Position numbers and translations under genes: made by a program. A stretch of 37,483 nucleotides of DNA from a virus. The stretch is from the IMG/VR virus record IMGVR_UViG_3300042914_001235, positions 1-37,483 of that record. One strand, written 5' to 3'. The notes below the pieces were generated by a model. The model had not been told where the DNA came from and did no database searches. It was given only the letters and a program-made list of their open reading frames with translations. Every line of letters begins with the position of its first letter. Position 1 is the first letter of the stretch. Shown one piece after another: positions 1 to 37,483 of the stretch.

Positions 1-2
1 TC

Positions 3-1832
3 CGTCCAGCAACATCGTTCTATACAGGGACGGGTGCAACCCAGTTAGTTCCCGACGTTTTCCCTGTCGCTATCAACGGTCGCCCGTACATGGTGGACAT
101 GAAGGCGAACGCGTTCAACCGCCAGTTTGATGCGCGTGTTCGTGATTCGGTTGACCAGTCAACGGAACCTGGCGAGGGTGCGTTGAACCCGCAGGGTTTG
201 TGGCGTCGTTCGCAGTCATCGTGGCATTACGGGGCAGGGCAGCAATACTCTGACACGGCTGACGCTGAGGCGTACAGGTTCTATTCGAGCAAGGGTGTGG
301 ACCCGTGGACGAAGGGTCGTTTGTCGTTGCTGAGCGAAACGACAAAGGTGTACCCGACTAGCGGAACACCAGGCACGAACTTGTATGCGGTGACTGCTGA
401 TGGTCGCCTCTATGGAACTGACGGGCAGACGGTTAGGTACACCAGCGATTTCGTGACGGTCACAACGGTGACTGGCACCCAGGCATCGGACCTCTATTCG
501 ATTACTTCTGACGGCTACAACGTGTTCTACTCGTACGCCAACGGCGACATCGACCAGACCAACGCTGGCATCTCTACTTCGTCGGCGTACATCACGGGCA
601 TCGAGGCTGGAGTCCTGGCTTACGTCAGGGGGCGCCTGATGGTCGCAGGTCAGGGTACCGATAAACGCAAGATTTGGAACATCACCACCGCGGCAGGTTC
701 TTCTGCGAACAACCCGTCTGCGCTTTATACGCATCCGAACACGAACTGGCAATGGGTCGGTTTTGCTGCTGGACAAACCCACATCTATGCCGCTGGGTAC
801 GGCGGAAACTTCAGCATCATCTACAAGACGCAAATCAAGGCTGATGGTACGGCGCTTGACATTCCGACTGCCGCAGCGGAACTGCCCCAAGGCGAGTTCG
901 TCCGCTCAATTTACGGATACCTTGGCTACATCATTTTGGGTACGGACACTGGATTTAGGTTCTGCTCAACCGACACCGACGGCAACCTGACTGTTGGACC
1001 CTTGGTTGAAACTGGCGCTGCAATCACTTCATTCTCTGGCATCGGCAAATACGTCTACTTCTCATGGTCCAACTTTGACTCCACCTCTACAGGCATCGGA
1101 CGCATGGACATCTCCGTGTTCATCTCCCCGAACCAGCCAGCGTACGCATCGGACCTGATGGCTACAGCCCAGGGTCCAGTGCTGTCAATCCACGAGTTCC
1201 AAGGCAAGCCACTCTTCACCGTCTCAGGTGTCGGCGTCTACATACCCCACGCCACGAACCTTGTCGCCTCTGGCTACCTACGGTCAGGTATCTACCGTTG
1301 GGGTGTCCCAGATGCCAAGTTCATCCCCAAACTGGACATCCGCTGCCTGCCGTTGAAAGGTTCAGTCACGATGGCGGTTGCATCAGACGGCGGAGACTTC
1401 TTCGACTTTGCCACCCTGTCCACCCCGAACGTCAAAGAAAAAACGTTCGACGGGCTAGAAGACAAAGTGTTCGAAGCCGAAATCAAAGTCACCCTTGCCC
1501 GTGACGCCGTAACCAGCACGGGACCAACCCTCACCCGCTGGATGGCACGCGCCTACGCCGCCCCGCTACGCTCCCAAATCTTCTCCGTCCCCCTCATCAT
1601 GCACCACAAACTGTCTATCAACGGACGCGAATATTGGCAGGACGTCGACCGCGAACTCGCCTACCTGCGCGACCTTGTGGAAACCCCCCGAGTGGTCACC
1701 TACCAGGAGAACGAAGAAACGTTCGCGGTGGTGGTGGAGAACGTGCAGATGCAGATAGCCCAGTTGGTGAACGCCCATCGGACGAACGACTTTGAGGGAA
1801 CTGCTATAGTCGTCATGCGTAGTGTAAGATGA
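3..1832 (+). CDS. tail protein, 5' end cut by the window
   Basis: The reading frame is open from base 3 with no stop before it, so the gene starts outside the window and the first in-window ATG (base 90) is internal. The coding text before that ATG (a VAINGRPYMVDMK stretch) looks continuous with the rest and resembles the N-terminal part of actinophage tail proteins as I remember them. The protein is about 610 residues in the window, rich in beta-strand-like Gly/Thr/Ser segments with repeated aromatic-glycine turns, as in a propeller or fibre-like structural protein. It is followed after 7 bases by another virion gene. The second half (from about base 1020) uses far more C-ending codons than the first, possibly a mosaic join. 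The tail assignment is inferred from position and general similarity. Confidence 0.7.
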   Translation, partial: RPATSFYTGTGATQLVPDVFPVAINGRPYMVDMKANAFNRQFDARVRDSVDQSTEPGEGALNPQGLWRRSQSSWHYGAGQQYSDTADAEAYRFYSSKGVDPWTKGRLSLLSETTKVYPTSGTPGTNLYAVTADGRLYGTDGQTVRYTSDFVTVTTVTGTQASDLYSITSDGYNVFYSYANGDIDQTNAGISTSSAYITGIEAGVLAYVRGRLMVAGQGTDKRKIWNITTAAGSSANNPSALYTHPNTNWQWVGFAAGQTHIYAAGYGGNFSIIYKTQIKADGTALDIPTAAAELPQGEFVRSIYGYLGYIILGTDTGFRFCSTDTDGNLTVGPLVETGAAITSFSGIGKYVYFSWSNFDSTSTGIGRMDISVFISPNQPAYASDLMATAQGPVLSIHEFQGKPLFTVSGVGVYIPHATNLVASGYLRSGIYRWGVPDAKFIPKLDIRCLPLKGSVTMAVASDGGDFFDFATLSTPNVKEKTFDGLEDKVFEAEIKVTLARDAVTSTGPTLTRWMARAYAAPLRSQIFSVPLIMHHKLSINGREYWQDVDRELAYLRDLVETPRVVTYQENEETFAVVVENVQMQIAQLVNAHRTNDFEGTAIVVMRSVR

Positions 1833-1839
1833 GGTCCTA

Positions 1840-2325
1840 ATGGCAGCAGTAACTCGCAGACAATATAAGGGCGCAGCGGCGCAGACGACCATTACCAACG
1901 CTTTGTCGGCTGGTGACACGTCGGCTACGTTGGCGGCGACTACAGGCTGGCCTTCAACGGCAGCCGTCCCTTTCTATGTTGTCATTAGTCCTGGGACTGC
2001 GAGCGAGGAGAAGTGCAGCGCTACCATCTCAGGCTCCGTGTTGACTTTGACTCGTGCGCAGGATGATACGACTGCTCAGAGTCATGCGTCTGGTGCGACG
2101 ATTTATCCTGTGTTCTCAGCGGATGATGCTGATGAGGCGAACTTTCTTGCGTCGCGTTGGACGACGAAGGGTGACCTTGTTGCGTTCAATGGGACTGATG
2201 TGGCTCGTCTTGGTGTTGGGACGAATGAGTATGTGTTGACGGCTGATTCGGCTGAGGCGACTGGTCTGAAGTGGGCTGCGATTCCTGCTTCGGTTGATAT
2301 TATTCAGATTCAAGTATTCAGTTAG
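1840..2325 (+). CDS. tail fibre/adaptor-like structural protein
   Basis: 161 residues. The N-terminal half has a compact beta domain: a DTSATLAATTGWP strand-turn, a hydrophobic FYVVI strand, an acidic EEK turn, then LTLTRAQDDTTAQSH. This is the same pattern as the truncated gene at the right end of the window (a TSVVL strand, VFEIESE, LTVERGF), a domain often seen in phage tail and adaptor proteins. The C-terminal part has a segment near WTTKGDLVAFNGTDVARL of the kind found just before fibre tips. It sits in the tail operon, 7 bases after the previous gene. The exact role is not known. A minor tail or fibre-attachment protein is most likely. Confidence 0.6.
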   Translation: MAAVTRRQYKGAAAQTTITNALSAGDTSATLAATTGWPSTAAVPFYVVISPGTASEEKCSATISGSVLTLTRAQDDTTAQSHASGATIYPVFSADDADEANFLASRWTTKGDLVAFNGTDVARLGVGTNEYVLTADSAEATGLKWAAIPASVDIIQIQVFS

Positions 2326-2334
2326 GATAAGAGC

Positions 2335-2697
2335 ATGTCTACATTTACGAAGAAGAAACTGTCGAACTCGACTGATGGTATGGCTATCAAGGTCGGAGGT
2401 CCCGCTACCGCGAACTCCGTGACGGTGCATACTGCTGTTGCTGGTACGACTGTCGGTACGTTTGACGAAATCTGGCTGTATGCGAACAACACTTCGAGTT
2501 CATCTGTGAAACTGACGATTGAGTGGGGTACTGCTACTGCGGCTGACGGGAACATCGAGTTGACGGTGTTGCCCGAAGCGGGTTTGGTGACGGTGATTCC
2601 TGGTTTGATTTTGCAGAACGCAAAGGTCGTGAAGGCATTTGCTGCGACGGCTGATGTGATTTTGCTGACTGGGTTTGTCAACGCGATTGAGGCGTAA
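2335..2697 (+). CDS. small beta-rich virion protein, unknown function
   Basis: 120 residues, starting with ATG 9 bases after the previous stop. The sequence is almost entirely alternating hydrophobic and Ser/Thr/Gly residues with no charged helices, which suggests a beta-sandwich. There is no signal peptide or membrane segment. It lies between the fibre-like gene before it and the first glycine-rich adhesin 3 bases after it, so it probably belongs to the tail tip or fibre complex. No family is recognised with certainty. Confidence 0.55.
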   Translation: MSTFTKKKLSNSTDGMAIKVGGPATANSVTVHTAVAGTTVGTFDEIWLYANNTSSSSVKLTIEWGTATAADGNIELTVLPEAGLVTVIPGLILQNAKVVKAFAATADVILLTGFVNAIEA

Positions 2698-2700
2698 CTG

Positions 2701-3534
2701 ATGGCTACTGCTCGCCGTCAACTTGGGTATGTGTCGTCGCAGTCGTCTCAGGCTGTGTTCGCTTCGCAGACGCTCGCGGTTGACTATTTGCTTGTCGGTG
2801 GCGGTGGTGGTGGTGGGAAACGCACATCTGTCGCTTGCGGCGGCGGTGGTGCTGGAGGATTCGTTACAGGTTCGGGCATTATCGGAAAAACCACCTACAC
2901 GGTGAAAGTGGGGGCGGGCGGTTTAGGTTCAACTGAGAGTTCTAGTCCAGGCCTAAACGGTACTGCCTCATCGTTCATAGGTAGCGCTAACGGCGGTGGC
3001 GGTGGTGCTGGTTTCAACACTGGACTCAACGGCGGTTCTGGTGGCGGCGCGGTGGATGCACCTGCGGGAACTGGTATTTCTGGCGAAGGAAGTAACGGCG
3101 GGACTGGAGTTGGTGCTGGTACGGGTGGCGGCGGTGGTGGTGGTGCTGGTGGTGTTGGCGGTAATGGTTCGTCGAATACGGGCGGTTCAGGCGGCGCAGC
3201 ATCTACGAACAACTACACAGGCTCAACTATTTCTTATTCTGGCGGTGGCGGCGGTGGCGGAAACACCACAGGCGGCACAGCAGGCACCAACGCGGGCAAC
3301 GGTGGTGGTAACGCTGCAGGCTCAAATGGCACAGCAAATCGTGGTGGCGGTGGCGGCGGTGGCGGCAACGGCAATAACGGTGGCAACGGCGGTTCTGGTC
3401 GAGTCGTCGTCCGTTGGCTTACCGCAGATGGTGCTAACTTCACCATCACATCAACAGGTTCACCGACCACAGGCACGGACGGTTCGTACACTTACTATGC
3501 GTGGGATTCCGCGGGAAGTTTGACGTTGGCATAA
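2701..3534 (+). CDS. glycine-rich receptor-binding tail tip protein A
   Basis: 277 residues. A short N-terminal segment (LGYVSSQSSQ) is followed by a beta strand (VDYLLVGGGGGGG) and then about 190 residues dominated by runs of Gly with Asn, Ala, Ser and Thr. The C-terminus returns to ordinary sequence (a RVVVRWL strand and a Tyr-rich end). Long Gly runs flanked by short strands are the hallmark of polyglycine-II adhesin tips, known from the S16 gp38 type of tail fibre adhesin. The N-terminal GYVSSQ motif is shared with the second glycine-rich protein at 3767, so it may be the attachment point to a common fibre. It probably binds the host surface. The family is inferred from composition, not from a search. 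Confidence 0.7.
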   Translation: MATARRQLGYVSSQSSQAVFASQTLAVDYLLVGGGGGGGKRTSVACGGGGAGGFVTGSGIIGKTTYTVKVGAGGLGSTESSSPGLNGTASSFIGSANGGGGGAGFNTGLNGGSGGGAVDAPAGTGISGEGSNGGTGVGAGTGGGGGGGAGGVGGNGSSNTGGSGGAASTNNYTGSTISYSGGGGGGGNTTGGTAGTNAGNGGGNAAGSNGTANRGGGGGGGGNGNNGGNGGSGRVVVRWLTADGANFTITSTGSPTTGTDGSYTYYAWDSAGSLTLA

Positions 3535-3770
3535 TGGCACACTTCGCAAAGATTGAAAACGGTATCGTTCGAGAAGTTATCGTCGTCGGCAACGGTGACG
3601 CCCCAACAGAGGCCGCAGGCAAAGCGTTCCTCGCAAGCATCGGTCTTGCTGGCGAGTGGGTGCAAACGTCGTACAACAATAACCCTATTGAGGGTGCGGA
3701 CCGTGGGAAGTTTGCTGGTATTGGTGATGTGTGGGATGGGTCTAAGTTTGTTAGTGAGGTAGCAGAATGA
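3534..3770 (+). CDS. small fibre-associated protein A (paralogue of 4671-4925)
   Basis: 78 residues. I chose the ATG at 3534, which overlaps the TAA of the adhesin gene by one base (TAATG); an earlier in-frame start at 3501 would overlap by 34 bases. The protein has the layout seen in small phage proteins often found beside tail fibre genes: HFAKIENGIVREVIVV at the start, then LAGEWVQTSYN and RGKFAGIGDVWD. A second copy with the same landmarks lies at 4671. Each copy directly follows a glycine-rich adhesin, so it may be an assembly chaperone or a cap for that adhesin. That role is inference. Confidence 0.65.
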   Translation: MAHFAKIENGIVREVIVVGNGDAPTEAAGKAFLASIGLAGEWVQTSYNNNPIEGADRGKFAGIGDVWDGSKFVSEVAE

Positions 3771-4669
3771 CGCGTTCGTACATGGGCTACGTCTCATCGC
3801 AGACAACTAGCACTTTGCCGTTGATGGCTTACGGTACTGCGACGGGTGGTTCTTCATCTTCAACGATTACCGTGAGCGGTGTCAGTTACACAATGCTCAC
3901 CTTCACGGCAACTGCAACTTTGACGGTGACAAAGGCTGGACTGTTTGATGTGTTTTTGATGGGTGGCGGTGGAGCCAGCGGTTACTCAGACACTGGTGAA
4001 GATGGTTCTGGCGGTGGCGGTGGCGGTGGTTGGCGTGAAGCCACACTGTATTTGGATTCCAATCAGACGATTACGATTGGTGCTGGTTTGGCTGGCGCAA
4101 CAAACAGCGGTGCGGCTATCGGTGAACCGACATACATTGGCGACCTCCTGCTGGCTTTGGGTGGAGGTCGTGGCGGCAGTTGGGACTATTTCCAGAACGG
4201 GGCTAACGCTATTCGTGCTGGAAACGGTGGTGGCACAGACGGGACAGGTCGCCCAGGTGCAACTGCGTGGGCTGGCGGTAACGCTGGCGGCGCTAACGGC
4301 GGAACCTATGACATCTATCGTGCAAGCGGTGGCGGTGGAGGCGCAGGTGGAGTCGGAGGAAACGGCAATAACACTGGTGGTGCTAACGGCGGTGCTGGCG
4401 GTATTGGTCGTGATATGTCTGCATGGCGTGGCGAATCTGCTGGAACTACCTACTATGGTGGTGGCGGCGGTGGTGCGACACCTGGCGGTGTTGGAACACC
4501 TGGCACGGGTGGTGCTGGTGGTGGCGGCAATGGTCAGAAACAGGGCGCAAGCGGTACGGCTGGTTCTGCAAACACAGGCGGTGGTGGAGGTGCAGTCGGT
4601 CAAATGTCGGGAGCGTTGGCTGGTTTGGCTGGCGGTTCAGGAATCGCTCTCGTAAGGTTCAAGATTTGA
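3767..4669 (+). CDS. glycine-rich receptor-binding tail tip protein B
   Basis: 300 residues, overlapping the previous gene by 4 bases (ATGA). It begins with MGYVSSQTTSTL, matching the GYVSSQ start of the protein at 2701, then has a strand (LFDVFLMGGGGASG) and a long Gly-rich body with Ala, Asn, Thr and a few aromatic residues, ending in a strand (GIALVRFKI). It has the same build as the 2701 protein but the body is clearly diverged. It is therefore either a second adhesin with another receptor or the partner in a hetero-oligomeric tip. Confidence 0.7.
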   Translation: MTRSYMGYVSSQTTSTLPLMAYGTATGGSSSSTITVSGVSYTMLTFTATATLTVTKAGLFDVFLMGGGGASGYSDTGEDGSGGGGGGGWREATLYLDSNQTITIGAGLAGATNSGAAIGEPTYIGDLLLALGGGRGGSWDYFQNGANAIRAGNGGGTDGTGRPGATAWAGGNAGGANGGTYDIYRASGGGGGAGGVGGNGNNTGGANGGAGGIGRDMSAWRGESAGTTYYGGGGGGATPGGVGTPGTGGAGGGGNGQKQGASGTAGSANTGGGGGAVGQMSGALAGLAGGSGIALVRFKI

Positions 4670-4670
4670 T

Positions 4671-4925
4671 ATGACTTACCATAACGCTCACGCTGCTCGC
4701 ATTGACGAACACAACATCGTTCAACAAGTGATTGTTATCCCGTATCTAAACGATGATGATGATGAGATTACGGCGTACTGCAACTCTTTGGGTTTGGCTG
4801 GTCGTTGGATTGACACTTCGTACACGGGTTCTCGTCGTGGACGATTTGCTGGTGCTGGTGACCTTTATGATGCCGAACTTGACGAGTTCGTGACACCACC
4901 TGTTGTTGAGGATGCGCCCGAATAA
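4671..4925 (+). CDS. small fibre-associated protein B (paralogue of 3534-3770)
   Basis: 84 residues. It aligns along its length with the protein at 3534: HAARIDEHNIVQQVIVI against HFAKIENGIVREVIVV, LGLAGRWIDTSY against IGLAGEWVQTSY, and RRGRFAGAGDLYD against DRGKFAGIGDVWD. An Asp-run (DDDDE) replaces the middle loop. It is the second member of the duplicated adhesin-plus-partner unit. Its 3' end overlaps the start of the secreted protein gene by 14 bases. Confidence 0.65.
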   Translation: MTYHNAHAARIDEHNIVQQVIVIPYLNDDDDEITAYCNSLGLAGRWIDTSYTGSRRGRFAGAGDLYDAELDEFVTPPVVEDAPE

Positions 4926-6204
4926 CAGCCTTCGATGGCTGATATTTCTCCCAGCAGCAATCCTCGCGCTCGCTGCCCCAGCCAAAGCCGAAACACAACC
5001 AGGACTCAACGCCGTTGGCTACACCTATGAGCCGACAGGCATCCCCCTCCGCGTAGACGACCTCTACCCAACCTGCGGGTCAGAGGTAGAGAACAACATC
5101 AACCGCAACTTCAACGGCGAACCATTCCAAGACTGCGGCTACGACCTTTTCATGGTTCACTACACAGGATTCATCACCCTCCCCGAACACGAGACGATTC
5201 AGTTCATGGTCGCAGCAGACGATGGCGGCACCATCCAAATCGCAAACACCGAGTTCGGCACATGGAACGTGAAAGGCTGCTCATGGAGTGAGCAAGTCAG
5301 CCTTGATGTTGGTGCTGGCACGTATCCGTTAGACGGCTGGTTCTTTGAATGGGGCGGCGGAACCTGCTACATGCTCGCTTGGAACATTGACGACGAAGGT
5401 TGGGCCATCGTTCCTGATGAGGCGTTTACTCAAACCTCCACCCCACCAACCACCACGACGACGACTGTTCCTGAGACGACTGTTCCTGAGACGACTGTTC
5501 CTGAGACGACGTTGCCTGAGACAACTACGACTGAGCCTGTTACCACGACTACAGAGTTGGTTACGACAACCACTGAACAAACCACGACGACGACTGTTTA
5601 TGTGCCGCCAGCAACGACCACCACAGAACCTGAACCCGAGCCAGAACCCGAGCCAGAAACTACAACGACTACGGAACCTGTCGAGGAGGAAGAGCCTCCC
5701 CTTGACAGCACGCCTCCTCAGCCAGAAGACGACGAGCCACAGGACTCAACTCCTGAGACTCCTCCGACAACCGAGCCTGAAATGCCTCAACCCGAAACAA
5801 CGCTAGAAACAGAAACGACACCAGAAGAAACATTCCCAGAACAGGAAACAGAAGAAGAATCATCAGAGTCAACCATACCCGAGGAGCCGACATCGGAGCA
5901 AGCATTGGTGTTCGCCACCAACCCAGAGGTACTCGCGACCATCAGCAACGAGGAAGCCGAAGCAATCTTCGAAGCCCTCGACCTATCCACCCTTGACGAG
6001 AGTCAGGTGGCTGAACTGGTAGCCGCAGTCCAAGACGCCCCCACCGAAGTCAGAGAAGCGTTCGAAGAGAAGGTGGACATCTTCAAAGAAGGGCTGGATG
6101 ATTATATTCCTACGGGTTCCAACATCCCTGTCGGGGAACGCCGTGCCCTTATTGCTATTGGTGCGGCTATCACGGCTGCGGGTGCGACTAGGATACGCCG
6201 ATAA
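4912..6204 (+). CDS. secreted PA14-like surface protein with Thr/Pro/Glu linker and C-terminal membrane anchor
   Basis: 430 residues. I prefer ATG 4912 over TTG 4903. The ATG gives a classic signal peptide: Arg at 2 and 9, a hydrophobic core at 9-22, and an AKA cleavage site near residue 26. Residues about 35-165 resemble a PA14-like beta domain, with FMVHYTGFITLPEH, the AADDGGTIQIAN turn, and several cysteines (such as CGS, DCGYD and KGCSW) that would be disulphide-bonded outside the cell. A long linker of Thr, Pro and Glu with repeated VPETT units follows, then an acidic helical domain, and finally a hydrophobic helix (ALIAIGAAITAAGA) ending in RIRR, which looks like a membrane anchor. PA14 domains bind carbohydrates in many secreted proteins. 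The gene lies between adhesins and holins. It looks like a host surface protein captured by the phage. Receptor masking, superinfection exclusion or lysis timing are all possible. Confidence 0.7.
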   Translation: MRPNNSLRWLIFLPAAILALAAPAKAETQPGLNAVGYTYEPTGIPLRVDDLYPTCGSEVENNINRNFNGEPFQDCGYDLFMVHYTGFITLPEHETIQFMVAADDGGTIQIANTEFGTWNVKGCSWSEQVSLDVGAGTYPLDGWFFEWGGGTCYMLAWNIDDEGWAIVPDEAFTQTSTPPTTTTTTVPETTVPETTVPETTLPETTTTEPVTTTTELVTTTTEQTTTTTVYVPPATTTTEPEPEPEPEPETTTTTEPVEEEEPPLDSTPPQPEDDEPQDSTPETPPTTEPEMPQPETTLETETTPEETFPEQETEEESSESTIPEEPTSEQALVFATNPEVLATISNEEAEAIFEALDLSTLDESQVAELVAAVQDAPTEVREAFEEKVDIFKEGLDDYIPTGSNIPVGERRALIAIGAAITAAGATRIRR

Positions 6205-6374
6205 TGAAACGCGTCCTTGACTACATCACCGAAAACTCGTGGACCCTAGCGGGCACGGGGCTAGTACTTATTACCCTTTCGGGTCCGACATTGCGTCAAG
6301 CGCTATGGATTACTGGTGTAGCACTGGTGCTACACTCTGTACTCACCTTAGGATTGGGGAAGAAAGATGAATAA
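6204..6374 (+). CDS. two-helix holin-like membrane protein
   Basis: 56 residues. The ATG overlaps the preceding TAA by one base. Two hydrophobic helices are visible: about residues 13-25 (WTLAGTGLVLITL) and 34-50 (ALWITGVALVLHSVLTL), with a short loop containing Arg and a charged GKKDE tail. Size, topology and position directly ahead of a second small membrane protein and the endolysin fit a class II-like holin. Its end overlaps the next gene by 8 bases, which suggests coupled translation. No motif proves pore formation. Confidence 0.65.
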   Translation: MKRVLDYITENSWTLAGTGLVLITLSGPTLRQALWITGVALVLHSVLTLGLGKKDE

Positions 6375-6624
6375 CTTCATGGCAATCGCCAACAAGACCG
6401 TCGCAAAGTTCCTCGACTTGGGGCAACGTCTCTTCTCCCTCTTCCTTGCCAACGCCCTCCCAGCCGTCACAGGCGGTGCAGTCATCGGCGTATCGGTAGC
6501 CAAGTCCGCCCTCCTCGCAGGCTTCATGGCAGTCGTACAGGTCATCCAGAAACTTGCTGCCGCCTCCACCGACGGAGAGTTGACGAGTGAAGAAATCGCG
6601 GAAGCCTTCGGCAAGAAGGCGTAG
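6367..6624 (+). CDS. holin-like small membrane protein
   Basis: 85 residues starting MNNFMAIANK. One long or two short hydrophobic segments span about residues 24-60 (LFLANALPAVTGGAVIGVSV, then SALLAGFMAVVQVIQ). A polar tail follows with DGELTSEEIAEAFGKK, a feature I know from small holin-like proteins of actinophages. It directly precedes the endolysin. With the 56-residue protein upstream it would form a two-component membrane part of the lysis cassette (holin and antiholin, or two cooperating holins). Which does which cannot be told from sequence. Confidence 0.65.
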   Translation: MNNFMAIANKTVAKFLDLGQRLFSLFLANALPAVTGGAVIGVSVAKSALLAGFMAVVQVIQKLAAASTDGELTSEEIAEAFGKKA

Positions 6625-6628
6625 CCTT

Positions 6629-7183
6629 GTGGCAACACAACTCCCCATTGTCAAAGTCACCCTCTGTTCCCACCTGAAAGGGGTAAAACCTGGTGAACTC
6701 GGTCCTGAACTTCTTCGCGGTATTGAAGGCAAAGGCAAACTCCATCATTGTGCGGCTGACGCATACGAAGCAATGGACGCAGCAGCCAACGCCGAAGGTA
6801 TCGACCTCTCCCCAACCTCGCAAGCGGACACCTACCGTTCGCTCGAAACCCAAGAGTATGGCTTCTACCAAAGGCACACCGATAACCCGAACAAGAAACT
6901 CCTCAAGCAAAAGCCGCGCATCTACAAAGGCAAAGCGTGGTACCTGAAGAAAGGTATGGCACCAATGGCGGTGCCAGGTACCTCGAACCATAACCTTGGT
7001 ATCGCTATCGACATCGCCAACGCCAGCGGCGCTCGCTTGGCGTGGATGTTGAAGAACGCTCAACGGTTCGGATTTAGTTGGGAGTTGCAAAGCGAACCCT
7101 GGCACCTGCGCTTTGTAGCGGGTGATGTGACACCTGAAGCCGTGAAATCCTGGCTCGCTACACGCCCCGCACCCGAGGCGTAG
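6629..7183 (+). CDS. endolysin, M15 (VanY/D-Ala-D-Ala carboxypeptidase-like) peptidase
   Basis: 184 residues from GTG 6629, four bases after the upstream stop, with AAGAAGG about 9 bases ahead; an in-frame ATG at 6587 would overlap the holin gene by 38 bases. The zinc peptidase signature of the M15 family is clear: GTSNHNLGIAIDIAN (the SxHxxGxAxD motif) and, further on, EPWHLRF (the ExxWH motif with the third zinc ligand and catalytic Glu). Enzymes of this family cut peptide bonds in peptidoglycan stem or cross-link peptides. The protein has no signal peptide, so release through the holins is expected. No separate cell-wall binding domain is visible. Confidence 0.88.
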   Translation: MATQLPIVKVTLCSHLKGVKPGELGPELLRGIEGKGKLHHCAADAYEAMDAAANAEGIDLSPTSQADTYRSLETQEYGFYQRHTDNPNKKLLKQKPRIYKGKAWYLKKGMAPMAVPGTSNHNLGIAIDIANASGARLAWMLKNAQRFGFSWELQSEPWHLRFVAGDVTPEAVKSWLATRPAPEA

Positions 7184-7467
7184 TGGACGCCAACGCCGCA
7201 CTTATCGTTGCTGCGGCGGTCACAGCAGTTGGTGGCATCATCGTCGCCATCATCCAACAGTTCAAGAAGGAAAACCATACCGACCATCAGGTCGTTGTCG
7301 GACTTCTGCATGTGCTACGTAAGTCCCAGATGCGGGTAGAGGACAAGGTTGACAGGGTTGACGAACGGCTATCCAACCACCTAGAGTTCCACGCGACTGA
7401 GGGGATGCTTGACAATGGGCGAACAATTCACCAAGATGGAGTTGAAGGCATTAGCAAGATTTCTTAG
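7183..7467 (+). CDS. membrane protein with cytoplasmic coiled coil, third lysis-cassette member
   Basis: 94 residues from GTG 7183, which overlaps the endolysin TAG by one base. One hydrophobic helix occupies about residues 6-25 (ALIVAAAVTAVGGIIVAIIQQ). It is followed by a charged stretch with heptad-like spacing (QMRVEDKVDRVDERLSNHLE). Small actinophage proteins with one N-terminal helix and a coiled-coil tail often follow the lysin and are thought to modulate the holin (DUF2746-like). It could equally be a spanin-like or antiholin protein. The 3' end overlaps the next reading frame by 53 bases. Confidence 0.6.
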   Translation: MDANAALIVAAAVTAVGGIIVAIIQQFKKENHTDHQVVVGLLHVLRKSQMRVEDKVDRVDERLSNHLEFHATEGMLDNGRTIHQDGVEGISKIS

Positions 7468-7597
7468 GAAGGTTTACCCTGGGGCAGCCGACCAAGATGA
7501 CTTGTGGAATCTGATAAACAAAGTCGAACAACTCACAAGGGGGAAACAATATGCACGACCCGACCGCAGGCGCGGAGATTCTTCTTCGGGCACATGA
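7415..7597 (+). CDS. small protein of unknown function
   Basis: 60 residues from ATG 7415, overlapping both neighbours. The first 45 residues look like an amphipathic helical domain (FTKMELKALARFLRKVYPGAA, then DDLWNLINKVEQL). The end is basic and Ser-rich, and its last 47 bases overlap the MazG-like gene in another frame. Both overlaps are longer than usual for this genome, so I am less sure of this gene than of its neighbours, although the helical part reads like real protein. Confidence 0.45.
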   Translation: MGEQFTKMELKALARFLRKVYPGAADQDDLWNLINKVEQLTRGKQYARPDRRRGDSSSGT

Positions 7598-7901
7598 ACT
7601 GATTACACGCGACAGGCAGCATGCCTACTCGCATCCGCTCGAAGATTATTCGCGCACAGTTTCCATCTACAACGCACTCAAAGGCGACGATGTGATGACC
7701 GCTGAAGACGGCATCCTGTTCATGGTGTGCGTCAAACTCTCACGACTGATGAACGAACTCGACAACGGGTTGGACATCCCTGACAACATCATCGACCTCG
7801 CAGGGTATGTTGGCTGTTTACAGATGGTGCGTGAAGCATCAAGTCGTACGACAGCAGAGTTGGCACGCATGTTCAAAACTGGTGAAACGTACGCCCAGTG
7901 A
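7551..7901 (+). CDS. MazG-like / DUF6378 family protein
   Basis: 116 residues. A good GGGGGAAA ribosome binding site precedes the ATG. The landmarks HAYSHPLEDYSRT, a middle segment EDGILFMVCVKLSRLMNE, and the DNIIDLAGYVGCLQMV helix match the phage DUF6378 family as I know it, an all-alpha group related to MazG nucleotide pyrophosphohydrolases. The Glu, Lys and Asp residues in these helices resemble the metal-binding positions of that superfamily. Such proteins may remove unwanted nucleotides or lower the alarmone level during infection. The enzymatic activity is inferred. Confidence 0.7.
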   Translation: MHDPTAGAEILLRAHELITRDRQHAYSHPLEDYSRTVSIYNALKGDDVMTAEDGILFMVCVKLSRLMNELDNGLDIPDNIIDLAGYVGCLQMVREASSRTTAELARMFKTGETYAQ

Positions 7902-8329
7902 AGAACAGCGATTGGGACATCAAGTCCAACACATTCAACTTCTCTGAGGATTTGAAGTACGGGCAGATGGGCGAGAAACGCATCCGCAAAATGTTGGAGT
8001 CCCTCGTCGAAGGCTCATTCGAAGTGAAGTCAGACCGCTACCGCAACGGCAACATGGCAATAGAGATGCGTCAGAACCCACGCAAATGCGGCAAATGGAT
8101 ACCGTCAGGACTACAGGTAACAAAAGCACAGTGGTGGGTATACATCTTCTCGATGGATGGCGGCTTCATCATCGTCGCCGTTGACCGCCTCAAGCGTTTC
8201 ATTGACGCGAACAAAGACACTCTTGAGTCCCGCGACTTCGCTCGCCGTTCAGACAACCCTGCGTGGGGCTACCTGTTGAAACCCGCGGATGTATGTTCCC
8301 TTCTTTATGATGCGAGGTACGACAAATGA
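7898..8329 (+). CDS. PD-(D/E)XK nuclease-like protein
   Basis: 143 residues from GTG 7898, overlapping the previous stop by 4 bases. The central motif FEVKSDRYRNGNMAIEM has the ExK core of PD-(D/E)XK nucleases, followed by IPSGLQVTKAQWWVYIF. This arrangement (EVK-D-GN-IE-PSG-AxxW) is one I recognise from a widespread group of small phage nucleases. The upstream acidic residue would be in the GQMGEKRIRKMLES helix region. It may act in recombination or host DNA breakdown. The target is unknown. Confidence 0.65.
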   Translation: MKNSDWDIKSNTFNFSEDLKYGQMGEKRIRKMLESLVEGSFEVKSDRYRNGNMAIEMRQNPRKCGKWIPSGLQVTKAQWWVYIFSMDGGFIIVAVDRLKRFIDANKDTLESRDFARRSDNPAWGYLLKPADVCSLLYDARYDK

Positions 8330-8604
8330 ACGCCTGCCCCTGGTCACTTGTAGCAATCCATTGGATTGACGCGTTCGACTCCGCAAACGGATGGATAAAC
8401 ACCAGGGACTATAAACCCAAAGCACAACACGTCGTCTCAGTTGGCTGGCTATGGCCCGACATTCTTGAAGGTTACTTGTCGGTAACATGCTCATGGTGCC
8501 CCGATGAGGAACCAGAAATGGACACCATCGGCATGGTCACCCACATCCCGCTCGGCATGGTGCAGAAAGTAGTGATGTTGGGCAACCCCCAATTTGATGC
8601 TTGA
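8326..8604 (+). CDS. conserved phage protein of unknown function
   Basis: 92 residues, overlapping the preceding gene by 4 bases. The pattern IHWIDAFDSANGWIN ... VVSVGWLWPDILEGYL ... GMVTHIPLGMVQKV is that of a small protein family I have seen in many tailed phages without known function. No metal-binding set or membrane helix is present. Its stop codon overlaps the -35 box of the next operon's promoter, so it ends the upstream transcription unit or is read through. Confidence 0.6.
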   Translation: MNACPWSLVAIHWIDAFDSANGWINTRDYKPKAQHVVSVGWLWPDILEGYLSVTCSWCPDEEPEMDTIGMVTHIPLGMVQKVVMLGNPQFDA

Positions 8605-8629
8605 CTTTGTTACACCCCTCCTGTACGGT
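8601..8629 (+). promoter_or_regulatory. sigma70-type promoter of the recombination operon
   Basis: TTGACT at 8601-8606, a 17-base spacer, and TACGGT at 8624-8629. The start site would fall near 8636, leaving a leader of about 30 bases with the binding site AGAGAAAGG before ATG 8668. It is the only recognised promoter on the plus strand between the left end and the 13.1-kb terminator. Confidence 0.65.
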
Positions 8630-8638
8630 GAACAGGAG
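8618..8638. promoter_or_regulatory. operator-like inverted repeat over the -10 box
   Basis: CTCCTGT (8618-8624) and ACAGGAG (8632-8638) form a perfect 7-base inverted repeat separated by 7 bases, and the -10 hexamer lies within it. A dimeric repressor binding here would block RNA polymerase. A candidate regulator is one of the phage's own helix-turn-helix proteins (12097 or 13363). The repeat could also form a hairpin in RNA, but most of it lies upstream of the expected start site. Confidence 0.5.
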
Positions 8639-8667
8639 AACCACACAACTTAGAGAAAGGTACCGTA

Positions 8668-9615
8668 ATGCTTACGCAAATCGCCAAGCCAACGCACGGC
8701 TCACAAGAATGGTTGAACGCCCGTTGGAAGAATGAAAACGGGGAAGCCCGCATCGCAGCCTCAGCATGTGCAGCAGTCCACGGACAACACCCATTCGTCA
8801 CTATCGCAGACCTCGCCACCGAACTGTTGGCAGAGAACCCCCCGCAACCCAAGGCACCGAACTCTGCGATGCTGCGAGGCACCACCCTTGAGGCACCTAT
8901 CCGTGACTGGGCAGCCCAACTTCTCGGGCATCCGTTGAGGGAACCAGAAATCCTGTTCTGCTACGACGAACCAGGCGTACGTCTCATCGCCACCATCGAC
9001 TCCATGTCCGAAGATGGCAGAGTCTTTGAGCAGAAGACAACGAACAAGGTGTGGCGCGGGAAACTTCCCGACTACTGGTATTGGCAGGGCGTACAGCAAG
9101 CCATCTGCACAGGCGTCTCAGAGATTACGTGGGTCATCTTCGACTCCACCCTCGACCTCCACTTCCATGTCCAAGGGGTATCAAGTGACGAGAAGCAGAA
9201 CCATATCGACGCCTGCCGACAGTTCCTTGCCTCCATCGACATGGGCATGATGCCCGACGGTGCGGTCATGGAATACCGTCACGTTGCGGAACGATTCCCT
9301 GAAGGCAAAGAAGGAGTCGACGGCGCAGTGGAACTGCCACAGGATGCGCTCGCTTTGCTTGAGCGCTACCAGTTAGCCAAGGAACAGAAGGCTCAAGCCG
9401 AACAAATGGAAGACCTCGTAAAAGCACAACTGTGTGAGATGCTCGGCACATCCGAATACGGGATGATGCAAGACGAGTTGATTCTCACATGGAAAACTGC
9501 TGCACGTTCATCGTTCGACACCAAAAAGTTTGAGGCAGACCACCCTGCCCTCGCATCTAAATACAAAAAACAAACAACGTACCGCACGTTCCGTGTGGTC
9601 GGAAAGGACAAATAG
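8668..9615 (+). CDS. YqaJ-type exonuclease (viral recombinase family)
   Basis: 315 residues. The N-terminal GSQEWLNARW and IAASACAAVHGQHPF segments, G-T-LE-PI-DWAAQLLG, the catalytic ATIDSMSEDGRVFEQKTTN (D followed by ExK), and LPDYWYWQGVQQAICTG are the successive motifs of the YqaJ / lambda-exonuclease branch of PD-(D/E)XK nucleases. These enzymes resect double-stranded ends 5' to 3' and hand single strands to an annealing protein, here encoded by the next gene 2 bases on. The C-terminal third is a helical extension ending in a basic segment. It is the first gene of its transcript. Confidence 0.88.
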   Translation: MLTQIAKPTHGSQEWLNARWKNENGEARIAASACAAVHGQHPFVTIADLATELLAENPPQPKAPNSAMLRGTTLEAPIRDWAAQLLGHPLREPEILFCYDEPGVRLIATIDSMSEDGRVFEQKTTNKVWRGKLPDYWYWQGVQQAICTGVSEITWVIFDSTLDLHFHVQGVSSDEKQNHIDACRQFLASIDMGMMPDGAVMEYRHVAERFPEGKEGVDGAVELPQDALALLERYQLAKEQKAQAEQMEDLVKAQLCEMLGTSEYGMMQDELILTWKTAARSSFDTKKFEADHPALASKYKKQTTYRTFRVVGKDK

Positions 9616-9617
9616 CA

Positions 9618-10433
9618 ATGCGATTCAACCTAGACAATTACGAGACAGTAGAGACACGGTTAGCGAAGTTCTGGGCACAGTTCCCGAACGGGCAAGTGTT
9701 CACTGCTATCCACCACTACGACGACAACAAGGTGGTGTTCCGTGCAGAAATCTACAAAGACATCTCCGACCCACGCCCTGTCGCCACAGGGTTCGCCGAA
9801 GAGGTGCGGGACTTGTCGCCTGTCAATAAAACATCTCACGTGGAAAATGCAGAGACCTCCGCAATCGGGAGGGCGCTCGCCAACTACGTGTTCCAATCCA
9901 AGACCGCTCCACGTCCAAGCCGTGAGGAGATGAGCAAGGTGGCTCGCACACAGGAAACCAAACCTGTTGCGCAACCATCGGCTGATTTCGTTACACGTTT
10001 CCGTGAAGCGTGCGTCAAGAAAAACCTTGACCCCCAAGAAGTAGCGAAGTCTGCTGGTGTGGACATCACCAATGTGACCGACGCTGACGCACCGAAACTA
10101 CGTGATGCGTTCAAGTCCCTATCCGCTACCACCCCCGCCGAGAAGGTGGAGGTTGCACAGTCACAAGTCTCATCGTTCCTTGACCAGGTGTATGACGCGT
10201 TCCCAAAAGCCAAGGTTGAAGAAACCCTGCAAGTAAAGAACCCTGACGACCCAGCAACGTCGGGTCAGATAGGCAAGATTCGCGCCATGCTTTCAGGCAA
10301 AGGCTTCGCTTCCTACACCGACAAGTTGGAGAAGGTGCAAGACATGTTGAACAATCCGAACTTGAAGAAGATTGAGCATCTCACTAAGGGTGATGCGAGT
10401 CTGGTTATCAACATGATTGAGGAAATGAAGTGA
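9618..10433 (+). CDS. putative single-strand annealing protein (ERF/Rad52-like)
   Basis: 271 residues. The N-terminal 110 residues form a beta-alpha domain with the diagnostic HVENAETSAIGRALANY segment, which I know from ERF- and Sak-like phage annealing proteins. A flexible Lys/Ser/Pro-rich linker follows, then a helical C-terminal region ending in SGQIGKIRAMLSGKG and NMIEEMK, similar to C-terminal domains of other phage annealing proteins. It lies directly behind the exonuclease, the usual pairing for a Red-like recombination system. The exact superfamily was not confirmed. Confidence 0.7.
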   Translation: MRFNLDNYETVETRLAKFWAQFPNGQVFTAIHHYDDNKVVFRAEIYKDISDPRPVATGFAEEVRDLSPVNKTSHVENAETSAIGRALANYVFQSKTAPRPSREEMSKVARTQETKPVAQPSADFVTRFREACVKKNLDPQEVAKSAGVDITNVTDADAPKLRDAFKSLSATTPAEKVEVAQSQVSSFLDQVYDAFPKAKVEETLQVKNPDDPATSGQIGKIRAMLSGKGFASYTDKLEKVQDMLNNPNLKKIEHLTKGDASLVINMIEEMK

Positions 10434-10882
10434 CCGATGACCGCAAAGGGTATTGTGAGGGCAATACAGAAAAATGCTCCGTGGAACAATGTCCTTTGTT
10501 TGGCACTTTGGGTAGAGCCGACAGGCAAGGGAAGCGACGCATCCGAGGATGTGGCGACCCGTCTGCTCGCGGTCGTCGCAATAGAACAAAAGGCGATTCG
10601 AAAGCACGTCGCGCCCGCAAGAAGTTGGGGTTGGGTGGTCACCTTACCCGTCACGAAGAAAATTGGGGTGGCGCTTTTCGTACCGAAATCAAAGCAGGCA
10701 TACAAGTCGGTCCGATTGCTACACGTTTCCAATTGGCAAAAGCACAGTCTGATGCCGCGAAAGCGTTGGGTGACATACGCCCGTTCATAATGGTTGCCAT
10801 GCCCGATGGCACGACTGATGGGATAGTGTTGATGTCACTGTCCGAGTTCAGCGAATTAGTGACGCTGCTTACCACCCCCTAA
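10430..10882 (+). CDS. cysteine-containing basic protein, possible nuclease
   Basis: 150 residues from GTG 10430, overlapping the annealing protein gene by 4 bases. The N-terminus has four cysteines (YCEGN, KCS, QCP, GCGD) that could hold zinc, followed by a very basic stretch (RRNRTKGDSKARRARKKLG). The second half contains HEENWGGAFRTEIKAG, where E-x-K could be a PD-(D/E)XK core, and then a GDIRPFIMVAMPDG strand. Position suggests a recombination nuclease or resolvase. An overlapping +1 frame (10437-10790) is open too, but the 10430 frame reads more like protein and ends at the next gene. Confidence 0.6.
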   Translation: MTDDRKGYCEGNTEKCSVEQCPLFGTLGRADRQGKRRIRGCGDPSARGRRNRTKGDSKARRARKKLGLGGHLTRHEENWGGAFRTEIKAGIQVGPIATRFQLAKAQSDAAKALGDIRPFIMVAMPDGTTDGIVLMSLSEFSELVTLLTTP

Positions 10883-10897
10883 CGAAAGGTGATGCTC

Positions 10898-11425
10898 ATG
10901 GAATGGATACCAAGGCTCCTTGCCATAACCTCAACCACCCTCGCCCTGCTCGCGTTCCAAGGGGCAGACAAACACACCCCCTCCACCCCTACCCCCACCC
11001 CCGTAACGACGCTTATAGAGGCTCCTATTGCGTCTGAGACGGTACCTACGACCTTGCCTCCCCCTCCTGCTGATGCCCACTGCCCGCAATGGTGGGCATT
11101 GGCACGGGAGGCAGGCTGGACAGACGACCTTCTCCCCACCCTCGACTACGTGATGTGGCGTGAGAGCCGATGCCAGCCCGAGGCACACAACACCACCCTC
11201 AACCGTGACGGCTCAGCCGATGTCGGTCTCACCCAAATCAACGACCGCTCATGGTGCCTCGGCACACGCTGGTATCCAGGGGGATACTTGCAAACCATCG
11301 GCGTACTGCCTACTGTTGGATGCGAACAACTGTTCGACCCATACCTCAACCTCCTCTCCGCGAAAGCCATCCATGACTACGCCCAACAAACCAACGGCAA
11401 CGGCTGGCAACCGTGGAAACTCTAA
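10898..11425 (+). CDS. secreted lysozyme/transglycosylase-like protein
   Basis: 175 residues from ATG 10898, with AAAGG about 8 bases ahead; GTG 10889 and ATG 10892 are in-frame alternatives. The N-terminal hydrophobic segment (LLAITSTTLALLAF) is a signal peptide or anchor. A Thr/Pro linker follows. The catalytic domain has YVMWRESRCQPEAHN with the Glu expected of lytic transglycosylases, then GSADVGLTQIND and a tail WCLGTR ... CEQLFDP. Cysteines at both ends suggest an extracellular location. It acts on peptidoglycan, but is encoded with recombination genes and WhiB rather than in the lysis cassette. Confidence 0.75.
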   Translation: MEWIPRLLAITSTTLALLAFQGADKHTPSTPTPTPVTTLIEAPIASETVPTTLPPPPADAHCPQWWALAREAGWTDDLLPTLDYVMWRESRCQPEAHNTTLNRDGSADVGLTQINDRSWCLGTRWYPGGYLQTIGVLPTVGCEQLFDPYLNLLSAKAIHDYAQQTNGNGWQPWKL

Positions 11426-11435
11426 GTACACCTAC

Positions 11436-11699
11436 ATGCAACTACTCAGCGAATGGAAACTCAATGACGAAGAACAGGAATGGAAAAAGGCTGCAGCCTG
11501 CAAAGGCGTGGAGCGAGATGTATTTTTCCCAACTATCGGATACAACCAACACAGCAAGGCTGCCATTCAGATTTGCAAAACCTGTCCCGTCAAACGACGA
11601 TGCTGCGACTTCGCCATCAACAACAACATCGCGTTCGGCATCTGGGGCGGACTCAACCCGAACCAAAGACAACAACTAAAACGAAGGAGATTCAAATGA
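11436..11699 (+). CDS. WhiB-family iron-sulphur transcription regulator
   Basis: 87 residues from ATG 11436. The four cysteines of the family are all present: AACKG, then ICKTCPVKRRC (CxxCxxxxxC). They are followed by the GIWGGL turn and a basic tail (QRQQLKRRRFK) for DNA contact. WhiB proteins bind a 4Fe-4S cluster and the host sigma factor and are confined to Actinobacteria and their phages, so this gene is the strongest host marker in the window. In mycobacteriophage TM4 a WhiB protein inhibits a host WhiB and gives superinfection exclusion. The role here is not known. Confidence 0.9.
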   Translation: MQLLSEWKLNDEEQEWKKAAACKGVERDVFFPTIGYNQHSKAAIQICKTCPVKRRCCDFAINNNIAFGIWGGLNPNQRQQLKRRRFK

Positions 11700-11872
11700 G
11701 CGACAACGAATCCATCTTCTACAGCGCATGGATAAGCGACCTACAACGCGACCTCGACGCATTGCGTGAGGACAAACGAGAACTGCTCCGTAAAGTTGCA
11801 CAACTAGAACAACTGGTGGCAGAATACGGACAGAAAATAAACAACCTAATACAACAAAGAGGAGATGAATAA
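11696..11872 (+). CDS. short coiled-coil protein, unknown function
   Basis: 58 residues; the ATG overlaps the TGA of the WhiB gene by 4 bases. Almost the whole sequence is a predicted coiled coil (DLQRDLDALREDKRELLRKV, then LEQLVAEYGQKINNLI). There is no DNA-binding motif. It could be a dimerisation partner of one of the adjacent regulators. Overlap on both sides argues it is real. Confidence 0.6.
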   Translation: MSDNESIFYSAWISDLQRDLDALREDKRELLRKVAQLEQLVAEYGQKINNLIQQRGDE

Positions 11873-12093
11873 TGTCAGCAACATGGTACAAACTGAAAGA
11901 TGAATCGTGGGGTGTGAAGATTCGCCACGACGGACAACCAGGCCAGCAGGTCGAAGTGACCAGCAAGAAAGGCGAAACCAAAACAGTGTTCCTCGGTAAG
12001 CGAGTAGCCAAGTTTGATGACGCACAACTCTGGTCAGTGTCCGACGAAGCCCCAGCAGCACGTCCAAAAACATTGGACGAAGAACCGTTCTAA
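11872..12093 (+). CDS. conserved small phage protein
   Basis: 73 residues, with a one-base TAATG overlap with the coiled-coil gene. It has a beta-rich core (TWYKLKDESWGVKIRH, VEVTSKKGETKTVFLGKRV) and an acidic flexible tail. Short proteins with a core of this kind (W-V-K, G-V-V-KKGE-V-LG) are common in actinophages near recombination genes. The function is unknown. Confidence 0.6.
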   Translation: MSATWYKLKDESWGVKIRHDGQPGQQVEVTSKKGETKTVFLGKRVAKFDDAQLWSVSDEAPAARPKTLDEEPF

Positions 12094-12096
12094 GTC

Positions 12097-12339
12097 ATGA
12101 ACAAGGGGAAGTATCGCTACCCGACGCACCGCTTGGTGGACGAGTTCGCAAACTTGCCCGCATCAGAAGTAGCGGTGTTGTTCGGCGTTGGACGAAGCAC
12201 TATCCACGTTTGGCGGAGTCCAAACTCCACCATCAACCAGTGGGATGCCGACCGCTATGCGGTAATGCTCGGCAAACATCCAGGCGAAATCTGGTCTGAC
12301 TGGTTCGACATCGAAGTGAAGAACAGCGTTGGCGTGTGA
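12097..12339 (+). CDS. helix-turn-helix DNA-binding protein
   Basis: 80 residues. The segment ASEVAVLFGVGRSTIHVWRS is a clear helix-turn-helix, with VAVLFGVG as first helix and turn and RSTIHVW as recognition helix. The rest (INQWDADRYAVMLGKHPGEIW) is typical of small phage repressor-like or Cro-like proteins. It is a candidate for binding the palindrome at 8618-8638 or other phage operators, but nothing in the sequence shows which. Confidence 0.7.
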   Translation: MNKGKYRYPTHRLVDEFANLPASEVAVLFGVGRSTIHVWRSPNSTINQWDADRYAVMLGKHPGEIWSDWFDIEVKNSVGV

Positions 12340-12493
12340 CCACTGCGGGACAGTGGAGAGAGCATTGACTCCACTGCCCCAGCATGTGCACGACACGTGC
12401 GAATGTCCATGTCACGCATACCGTATGGGTCGACTCACGGCAAGTGAAGACCGTTGGCAAAAGAAAACAAGCAAACGGAAACGCAAACCATGA
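12329..12493 (+). CDS. small Cys/His-rich putative zinc-binding protein
   Basis: 54 residues from TTG 12329. The frame fills the otherwise empty stretch between two genes, overlapping the one before by 11 bases and the one after by exactly 4 (ATGA). It carries CDHCG near the N-terminus, then HVHDTCECPCH, so a set of Cys and His ligands, and a very basic tail (QKKTSKRKRKP). This looks like a tiny zinc-finger nucleic-acid-binding protein. The TTG start is the only in-frame start after an upstream stop at 12317, which lowers the certainty a little. Confidence 0.5.
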   Translation: MACDHCGTVERALTPLPQHVHDTCECPCHAYRMGRLTASEDRWQKKTSKRKRKP

Positions 12494-12639
12494 AACGCAC
12501 CTACCGATGCCCCGAATGTAAAAAAGAAATCACCCTACACATCACCCCATCTACCGAACCTGTGTGCTCAAACCCGCAGGTTCATACATCTCGACACATC
12601 CAAATGAAACAAGTAGTGTCGGGTCATGTACGAAGATGA
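12490..12639 (+). CDS. small zinc-ribbon-like protein
   Basis: 49 residues. ATG 12490 overlaps the stop of the previous frame by 4 bases; TTG 12454 is an in-frame alternative. It has YRCPECKKEI (CxxC) followed by a third cysteine (PVCSN) and two histidines, an incomplete zinc-ribbon arrangement of the kind found in small phage and bacterial regulators. Its end overlaps the next gene by 14 bases. Confidence 0.55.
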   Translation: MKRTYRCPECKKEITLHITPSTEPVCSNPQVHTSRHIQMKQVVSGHVRR

Positions 12640-13057
12640 ATACCCAGACCCCGTAAACCTTCACCTCCTACAACAAGCACTCATTTCGTTAGAGCAAGAA
12701 GGAATACTCGAAGTTGTTGGCATCAGCGACAACGGCGAAGAAATGTATCAGATAACCGAGAAAGGACTCGCGTACTACATGAGCAATCAAATGGACTTCG
12801 ACACTTGGGCACGTATCGGCTACGAATCAGGCTGGTGCTCACCACCCATGTGCTACACGCATGACGGTCTTCCGTTTACCGCAACCGAAGACGAAGAAAT
12901 GAACGAAGGCAACGACCCCTGTATCCATGTCGTACGCCTCTATGAGACAGTCGACCAGAAGAAAGGGTGTGAGGCAAACAACTCTGCTGCCGTATGGCGA
13001 GCAAGCAACCTTGGTTGGGATGACCAGCAGAGTTCCCCACCCCTCGGAGAAAGGTAA
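12626..13057 (+). CDS. two-domain protein: winged-helix-like N-terminus and conserved phage C-terminus
   Basis: 143 residues. Residues 8-50 (LQQALISLEQEGILEVVGIS, then MYQITEKGLAYY) look like a winged helix such as follows MarR- or PadR-like proteins. From about residue 60 (DFDTWARIGYESGWCSPPMC, THDGLP, DPCIHVVRLYE) it matches a small phage domain usually found alone. It may be a fusion of regulator and that domain. It is the last gene before the plus-strand terminator. Confidence 0.6.
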   Translation: MYEDEYPDPVNLHLLQQALISLEQEGILEVVGISDNGEEMYQITEKGLAYYMSNQMDFDTWARIGYESGWCSPPMCYTHDGLPFTATEDEEMNEGNDPCIHVVRLYETVDQKKGCEANNSAAVWRASNLGWDDQQSSPPLGER

Positions 13058-13082
13058 ACAAGGGGCAGGGACACTCCGCTGT

Positions 13083-13376
13083 TTAGCGACGGCGATAGTG
13101 GTTGTATCGCCTTTTCTGAGGTCGCTTCACAGAACTATTAAACTCTACCTGTTTCGGGTGGACATTCGCAAATCCCCACGCCTCAATCGCAGCACGACAC
13201 GCCTGTTCCGTGCCCCAATAGTAAACATTCGGCGGATGATTAGTGAAGGTGCGACCCTGCCACCTGTATTCGCCAGCCCAACATTTACCGTCGCTACGCT
13301 CAGCCTTCCATACCTTCTGCTTTTCTACGGGGGCAGGTCGGCGAAGTATCTTGCGACCCAACCTACGCCAACGCAT
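13083..13376 (-). CDS. basic protein, unknown function
   Basis: 97 residues, last gene of the minus-strand cluster and convergent with the plus operon. Both termini are strongly basic (RWRRLGRKILRRP at the start, RPQKRRYNHYRRR at the end). The middle has a beta-rich core WAGEYRWQGRTFTNHPPN and ACRAAIEAWGFANVHP. It could bind nucleic acid. Its end codes for the opposite-strand terminator. Confidence 0.5.
   Translation of the reverse strand: MRWRRLGRKILRRPAPVEKQKVWKAERSDGKCWAGEYRWQGRTFTNHPPNVYYWGTEQACRAAIEAWGFANVHPKQVEFNSSVKRPQKRRYNHYRRR
13091..13115 (+). terminator. intrinsic terminator of the plus-strand recombination operon
   Basis: GGCGATA (13091-13097), a 7-base loop GTGGTTG, TATCGCC (13105-13111), then TTTTC. 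The stem is perfect. It ends transcription coming from the 8.6-kb promoter. It lies wholly inside the 3' end of the convergent minus-strand gene that ends at 13083. Confidence 0.75.
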
Positions 13377-13842
13377 CGAGAGCCTTCAAGATTTCGGTGA
13401 TGCGGTAGCGGTCAAACCTGTCAGCAGTCAAACCTTCACGGCACACTGCCACCAGTTCCTCTAAGCGGACTCGCCTCTGCCCTGCCTTCGTTGTCTTCGG
13501 TGAGTCGTGTACCTCTGCGTCGGTGTAGAAGGCACGGTACTTGGCGTGTATGTACGGGTGGCTTCGGTTGCTTCGCTTCCTCAGCATGAACACCGCCCCC
13601 GCTTGGTGAAGGTTGGACAGTGCGCCAGAGACCTGTCCGTGGTGAAGGCTGAGTGCTTGTCCTGTGGTTGCCCACGTCGCACCGCCAGCACCCGTCCTAT
13701 CTAGGTAGTCCAAGATGAGTGCCTGCCTGTCGGCGAGTGTCCCGTCGTCGGCTTCCGCCTCTGCTCGGAGTCGGCTTGCTTCGCTACCTGCGTGTCCGCC
13801 TGTGCCGTCATACGGCAGGAACGGAAGTTCTGGGTAGTTCAT
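13363..13842 (-). CDS. winged-helix DNA-binding protein
   Basis: 159 residues. The central region has LILDYLDRTGAGGATWATTG, LSLHHGQVSGALSNLHQAG, then VFMLRKRSNRSHPYIHAKY. This is a winged helix: the recognition helix is around GQVSGALSNLH and the wing around MLRKRSNRS. Similar MarR-like helix-turn-helix proteins occur in many actinophages. The C-terminal 55 residues form a second small helical domain (RLEELVAVCREGL). It is a candidate regulator of the phage promoters. It overlaps its neighbours by 4 and 14 bases. Confidence 0.65.
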   Translation of the reverse strand: MNYPELPFLPYDGTGGHAGSEASRLRAEAEADDGTLADRQALILDYLDRTGAGGATWATTGQALSLHHGQVSGALSNLHQAGAVFMLRKRSNRSHPYIHAKYRAFYTDAEVHDSPKTTKAGQRRVRLEELVAVCREGLTADRFDRYRITEILKALDALA

Positions 13843-14156
13843 AATGCTATGTCTCCGTAGTCTTCTACTTTGATTTCCCAGTCGTCGCCGTCATCGTATG
13901 GCACTTCGCTCACGAAGTAGCCGATACGGTTCACGAACGAATACCCGTTCACGATGTAGGTTCCATCGCTCCCGTCTATCCATGTCCACACTTTGCGTGT
14001 CAGGTTGTGGTCGCATACGAACTCGTGCTCCTTGCCTGATGTGGAGAAGAGGATTCCGTCTAGGTTTTCGTCTTGCCATGACGCTTCGCTGGTAAGCGTG
14101 TTGGTCACTGGTCGGAACATGGTTTCCCACTGTTCTACTGTTGCCGTGCGTGTCAT
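13839..14156 (-). CDS. acidic protein, unknown function
   Basis: 105 residues. I chose the ATG ending at 14156, one base after the upstream stop; the frame is open further but the extension would run into the neighbouring gene. It has acidic, beta-rich composition (KVWTWIDGSDGTYIVNG, VNRIGYFVSEVPYDDGDDW) with no motif known to me. Its stop overlaps the winged-helix gene start by 4 bases. Confidence 0.55.
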   Translation of the reverse strand: MTRTATVEQWETMFRPVTNTLTSEASWQDENLDGILFSTSGKEHEFVCDHNLTRKVWTWIDGSDGTYIVNGYSFVNRIGYFVSEVPYDDGDDWEIKVEDYGDIAL

Positions 14157-14157
14157 G

Positions 14158-14511
14158 CTATTTGCCTGCGTTCTCTCGGAACTTGGCAACCTCGTCCTCG
14201 GTTGGCTCTCGGTTCTCCGTCTTGTAAAACTCCTCCACAAAACGGTCTGCCTCGTCGTCGTTTCGCACCTCGTATTCGTCTACCGAGATGACATGGAAGT
14301 CATGCCCACCTTCGGTCAGTAGACGAGGCAACTCGTCGGGAGTTGTGTAGAAGAATACGAGTTCGTCTAGATGTCCGAGCGAGTCATACAACTCGTTCTC
14401 GTGTGGGTCGTACTCTCCGAAGGAGAAGAAGACTTGTCCTAGTGGTTGGTCTTCGTCGTGGTACTTGATGACGCACCACGCCCCCGTTGCGTTTGCTGGT
14501 ATCTGTTTCAT
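14158..14511 (-). CDS. acidic protein, unknown function
   Basis: 117 residues with many Asp and Glu (DELPRLLTEGG, RNDDEADRFVEEFYKTE). A beta-alpha start (GAWCVIKYHDEDQPLGQVFFS) is followed by a helical acidic end. The ribosome binding site AGAGAAAGG sits about 10 bases before the ATG. Acidic small early proteins often act as inhibitors or DNA mimics, but nothing proves that here. Confidence 0.55.
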   Translation of the reverse strand: MKQIPANATGAWCVIKYHDEDQPLGQVFFSFGEYDPHENELYDSLGHLDELVFFYTTPDELPRLLTEGGHDFHVISVDEYEVRNDDEADRFVEEFYKTENREPTEDEVAKFRENAGK

Positions 14512-14606
14512 TGCTGTTTCCTTTCTCTGTTGGTTGTTTGTGTTTCGGACTTGCGTCCTTGCGGGTGGGCAGGACTCGCACCTGCCTGTCTGCTAGCCAC
14601 CCCCAC
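14512..14606 (-). promoter_or_regulatory. structured leader of the 14158-14511 gene
   Basis: On the minus strand this 95-base gap has a stem-loop GCAGG/CCTGC with a 7-base loop (14569-14585), extended to GGCAGG/CCTGCC, then a short hairpin GGAC-GCAA-GTCC with a GNRA tetraloop (14547-14558), and the binding site AGAGAAAGG. I see no convincing -35/-10 pair. Part of it pairs further upstream in a tRNA-like way (see findings). Confidence 0.4.
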
Positions 14607-14942
14607 TCACTTCGCCTGCTCACGCCACCCGCCTTCGGCGAACTTGCGGTACTGCCTGACCATCTCTCGATACTGTCGTCGTTCCGCTGGGTCATCCATG
14701 TAGTCAGCCCTGTCGTCGTAGTCGCGAATCCAGTTGTTCACGACCTCATCGATGACCGCCTCGACTTCCTCCTCGGTCACCTCGACTTCGTACCAACTGC
14801 TGCGACCCCGCCGATGGCGGGTTCTAGTGCGTGCCAGTTTGTCGATGAACGACAAGCACTCTGGGGACCACTCGTTCACCTCGTCGCCGAAGTAGAACAT
14901 GATGTCACCGTATAGCAATTCCGTTATTTTGACTTTTGCCAT
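14607..14942 (-). CDS. acidic helical protein, unknown function
   Basis: 111 residues. It has an early YGDIMFYFGDEVNEWSPE segment and then helices rich in Glu, Arg and Asp (VTEEEVEAVIDEVVNNWIRD, then YREMVRQYRKF). No motif is recognised. It is transcribed from its own promoter (14991-15019) and preceded by a leader hairpin and the binding site AGAGAAAGG. Confidence 0.55.
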   Translation of the reverse strand: MAKVKITELLYGDIMFYFGDEVNEWSPECLSFIDKLARTRTRHRRGRSSWYEVEVTEEEVEAVIDEVVNNWIRDYDDRADYMDDPAERRQYREMVRQYRKFAEGGWREQAK

Positions 14943-14961
14943 TTCCGTTTTCCTTTCTCTG

Positions 14962-14979
14962 GTCGGGTACCACCCCGAC
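14962..14979 (-). promoter_or_regulatory. leader hairpin with GTGGTA loop
   Basis: GTCGGG and CCCGAC pair around the loop GTGGTA, about 5 bases after the predicted transcript start and before the ribosome binding site. It is one of four such leader hairpins in the minus-strand cluster that share a GTGG loop but have different stems. Confidence 0.6.
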
Positions 14980-14990
14980 TCGTGGATACG

Positions 14991-15019
14991 AGCGTATCAC
15001 ATTTTTCGTCGCTTGTCAA
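14991..15019 (-). promoter_or_regulatory. sigma70-type promoter for the 14607-14942 gene
   Basis: On the minus strand, TTGACA (15019-15014), a 17-base spacer, TACGCT (14996-14991). The predicted start site is near 14985. Confidence 0.7.
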
Positions 15020-15041
15020 ATCGTAGATTTTTTTCGGTGCC

Positions 15042-15203
15042 TCATTTCTGCCTCGCTTGCCACACTTTCACGCCGAGATGAAAGAACGGGTAGACACACA
15101 CGCCCACCACGAACACCAACCCGACAGAACCCGACACCACTGCGACCGTGAGCATCACAACCCAAGTGTGCGACAATGCGTAACCCACTACGGGCGGTCT
15201 CAT
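15042..15203 (-). CDS. small membrane protein
   Basis: 53 residues from the ATG at 15203, with AGGAG 6-7 bases ahead. One long hydrophobic stretch (VVMLTVAVVSGSVGLVFVVG, then VCVYPFF) would form one or two membrane helices, with a short basic tail (KVWQARQK). It overlaps the 41-residue upstream frame by 4 bases. It is the last of a chain of five tiny coupled genes. The function is unknown, but early phage membrane proteins of this size often modify the host envelope. Confidence 0.55.
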   Translation of the reverse strand: MRPPVVGYALSHTWVVMLTVAVVSGSVGLVFVVGVCVYPFFHLGVKVWQARQK

Positions 15204-15325
15204 AGTTCTCTCCTTGTGACGAATCGCCACAGAGGGCGACCCTGCCCACGACACGCTCGCAACACGACCCACAGAGGGACGGCTACGGCTACCTCCACTA
15301 CGGCAAGCCAGAGAAGAGTTCTCAT
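15200..15325 (-). CDS. very small membrane-type protein
   Basis: 41 residues. ATG at 15325 overlaps the stop of the gene before it by 4 bases (ATGA) and its own stop overlaps the next ATG by 4. The sequence has a hydrophobic segment (LLWLAVVEVAVAVPLWVVL) and a basic end (RPLWRFVTRRE). The exact 4-base overlaps on both sides are the main reason to accept so short a gene. Confidence 0.45.
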   Translation of the reverse strand: MRTLLWLAVVEVAVAVPLWVVLRACRGQGRPLWRFVTRREL

Positions 15326-15498
15326 GCTTTGCGCCCTTTGGATAGTTGCTCGGTGCCGACATACCAGATACCGCCACCGCCTAACTTGTAGACATACGCC
15401 CCTGTCGGGTCGTCGTCGGCGTACCCGTAGAACTGTACGGGTAGTGAACCGTCAAGGGTGAGCCTGTCGCCCTCTTTGTAGCGTCGTTGCTTTGTCAT
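15322..15498 (-). CDS. small soluble protein, unknown function
   Basis: 58 residues, beta-rich (RYKEGDRLTLDG, VQFYGYADDDPTGAYVYKLG, GGIWYVGTEQL). It overlaps neighbours by 4 bases at each end. The aromatic and Gly content suggests a small barrel (SH3-like). No family is recognised. Confidence 0.5.
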   Translation of the reverse strand: MTKQRRYKEGDRLTLDGSLPVQFYGYADDDPTGAYVYKLGGGGIWYVGTEQLSKGRKA

Positions 15499-15641
15499 AC
15501 AGTCACCTCCTCGATAGCGGTATCGAGGTAGCCCTCATCGCTCCACAGTTGGGCAAGTTCTATTGCCTCGGTCTGTGTCAAGAGGTAGCCATTTACCTCT
15601 ACGCCACCTACCCAAACCGTGTACCGTTTTTCGTTGCTCAC
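15495..15641 (-). CDS. small protein, unknown function
   Basis: 48 residues from GTG at 15641, with GGAGG 7-8 bases ahead. It begins with strands (RYTVWVGGVEVNGYLL), then a helix (TEAIELAQLWSDEGY). Such short beta-alpha proteins with a W-x-GG-EV start occur in many actinophages. It overlaps both neighbours by 4 bases, suggesting translational coupling. Confidence 0.5.
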   Translation of the reverse strand: MSNEKRYTVWVGGVEVNGYLLTQTEAIELAQLWSDEGYLDTAIEEVTV

Positions 15642-15784
15642 TTGTAGACCTCCCTCTCTCGGATAAGTTCGTCGGACATCTCACGCAAGCGTCGGAACAC
15701 ATTCTGCGCGTCCTTGTTCATGATGTCTACCGCCAACCCGTCTAGCCAGTCAGTAGCGAGGTAGTCCCATAGTTCGGGGTTCAT
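15638..15784 (-). CDS. small helical protein, unknown function
   Basis: 48 residues from the ATG at 15784, overlapping neighbours by 4 bases at each end. An amphipathic helical sequence (WDYLATDWLDGLAVDIMNKD, then FRRLREMSDELIRERE). No motif is recognised. Confidence 0.5.
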   Translation of the reverse strand: MNPELWDYLATDWLDGLAVDIMNKDAQNVFRRLREMSDELIREREVYK

Positions 15785-15975
15785 GACAGTACCCACTTTC
15801 CGTTTATTCTCATGCCTCGCACCCCTCGCCGTTCCAGTTCGGCAAGTGTCGCAGACATTCGTTCTACGTTCTCGCTGAATACTCCTGCGTCCAGTTCTTC
15901 GTAGTGTGTGAATAGTTGTCCCGTGGTCATGGCGGACAGTTGGCGTACTGTCTGCTCGTACAGTTTGTAGTTCAC
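15781..15975 (-). CDS. small helical protein, unknown function
   Basis: 64 residues from GTG at 15975, two bases after the upstream stop and with GAGGGGG about 8 bases ahead; a farther upstream ATG would lie inside the previous gene. It is helical (LYEQTVRQLSAMTTGQLFTH, SENVERMSATLAELERRG) and ends in a small strand. It could be a dimer with a coiled-coil helix. Confidence 0.5.
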   Translation of the reverse strand: MNYKLYEQTVRQLSAMTTGQLFTHYEELDAGVFSENVERMSATLAELERRGVRGMRINGKWVLS

Positions 15976-15977
15976 GG

Positions 15978-16280
15978 TTACACCCCCTCGCAAGCCATGA
16001 GCGCATCGAGCCACTCGGTGACCTCTCGCGGACTGTTCGCGTACTCTTTCAGCGCGTCCCCGAGGTAGTCAAGTTCCATGTAGCCGAGGCTCTGCGGATT
16101 CAGAACGAACCGCGTACCGTAGTTCTCCTCACTCCAACCGATGAGGTCAAGGAAGAATAGAAACGGGTTGCTGTTCGTGTTACAGTTCAGCCCCCATTCG
16201 TAGCAGGCTTGCGCTTCGGGTGCGTATCTGTTCGGGCGTTCTAAGAACTCCCAAACATCGGTAATGGTTTCTGTTGTCAT
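15978..16280 (-). CDS. acidic protein, unknown function; first gene of a seven-gene mini-operon
   Basis: 100 residues, acidic and aromatic-rich (YEWGLNCNTNSN, LDLIGWSEENYGTRF). No motif is recognised. It has its own promoter and hairpin leader upstream, and is followed by six small genes (15975 down to 15042) almost without gaps. Confidence 0.55.
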   Translation of the reverse strand: MTTETITDVWEFLERPNRYAPEAQACYEWGLNCNTNSNPFLFFLDLIGWSEENYGTRFVLNPQSLGYMELDYLGDALKEYANSPREVTEWLDALMACEGV

Positions 16281-16287
16281 TGCGTTG

Positions 16288-16366
16288 CCTTTCTCTGTTG
16301 TTATTCGGTCACCGAAACCACTTCGGCGTTACCTTGTACCCTAGCGAGGTCGTGAGCCTCACGCAA
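16288..16366 (-). promoter_or_regulatory. promoter and repeated leader cassette of the 15978-16280 gene
   Basis: Minus strand: TTGCGT (16366-16361), 17 bases, TAGGGT (16343-16338). Near the start site follows a hairpin CCGAA-GTGGT-TTCGG (16326-16312), then a 24-base block (16311-16288) ending in AGAGAAAGG. The same 24 bases recur exactly at 16718-16695. A 15-base block across the -10 (16330-16344) also recurs there. Confidence 0.7.
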
Positions 16367-16393
16367 GCATTACCTGACTAGGGTCGCACTCTG

Positions 16394-16687
16394 CTATTCG
16401 TCCTCACCTCCGGAAATCACAACGCTCGGGAAGTACACAACGGTGCTACGCCCCATAGAGTCGCGCAAGATGTCCACCTCGGTAAGTTCCGTGATGAGGT
16501 CATAGTTCGACCGATACAGTCCCGAGCCGAGCAACATGAAACAGCGCGCCTCGTTATCGGTCACTATTCCGAGACACTGACGGTCGCCCATTCCGCGCCC
16601 CGAGTACGGGATAGCCTCGCCTGTTTCGTTGAGGTCAAGGTTCGCGCGTATCGCGTCCAACTCTGCCTCGCTTAGTTCGTATGTCAT
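16394..16687 (-). CDS. protein of unknown function
   Basis: 97 residues. It begins with a helix (LSEAELDAIRANLDLNETG) and has the segments GMGDRQCLGIVTDNEARCFML and SNYDLITELTEVDIL, so a mixed alpha-beta fold with two cysteines. No motif is recognised. It stands alone between two promoter-leader cassettes. Confidence 0.5.
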   Translation of the reverse strand: MTYELSEAELDAIRANLDLNETGEAIPYSGRGMGDRQCLGIVTDNEARCFMLLGSGLYRSNYDLITELTEVDILRDSMGRSTVVYFPSVVISGGEDE

Positions 16688-16694
16688 TGTCTAC

Positions 16695-16775
16695 CCTTTC
16701 TCTGTTGTTATTCGGTCAAGCCTCACCACGAGGCTCGCTACCTTGTACCCTAGTCGCCTATCGCTGACGAGTCAA
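16695..16775 (-). promoter_or_regulatory. promoter and repeated leader cassette of the 16394-16687 gene
   Basis: Minus strand: TTGACT (16775-16770), 17 bases, TAGGGT (16752-16747). It is followed by a hairpin AGCCTC-GTGGT-GAGGCT (16735-16719) about 5 bases after the expected start, and the 24-base block (16718-16695) with AGAGAAAGG. The hairpin stem differs from the 16312-16326 one while loop and flanks are kept. Confidence 0.72.
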
Positions 16776-16803
16776 GTCTCACACTTGGCTAGGGTCGTAT
16801 TCG

Positions 16804-17001
16804 TTATTCCTTGACGATTACCAACCCGTCACGGGTCAGACTGTCCCGAAACACTTCGCCAGCCTCACGCTTAGAGTAGCCCGAGAATGTCCGAGACTCG
16901 TAGAACGGTGACCCCCACGGGTTACCGTTCGGGTTCCTGTCCTTGACTAGGGCAGTCAGTATCCATGCCCCCGAGGGTACGGCTCGCTCGTAGGTAATCA
17001 T
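16804..17001 (-). CDS. small protein, unknown function
   Basis: 65 residues from ATG at 17001, overlapping the stop of the gene before it by 4 bases. It has a mixed beta-alpha sequence with aromatic and Asn/Pro-rich loop (ALVKDRNPNGNPWGSPFYES) and a helix near the end (KREAGEVFRDSL). No family is recognised. Confidence 0.55.
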   Translation of the reverse strand: MITYERAVPSGAWILTALVKDRNPNGNPWGSPFYESRTFSGYSKREAGEVFRDSLTRDGLVIVKE

Positions 17002-17210
17002 GAGATGTCCGCCCCACACTGTCCGCAAGGGTACGGGCACTTTTGCCATTCTTCGTCCCAAATAAAGATGCCTTCCCACGGGGCTATCGGGTGCTTAGCG
17101 TTGCCTTCGGGGTCAGTCTCGGGCAGTGTCACCCCACACTCGTAGCAGTATGCGTCCGCGTGATAGGTGAACCCTATCGGGCGGTATTTTGTGTAGTAGT
17201 CCGTTCTCAC
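16998..17210 (-). CDS. zinc-ribbon-like protein, unknown function
   Basis: 70 residues from GTG at 17210. Two cysteine pairs: YCYECGVTLPE near residue 22 and KCPYPCGQCGADIS at the end, a rubredoxin-like spacing that probably binds zinc. Small zinc proteins of this type in phages often touch RNA polymerase or nucleic acid, but that is not shown here. Confidence 0.6.
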   Translation of the reverse strand: MRTDYYTKYRPIGFTYHADAYCYECGVTLPETDPEGNAKHPIAPWEGIFIWDEEWQKCPYPCGQCGADIS

Positions 17211-17218
17211 TGTCTCTA

Positions 17219-17297
17219 CCCTTTCTCGGTAGTTATTCGGTCACGCCTCGGCGAGGCGTAGTACCTTGTGGACGGGTGAGGCTACGAACCCCACCCG
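17219..17297 (-). promoter_or_regulatory. diverged leader cassette of the 16998-17210 gene
   Basis: The distal part resembles the 16.3- and 16.7-kb cassettes: 17219-17242 matches the 24-base block with a few changes, and the TACCTTGT core (17262-17269) is kept. The -10 and -35 boxes are not. Instead CGGGTGAGG and CCCCACCCG (17273-17297) form a strong hairpin where the promoter would be. The small leader hairpin is ACGCCTC/GAGGCGT (17243-17259) with a GCC loop (minus strand) rather than GTGG. Confidence 0.5.
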
Positions 17298-17345
17298 CCC
17301 CGTATCGCCTAGCGATTCCGTTTAGCGGGTTTTCTTTCTTCCATG

Positions 17346-17762
17346 TCACGCACCTACCTTTGGTGTGTATTCGTACTGTCGTGTTGTTGCATTCCAACTG
17401 AAATCGTTCACGCCACTTGTGTTCCATGCCTGAGCATCATTTGCCCACATACGGAAGTGACCATTTGAACCATCCGCCATCTGATTGAACTGTGTTGCGT
17501 CAATCACGATGACTTCGTTTTCAATTTTTGCGCCAAAGGTGGTGAGCAATTCGGAAACGAATTTCTTTGTCTTGTCCAATCCACCCGCGTAGTAGAAACC
17601 GTGAAGTTCGCCATTGGGTGCTTTGATGATTGTTGGAACAACGGTGCGCGTGTGCTGTTTGTCTGAATAAAATGATGCACAAATTTTTCCCTTGACCAAT
17701 CGCACACCTTGAAAGATTTGTGCTGGTGTGAATGTGGTGTTGTCGTGAATGTAAGTGGTCAT
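17346..17762 (-). CDS. protein of unknown function, first of the minus-strand cluster
   Basis: 138 residues, first gene read leftward from the divergent region. Beta-rich N-terminal half (LVKGKICASFYSDKQHTRTV, GELHGFYYAGG), then helix (TKKFVSELLTTFGAKI), and an Asn-rich end (GSNGHFRMWANDAQAWN). I do not recognise the family. As the first gene behind the strongest-looking promoter here it is likely made early and abundantly. Confidence 0.55.
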   Translation of the reverse strand: MTTYIHDNTTFTPAQIFQGVRLVKGKICASFYSDKQHTRTVVPTIIKAPNGELHGFYYAGGLDKTKKFVSELLTTFGAKIENEVIVIDATQFNQMADGSNGHFRMWANDAQAWNTSGVNDFSWNATTRQYEYTPKVGA

Positions 17763-17780
17763 TCTCTGTTCCTTTCTCTC

Positions 17781-17840
17781 AGGGATTGAGCCACCTCAAC
17801 CCTCTAAGAAGAGCCTAGCGTACCCATCGCCACTTGTCAA
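17781..17840 (-). promoter_or_regulatory. main leftward promoter with GTGG-loop leader hairpin
   Basis: Minus strand: TTGACA (17840-17835), 17 bases, TAGGCT (17817-17812), which is close to consensus. The predicted start, near 17805, is followed at once by a hairpin AGGGTTGAG-GTGG-CTCAATCCCT (17803-17781, one bulged base), then AGAGAAAGGA and the ATG. The -35 lies inside a short palindrome ACTTG-A-CAAGT. Confidence 0.72.
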
Positions 17841-17961
17841 GTTTTTCCACTGTGACTCTTGACACACCAACGAATGTCATCAGACCGCAACAAACCTGTC
17901 AGGCACACCTAACAAACCCCCCACACTTGTAAGGTCACCCTAACAAGGCGGACTTCGCCAG

Positions 17962-17996
17962 AAGTTACCGACGGGTAACTTACTCGCGGGTAACTT
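17962..17996. repeat. inverted and direct repeats of GGTAACTT
   Basis: AAGTTACC (17962-17969), GGTAACTT (17974-17981) and GGTAACTT (17989-17996): one inverted pair and one direct pair, the latter 15 bases apart. Within C-rich flanking DNA this looks like a protein-binding array. Confidence 0.6.
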
Positions 17997-18016
17997 GTGG
18001 GGGGTGGGGGGTCGTG

Positions 18017-18078
18017 GTGGTCAAACGGTCACGGAGAGTGGTCAAACGCTGTGCGTGGTTGAGGTTCACGGAGAGTGG
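18017..18078. repeat. interleaved direct repeats (iteron-like)
   Basis: GTGGTCAAACG occurs at 18017-18027 and 18038-18048. TCACGGAGAGTGG occurs at 18029-18041 and 18066-18078. All copies are exact. Their interleaving and spacing are typical of initiator or regulator binding sites. Confidence 0.6.
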
Positions 18079-18208
18079 CGGACGGTGGCGAGGTCACGGG
18101 GGGTGTGCCGCGCCCTCCCCCTCCCTGTATATGTATAAGTGTCTGGGTGTGTGTTCATTTTTGTGGTTGGGTCACGTGCTGTGTGTCTTGGGGCTAGTTT
18201 TTTGCGCA

Positions 18209-18235
18209 GGGAGGGAGGCGGGGTGGGGGGAGGGG
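18209..18235 (+). other. G-quadruplex-forming motif
   Basis: Five G-runs of 3, 3, 4, 6 and 4 separated by loops of 1, 4, 1 and 1 bases on the plus strand. A second G-rich stretch (two G6 runs one T apart) starts near 17998. A quadruplex would form in the strand read as rightward leader RNA or the matching DNA strand. Confidence 0.5.
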
Positions 18236-18497
18236 TTTGTGTGTTTGTGAAGGTTTCGGGTGTTCGCTTCTGTGCTCATCGGCTACTGGCTACTGGTTCA
18301 TGTGTTGTGCGTAAGCACACCCCATGTAGTGGCGAGGGGCTATGAGCATTGAGGGGGCTGGTGGCGTTGGGCTACAGGTTTTTAGCCCCCCCAAGTTCTC
18401 TTTTACGCCTGAACCCGTCTGTTCTCTATACCGAAAGAAGGCGACCACCATCGGTCCCCTTTTCAGGCCATCTGTCCATGCGGTCTAACCATGCTGC

Positions 18498-18520
18498 CCT
18501 CGTCGATAGTTGTGACGAGG
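18498..18520. other. stem-loop CCTCGTC/GACGAGG
   Basis: A perfect 7-base stem with a 9-base loop, 125 bases before the first rightward gene. No T-run follows, so it is not an ordinary terminator. It could be a packaging, replication or mRNA-stability signal. Confidence 0.4.
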
Positions 18521-18644
18521 AGGAATGTAACCGTTTAGGGTCCGTATTCGCTAAGTTTTTGTGCGTCTCTCGACGTGACGCTGTGAGTGTAGCAGAGGAG
18601 TGTCCACTGTTCCAACATCGTCTTGTGGTACTGTTTTTGCACTG

Positions 18645-19406
18645 ATGGCACGTAAGCAGAATCCAATCAACGACATCATCAACACTGTTGGCGGCTGGTT
18701 GGGTGGTCGTGGTCCTGGCACGAACCCGCAGGTTCAAGCAGCGATGGATGCGACGAGGGCTGTGGGGAAGGTGGTGGATACGGCTACTGGCGGGTTCGGA
18801 CAAGCGTTGATTTCTGATGCTCAGAGGATGGCTCAGTCTGGGTCGTCTACGCCGTCGGCGTTGTATAAGACGGCTGCGGTGAATCTTGGTGCTGCTGCCG
18901 CTGGTGTGGGCGCTGCGAAGGTTGTGGGTAAAGCAGCAAGTAAGGTCGTTGAGTCTGGTGTTCCTGCAAAAGTAGTGAATAAGTTGACTGGTCAACAGGT
19001 GATTTTGCACGGCTCCCCTGTGAAAAATATTCGTACCCTGGAACCACTTACATCTTCCAAAATGGCACCAAACGTTCCAGTCAAAACTTTATATGGGATG
19101 AATCCCGAAACAGGTCAAACGGAAAATCTCGGGAAGTTCGTTGACGCTTATGCGCGTCAAGGTGGCAGGGGCGCAAAGTTGAAAGTTGATTCTCCTGGTT
19201 CTATTTATGTTGCCAAGGTTCCAAAGAGTTCAATAGTAAACCCTGCCTCTATCGGCCCCAACGCCAAGGTTTCGATAGTTTCTGCTCGCTCAACTGGGAA
19301 AGTAGTAAAAGAGATTCCTGTTTCTGGTTTGTCCGAGGCAGATTTGCAGCAGCGAGTTATCCAGGCTGTCAAACGTGCTGGTGCAAAGGTTCCCAAAAAG
19401 AAGTAA
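18645..19406 (+). CDS. protein with possible ADP-ribosyltransferase-like C-terminal domain
   Basis: 253 residues from ATG 18645; GTG 18600 (with AGAGGA touching it) would add 15 residues. The ATG has no ribosome binding site and could be read leaderless or by the GTG start. The first half is Ala/Gly/Val-rich and helical (AAVNLGAAAAGVGAAKVVGK). The second half begins VILHGSPVKNIRTLEPL and later has PGSIYVAKVPKSSIVNP and a Lys-rich end. The L-HGSP-x-IxxLxP start followed by an I-Y-V-A-K-V strand is one I have seen in phage proteins annotated as ADP-ribosyltransferase-like or minor virion proteins. It lies immediately before the terminase (one-base overlap), where a small terminase would be expected, but has no helix-turn-helix. 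Confidence 0.5.
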   Translation: MARKQNPINDIINTVGGWLGGRGPGTNPQVQAAMDATRAVGKVVDTATGGFGQALISDAQRMAQSGSSTPSALYKTAAVNLGAAAAGVGAAKVVGKAASKVVESGVPAKVVNKLTGQQVILHGSPVKNIRTLEPLTSSKMAPNVPVKTLYGMNPETGQTENLGKFVDAYARQGGRGAKLKVDSPGSIYVAKVPKSSIVNPASIGPNAKVSIVSARSTGKVVKEIPVSGLSEADLQQRVIQAVKRAGAKVPKKK

Positions 19407-21382
19407 TGCCTGCTGGTCGTTCGGGGAGGCGGCAAATCCCGCCACAAGACGTAGCCCGCTACTGGCAATCCAGAGCAGCAGGCATGTCCATACAAGATGC
19501 CGCCAAAATTGCTGGTATCCACCCCAACACCGCGTCAGGGTGGGAAGCAAAACGACGTAAAGCGACCGCCGAAATCCAGTTAGCGGAGGTGGAGGTCGGT
19601 CAGGTTCGCAAGAAGCAGGGTGGTGTGCAGGCGGAGCAGTGGAAACATGCGATGGACGTCGCAGATTTGCCTCCTGTTATCCCCTATGAGCGTCTTAGCC
19701 CCGAGGCGCAAAGGGGTTGGGATGATTTTGATTACTTCCGCCGACGCTATTTGGGGCGTGTTCCTAGCCCGTGGCAGGTAGATGCCGCATACAAGATTGT
19801 AAAAATGTTGGAATCGCCAGAGAAAGAGTTCATTCTCATCAACTGTCCCCCTGGAGCAGGCAAATCGACACTGTTTCACGATTTCGCGTGTTGGATGATT
19901 GTAAGGAATCGTAAGATTCGTGTGCTTATCGGTTCGGCTACGCAAACGTTGGCGAAGATGTATAGCCGTCGTATTCGTGAGACGTTGGAACGTCCGTTTC
20001 CTTTGCATCCTGACCCGATTCTTGTGGAGAAAGGGTTGGCTATCAACGCCGAAGGCTGCCTCTCTATCGACTATGGGCGTTTCAAACCGTCATCGAGCGG
20101 TGCGTTGTGGCGTGCTGAGGAGTTCATCGTTGAACAAGAAGACTTGTCGGGTTTGGATAACAAGGAACCTACGGTGTCGTCGTATGGTATTGACTCAGAG
20201 TTCATCGGTCATCGCGCCGACCTCTGTTTGTTCGACGACGTGGCAACCCCAGAGAACGCCAAAGAGTCCGTTGCCCGCGACAAACTTTTGGAACGGTGGG
20301 ATACCGTCGCTGAGGCACGCGTCGACCCAGGTGGCTTGCTCGCTGTCATCGGACAGCGGTTGGGGCCAGGTGACCTCTACGCCCACTGTCTCGCCAAAGT
20401 GACTTACGAGGAGGACCCTGACGCGTACGACGGGTCCGACGTCACCGACGTTTCCGACGTCCAAGAACCAGAAAAAAAATCCAAGTACACCCACTTTATT
20501 TACAAGGCTTACTACGAAGAATTGGATACGGGCAGAGAATCTAAGAAAACTACTGCACCACCCTGGCCCAACGGACCACTCCTCGACCCGTACAGGTTGT
20601 CGTGGAAAGACCTCTCGTACCTGAAACACTCGACGCCTGCCAAGTTCCAAGTCATCTACCAACAAGAAGACATGGCACAAGGAAACTATCTGATTGAACG
20701 TGTCTGGGCTACAGGCGGCATGGGACCCGACGGTGTGCTGTACCCAGGGTGTATCGACAACGACCGCAGACCTGGATACATCCCATCCAACCTGGAACCC
20801 CCAATCATTTCGGTTGCATCCGTAGACCCCAGCCCAACAAACTTTTGGGCTATCCAATGGTGGCTCTACCAACCCAAAACCAATCTGCGTTATTTGATTG
20901 ACTGCGAACGAACCAAATTGACTGCTGAGGAACTACTTGGTTTTGATACCTCTAGCCGAGAGTACGGCGGAATAATGGAGATTTGGCAAAACAGGTCGTT
21001 CGATATGGGCTACCCCATCAGCCACTGGATAGTTGAAGTCAACGCCGCCCAACGCTTCCTGTTGGCTCACGACTTCGTTCGCAAATGGCAAGCCCTTCAC
21101 GGGGTCAACGTCATCCCTCATACAACCTCCAGAAACAAACTAGACGAAAACCTTGGTGTTGAAGCACTCCTCCCCAACCTGTTCCGCACAGGCCAGATAC
21201 GGATGCCAACCATGAGAGAAAACTGGAAGACTCTCGCCTTCGTAGAAGAACTCGCATCATGGACACCGAACAAAAAGAACGGCACCGACTTGGTGATGGC
21301 GGCGTGGTTTGCGATGCTGCACCTGCCAGAACTGGGTCCAGTGAAGGCTCCGCCGCGCCTATGGCGCCCATCGTGGATATGA
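19406..21382 (+). CDS. terL: large terminase with N-terminal helix-turn-helix
   Basis: 658 residues. Residues about 26-48 (AAGMSIQDAAKIAGIHPNTA) form a helix-turn-helix of the kind normally carried by the small terminase, followed by a charged linker. The ATPase has Walker A CPPGAGKST near residue 150 and Walker B DLCLFDDVA near 275, with the usual GSATQ motif between. The nuclease half has SVASVDPSPTNFWAI (metal-binding Asp), later DKLDEN-like and the final GTDLVMAAWFAML with Asp. It cuts and pumps the phage DNA into the prohead through the portal encoded next. No separate small terminase is seen in the window. It overlaps the gene before it by one base. Confidence 0.92.
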   Translation: MPAGRSGRRQIPPQDVARYWQSRAAGMSIQDAAKIAGIHPNTASGWEAKRRKATAEIQLAEVEVGQVRKKQGGVQAEQWKHAMDVADLPPVIPYERLSPEAQRGWDDFDYFRRRYLGRVPSPWQVDAAYKIVKMLESPEKEFILINCPPGAGKSTLFHDFACWMIVRNRKIRVLIGSATQTLAKMYSRRIRETLERPFPLHPDPILVEKGLAINAEGCLSIDYGRFKPSSSGALWRAEEFIVEQEDLSGLDNKEPTVSSYGIDSEFIGHRADLCLFDDVATPENAKESVARDKLLERWDTVAEARVDPGGLLAVIGQRLGPGDLYAHCLAKVTYEEDPDAYDGSDVTDVSDVQEPEKKSKYTHFIYKAYYEELDTGRESKKTTAPPWPNGPLLDPYRLSWKDLSYLKHSTPAKFQVIYQQEDMAQGNYLIERVWATGGMGPDGVLYPGCIDNDRRPGYIPSNLEPPIISVASVDPSPTNFWAIQWWLYQPKTNLRYLIDCERTKLTAEELLGFDTSSREYGGIMEIWQNRSFDMGYPISHWIVEVNAAQRFLLAHDFVRKWQALHGVNVIPHTTSRNKLDENLGVEALLPNLFRTGQIRMPTMRENWKTLAFVEELASWTPNKKNGTDLVMAAWFAMLHLPELGPVKAPPRLWRPSWI

Positions 21383-21403
21383 TTTGCTATCGTATTGGAG
21401 ACT

Positions 21404-23158
21404 GTGCGCTCACTAGACGAAATCGTTGAACTTTACCACCAGCGCCGACTCGCTGCTGGCCCCGTGCATGAGCAGATGCGTCGCGTCCGCGACCTCGCCA
21501 ACGGCGACGTCGTAGTACCACTCAACGAGTTAGACCGCAACGCCAAAACCAACGTAGCCAACCTGCTCGTACAAGGGTTGGAGCAGATGTCGATGCGCGT
21601 GTCGTCGACAATGCCAAACCCATATTTCCCTCCTGTGAAGGAAGGGTCCGAGAACGCCAAGAAGTATGCGCGTATGCGCAAGAAAGCGATGCTCGGTTTC
21701 TGGGATGAGAACCGTATGCAAATGAAGTTGCGTCGCCGCGCACGTCACCTTCTCGCGTATTCGTCATCGCCAGTGTTTTTGAAGCCCGACTTTGCGACGT
21801 TGACTCCAAAGTGGCAGGTTCGCAATCCGTTGGACACGTTCGCTGCACCAATGGACGATGACGATGTGGTTCCAGAGAACTGCATCTTCACGTCACGTGT
21901 CACCGCCTCATGGCTGTTGAAGAACTACGGAGAGTTGGTTTCTAACCAGTTGCGTTTCGGTCGCGTTGATTCCGACTCACGCTATACCCTCCTTGAGTAT
22001 GTGTGTGATGATTCGATGCAACTCATCGTGTTGGGTGCAGAAGATAATCCTGAGTTGTCTGCGTCTGAACGTGCAGGGTTGCAAGCAATCTTGTTGGAGG
22101 CTATTCCGAATCGCACAGGTATGCCGCTTGCTGTTGTCCCTCAACGAATCACCCTTGATAAACCGCGAGGACAATTCGACGGTGTGCTCGGCATGTACTA
22201 CACGCGTGCACGTTTGCAGGCGTTGACCGAAATTGCTATCGAGCGCGGCATCTTTCCCGAGGAGTATTTGATTGCTCGTCCTGGTGAGAATCCTGAAATC
22301 TTGCAGATGGCTGACGGCAAGTCAGGCATCTTGGGTGTTGTCAAAGGTGGCGACATCCAGCAGTTGCAACTAAATCCTGGTTACAAAACCGACACAGCCC
22401 TCGACCGTTTGGAGCGCCAAGAACGTCTTGAAGGCGCGATACCCGCCGAGTTCGGCGGAGAGTCCGCAACCAATATCCGAACTGGTCGCCGCGGCGAAGC
22501 CGTTCTTTCTGCGACCGTGGATTACCGTGTACAAGAAGCACAAGAAATCTTTGCCAACTCGTTACTCCACGAGGATAAAATCGCAATCGCATTAGAGAAA
22601 TCCTATTGGGGTTCTCAACCTAAGACGTTCTTCATGTCTGGTCGTATGACACAGGGACAGGAAACGTACACGCCGATGAAGGTGTGGCAGACCGACTACC
22701 ACTTCGTTTCATATTCGGCTGCTGGCACCGACGTCAACAACCTGATTATCGGCTTGGGTCAACGTCTGGGTACTGGTCTAATGTCGAAAGAGTCGGCTCG
22801 TGAGGCTGACCCGCTGATTTCGGACCCCGACTTTGAGCATGACCGCATCATCGCAGAAGGCGTCGAAGACGCCCTGCTCGCATCTATCCAGCAGCAGGCA
22901 GCCAACCCGCAAGGCCCATACCAGCCAGAGGACCTCGCCTATTTGACTCGTCTTGTTGTGGAGCAGGATGTTCCGTTGTTTGAGGCTGTGGCGAAAACTG
23001 ATGAGCGTGCCCGTCAACGTCAAGCCGAAGCAATGCCGCAGGGTTCCCCTGAGACGATGCCAGGGTTAGCGATGCCAGGTATGGGTGCTGAGGCACCTGT
23101 GGCTGGTCCTGCTGGCGCACCGCCGTTAGATGCTCTACTCGCACAACTCGGGGGATAA
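21404..23158 (+). CDS. portal protein
   Basis: 584 residues from GTG 21404 with GGAG just ahead; TTG 21395 is the alternative. The first 180 residues have the portal layout: a helical start (LDEIVELYHQRRLAAGP), TNVANLLVQGLEQMSMRVSS, and the WQVRNPLDTFAAPMDDDD segment. A long middle has DTALDRLERQERLEGAIPAEFGG. The end is Gln/Pro/Gly-rich and flexible. It directly follows the terminase and precedes small and large virion genes, as expected for the ring through which DNA enters and leaves the capsid. Confidence 0.85.
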   Translation: MRSLDEIVELYHQRRLAAGPVHEQMRRVRDLANGDVVVPLNELDRNAKTNVANLLVQGLEQMSMRVSSTMPNPYFPPVKEGSENAKKYARMRKKAMLGFWDENRMQMKLRRRARHLLAYSSSPVFLKPDFATLTPKWQVRNPLDTFAAPMDDDDVVPENCIFTSRVTASWLLKNYGELVSNQLRFGRVDSDSRYTLLEYVCDDSMQLIVLGAEDNPELSASERAGLQAILLEAIPNRTGMPLAVVPQRITLDKPRGQFDGVLGMYYTRARLQALTEIAIERGIFPEEYLIARPGENPEILQMADGKSGILGVVKGGDIQQLQLNPGYKTDTALDRLERQERLEGAIPAEFGGESATNIRTGRRGEAVLSATVDYRVQEAQEIFANSLLHEDKIAIALEKSYWGSQPKTFFMSGRMTQGQETYTPMKVWQTDYHFVSYSAAGTDVNNLIIGLGQRLGTGLMSKESAREADPLISDPDFEHDRIIAEGVEDALLASIQQQAANPQGPYQPEDLAYLTRLVVEQDVPLFEAVAKTDERARQRQAEAMPQGSPETMPGLAMPGMGAEAPVAGPAGAPPLDALLAQLGG

Positions 23159-23509
23159 ATGGTTCAGCCACAGTTCAAAGGTCAAACATACGGTGAGGGT
23201 GCCGCACAGGAACGTCGCGTTCAAGCGATGCCAACTGGTTCAGCACCAACTCAGCAGCGTGCACAACAGGCGGCTCGTCGCGTATCACCTAACGCGCCTG
23301 GTTCCTTACTTGCTCCAACCGCACGCCCCAACGAGCCGATTACCGCTGGCGCACCATTCGGCGCAGGACCAAGCCCCGCTGCTGCTGGCATCCCAATTCC
23401 GCCGCCAAATGTCGACAACACCATCGAAGAACTGAAGGCGATTTACCAGATGTTCCCGAACGACGACTTGGCTGACCTTCTGGACTCCGTGCTACGTGAA
23501 GGATACTGA
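23159..23509 (+). CDS. small Pro/Ala-rich virion-associated protein
   Basis: 116 residues, ATG directly after the portal stop. Residues 1-75 are low-complexity (Gln, Ala, Pro, Gly). The last 30 (NTIEELKAIYQMFPNDDLAD) form helices with a short acidic end. It is likely a small linker between portal and the internal proteins, or a chaperone. No family is recognised. Confidence 0.5.
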   Translation: MVQPQFKGQTYGEGAAQERRVQAMPTGSAPTQQRAQQAARRVSPNAPGSLLAPTARPNEPITAGAPFGAGPSPAAAGIPIPPPNVDNTIEELKAIYQMFPNDDLADLLDSVLREGY

Positions 23510-26500
23510 TGTCGGCGACACGGTTCCCGAACGCGCCCGATGAGAACGAACTTCTCCAACAGGCATCTGATTCACTCAAGAACAACGAGCAACTAAAAAA
23601 CAAAGTCGACCCTACGGTTGCTGCACGCATCGGTGAGATTTATCGTGCAAATCCGTGGATGAAACCAGGCGAGATTCTTGCCCTTGCCAAAGCGGGCGCT
23701 TCTCAACAAGTTGTCGACAAAGCATCAGAACTTTCCGCAACCGCGACACAAACGCGACTCGACCCCGACAACCAGAAAAAGAATTGGTTCCAACGCAATG
23801 TCTCCGACAAAATCAAAGCGACGAGCCGATGGACGTTCGCCGCACTAAACCTCGCACCAGAGTTGACGCAGAACATCGCATCACAAGCCTTCTCGAAGAA
23901 CGACCCAGATGGTTTCGATGGATGGTTCAAATCAACGACGCTCGGTTCGCTGATTGACGACCCGAACAATGCTGGCGAAGGATACTTTGCGAGTGGCGCC
24001 GTCGCAGAGAAACAAGCGGAGCGTGCCCGCCGTGTCCGCGGCACCATCAACGGCAGCGCGTGGACGGTCGGACGAGGAGCCGCGGACCTCGTGTTCGTTC
24101 CAGGTTCCCGCGAATACAACTTTCTCTCAGGCTTCATCGACGCCGCAGTCAACATCTACTCGGACCCAACCATGTACGCAGGACAAGCCCTGCAGGCTGC
24201 CCGTGCTGGCGGCGACGTCAGCAAAGCAATACGCGGAACAAAGACCGCAACTGGCGTACTCGCCGAAGGTCTAACGAAAGCGGGCCTTGTTGAGAGCGCA
24301 GTCATGCCGACCATCAAAGGCGCGGAAGAAATATCGGCGTTCGCACGCGCAGCAGAACGCGGAATCGCGGGCCTGACCGACGCAGAAAAAATGTCGTTTG
24401 AATCCTCCAAGTTCTATAACTTCTTCAACAACGACTCCCGCGCACGACGCCTCGTCGGCGACCTCGTCAACAACGACGATGCGTTCGACATCCTTTCCCG
24501 AGTCTTCAAATACAAGATTGACCCCGAATACGCGGGACGTCTTGCTGAAGCCAAGACAACCGACCAAATCGTTGGCATCATCGGCGAAGCAACCGACCGA
24601 GTCAACTCAACCGTTGCAGGACTCATCCCAGAAGACATCCGAAGAATCCCAGGCGCAACACGCGCAGAATGGGTCAAGGAACGCATCCCGCTGTACAACA
24701 ATCTGCGCAACAGTCGACTCCTCACCAAAGTCCCTGACTCGGTAATCATCTGGGGTTCTAGCCAAGACCGCACTAATGCTGTTCGCGCAATCGCCAACTA
24801 TCTCGATACAGCGAACGTCAAGACCTCTAGCGAAAAAGGTCGCGCCGTCATGCGCGAAGTTATGGACATCGCACGCCAACCAGGCAAAGTAGATACCAAC
24901 AGAATCCAAGACCTCTACAACGGAATTATCGAAGAACAAATGGTCCAAGAGTTCGGCGATGTCAACGGCAGAAAGTTCGCCAAGTCCCTGTCTGACCGCA
25001 TCAAAGAGCGCACCGACGAAACACGCAAGTACTTTGTTGATGCCGCTGGCGACATGTTCGACGGCAACTTCATCAAGACTCTCATCGACTCAGGTTTGGC
25101 CGACATCCCAGAGGGCGTAGACCCAGCACAACTTGACAAATGGGTTATGAGCGGTCCAGCGTCGCTTATCGAACTTATGGACAACGTCCAGATTCTTCCC
25201 GACCCTCGCCAGTTGCGTCGACTAACGGGCAATCCATTCGTTCGCCGCATCGTCTCCAATCCCGAGGGCGACCCGCGTGGCGCAATCGCCATCACCGAAT
25301 GGTTGCAAAACGACATCTGGAAACCGCTCACCCTTGCCACTGGCGGATACATCATGCGCAACCTGTTTGAAGGGCAGGTGCGTCTTGCGACCGTAGGCAA
25401 GGCATCGTTCTTCCGTCACCCGTGGGAGTACATCCAATGGGCGATGAGCGAAAAGGGCGCGACGAACATCTTCGGCAAGAAGTGGGACGAAATCGTCACC
25501 AAGACCGCAAACGAATGGGACGACGTCACCGACGACTGGGCAGAAGTCATGTCCAACGCCGTGCAAGCGAATCTGACTGACCCAGTTGAAGCCATCAAAC
25601 TTGGCGTGAAGACTAAGTCGTTCAAGATTGCCGATAAAGCAGAGGACCCAACGCTTTGGTTCCGCGGACTCATCGAAGAACTTGGACAGGTGAGCACTGA
25701 CAGAATCAGCAACGCGCTCGCCAAGGGTATCCCAGCCGACGAAATCATCGCTTCTCTTCGTAGTTCCGACAACCCGAAAGATGTCGCCGCACTCAAAGCA
25801 TTGACCAACTATTTGAAGAACGGTGTGCCAATCAAGAATAGGGAAACTGGCATCGTCAACTACTTCAAGGTCGAAAATGTCACCGATGCGGTGCTGGCCG
25901 AATGGGTGGACAAACTTGCTGGTTCGCGTCTCGCCATCAAGACTGGCGGCAATGAATACCTCAAGTTCGCACTCGGATACCGCATGGTCCCAAACGGTGC
26001 ACAGACGACCATCGACCCCAACACCATCGACTCAACACTGCACGTCCTTCCAGGCGGCCCAAAGAAACTTGGCAAGGGAAGCCTCATCAACATCCCTGGC
26101 ACTGGAGAAATGGCAATCGTTACCGACGCATCAAACCCATCGCGGTGGGCTGTGCAGGGTGTGTCTGGCAACGACATCTGGAATACCCCCGAAGGTCAGC
26201 GCGAGTTCGCCGACTTCGTTGCATTCTACGTCGACGACCCGTCCAGCAAACTCCCGCAGAAAGTAAAGTATGCGGAACGCAAAGAAGTCACACAGAACCT
26301 GCGCAAATCCGAAGACATCGCCATTCGTGCCAAGAACCGTTTCGTCGACTTCTTCTTCAACAACATCGCAGGCAAGGTGATGAACACGCTTGAACGGTCA
26401 CCTGCCTACCGCCAGGAGTACTACCAGCAAATCGTAAACAACGCAGACTTGCTTTCCAAGAACGAGGCTGGCATCTTGTTGCAACGCATCAAGCAGACCG

Positions 26501-28107
26501 CGACAGCAAACGAAATGTCCATGTACGACGTTGTCGGCGGCAAAGCCAACTGGAAGAAACTCGAAGAGAAACTTGCTACTGGTGGTGGCACTGGCACCAT
26601 GCAACAACTCGACCAATACGCCAGCATCCGCGCAACCAACTTCGTCAAAGACGAACTGTTCAACGCCACCGAACGCAACAACCTTGAAGACATTCTGCGT
26701 ATCGTGATGCCGTTCGGCGTCGCATACCGCGAAGTCCTCCAAACCTACGTCGGTTATCTTGCAGAGAACCCTGCACGCATCCGCCGCGCACAACAGGTCT
26801 ACACGGGTATGCAGAACTTTGACCCCGACCAAGACGGGCGCGGATTCTTCTACAAAGACCCTGTCACTGGCGAGAACATGTTCACATTCCCGTTCAGCGG
26901 CAAACTCAGCAAACTCATCACAGGACAAGAAGCACCATTGGTGGGTCGCGTCAAAGGCCTTTCGATGGGATTCCAGGTGCTCCCAGCGGTAGGACCAGCG
27001 GTCCAAATCGCCGCATCAAAAGTCATCCCCGACACTCCATCAACCGACGCGCTCGTCGAGTTCCTCCTGCCTTACGGCAGGAAAGGAGTTGGTGCTTTCG
27101 TCCCAGGGTACGTCAGCAAAATCAAAGACGCCATTGAAGCAGACCCGAACAAACTGAACACAATCTATGGCAACACGTACGTAGAAACAGTGCAAGCCAT
27201 GTCCGCTTCTGGCCGTTACGACCTGAAAGACGTCAACGAAAAACAGCGACTCTTTGAAGAAGCCAAGCCGCGGGCACAGGCGCTCTCCATCATGCGCGCA
27301 TTGTCACAGTTCCTTGGACCGACCGCAGGCACTACCGAGTTCATTGTCCCGACAAGCGAAGGCGACGTCATGGCATCTGCCCTTGTCGCCCAGTTCCACA
27401 AACTACAGAATGAGAATCCCGACACTGCGGTAGAGACGTTCATCCGACGATTCGGGGATGACGCTCTGCTGTACGTGTCAGGTAAAACGAAGGCGACGGT
27501 TGGTGGCTTGTCGGCGTCGCAAGAGTTTGCCGATTGGCAGCGCGGTAACAAAGACCTGTTCAAGAAATATCCGAAGGTCGCTGCCTATTTCGCGCCTGGT
27601 GGAGACGACTTTTCGTTCTCCGCATGGGAGCGCCAGATTCGCACAGGGCAACGTGTCCGTCTCACGGAAGCACAGATGGTGGACCTCGCGCAGAACCGTA
27701 TCGGTGCCGCAATCTACCGTGACCTCAAGTCCCAAATCGGGCAGTATCCAAACAAGGCGCAACGCGAATGGCTGGCCGAGCAGCGCATTGCCATCAACAA
27801 GGAATACCCAGGATTCCCTGCGGTTGCAGTGTTCACCGTCGGCGAGTTTGACCAGAAAATCAAGCAAATGCAGGATGCGGTAAATGACGAGAAACTGCAG
27901 AAAAACCCTGTTGCTTTGGCGTTGAGCGACTATCTCAAATACCGCGACCAGGCCTATCAACAGGTGTTGGCGGCGGGGAATAAAGACATCAGCGGAAAGA
28001 AGTTCATCGAACTCCGCCAGTGGCTGTACAACATCGGTGAGGCATTGACCGAAGAGACGCCAGACTTCGCCCGCATATGGGACGAACTATCATCTGAGGT
28101 GGACTAA
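23509..28107 (+). CDS. very large internal virion / DNA-ejection-type protein
   Basis: 1,532 residues, the largest gene here (4.6 kb), lying between portal and scaffold. It is helical and charged throughout, with no signal peptide and few hydrophobic stretches, apart from moderately apolar pieces such as FQVLPAVGPAVQIAASKVI and TLATGGYIMRNLF. A long Lys/Asp/Glu-rich N-terminal part is followed by mixed domains. I see no peptidoglycan-hydrolase or protease signature by eye. Very large proteins encoded near the portal and capsid genes of short-tailed phages, for example T7 gp16 or N4-like ejected proteins, are ejected into the cell or form a channel. That role is an inference from size and position. 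It overlaps the small gene before it by one base and is followed by two related-looking internal proteins. Confidence 0.55.
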   Translation: MSATRFPNAPDENELLQQASDSLKNNEQLKNKVDPTVAARIGEIYRANPWMKPGEILALAKAGASQQVVDKASELSATATQTRLDPDNQKKNWFQRNVSDKIKATSRWTFAALNLAPELTQNIASQAFSKNDPDGFDGWFKSTTLGSLIDDPNNAGEGYFASGAVAEKQAERARRVRGTINGSAWTVGRGAADLVFVPGSREYNFLSGFIDAAVNIYSDPTMYAGQALQAARAGGDVSKAIRGTKTATGVLAEGLTKAGLVESAVMPTIKGAEEISAFARAAERGIAGLTDAEKMSFESSKFYNFFNNDSRARRLVGDLVNNDDAFDILSRVFKYKIDPEYAGRLAEAKTTDQIVGIIGEATDRVNSTVAGLIPEDIRRIPGATRAEWVKERIPLYNNLRNSRLLTKVPDSVIIWGSSQDRTNAVRAIANYLDTANVKTSSEKGRAVMREVMDIARQPGKVDTNRIQDLYNGIIEEQMVQEFGDVNGRKFAKSLSDRIKERTDETRKYFVDAAGDMFDGNFIKTLIDSGLADIPEGVDPAQLDKWVMSGPASLIELMDNVQILPDPRQLRRLTGNPFVRRIVSNPEGDPRGAIAITEWLQNDIWKPLTLATGGYIMRNLFEGQVRLATVGKASFFRHPWEYIQWAMSEKGATNIFGKKWDEIVTKTANEWDDVTDDWAEVMSNAVQANLTDPVEAIKLGVKTKSFKIADKAEDPTLWFRGLIEELGQVSTDRISNALAKGIPADEIIASLRSSDNPKDVAALKALTNYLKNGVPIKNRETGIVNYFKVENVTDAVLAEWVDKLAGSRLAIKTGGNEYLKFALGYRMVPNGAQTTIDPNTIDSTLHVLPGGPKKLGKGSLINIPGTGEMAIVTDASNPSRWAVQGVSGNDIWNTPEGQREFADFVAFYVDDPSSKLPQKVKYAERKEVTQNLRKSEDIAIRAKNRFVDFFFNNIAGKVMNTLERSPAYRQEYYQQIVNNADLLSKNEAGILLQRIKQTATANEMSMYDVVGGKANWKKLEEKLATGGGTGTMQQLDQYASIRATNFVKDELFNATERNNLEDILRIVMPFGVAYREVLQTYVGYLAENPARIRRAQQVYTGMQNFDPDQDGRGFFYKDPVTGENMFTFPFSGKLSKLITGQEAPLVGRVKGLSMGFQVLPAVGPAVQIAASKVIPDTPSTDALVEFLLPYGRKGVGAFVPGYVSKIKDAIEADPNKLNTIYGNTYVETVQAMSASGRYDLKDVNEKQRLFEEAKPRAQALSIMRALSQFLGPTAGTTEFIVPTSEGDVMASALVAQFHKLQNENPDTAVETFIRRFGDDALLYVSGKTKATVGGLSASQEFADWQRGNKDLFKKYPKVAAYFAPGGDDFSFSAWERQIRTGQRVRLTEAQMVDLAQNRIGAAIYRDLKSQIGQYPNKAQREWLAEQRIAINKEYPGFPAVAVFTVGEFDQKIKQMQDAVNDEKLQKNPVALALSDYLKYRDQAYQQVLAAGNKDISGKKFIELRQWLYNIGEALTEETPDFARIWDELSSEVD

Positions 28108-28109
28108 AT

Positions 28110-28877
28110 ATGGTGTACGTTCCCCCCACTCCTCCGCCCACTGGAACCGAACAAGGTGGCATGTTCACGCTCCCGACGACTTACTCGTTTGAAAAACGAA
28201 AGGTCGCATCAGGGGCTGAAGCGCTCATTGGCACTGAGCCTGCTTACGACCCGAAGTATTTCACTAAACGCGGCACCAGCCTTTATTACAGCGGGCCAAA
28301 ACTCGTCAACGAAAAAGGCGTAATCGACCGCGATGCGTACGGTGGTTCGTCTGAAAAACTCAACACTGAGGCATACCAGTTCATTGCGTCCATTTCAAAC
28401 GTGGCGGAACGTCGTGCCTTCCTCAACGAACTTTATGACCGCGGACTCTACGGCAGTTCCAAACCATCAGTCTCCATGTTCGACTCACAAGACAGAGAAG
28501 CCGTCGGAATGTACCTGCTCACTATGGACCGTTATGGTGTCACCGCAGGTGCAGGACGCGGTCTGTTCCGCCAAGAATACCCAGGCGGCCAGGTTGGACG
28601 AAAAGTTTCCATCAGGGTCACCGCAAAGGAAGACATTGACAAAGTGGTACGTGAGGAATCATTGCGACTGCTTGGTCGTTCGCTTACCCCGCAAGAGGCA
28701 CGTGAGGCAATACAGTACGTGCAGACACAGCAGGTGCAGCGTGCGTCGGCTGGCATGGATGTCCCACAGTTGACGACGCAAGCGGAGATGGCGGTTCAGC
28801 AAGGGCGCGGCACGGAGGTTGCAGTGCAGGGTGCGGCTCGTATGGCGCAGATTCTTGAAAGGTTGATTGGTCGATAA
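28110..28877 (+). CDS. probable internal virion protein
   Basis: 255 residues. Pro/Gly-rich start (VPPTPPPTGTEQGG), then a helical body with segments such as EDIDKVVREESLRLLGRSLT, PQEAREAIQYVQTQQVQ and a Gln/Ala-rich end. No enzymatic motif is seen. It lies 2 bases after the giant gene, in a row of such helical proteins. Structural or ejected virion protein is the likely role. Confidence 0.55.
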   Translation: MVYVPPTPPPTGTEQGGMFTLPTTYSFEKRKVASGAEALIGTEPAYDPKYFTKRGTSLYYSGPKLVNEKGVIDRDAYGGSSEKLNTEAYQFIASISNVAERRAFLNELYDRGLYGSSKPSVSMFDSQDREAVGMYLLTMDRYGVTAGAGRGLFRQEYPGGQVGRKVSIRVTAKEDIDKVVREESLRLLGRSLTPQEAREAIQYVQTQQVQRASAGMDVPQLTTQAEMAVQQGRGTEVAVQGAARMAQILERLIGR

Positions 28878-30547
28878 TGGGATTTCGTGACGACAAGGCT
28901 GCCGCACAAGAAGCACTTGCCAATGGAGAGAAGTTTGTTTACGAGGGTAAGACTTATACACCTGCGCAAATAGTTTCAGAGTTGTTGGGCAAAGACGGAC
29001 TGTTGACTGTTCGCGCCGAAGAAGAGCAGCAAGCCATTGACGCGCAGGCGCGTATGACAGTCCGAGAAAAGAATCTTCAAGCCAGACAGGACAAGGCAAC
29101 TAAGCAGGCGTTGGAGCGTGCTAAAGACAGATTGAGGATTCAGCAAAATAACAAGAATCTTGTGACTCAGGATTTCAATGCTGGAAGAATCAACGACGAA
29201 CAGTTCAATTCGTACTTTGATGGCATCAACCAGTTGAAGAATGACATTGCTGCAATGGAGGCTGGCGCTCCCGCGGTCGCGGTTTCTGGCTCGGACCCGC
29301 TTGCTTACAGGTTGTTGACACCTAGCGAAACTGGCACGCTCACTGGGCAACGCACTGACGTTCGCGGGCGAACTGGATTTGCTAACCCACCAATACTCGG
29401 ACCAGAAGTTCCCGAAACGATTCGGGGGCAGATGGCTGCTGCACAAACCCCGTTGTCTGCCCGCACTGATGCGGCTGGGCGAACAGGTTTCGGCTATGGC
29501 GGTGCACCCACAGGTGGTGGAGGCGGAGGCGTCAGTGGAAAAGTTAGCGTAACTAAAGCGGATGTTGATGCTGCGTTGGCGAAGTCTGGCTTGCCCAACA
29601 CCCCAGAAAATCGTAAAACAATCCGCGCCGATTTGAAAGCAGGCAAGGAATCTGTCGGCGACTGGCTGTCCGTGTTCAAGCGTGAGTTCCCGCAGTACAC
29701 CTACCTCCTTGATGAAACCGTTTTCGGAGCGGACGTAACTGCCTTGCTTCAGCGGTCCGTCACGCAAAAATGGTACGACTCCGAGCAGGCTGCAACGCTG
29801 ATGGAACAGGGCTTCACTGGCACTGAGTACTACAAGAACACCACCACCAGTCAGCAGACATTCGACAAACTGACCCCCGCTAATAAACAGGCGCAGATTG
29901 ACGCATCTAAATTGACAATCCAACAGACATACGGCAACTTGCAGTTCGACGATGCAACATTGACCACTATTGCCACCAAGGCTGCACGCGACGGGAAAAA
30001 AGGCAAAGCGTTGGACCTTTACATTTACCAGGAGTCGTTCGCCAAACCAGTTGGTACCACAGAGTTTGCGCAACCGACTGCCGCTACACGTGCACTCACT
30101 TCAACCGCCGCAGATGAGGTTCGTAAAGTTGGACGAGATTACGGAGTCAAAGTCGACGACCAAACCGTCCAGGATATTCTCACTGGCAAGACGACTCTTG
30201 ACAGTTTGAGGCAGTCGTACAAGATTGCTGCCCGACGTTGGTACAAGGGTGCAGCCGATGACATCGACGCTGGCGTCACTGTCGCCCAACTCTTCCAGCC
30301 ATATAAGCAGTACGCCGCCGCAGTGCTTGGTAAGCCGATGGACCAGATTGACCTTATCGACGCGAACGGTGCACCAACTATTTATTCAGAAGCCCTGCAG
30401 GGCGCCGATGGCCCGTTGTCCATTGGTGACTGGGTGAAGAAATTGAAGTCAGACGACCGCTATGGTTGGCAATTTACTGATGACGCAAAACAGAAAGCGG
30501 ATAACCTTGTGATGAGTTTGGAGAAAGCGTTCGGGTACCGAGCATGA
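28877..30547 (+). CDS. probable internal virion protein with coiled-coil N-terminus
   Basis: 556 residues. Residues about 40-115 are strongly coiled-coil (EEEQQAIDAQARMTVREKNL, KQALERAKDRLRIQQNN). A Gly-rich linker near residue 215 (GGAPTGGGGGGVSGKV) divides it from a C-terminal helical region. The C-terminal 300 residues read as a repeat of small helical units (for example YKIAARRWYKGAADDIDAG). This arrangement resembles large inner-capsid proteins. It overlaps the gene before by one base and the one after by 4. Confidence 0.55.
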   Translation: MGFRDDKAAAQEALANGEKFVYEGKTYTPAQIVSELLGKDGLLTVRAEEEQQAIDAQARMTVREKNLQARQDKATKQALERAKDRLRIQQNNKNLVTQDFNAGRINDEQFNSYFDGINQLKNDIAAMEAGAPAVAVSGSDPLAYRLLTPSETGTLTGQRTDVRGRTGFANPPILGPEVPETIRGQMAAAQTPLSARTDAAGRTGFGYGGAPTGGGGGGVSGKVSVTKADVDAALAKSGLPNTPENRKTIRADLKAGKESVGDWLSVFKREFPQYTYLLDETVFGADVTALLQRSVTQKWYDSEQAATLMEQGFTGTEYYKNTTTSQQTFDKLTPANKQAQIDASKLTIQQTYGNLQFDDATLTTIATKAARDGKKGKALDLYIYQESFAKPVGTTEFAQPTAATRALTSTAADEVRKVGRDYGVKVDDQTVQDILTGKTTLDSLRQSYKIAARRWYKGAADDIDAGVTVAQLFQPYKQYAAAVLGKPMDQIDLIDANGAPTIYSEALQGADGPLSIGDWVKKLKSDDRYGWQFTDDAKQKADNLVMSLEKAFGYRA

Positions 30548-31680
30548 GCATGATGTCATTTCTCCCAGAAGAAGACATTGCAACGATTCCCGTCGAAGAA
30601 CGGCGGGCGCTTGTCCAGTCTGGTGTTCTGTCGCCAAATCAACCTGGTTTGAATACACCATTCTTGGGTGCGACAACCAATTTGCCCGCCTTTGGCAATG
30701 ACCAACGTAAACCGATAGACACCGTTGACTCCACACCAAAAGAAACAACATCGGAACGCATCGCCCGCTTGGACCGCGAACAGCGTGACCGAGAGTTCGC
30801 CGCAACCCAAGCCGCCGAACGTGCGGCCACCGCGCAACGCCGCGAAAACGCTTTCGGTGTAGTAAACACCTTCCTCCAACGCGCAGGTCTGCAAGGACTC
30901 GAAGCACAAATCCGCGGTCTTCTCGCTCAGGGGGTAGAAGACTCTGATGCCGTCCTATTCAACCTCCGCAACACCGAACAGTTCCGTACTCGTTTCAAAG
31001 CCAACGCAGCCCGCGCCAAAGCAGGACTTCCAGAACTAGACCCAGCCACCTACATCGGACTGGAACAGCAGTACCGTTCCGTGCTGGTATCCAACCGCCT
31101 CCCGACCGACTTCTATGACTCCCCTGATGATTTCCAGAAACTCATTGAAGGCGACGTTTCCCCGTCAGAGTTCCAGTCCCGCATCAACGAAGGGTTCACA
31201 AAGGTCCGCGATGCCGACCCCCAAGTCCTCAACACCCTCCGCCAGTTCTACCCAGAGGTCGGCAACGACGACTCAGCCCTGGCCGCCTACTTCATTGACC
31301 CAGTCCGCGCTAACACGGTCCTCCAGCGCCAAGTCGAGGCAGCCCGAATCGGCGCACGCGGTAGGGAACAAGCAGGCCTCCAAGTCAGTGCCGCTACTGC
31401 CGAAGACTTAGTCCGCCGCGGCTACACCGCAGAACAAGCGCAGACTGCTTTCCAGCGCGCTGGACAGTTGGCTGGCCTTTATCAAGAGATGGGCGGAGAA
31501 ACAGCCCTCACTGAGGAGCAGAAGGTTGGGGCGGCTCTCGGGTTCGATATGCAGGCACAGCAGGAGTTGGAGCGTCGTCGCGCTCAACGTGTCGGAGAGT
31601 TCATGGGTGGCGGCGGATTTGCCCGCACCTCAGGCGCAACATCAGGCGTCGTCGAGACAGGTGTTGGCACCGCCCAGTAG
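30544..31680 (+). CDS. probable internal virion protein
   Basis: 378 residues. After a flexible start it becomes helical, with AAYFIDPVRANTVLQRQVEA, ARIGARGREQAGLQV, AEDLVRRGYTAEQAQTAF. Segments like ALAAYFIDP and RQVEAARIG recur in phage virion proteins encoded just upstream of scaffold genes. The end is Gly-rich (GEFMGGGGFARTSGATSG). It is the last gene before the promoter in front of the scaffold. Confidence 0.55.
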   Translation: MSMMSFLPEEDIATIPVEERRALVQSGVLSPNQPGLNTPFLGATTNLPAFGNDQRKPIDTVDSTPKETTSERIARLDREQRDREFAATQAAERAATAQRRENAFGVVNTFLQRAGLQGLEAQIRGLLAQGVEDSDAVLFNLRNTEQFRTRFKANAARAKAGLPELDPATYIGLEQQYRSVLVSNRLPTDFYDSPDDFQKLIEGDVSPSEFQSRINEGFTKVRDADPQVLNTLRQFYPEVGNDDSALAAYFIDPVRANTVLQRQVEAARIGARGREQAGLQVSAATAEDLVRRGYTAEQAQTAFQRAGQLAGLYQEMGGETALTEEQKVGAALGFDMQAQQELERRRAQRVGEFMGGGGFARTSGATSGVVETGVGTAQ

Positions 31681-31685
31681 GGTAC

Positions 31686-31715
31686 TTGACACCGAAGTAG
31701 TCATACTGCTACTTT
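31686..31715 (+). promoter_or_regulatory. promoter for scaffold and capsid genes
   Basis: TTGACA (31686-31691), 18 bases, TACTTT (31710-31715), in the only real gap of this region. It would give extra transcription of scaffold and capsid, needed in highest amount. The leader carries a perfect 7-base hairpin CACCAGG/CCTGGTG (31741-31763) before AAAGGAG and the ATG. Confidence 0.55.
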
Positions 31716-31782
31716 TGTATTCGTCACATAAGACAACAGCCACCAGGAACCTCCAACCTGGTGTGGGTAAAGGAGTGAGCCA

Positions 31783-32235
31783 ATGTCAAACGTCCACGAG
31801 TTCGAAGACGAAACTGGCGATGAGGCACCGAAGGACCCCGTGCGGGCACGGATGCGTCAACTCGAAAAAGAGTTGAAGGCTAAAGAGCAAGCATTGACGG
31901 AAGCGGAAGCACTCAAACGCGAATATGCGTTTGTGAAGGCGGGAATCCCAATGGATAACCCGATGGCTAAGTATTTCGTAAAAGGTTACGAAGGTGAAAT
32001 CACCCCCGAGGCGATTAGGACAGCGGCGGAAGAAGCCCGACTCATTCAGGCGGCTGCGGATAATGCGCAAGCCAAGTCTGAGGCTGACGCTTGGAATCGC
32101 ATTACGCGAGCACAACGCGCTGGCGAGACGAGCGAACCCGTTGTTGACTGGAATACCAAACTCAACCAGGCTCGTAACCAGGATGAAGTGATGCAGATTT
32201 TGGCTCAAGCAAGGCAAGAAGCAGAAAACATCTAG
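31783..32235 (+). CDS. scaffolding protein
   Basis: 150 residues. Acidic start, then a long charged helix (MRQLEKELKAKEQALTEAEA), a centre with AGIPMDNPMAKYFVKGYEG, then helices and a Glu-rich end. The pattern of a helix, an F-V-K-AGIP-MD-P-YF-KGYEG motif and helical tail directly before the major capsid gene is that of phage head scaffolds. It is expected to guide capsid assembly and then leave the head. Confidence 0.75.
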   Translation: MSNVHEFEDETGDEAPKDPVRARMRQLEKELKAKEQALTEAEALKREYAFVKAGIPMDNPMAKYFVKGYEGEITPEAIRTAAEEARLIQAAADNAQAKSEADAWNRITRAQRAGETSEPVVDWNTKLNQARNQDEVMQILAQARQEAENI

Positions 32236-32243
32236 CCCGCAGG

Positions 32244-32262
32244 CCCCCGTGCCTGTCGGGGG
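32244..32262 (+). terminator. GC-rich hairpin between scaffold and capsid genes
   Basis: CCCCCG (32244-32249), loop TGCCTGT, CGGGGG (32257-32262). No T-run follows, so it is at most a partial terminator. It may instead shield the capsid mRNA from 5' or 3' decay. Confidence 0.4.
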
Positions 32263-32278
32263 AAAGCAATAACAGGTA

Positions 32279-33238
32279 ATGTCCAAGACACAACAGAGCA
32301 GCCTGCTCACAGACCAGGTTGCATTTGACAGGATTGCGTACTTCGCACTCCGCTCCGAACTTCTGTTCGACGCGGTTGCAGACGTGATGCCAGTCGCACA
32401 AGCAATGCCAGGTTCAAGCGTGAAGTTCACCATCTTCAATGACTTGAGCGAAAAGACCAGCACCCTCACCGAGGACACCGACGTCACCCCAGTGGTGATG
32501 GGCGACAGCCAAGTTGAAGTGACGCTGGAAGAGTACGGCAACGCCGTCAACACCACCGCCAAGTTGCGTGGCACCTCGTTCCTTGACGTGGATGCAGCAG
32601 CCGCAAACCTCGTTGGTTACAACGCTGGTATCAGCATCGACGGAGTTATCCGTGACGTGCTGTCCGCTGGCACCAACGTCGTGTACGGCGGTGGCGGAAG
32701 CACCACCCCAACGGCTCGCACCGAAATCGAAGCGAGTGACATCATCGAGGCAAACGACGTCCGCAAGGTTGTCGCTGCCCTCCGCAAGGCCAACGCCGTT
32801 TCGTTCAACGGCATGTACATGGGTTACATTCACCCAGACGTGTCATACGACCTCCGCAAGGAGACTGGTGTGGCTTCGTGGCGTGACCCGCACGTGTACA
32901 GCGACCCAGCAGGTATCTACAACGGCGAAGTCGGAGCCTTCGAAGGTGTGCGTTTCATTGAGACGCCACGTGCGAAGATTTTCGAGAACGCCTCGAACGG
33001 CTCAGGCTCGACGGGCACCGTGGATGCGTACTGCACCCACATCTGTGGACGTCAGGCACTTGCCAAGGCTCACTCGATTGTGGATGGCAACGGCGCGTTC
33101 CCACGCGTTGTTCGCGGTCCAGTGGTCGACGTGCTCCAGCGCTTCCAGCCTGTCGGCTGGTACTGGCTTGGTGGCTACGCACGATTCCGCGAGGCTTCGC
33201 TGCGTCGCATTGAGTCGGCGTCGTCGCTCGGCGCGTAA
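32279..33238 (+). CDS. major capsid protein (N4-gp56 family)
   Basis: 319 residues, following scaffold and hairpin. The early part (QVAFDRIAYFALRSELLFDA) and the VEVTLEEYGNAVNTTAKLRG, TSFLDVDAAAANLVGYNAG block are the signature of the N4-gp56 type of HK97-fold capsid protein. Later landmarks are GYIHPDVSYDLRK, VGAFEGVRFIETPRAKIFE and the CTHICGRQALAKA region. It forms the head shell. Two hairpins and a terminator follow. Confidence 0.9.
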   Translation: MSKTQQSSLLTDQVAFDRIAYFALRSELLFDAVADVMPVAQAMPGSSVKFTIFNDLSEKTSTLTEDTDVTPVVMGDSQVEVTLEEYGNAVNTTAKLRGTSFLDVDAAAANLVGYNAGISIDGVIRDVLSAGTNVVYGGGGSTTPTARTEIEASDIIEANDVRKVVAALRKANAVSFNGMYMGYIHPDVSYDLRKETGVASWRDPHVYSDPAGIYNGEVGAFEGVRFIETPRAKIFENASNGSGSTGTVDAYCTHICGRQALAKAHSIVDGNGAFPRVVRGPVVDVLQRFQPVGWYWLGGYARFREASLRRIESASSLGA

Positions 33239-33239
33239 T

Positions 33240-33259
33240 TGAACTAAGCAATTAGTTCA
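33240..33259 (+). other. perfect stem-loop with GCAA tetraloop after the capsid gene
   Basis: TGAACTAA (33240-33247), GCAA, TTAGTTCA (33252-33259): an 8-base stem with a GNRA tetraloop starting one base after the capsid stop. AT-rich, without a T-run, so more likely an RNA stability or processing element ahead of the main terminator. Confidence 0.55.
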
Positions 33260-33269
33260 GACAGAATCG

Positions 33270-33315
33270 GTGGGGGGCGGGGTAACTCCCCTCCCCCGTC
33301 CCCCACTTCTGTTTT
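33270..33315 (+). terminator. intrinsic terminator after the capsid gene
   Basis: GTGGGGG pairs with CCCCCAC, extended inwards by GCGGGG against CCCCCGT (one wobble), giving about 13 pairs with an internal loop of about 11 bases, then a T-rich end (TTCTGTTTT). Strong GC stem and T-rich end are typical. Downstream genes need read-through or another promoter. Confidence 0.75.
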
Positions 33316-33344
33316 CTCTGCTATCATTTTGCGCGAGGTAACTG

Positions 33345-33707
33345 ATGTCGATTTCTAACTACGCAGAAAACAAACTGCTCGATACCCTTCGCGCTCAATC
33401 GTTCTCGGTGAGCAACGTCTACGTAAAACTCCACACTGGAGACCCAGGCGAAGCGGGCACAAGCAACGCAGCCACAGAGACCACCCGCAAGGAAGTCACG
33501 TTCTCTGCTGCGTCATCTGGTTCGATGGCTTCTTCTGCAACCGTTGAGTGGACGAACGTTTCCACCACGGAAACCTATTCGCATTTCTCGCTGTGGGATA
33601 ACTCCACCACAGGCAACTGTTTGTGGACTGGCGCCCTGTCGTCGTCTGCTGCGGTAACTGCTGGTGACACTTTCCAAATCACTTCGCTGACCCTGACACT
33701 GGATTGA
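33345..33707 (+). CDS. conserved virion protein
   Basis: 120 residues with the layout VYVKLHTGDPGEAGTSNAA ... TTRKEVTF ... VEWTNVS-TETYSHFSLWD ... CLWTGAL ... LTLTLD. This sequence pattern is a common, small phage structural protein found just after capsid genes, sometimes called a tail-fibre or head-tail protein. It is probably part of the neck or tail. The ribosome site GAGG is 8-9 bases ahead. Confidence 0.65.
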   Translation: MSISNYAENKLLDTLRAQSFSVSNVYVKLHTGDPGEAGTSNAATETTRKEVTFSAASSGSMASSATVEWTNVSTTETYSHFSLWDNSTTGNCLWTGALSSSAAVTAGDTFQITSLTLTLD

Positions 33708-33721
33708 GGTGAAGTAGCCAT

Positions 33722-34804
33722 ATGGCTACTGGAGTCACCGATTTCAGTTTCGGGTTTACCGACTCTCCTGGGTTTCGAGAGTTTGAGGAAGTACCGAATT
33801 ACACGTACCGCAAGGTCGTCTATTTTGCTTCCCCTTACAAAACGACGCAAGGTTTCTATCGCGGTCTAGTCGTCGTTGACCGTACTGCTTCAGCAGCAGG
33901 TACAGGGTCGTCAACTGCGCAACGTCTAGTTGTATCGCCGCGTACTGCGACAGGTTCAGGGTCAGGTGCATCATCAACTACTACGGTGCTGGTTGCTAAG
34001 CGCACGGCACTCGCCGCTGGTACAGGTACGCAGACCGCTGAGGGTGAGCGTGTCGTCCCACGGTCCGCCACTGCGAGTGGTCAAGGGACCACGGGTAGTG
34101 GTGCTGTCGGGTTGCATATCGCACCACGTACAGCCACAGGTGCAGGCACAGGGGCTTCCAGCGCGTCTGGCGTGGTCACCCGCGCCTTCACCGCATCTGG
34201 CTCAGGTACAGGCACACAGACCGCTACAGGGCTTCGTATCGTTCCACGCACCGCCACAGCCACAGGCACAGGCACCCAGACGGCTGCAGGCGCAGTTACC
34301 CGTGCACGTATGGGCACCGCTTCGGGGACGGGCGCATCAAGTGTCAGCCAACTACACATCGCACCCCGCACCGCCACGGGCACGGGAACGGGTGCGGCGA
34401 TTGTGCTACGTCTCATTACCCGTTTCCGTACCGCTACAGCATCAGGTACGGGTGGCAGGGACATTGTGTCGGCTCGTGTCGCACAGCGCACCGCCTCGGC
34501 TTCGGGCACCAGCAACGAGTCCACTACCACAGTCAAACTGTTGCTGTTCCGCCCACCTGCAACCACTGAGATTGCGGCAGCGGACCGTGACGACATGTCG
34601 ATTGCAGGTCGCCTGTTCCGCTATGCCCTACCCACCTACGCAGGCAGCAACGTCTACAAACTGACCGACGGTTCTTACACGACTGTCGAGCAGCGGGACT
34701 ATGACTTGATTGCCAAGATTTATTACGGCGGCTCCCAAAACTTTGTGACCGCCGAAGAGAAGGCTGACCTGGTTGCAGCAGGCTATGGTGATTACGTCTC
34801 ATGA
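33722..34804 (+). CDS. Ser/Thr/Gly repeat virion protein
   Basis: 360 residues. After a short N-terminal domain (to about residue 50) come about 11 repeats of 18-22 residues with the consensus R-T-A-T-x-x-G-T-G-x-x-x-A, each ending in a hydrophobic L-x-I-x-P strand, as in RTATGAGTGASSASG and RTATATGTGTQTAAG. Such repeats would build a beta-solenoid or fibre. The last 65 residues (LFRYALPTYAGSNVYKLTDG to the end) are a separate domain also found alone in the next gene. The high Ser/Thr content would suit glycosylation. It is likely a head fibre, tail fibre or neck spike. It overlaps the next gene by 4 bases. Confidence 0.65.
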   Translation: MATGVTDFSFGFTDSPGFREFEEVPNYTYRKVVYFASPYKTTQGFYRGLVVVDRTASAAGTGSSTAQRLVVSPRTATGSGSGASSTTTVLVAKRTALAAGTGTQTAEGERVVPRSATASGQGTTGSGAVGLHIAPRTATGAGTGASSASGVVTRAFTASGSGTGTQTATGLRIVPRTATATGTGTQTAAGAVTRARMGTASGTGASSVSQLHIAPRTATGTGTGAAIVLRLITRFRTATASGTGGRDIVSARVAQRTASASGTSNESTTTVKLLLFRPPATTEIAAADRDDMSIAGRLFRYALPTYAGSNVYKLTDGSYTTVEQRDYDLIAKIYYGGSQNFVTAEEKADLVAAGYGDYVS

Positions 34805-35085
34805 GCATCTTTAGACCACCAACCGATGACTTCATGGTTCTGGGTATTCCGCCCAAGGAGTTTGATTCCCAAGAGGCGCGGATGGCGTATTCGCTGTTCA
34901 AACATTTCGATGCCGAACCTCGCGGTAGGAATGTGTTCCTACTCACCAACGGCACCTACACGGAGAACGAACCGAACGACATCACCACCATCTCCAAGGT
35001 GTATTGGGGTGGGACAGATAATCAAGTGTCGGCTGATGAGGTTGCTAGTCTTACCGCGGCAGGTTACGGCGCATACATTTCGTAG
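34801..35085 (+). CDS. virion protein sharing the C-terminal domain of its neighbour
   Basis: 94 residues. From residue 30 it matches the end of the 33722 protein: SLFKHFDAEPRGRNVFLLTNG against RLFRYALPTYAGSNVYKLTDG, SKVYWGGTDNQVSADE against AKIYYGGSQNFVTAEE, and LTAAGYGAYIS against LVAAGYGDYVS. A single domain was thus duplicated, once fused to repeats and once alone. They may pair in the same complex. Confidence 0.65.
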   Translation: MSIFRPPTDDFMVLGIPPKEFDSQEARMAYSLFKHFDAEPRGRNVFLLTNGTYTENEPNDITTISKVYWGGTDNQVSADEVASLTAAGYGAYIS

Positions 35086-35091
35086 GGGAAA

Positions 35092-35325
35092 ATGAAACAC
35101 GCAGAAACACACCCGACACTCGACGTTGAAGGCTGTTTCGCTTGCCGCATTTCGCATGTGCGCATGTCTGGGTCTGCGATGCCAACACGCCACAACGTCC
35201 AACAGTTGAACGCAAAAGAAAAACAGTTGGACAAAGACCTGGATGCTTATAAGCGCATCAGGCGTACGGGTGGTCAGCCGATGAAGATTGACGGGTCAGC
35301 CAAACTAGAGAAGATTGCAGATTGA
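35092..35325 (+). CDS. conserved small phage protein with Cys motif
   Basis: 77 residues. It has VEGCFACRISHVRMSG, then a charged helix (KEKQLDKDLDAYKRIRR), and GGQPMKIDGSAKLEKIA. This is a small family I know from actinophage structural regions without function. The CxxC and early His could bind zinc. It overlaps the glycosyltransferase gene start by 4 bases. Confidence 0.6.
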   Translation: MKHAETHPTLDVEGCFACRISHVRMSGSAMPTRHNVQQLNAKEKQLDKDLDAYKRIRRTGGQPMKIDGSAKLEKIAD

Positions 35326-36425
35326 ATCACCAATCCTGGTTGGGGTATCCGCACCCACGTTACGGGTACGGTGCGATGTTCAAAGGGTTCATGGACCATG
35401 TGCCCAAGGATGTGACCCTGCACGAACATGCGAGTGTCATGGTGAACATGATGCAGCCATACCAAATCAAAACGTTCTACAAGAATCAGTGGCGAGCCTG
35501 TTTTACGATGTGGGAATCCACCCAACTCAACCAACGGTTCATTGACTGGGTGAACGTCTACGACCAAATCATCGTCCCGTGCGACCATAACGTTGAGTTG
35601 TTTTCTCGGCATCACAACAATGTGCATAAGGTTCCGTTGGGGGTGGACACAAAGATTTGGAAACCCAAACAGCGACCAGCCAACCCGAGGTTCAGGTTTC
35701 ATGCTGGCGGGTCACAGTGGTTGCGCAAAGGGTTGGACATCGTATTGGAAGCGTTCAAACTTGCTGACCTTGACGCCGAACTCCACTTGAAACCGAACCC
35801 CGAAGCGCACGGCGTACCCGAACTGAAACTCCCTGACAACGTGTTTATGCACCGAGGCTGGTTCACCGACCAAGAAACCATCGACTACTTCCATCAAGCC
35901 GACTGCTACATCGCCGTCACAAGAGGCGAGGGTTTCGGGTTGATGCCGTTGCAGGCGATGGCGTGCGGTATCCCAACGATTCTCAATGACTCCTCGGGAC
36001 AGAAAGGTTTCGCTCATCTCGCCCCATCCGTGTTGGGCCATAAGCCGTCACCGTCGATTTATGGTGGCGACTGGGATGAAACCGACCCACGAGAGTTGGC
36101 GGAGGCGATGCGCGAAATGTACGCAAACCACGACACCCATCTGGCGTGGGCGAAAGCCAAACTGCCAGAGGTTCGCAAATGGTCCTGGACATCGGCTGCC
36201 CGCCAACTCGCAGACACTTTGCCCGCAGGCACCCTGCTCACCGACCCCACAACCGAGACCGCTACCCTCTGGCATAACGTCATCTTGAAACGCACCTTGC
36301 AATGCGACATCGCAGGCAAGACATACAAGTTCATCAAGGGGGAGCCGTTGCGGGTACCTGAAGGGGTGCTTGACGTTGTGCTTGCTGCTGGCTATGTTGA
36401 TACGTATACAGTGGAGGCACGATGA
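35322..36425 (+). CDS. glycosyltransferase (GT4-like, GT-B fold)
   Basis: 367 residues from TTG 35322. The C-terminal half has the GT4 features: an R-F-R-FHAGGSQWLRKGLDIVLEA strand-loop with the K/R-GLD helix, VFMHRGWFTDQETIDYFHQAD, and TRGEGFGLMPLQAMACGIPT with the EGFG-PLQAMACG nucleotide-sugar site. The last 60 residues (TLQCDIAGKTYKFIKG) form an added domain. It would transfer a sugar from a nucleotide donor to an unknown acceptor. It is embedded in structural genes, not in a cell-envelope cluster, so a virion protein or the adjacent Ser/Thr-rich fibre is a plausible acceptor. Confidence 0.8.
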   Translation: MNHQSWLGYPHPRYGYGAMFKGFMDHVPKDVTLHEHASVMVNMMQPYQIKTFYKNQWRACFTMWESTQLNQRFIDWVNVYDQIIVPCDHNVELFSRHHNNVHKVPLGVDTKIWKPKQRPANPRFRFHAGGSQWLRKGLDIVLEAFKLADLDAELHLKPNPEAHGVPELKLPDNVFMHRGWFTDQETIDYFHQADCYIAVTRGEGFGLMPLQAMACGIPTILNDSSGQKGFAHLAPSVLGHKPSPSIYGGDWDETDPRELAEAMREMYANHDTHLAWAKAKLPEVRKWSWTSAARQLADTLPAGTLLTDPTTETATLWHNVILKRTLQCDIAGKTYKFIKGEPLRVPEGVLDVVLAAGYVDTYTVEAR

Positions 36426-36562
36426 AAAAGACCAAGGTACAAAAAGTTATGGGCGAATATAAGCGTGGAACGCTGAAGTCGTCATCAGGCAAAAAGGTAA
36501 CCAAGCGCAAGCAGGCTGTTGCCATCGCACTTTCGGAGGCTCGCCGTGCAAAGAAAAAGTAA
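36422..36562 (+). CDS. small basic protein (DUF6496-like)
   Basis: 46 residues from ATG 36422, overlapping the glycosyltransferase stop by 4 bases. Lys/Arg-rich, with the VMGEYKRGTLKSSSGKKV and KQAVAIALSEARRAKKK segments that match small DUF6496 proteins of tailed phages. About a third of residues are basic. It is the first of five consecutive tiny basic genes. Confidence 0.65.
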   Translation: MKKTKVQKVMGEYKRGTLKSSSGKKVTKRKQAVAIALSEARRAKKK

Positions 36563-36707
36563 GAAAGCGTTCTGGGACAAAAAGAACCCGAACAAGAAAT
36601 CCAAGCCATTGACCCCTAAGCAGAAGTCTGCCGCGAAGCGACGTGCCGCCGATGCAGGTCGCCCGTACCCGAACCTTGTTGATAACGCGTGGGCAAAACG
36701 TCAATGA
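36546..36707 (+). CDS. small basic phage protein
   Basis: 53 residues from GTG 36546; the in-frame ATG at 36519 lies deeper inside the previous gene. The sequence reads FWDKKNPNKKSKPLTPKQKS, then AADAGRPYPNLVDN. Lys-rich with Pro-containing turns, as in a small protein family seen in phage structural regions. Overlaps 17 bases with the gene before and 4 with the one after. Confidence 0.6.
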   Translation: MQRKSKKAFWDKKNPNKKSKPLTPKQKSAAKRRAADAGRPYPNLVDNAWAKRQ

Positions 36708-36958
36708 GTATCAACTATCGCGGTGAACGTTTCGCTGGCTACAACAAGCCGAAAGCAACACCAAGCCACCCCAAGAAATCCCATGCGGTACTTGCCAAAT
36801 CTGGTAGCGAAGTCAAACTGATTCGCTTCGGACAAAAGGGTGTCAAAGGTTCCCCAGAGGGCACTGCCCGCAATAAGGCTTTCAAGGCTCGCCACGCGAA
36901 GAACATTGCCAAGGGCAAGATGTCTGCCGCGTATTGGGCTGACCGCGTAAAGTGGTAG
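36704..36958 (+). CDS. small basic phage protein (DUF6321-like)
   Basis: 84 residues from ATG 36704 (overlap of 4 bases); GTG 36689 is the alternative. The segments RGERFAGYNKPKATPSHPKK, SHAVLAKSGSEVKLIRFGQK and FKARHAKNIAKGKMSAAYWA match a small, widespread phage family (DUF6321) that I know from marine phages. It is strongly basic. It probably is a virion or DNA-associated protein. Confidence 0.7.
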   Translation: MSINYRGERFAGYNKPKATPSHPKKSHAVLAKSGSEVKLIRFGQKGVKGSPEGTARNKAFKARHAKNIAKGKMSAAYWADRVKW

Positions 36959-36980
36959 TCTTTCCAAGGAGGTCACCATT

Positions 36981-37097
36981 ATGAGCAAATACAAGTCCAA
37001 GGCTGCCAAGATGCGTCACGAGAAGTCTGAGTCCAAGAAGGAACAGATGATGGAGTACGGCAAGATGAAGCGCGGCAAGAAGGGCAAGCGTAAGTAA
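36981..37097 (+). CDS. very basic micro-protein
   Basis: 38 residues. Its start has the best ribosome binding site of the window: AAGGAGGT (36966-36973), 7 bases ahead of the ATG. Sixteen of 38 residues are Lys or Arg, ending in RGKKGKRK. It overlaps the next gene by one base. High expression of a short polycation suggests DNA or RNA binding, perhaps inside the head. Confidence 0.6.
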   Translation: MSKYKSKAAKMRHEKSESKKEQMMEYGKMKRGKKGKRK

Positions 37098-37252
37098 TGC
37101 CTCTCCCAAAGAACAAGAAGTCTTCCGTGAAGGGCGCTCCTGCTAAGGAGTATCGTCCTGCACCGAAAGCGAAGAAGGGTAAGCGTACTCGTAAGTCGTC
37201 TGCTAAAGCACAAGCAGGTTCGTTCCCAGGGTACGGAGGGTACATCTACTAG
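37097..37252 (+). CDS. very basic small protein with Gly/Tyr tail
   Basis: 51 residues from ATG 37097, overlapping the previous stop. Lys/Arg-rich over the first 40 residues (PAPKAKKGKRTRKSSAKA) and then GSFPGYGGYIY. The aromatic tail may be a docking peptide. It overlaps the next start by one base. Confidence 0.55.
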   Translation: MPLPKNKKSSVKGAPAKEYRPAPKAKKGKRTRKSSAKAQAGSFPGYGGYIY

Positions 37253-37483
37253 TGACTACGGTTGCGACGGTCCTGAACAGGGCTTCGCGTCAGATGTTGG
37301 CAGGGGTCGTTGAAGAACGCAACAAGTTGGCGACAAGCCTCGATAGCAGCACGACAAGTGTTGTTCTGTCTTATGACCTTGGCGGCTTTCGTGCTGGTTC
37401 TGTATTCGAAATTGAATCAGAACTCTTTTACGTTTGGGAAGCGAACACGGCAACCAAAACGCTCACAGTGGAACGAGGATTCA
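37252..37483 (+). CDS. adaptor-like virion protein, 3' end cut by the window
   Basis: The first 77 residues, from GTG 37252, reach the window end with no stop. A helical start (VATVLNRASRQMLAGVVEER) is followed by the beta motif ATSLDSSTTSVVLSYDLGG, VFEIESELFYVW and TKTLTVERGF. The pattern matches the domain in the 1840 gene and phage head-tail adaptor proteins in which TVERGF is usually followed by N-G-T. The rest lies in the missing segment. Confidence 0.6.
   Translation, partial: MTTVATVLNRASRQMLAGVVEERNKLATSLDSSTTSVVLSYDLGGFRAGSVFEIESELFYVWEANTATKTLTVERGF

Follow-up and report, generated by a model that had tools for sequence, protein, structure and literature searches.

A three-helix RNA element interchangeable with hammerhead ribozymes and promoters, and a candidate for transcript cleavage, in phage operons

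The window (the whole stretch of viral DNA analysed here, 37,483 nucleotides of IMG/VR record IMGVR_UViG_3300042914_001235) contains, ahead of minus-strand genes, a three-helix element that is a previously uncatalogued folded RNA: no family in Rfam 15 reached its cut-off on it. Related viral contigs, about 25 of them, carry it too, and before orthologous genes it is replaced by hammerhead ribozymes or by promoters. From the sequences, we slightly favour the reading that RNA is cleaved between genes by an element of a class not described before. It would be a new self-cleaving ribozyme or would imitate the top half of a tRNA for host RNase Z/P, would be interchangeable with hammerheads in phage operons and would give messages a 5'-terminal hairpin.

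The initial annotation had described four minus-strand leaders carrying hairpins with a GTGG loop. All four hairpins were confirmed at the coordinates given there, as was GAGAAAGG, which follows each of them a few to about 18 nt downstream. Such hairpins occur in 4/6 minus-strand leaders against 0.01 expected (0/2,000 shuffles), and across the whole window the minus strand contains five with a stem of at least 5 bp, four of them before GAGAAAGG, against a shuffle mean of 0.7. Clear promoters (TTGACA-N17-TANNNT) precede only two of the four leaders, those of the genes starting at 14942 and 17762, whose hairpins lie downstream of them and start at about +1 to +5.

17835..17840, minus strand: −35 TTGACA of the promoter of gene 17346-17762, with −10 TAGGCT at 17817-17812 (spacer 17)
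17803-17781, minus strand: hairpin AGGGTTGAG-GTGG-CTCAATCCCT, 5'-terminal, start at about +2/+3 (z −3.6)
17771..17779, minus strand: AGAGAAAGG, extended Shine-Dalgarno, the same being found in the other leaders
16735-16719, minus strand: hairpin AGCCTC-GTGGT-GAGGCT, P4 of element copy 2
16326-16312, minus strand: hairpin CCGAA-GTGGT-TTCGG, P4 of element copy 3
15014..15019, minus strand: −35 TTGACA of the promoter of gene 14607-14942, with −10 TACGCT at 14996-14991 (spacer 17)
14979-14962, minus strand: hairpin GTCGGG-GTGGTA-CCCGAC, 5'-proximal in its promoter leader, at about +5

The promoter-like hexamers at the genes starting at 16687 and 16280 (TTGACT/TTGCGT-N17-TAGGGT) fall within the helices of a larger RNA fold, and the hairpins at 16735 and 16326 are the 3' helix (P4) of this three-helix element. 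The idea of a single hairpin family at transcription starts was not sustained: two hairpins sit at promoters, and the other two form the final helix of the larger element between genes, which is also present without the GTGG loop. AGAGAAAGG is an ordinary extended Shine-Dalgarno (SD) sequence; its AGAAAGG is complementary to CCUUUCU, the 16S rRNA 3' end in Actinobacteria and Firmicutes. Visual inspection shows a site resembling TGTGAC..GTCACA ahead of the 17.8-kb promoter, and relatives have one too, the simple pattern being at chance level in the window.

The element is laid out as P1, an optional P2, P3, then R-C-N-A, P4, SD and start. P1 and P3 together make 11-12 bp, and the loop of 6-7 nt has an invariant C. 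Two further copies, at 17300 and 14602, had been missed by the initial annotation, which was silent on the corresponding leaders. These belong to the same cluster and have, in place of the GTGG loop, a GCC loop (17.25 kb) and a GCAA loop (14.56 kb).

17270..17300, minus strand: copy 1, without P2; P1 GGGCGGG/CCCGTCC, P3 TGGGG-TTCGTAG-CCTCA (48.5 bits, z −4.9)
17236..17269, minus strand: ACAA, P4 (GCC loop) and GAA of copy 1, before gene 16998-17210
16747..16795, minus strand: copy 2; P1 ACCCTAG/CTAGGGT, P2 CAAG/CTTG, P3 TCGTC-AGCGATA-GGCGA (95.4 bits, z −3.0); the MFE fold equals the model
16711..16746, minus strand: ACAA, P4 (GTGGT loop) and GAA of copy 2, before gene 16394-16687
16338..16384, minus strand: copy 3; P1 ACCCTAG/CTAGGGT, P3 (U)GAGG-CTCACGA-CCTC(G) (76.5 bits, z −3.1); the MFE fold pairs the P2/P3 part differently from the model
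16304..16337, minus strand: ACAA, P4 (GTGGT loop) and GAA of copy 3, before gene 15978-16280
14563..14602, minus strand: copy 4, divergent, 11 bp; P1 GGGTGG/CCACCC, CTAGCAGACAG, P3 GCAGG-TGCGAGT-CCTGC (without a model R1 score, assigned by its likeness to loci L003, L067 and L075; the L067 and L038 homologues score 25 bits)
14544..14562, minus strand: GCAA, P4 GGAC-GCAA-GTCC and GAA of copy 4, before gene 14158-14511

The relatives are metagenomic contigs; among cultured phages, Streptomyces phages come nearest (47% identity in the capsid), and a TerL search of genome contigs for the host gave no usable match. Since MAFFT misaligned the short members, only 13 of full length went into the model. 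When 1.3 Mb was searched with model R1 and no gene context, 30 matches were obtained, and 29/30 lie 13-33 nt upstream of an SD-bearing ORF. Scanning viral contigs with a DNA pattern gave mostly chance matches and one real new contig (L101).

The pairing of the helices is conserved across the family. Indeed, both sides changed in 20/27 pairs, 92.2% of cells were paired (66.6% when shuffled), the covariation score was 0.690 (0.219 shuffled, 0.08-0.16 slid), and compensatory changes were found in 7/7 P1 pairs and 5/5 P3 pairs; structure-based searching inflates pairing counts, and copies of the same lineage are not independent. In the parsed members the stack has 12 bp in 28/44 and 11 bp in 14/44, the loop C and a purine as the next base are each present in 30/30, R-C-N-A occurs in 33/34 with N never C, and P1 is never extended by flanking bases. 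Distant relatives have the same element with very different helices, in a search that did not require RCNA or the loop C. Among 38 distinct P4-like hairpins, 18 have the TGGT loop, against 2.6% of 4,340 control hairpins. The (A/G)UGGU loop is therefore enriched, not universal: many members carry GCC, GCAA, AAGG and other loops while P1/P3 and RCNA persist. Loop enrichment and covariation in the relatives support the initial annotation in that messages begin with a structured RNA whose stems vary around a preserved loop; its argument from a loop kept over four unrelated stems does not in itself amount to covariation.

Type II hammerhead ribozymes with intact cores are present at 19 loci of the relatives (L020, L031, L038, L067 and 15 more). 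Their stem II covaries, and their best Rfam score is 36.4 bits, with a cut-off of 37. No type II hammerhead (CUGANGA, GAA, A15.1-U16.1, H17 core, three stems) was found in the window. The MTRKDY gene has a hammerhead upstream in L020, L038, L067, L253, L255, L256 and L263, and a promoter in L003, L004, L075 and L079. Similarly, the LRHVS gene is preceded by the element in L251, L253, L254, L259, L267-L269, L277, L312 and L313, by a hammerhead in L275, L281, L287, L315, L316, L325 and L329, and by a promoter in L018. Furthermore, in L330 a hammerhead precedes the orthologue of gene 15978-16280, at the place taken by element copy 3 in the window. A clear +1 hairpin is not shown by both of the promoter leaders that take the place of the element before orthologues in L028 and L018. 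When the clusters are mapped, most intergenic gaps of about 95-117 nt contain the element, and coupled genes (−4) have nothing between them.

Since the element stands at the same spots as the hammerheads of the relatives, it most likely marks the cutting of a long transcript into shorter messages. The three-helix element, the hammerheads and the promoters are probably a form of operon punctuation, that is, interchangeable means of giving messages a 5'-terminal hairpin. The minus-strand cluster would be transcribed from few promoters into a long RNA carrying this punctuation. Between genes, the coaxial P1/P3 stack of 11-12 bp with its 6-7 nt loop, the optional side hairpin P2, R-C-N-A and P4 would follow one another, and a cut at or beside the R/C-N-A junction would make P4 the 5' end of the message, just as stem I would become the 5' end after hammerhead cleavage in the relatives. 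At most gene starts lacking translational coupling, the next message would thus have a hairpin at its very front, then a short stretch and a strong SD, and promoter-borne messages would have theirs from about +1 to +5; the hairpin may protect the message. We infer the cut, its position, its agent and this protection from the sequences. Two observations speak against this picture: some copies hold promoter-like hexamers (TTGAC-N17-TAGGGT), and P4 starts 1-4 nt past the supposed cut, which might hinder RNase Z. Phage hammerheads flank single genes, and their function was unclear when they were described in 2011; a halovirus transcript 5' end maps at most 3 nt from a hammerhead (PMC3088659). In many related phages, what stands before one and the same gene may be a hammerhead, an unrelated RNA fold or a promoter. 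The feature that seems to be conserved is the result, a message with a hairpin at its 5' end, and this opens the role to direct testing.

Two natures come into question for the new fold: a candidate ribozyme class, or a natural processing signal resembling a tRNA minihelix. The element imitates a tRNA top half yet never has CC after the purine, which makes RNase Z, perhaps with RNase P, the most likely cutter, and we tentatively favour a tRNA mimic cut by one or both of these host enzymes, a phage version of tRNA punctuation. The 7+5 bp stack and the 7-nt loop, in which C and R occupy the C56/R57 positions, are consistent with it, as is the unpaired purine followed by C-N-A and never by CC. 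RNase Z cuts directly past the unpaired discriminator, whatever its base, and is inhibited by a following CC, and the B. subtilis enzyme contacts only the T-arm and acceptor stem (PMC7479834); RNase P also acts on RNAs other than tRNAs that have a T-arm/acceptor stack (PMC4919913). On the other hand, A58 is not kept (a true T-loop has a U54-A58 pair, which is not conserved here), nor is a D-loop, the hairpin lies close behind the cut, 11-bp members exist and window copy 1 is without P2. A real tRNA (cloverleaf, anticodon arm, NCCA) was rejected: there is no anticodon arm, and ARAGORN scores no tRNA in the window or in 60 loci. No phage-encoded RNA-processing enzyme was recognised among the scanned proteins. 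A new class of self-cleaving ribozyme, cutting at or near R/CNA and equivalent to the hammerheads it replaces, comes second, conceivable if rather doubtful. The element occupies type II hammerhead sites before orthologous genes, it has no Rfam match, and the same gene-neighbour logic led to pistol, hatchet and twister-sister (PMC10085705). However, P2 is dispensable, and the few invariant unpaired bases (C and R of the loop; R-C-A) are separated by the whole 11-12 bp stack, so a single active site is not easily formed.

It is unlikely that the element stays uncut and serves as a stable leader, whether to stop exonucleases, to keep incoming ribosomes off or, as the initial annotation had proposed, to recruit a loop-binding protein. 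The enriched loop, common to the promoter hairpins, fits such a role, but it is missing in many members in which P1/P3 and RCNA remain, and the interchange with hammerheads and promoters suggests mainly the making of 5' ends; a loop-binding factor may still act alongside. Very improbable is that the inverted repeats are DNA sites, namely promoters (TTGACT-N17-TAGGGT) with an overlapping operator, P4 being a mere +1 hairpin. Hexamers resembling −35 and −10, at a spacing of 17, do occur in copy 2 and its ACCCTAG relatives, and TTGCAT-N17-TACGGT was read from the sequence at L024 8379. Yet one lineage explains them: on inspection, the GGACGGG, GACGCTA, GCCCG and GCCCCCG types and window copies 1 and 4 have no such hexamers, and the hexamer-less members hold the fold through compensatory changes (7/7 P1 and 5/5 P3 pairs).

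Two known ribozymes were also considered and rejected. CCCGCAAGG and GGTGCGAGTCC in copy 4 recall twister-sister, with which this copy shares GCAAG and a UGC(A/G)AGU-like loop; unlike twister-sister (core per PMC5660989), it lacks the scissile strand GCUC/AU, the order of the parts differs, and the strings are not conserved in the element family. In the search for the core between P1 and P2, no GCUCAU was found opposite GCAA in copy 4, and Rfam gave no match at E<=5. The CAA-P4-GAA arrangement resembles an HDV-like ribozyme, but by eye P2 is a local hairpin with no second strand after P4, and there is no Rfam match.

Among known systems, the T7 phi10 leader has a stabilising hairpin at the 5' end of a phage message, at about +1 and before a strong SD. 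The arrangement is the same here, and the intercistronic elements seem to give the same result. The initial annotation had compared the hairpins with the start-associated sequences (SAS/ESAS) of cluster K mycobacteriophages, which are likewise repeated, tied to the start codons of some genes and in some cases inverted repeats (PMC3203893). The likeness holds in concept; SAS is one conserved 13-mer, whereas the window element varies in sequence and keeps its structure, and SAS 5'-GGGATAGGAGCCC near start codons gave six matches at 3 mismatches against 6.4 expected, that is, chance level. In tRNA punctuation and in tRNA-like substrates of RNase P/Z (mitochondrial tRNAs and MALAT1-type RNAs; PMC4919913), messages are likewise separated by a stack resembling acceptor stem and T-arm, whose 3' edge bears an unpaired purine and C; unlike these RNAs, the element has no anticodon arm or CCA, keeps the T-loop in part, sometimes lacks P2, and its processing is predicted. 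Finally, the element differs from the type II hammerheads of phage operons (RF02276; PMC3088659) in its fold and in having no CUGAUGA/GAA core. Like it, these hammerheads lie between genes just before the SD; they give discrete 5' ends, would leave a 5' hairpin, and stand in for the element before the orthologues of the relatives.

The initial annotation had proposed a family of hairpins with a shared GTGG loop and different stems in the leaders of four minus-strand genes (starting at 14942, 16280, 16687 and 17762), and all four hairpins were confirmed in the sequence. The six cluster leaders carrying GAGAAAGG hold four of them, against a mean of 0.01 in shuffled leaders, which never reached four (0/2000); on the whole minus strand of the window there are 5, against 0.7 in shuffles. 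The sequence AGAGAAAGG is an extended Shine-Dalgarno (SD). AGAAAGG is complementary to CCUUUCU, the 16S 3' end in Actinobacteria and Firmicutes. Two further cluster leaders are absent from that annotation: one at 17.25 kb, whose loop is GCC, and one at 14.56 kb, whose loop is GCAA.

The leaders are of two kinds. In genes 14942 and 17762 the hairpin is promoter-proximal, a layout (promoter plus hairpin at about +1 to +5) that recurs in several relatives, whereas the hairpins at 16326 and 16735 are the final helix (P4) of a larger fold, hereafter the element. The features are the following:

Gene 14942, minus strand: promoter TTGACA-N17-TACGCT, hairpin start at about +5
Gene 17762, minus strand: promoter TTGACA-N17-TAGGCT, hairpin start at about +2/+3
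17300, minus strand: element copy
16795, minus strand: element copy
16384, minus strand: element copy
14602, minus strand: element copy, divergent form

At 16326 and 16735, P1, P2 and P3 are followed by ACAA and then by P4 with its GTGGT loop; GAA and an A-rich stretch lead on to the SD and the start. P1 has 7 bp, P2 is a small hairpin, and P3, of 5 bp with a 7-nt loop, adjoins the 3' strand of P1. For the 16.75-kb copy the model is the predicted minimum-energy fold itself (z −3.0). In the 16.34-kb copy, prediction recovers P1 and P4 but pairs the P2/P3 part otherwise than the model does. The 17.3-kb copy has no P2. The divergent copies (L003 6661, L067 4528, L075 3056 and window 14597-14586; L-numbers denote related viral contigs) share CTAGCAG between P1 and P3, in the place of the P2 hairpin of other members.

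Some DNA sites were also observed. An imperfect inverted repeat (17851-17866, minus), approximately TGTGAC-N4/5-GTCACA, is situated shortly before the −35 of the first cluster promoter, with counterparts upstream of matching promoters in L003, L004, L067, L075 and L079; it is perhaps an activator or repressor site, and the plain pattern occurs in the window at chance level. At the RecE-like exonuclease gene (8668), a promoter-like pair TTGACT...TACGGT (8601-8639, plus) has its −10 overlapped by the inverted repeat CTCCTGT-ACGGTGA-ACAGGAG, an operator-like site and not a leader hairpin. In the non-coding DNA that separates the divergent gene clusters, palindromic GTTACC/GGTAAC strings recur (17962-17997) and are possibly operator or replication sites.

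A terminase search gave 80 viral contigs, and an alignment search added more; these relatives are metagenomic contigs, and the nearest cultured ones are Streptomyces phages. Among thirteen elements aligned on the proposed structure, both partners differ in 20 of 27 pairs, including 7/7 in P1 and 5/5 in P3. P2 aligned poorly (65% paired). The covariation score was 0.690, against 0.219 when shuffled and 0.08-0.16 with slid pairing. The covariance model found 30 matches in 1.3 Mb, 29 of which lie 13-33 nt 5' of an ORF with a Shine-Dalgarno. A structural search not requiring the conserved letters found elements with very different helices in L012, L030, L031, L033 (several copies), L046, L047, L053, L054, L056, L058, L061 and L101; the model search and an RCNA-constrained search contributed the members in L025 and L039. 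Structure-guided searches favour paired forms, so the 98.8% paired figure is partly by construction. No Rfam family matched the element.

We parsed 44 members, after removal of two misfits and counting related copies together; the choice of members went by their location in terminase relatives and by likeness, which makes the counts non-blind. The P1/P3 stack measures 12 bp in 28 members, with 14 others at 11 bp, and P1 is never extended by its flanking bases. The P3 loop, mostly of 7 nt, has C at position 3 and a purine at position 4 (both 30/30). R-C-N-A follows the stack in 33/34 distinct forms, in which N is A, G or T, with C absent throughout; the lone exception is the window 14.56-kb copy, whose parse is three bases too long and whose true reading is GCAA. 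In minimal members (L020 7293, L021 8031 and 7449, L034 7426) P4 is only GGC-GAAA/GAGA-GCC, and the P3 loop has 6 nt.

Among near relatives the proposed shared loop holds up, also in L033 and L039, whose stems are unrelated: TGGT is in the loop of 18/38 distinct hairpins that come after the element, whereas in 4340 control hairpins from the same loci the share is 2.6%. It also occurs in promoter-hairpin loops (GTGGTA, GTGGT, TGGTC, CTGGTAA, TATGGTG). Because the distant members in L030, L031, L046, L047, L053 and L061 lack it, the loop is a secondary feature.

In these uncultured phages, type II hammerhead ribozymes whose cores are intact lie right before start codons in L020, L031, L038 and L067, and likewise in 15 more loci (L253, L255, L256, L262, L263, L275, L276, L281, L287, L307, L315, L316, L325, L329 and L330). 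The first four score 26-36 bits against a curated Rfam cut-off of 37, and others, searched in a 55-kb batch, had no Rfam match at E<=1; therefore they are missed by standard annotation. Stem II changes on both sides (GCCC/GGGC, GACC/GGTC, AGGC/GCCT, AAGC/GCTT, GTCC/GGAC). Leader kinds swap among orthologous genes: before the MTRKDY gene some phages carry a promoter and others a hammerhead, the LRHVS gene comes with an element, a hammerhead or a promoter, and the L330 orthologue of window gene 15978-16280 has a hammerhead in the element's place. On cluster maps, most gaps of ~77-117 nt downstream of a promoter hold elements or hammerheads, and translationally coupled genes have nothing between them. 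After hammerhead cleavage, stem I would remain as a 5'-end hairpin, and in most cases what the leader kinds have in common is a hairpin at the message front, then an SD.

For the element itself we infer a cutting site at R|CNA. A stack of constant length (11-12 bp) that has conserved letters at its two ends and free sequence in its interior looks like a substrate of an enzyme that measures the tRNA top half. RNase P measures the T-arm/acceptor stack (PMC4919913). RNase Z cuts directly after the unpaired discriminator, with any base accepted and a following CC inhibitory, and the B. subtilis enzyme contacts only the T-arm and acceptor stem (PMC7479834). Either or both could be the cutter. That N is never C fits the inhibition of RNase Z by CC. 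Against such a substrate, the hairpin starts 1-4 nt past the supposed cut, A58 is not conserved and part of the stacks have 11 bp. Only the ACCCTAG lineage and a single L024 copy are compatible with a promoter plus operator. The main rival to a tRNA-like substrate is that the element is a new self-cleaving ribozyme, a reading in keeping with the gene-neighbour reasoning that led to the discovery of other ribozyme classes (PMC10085705).
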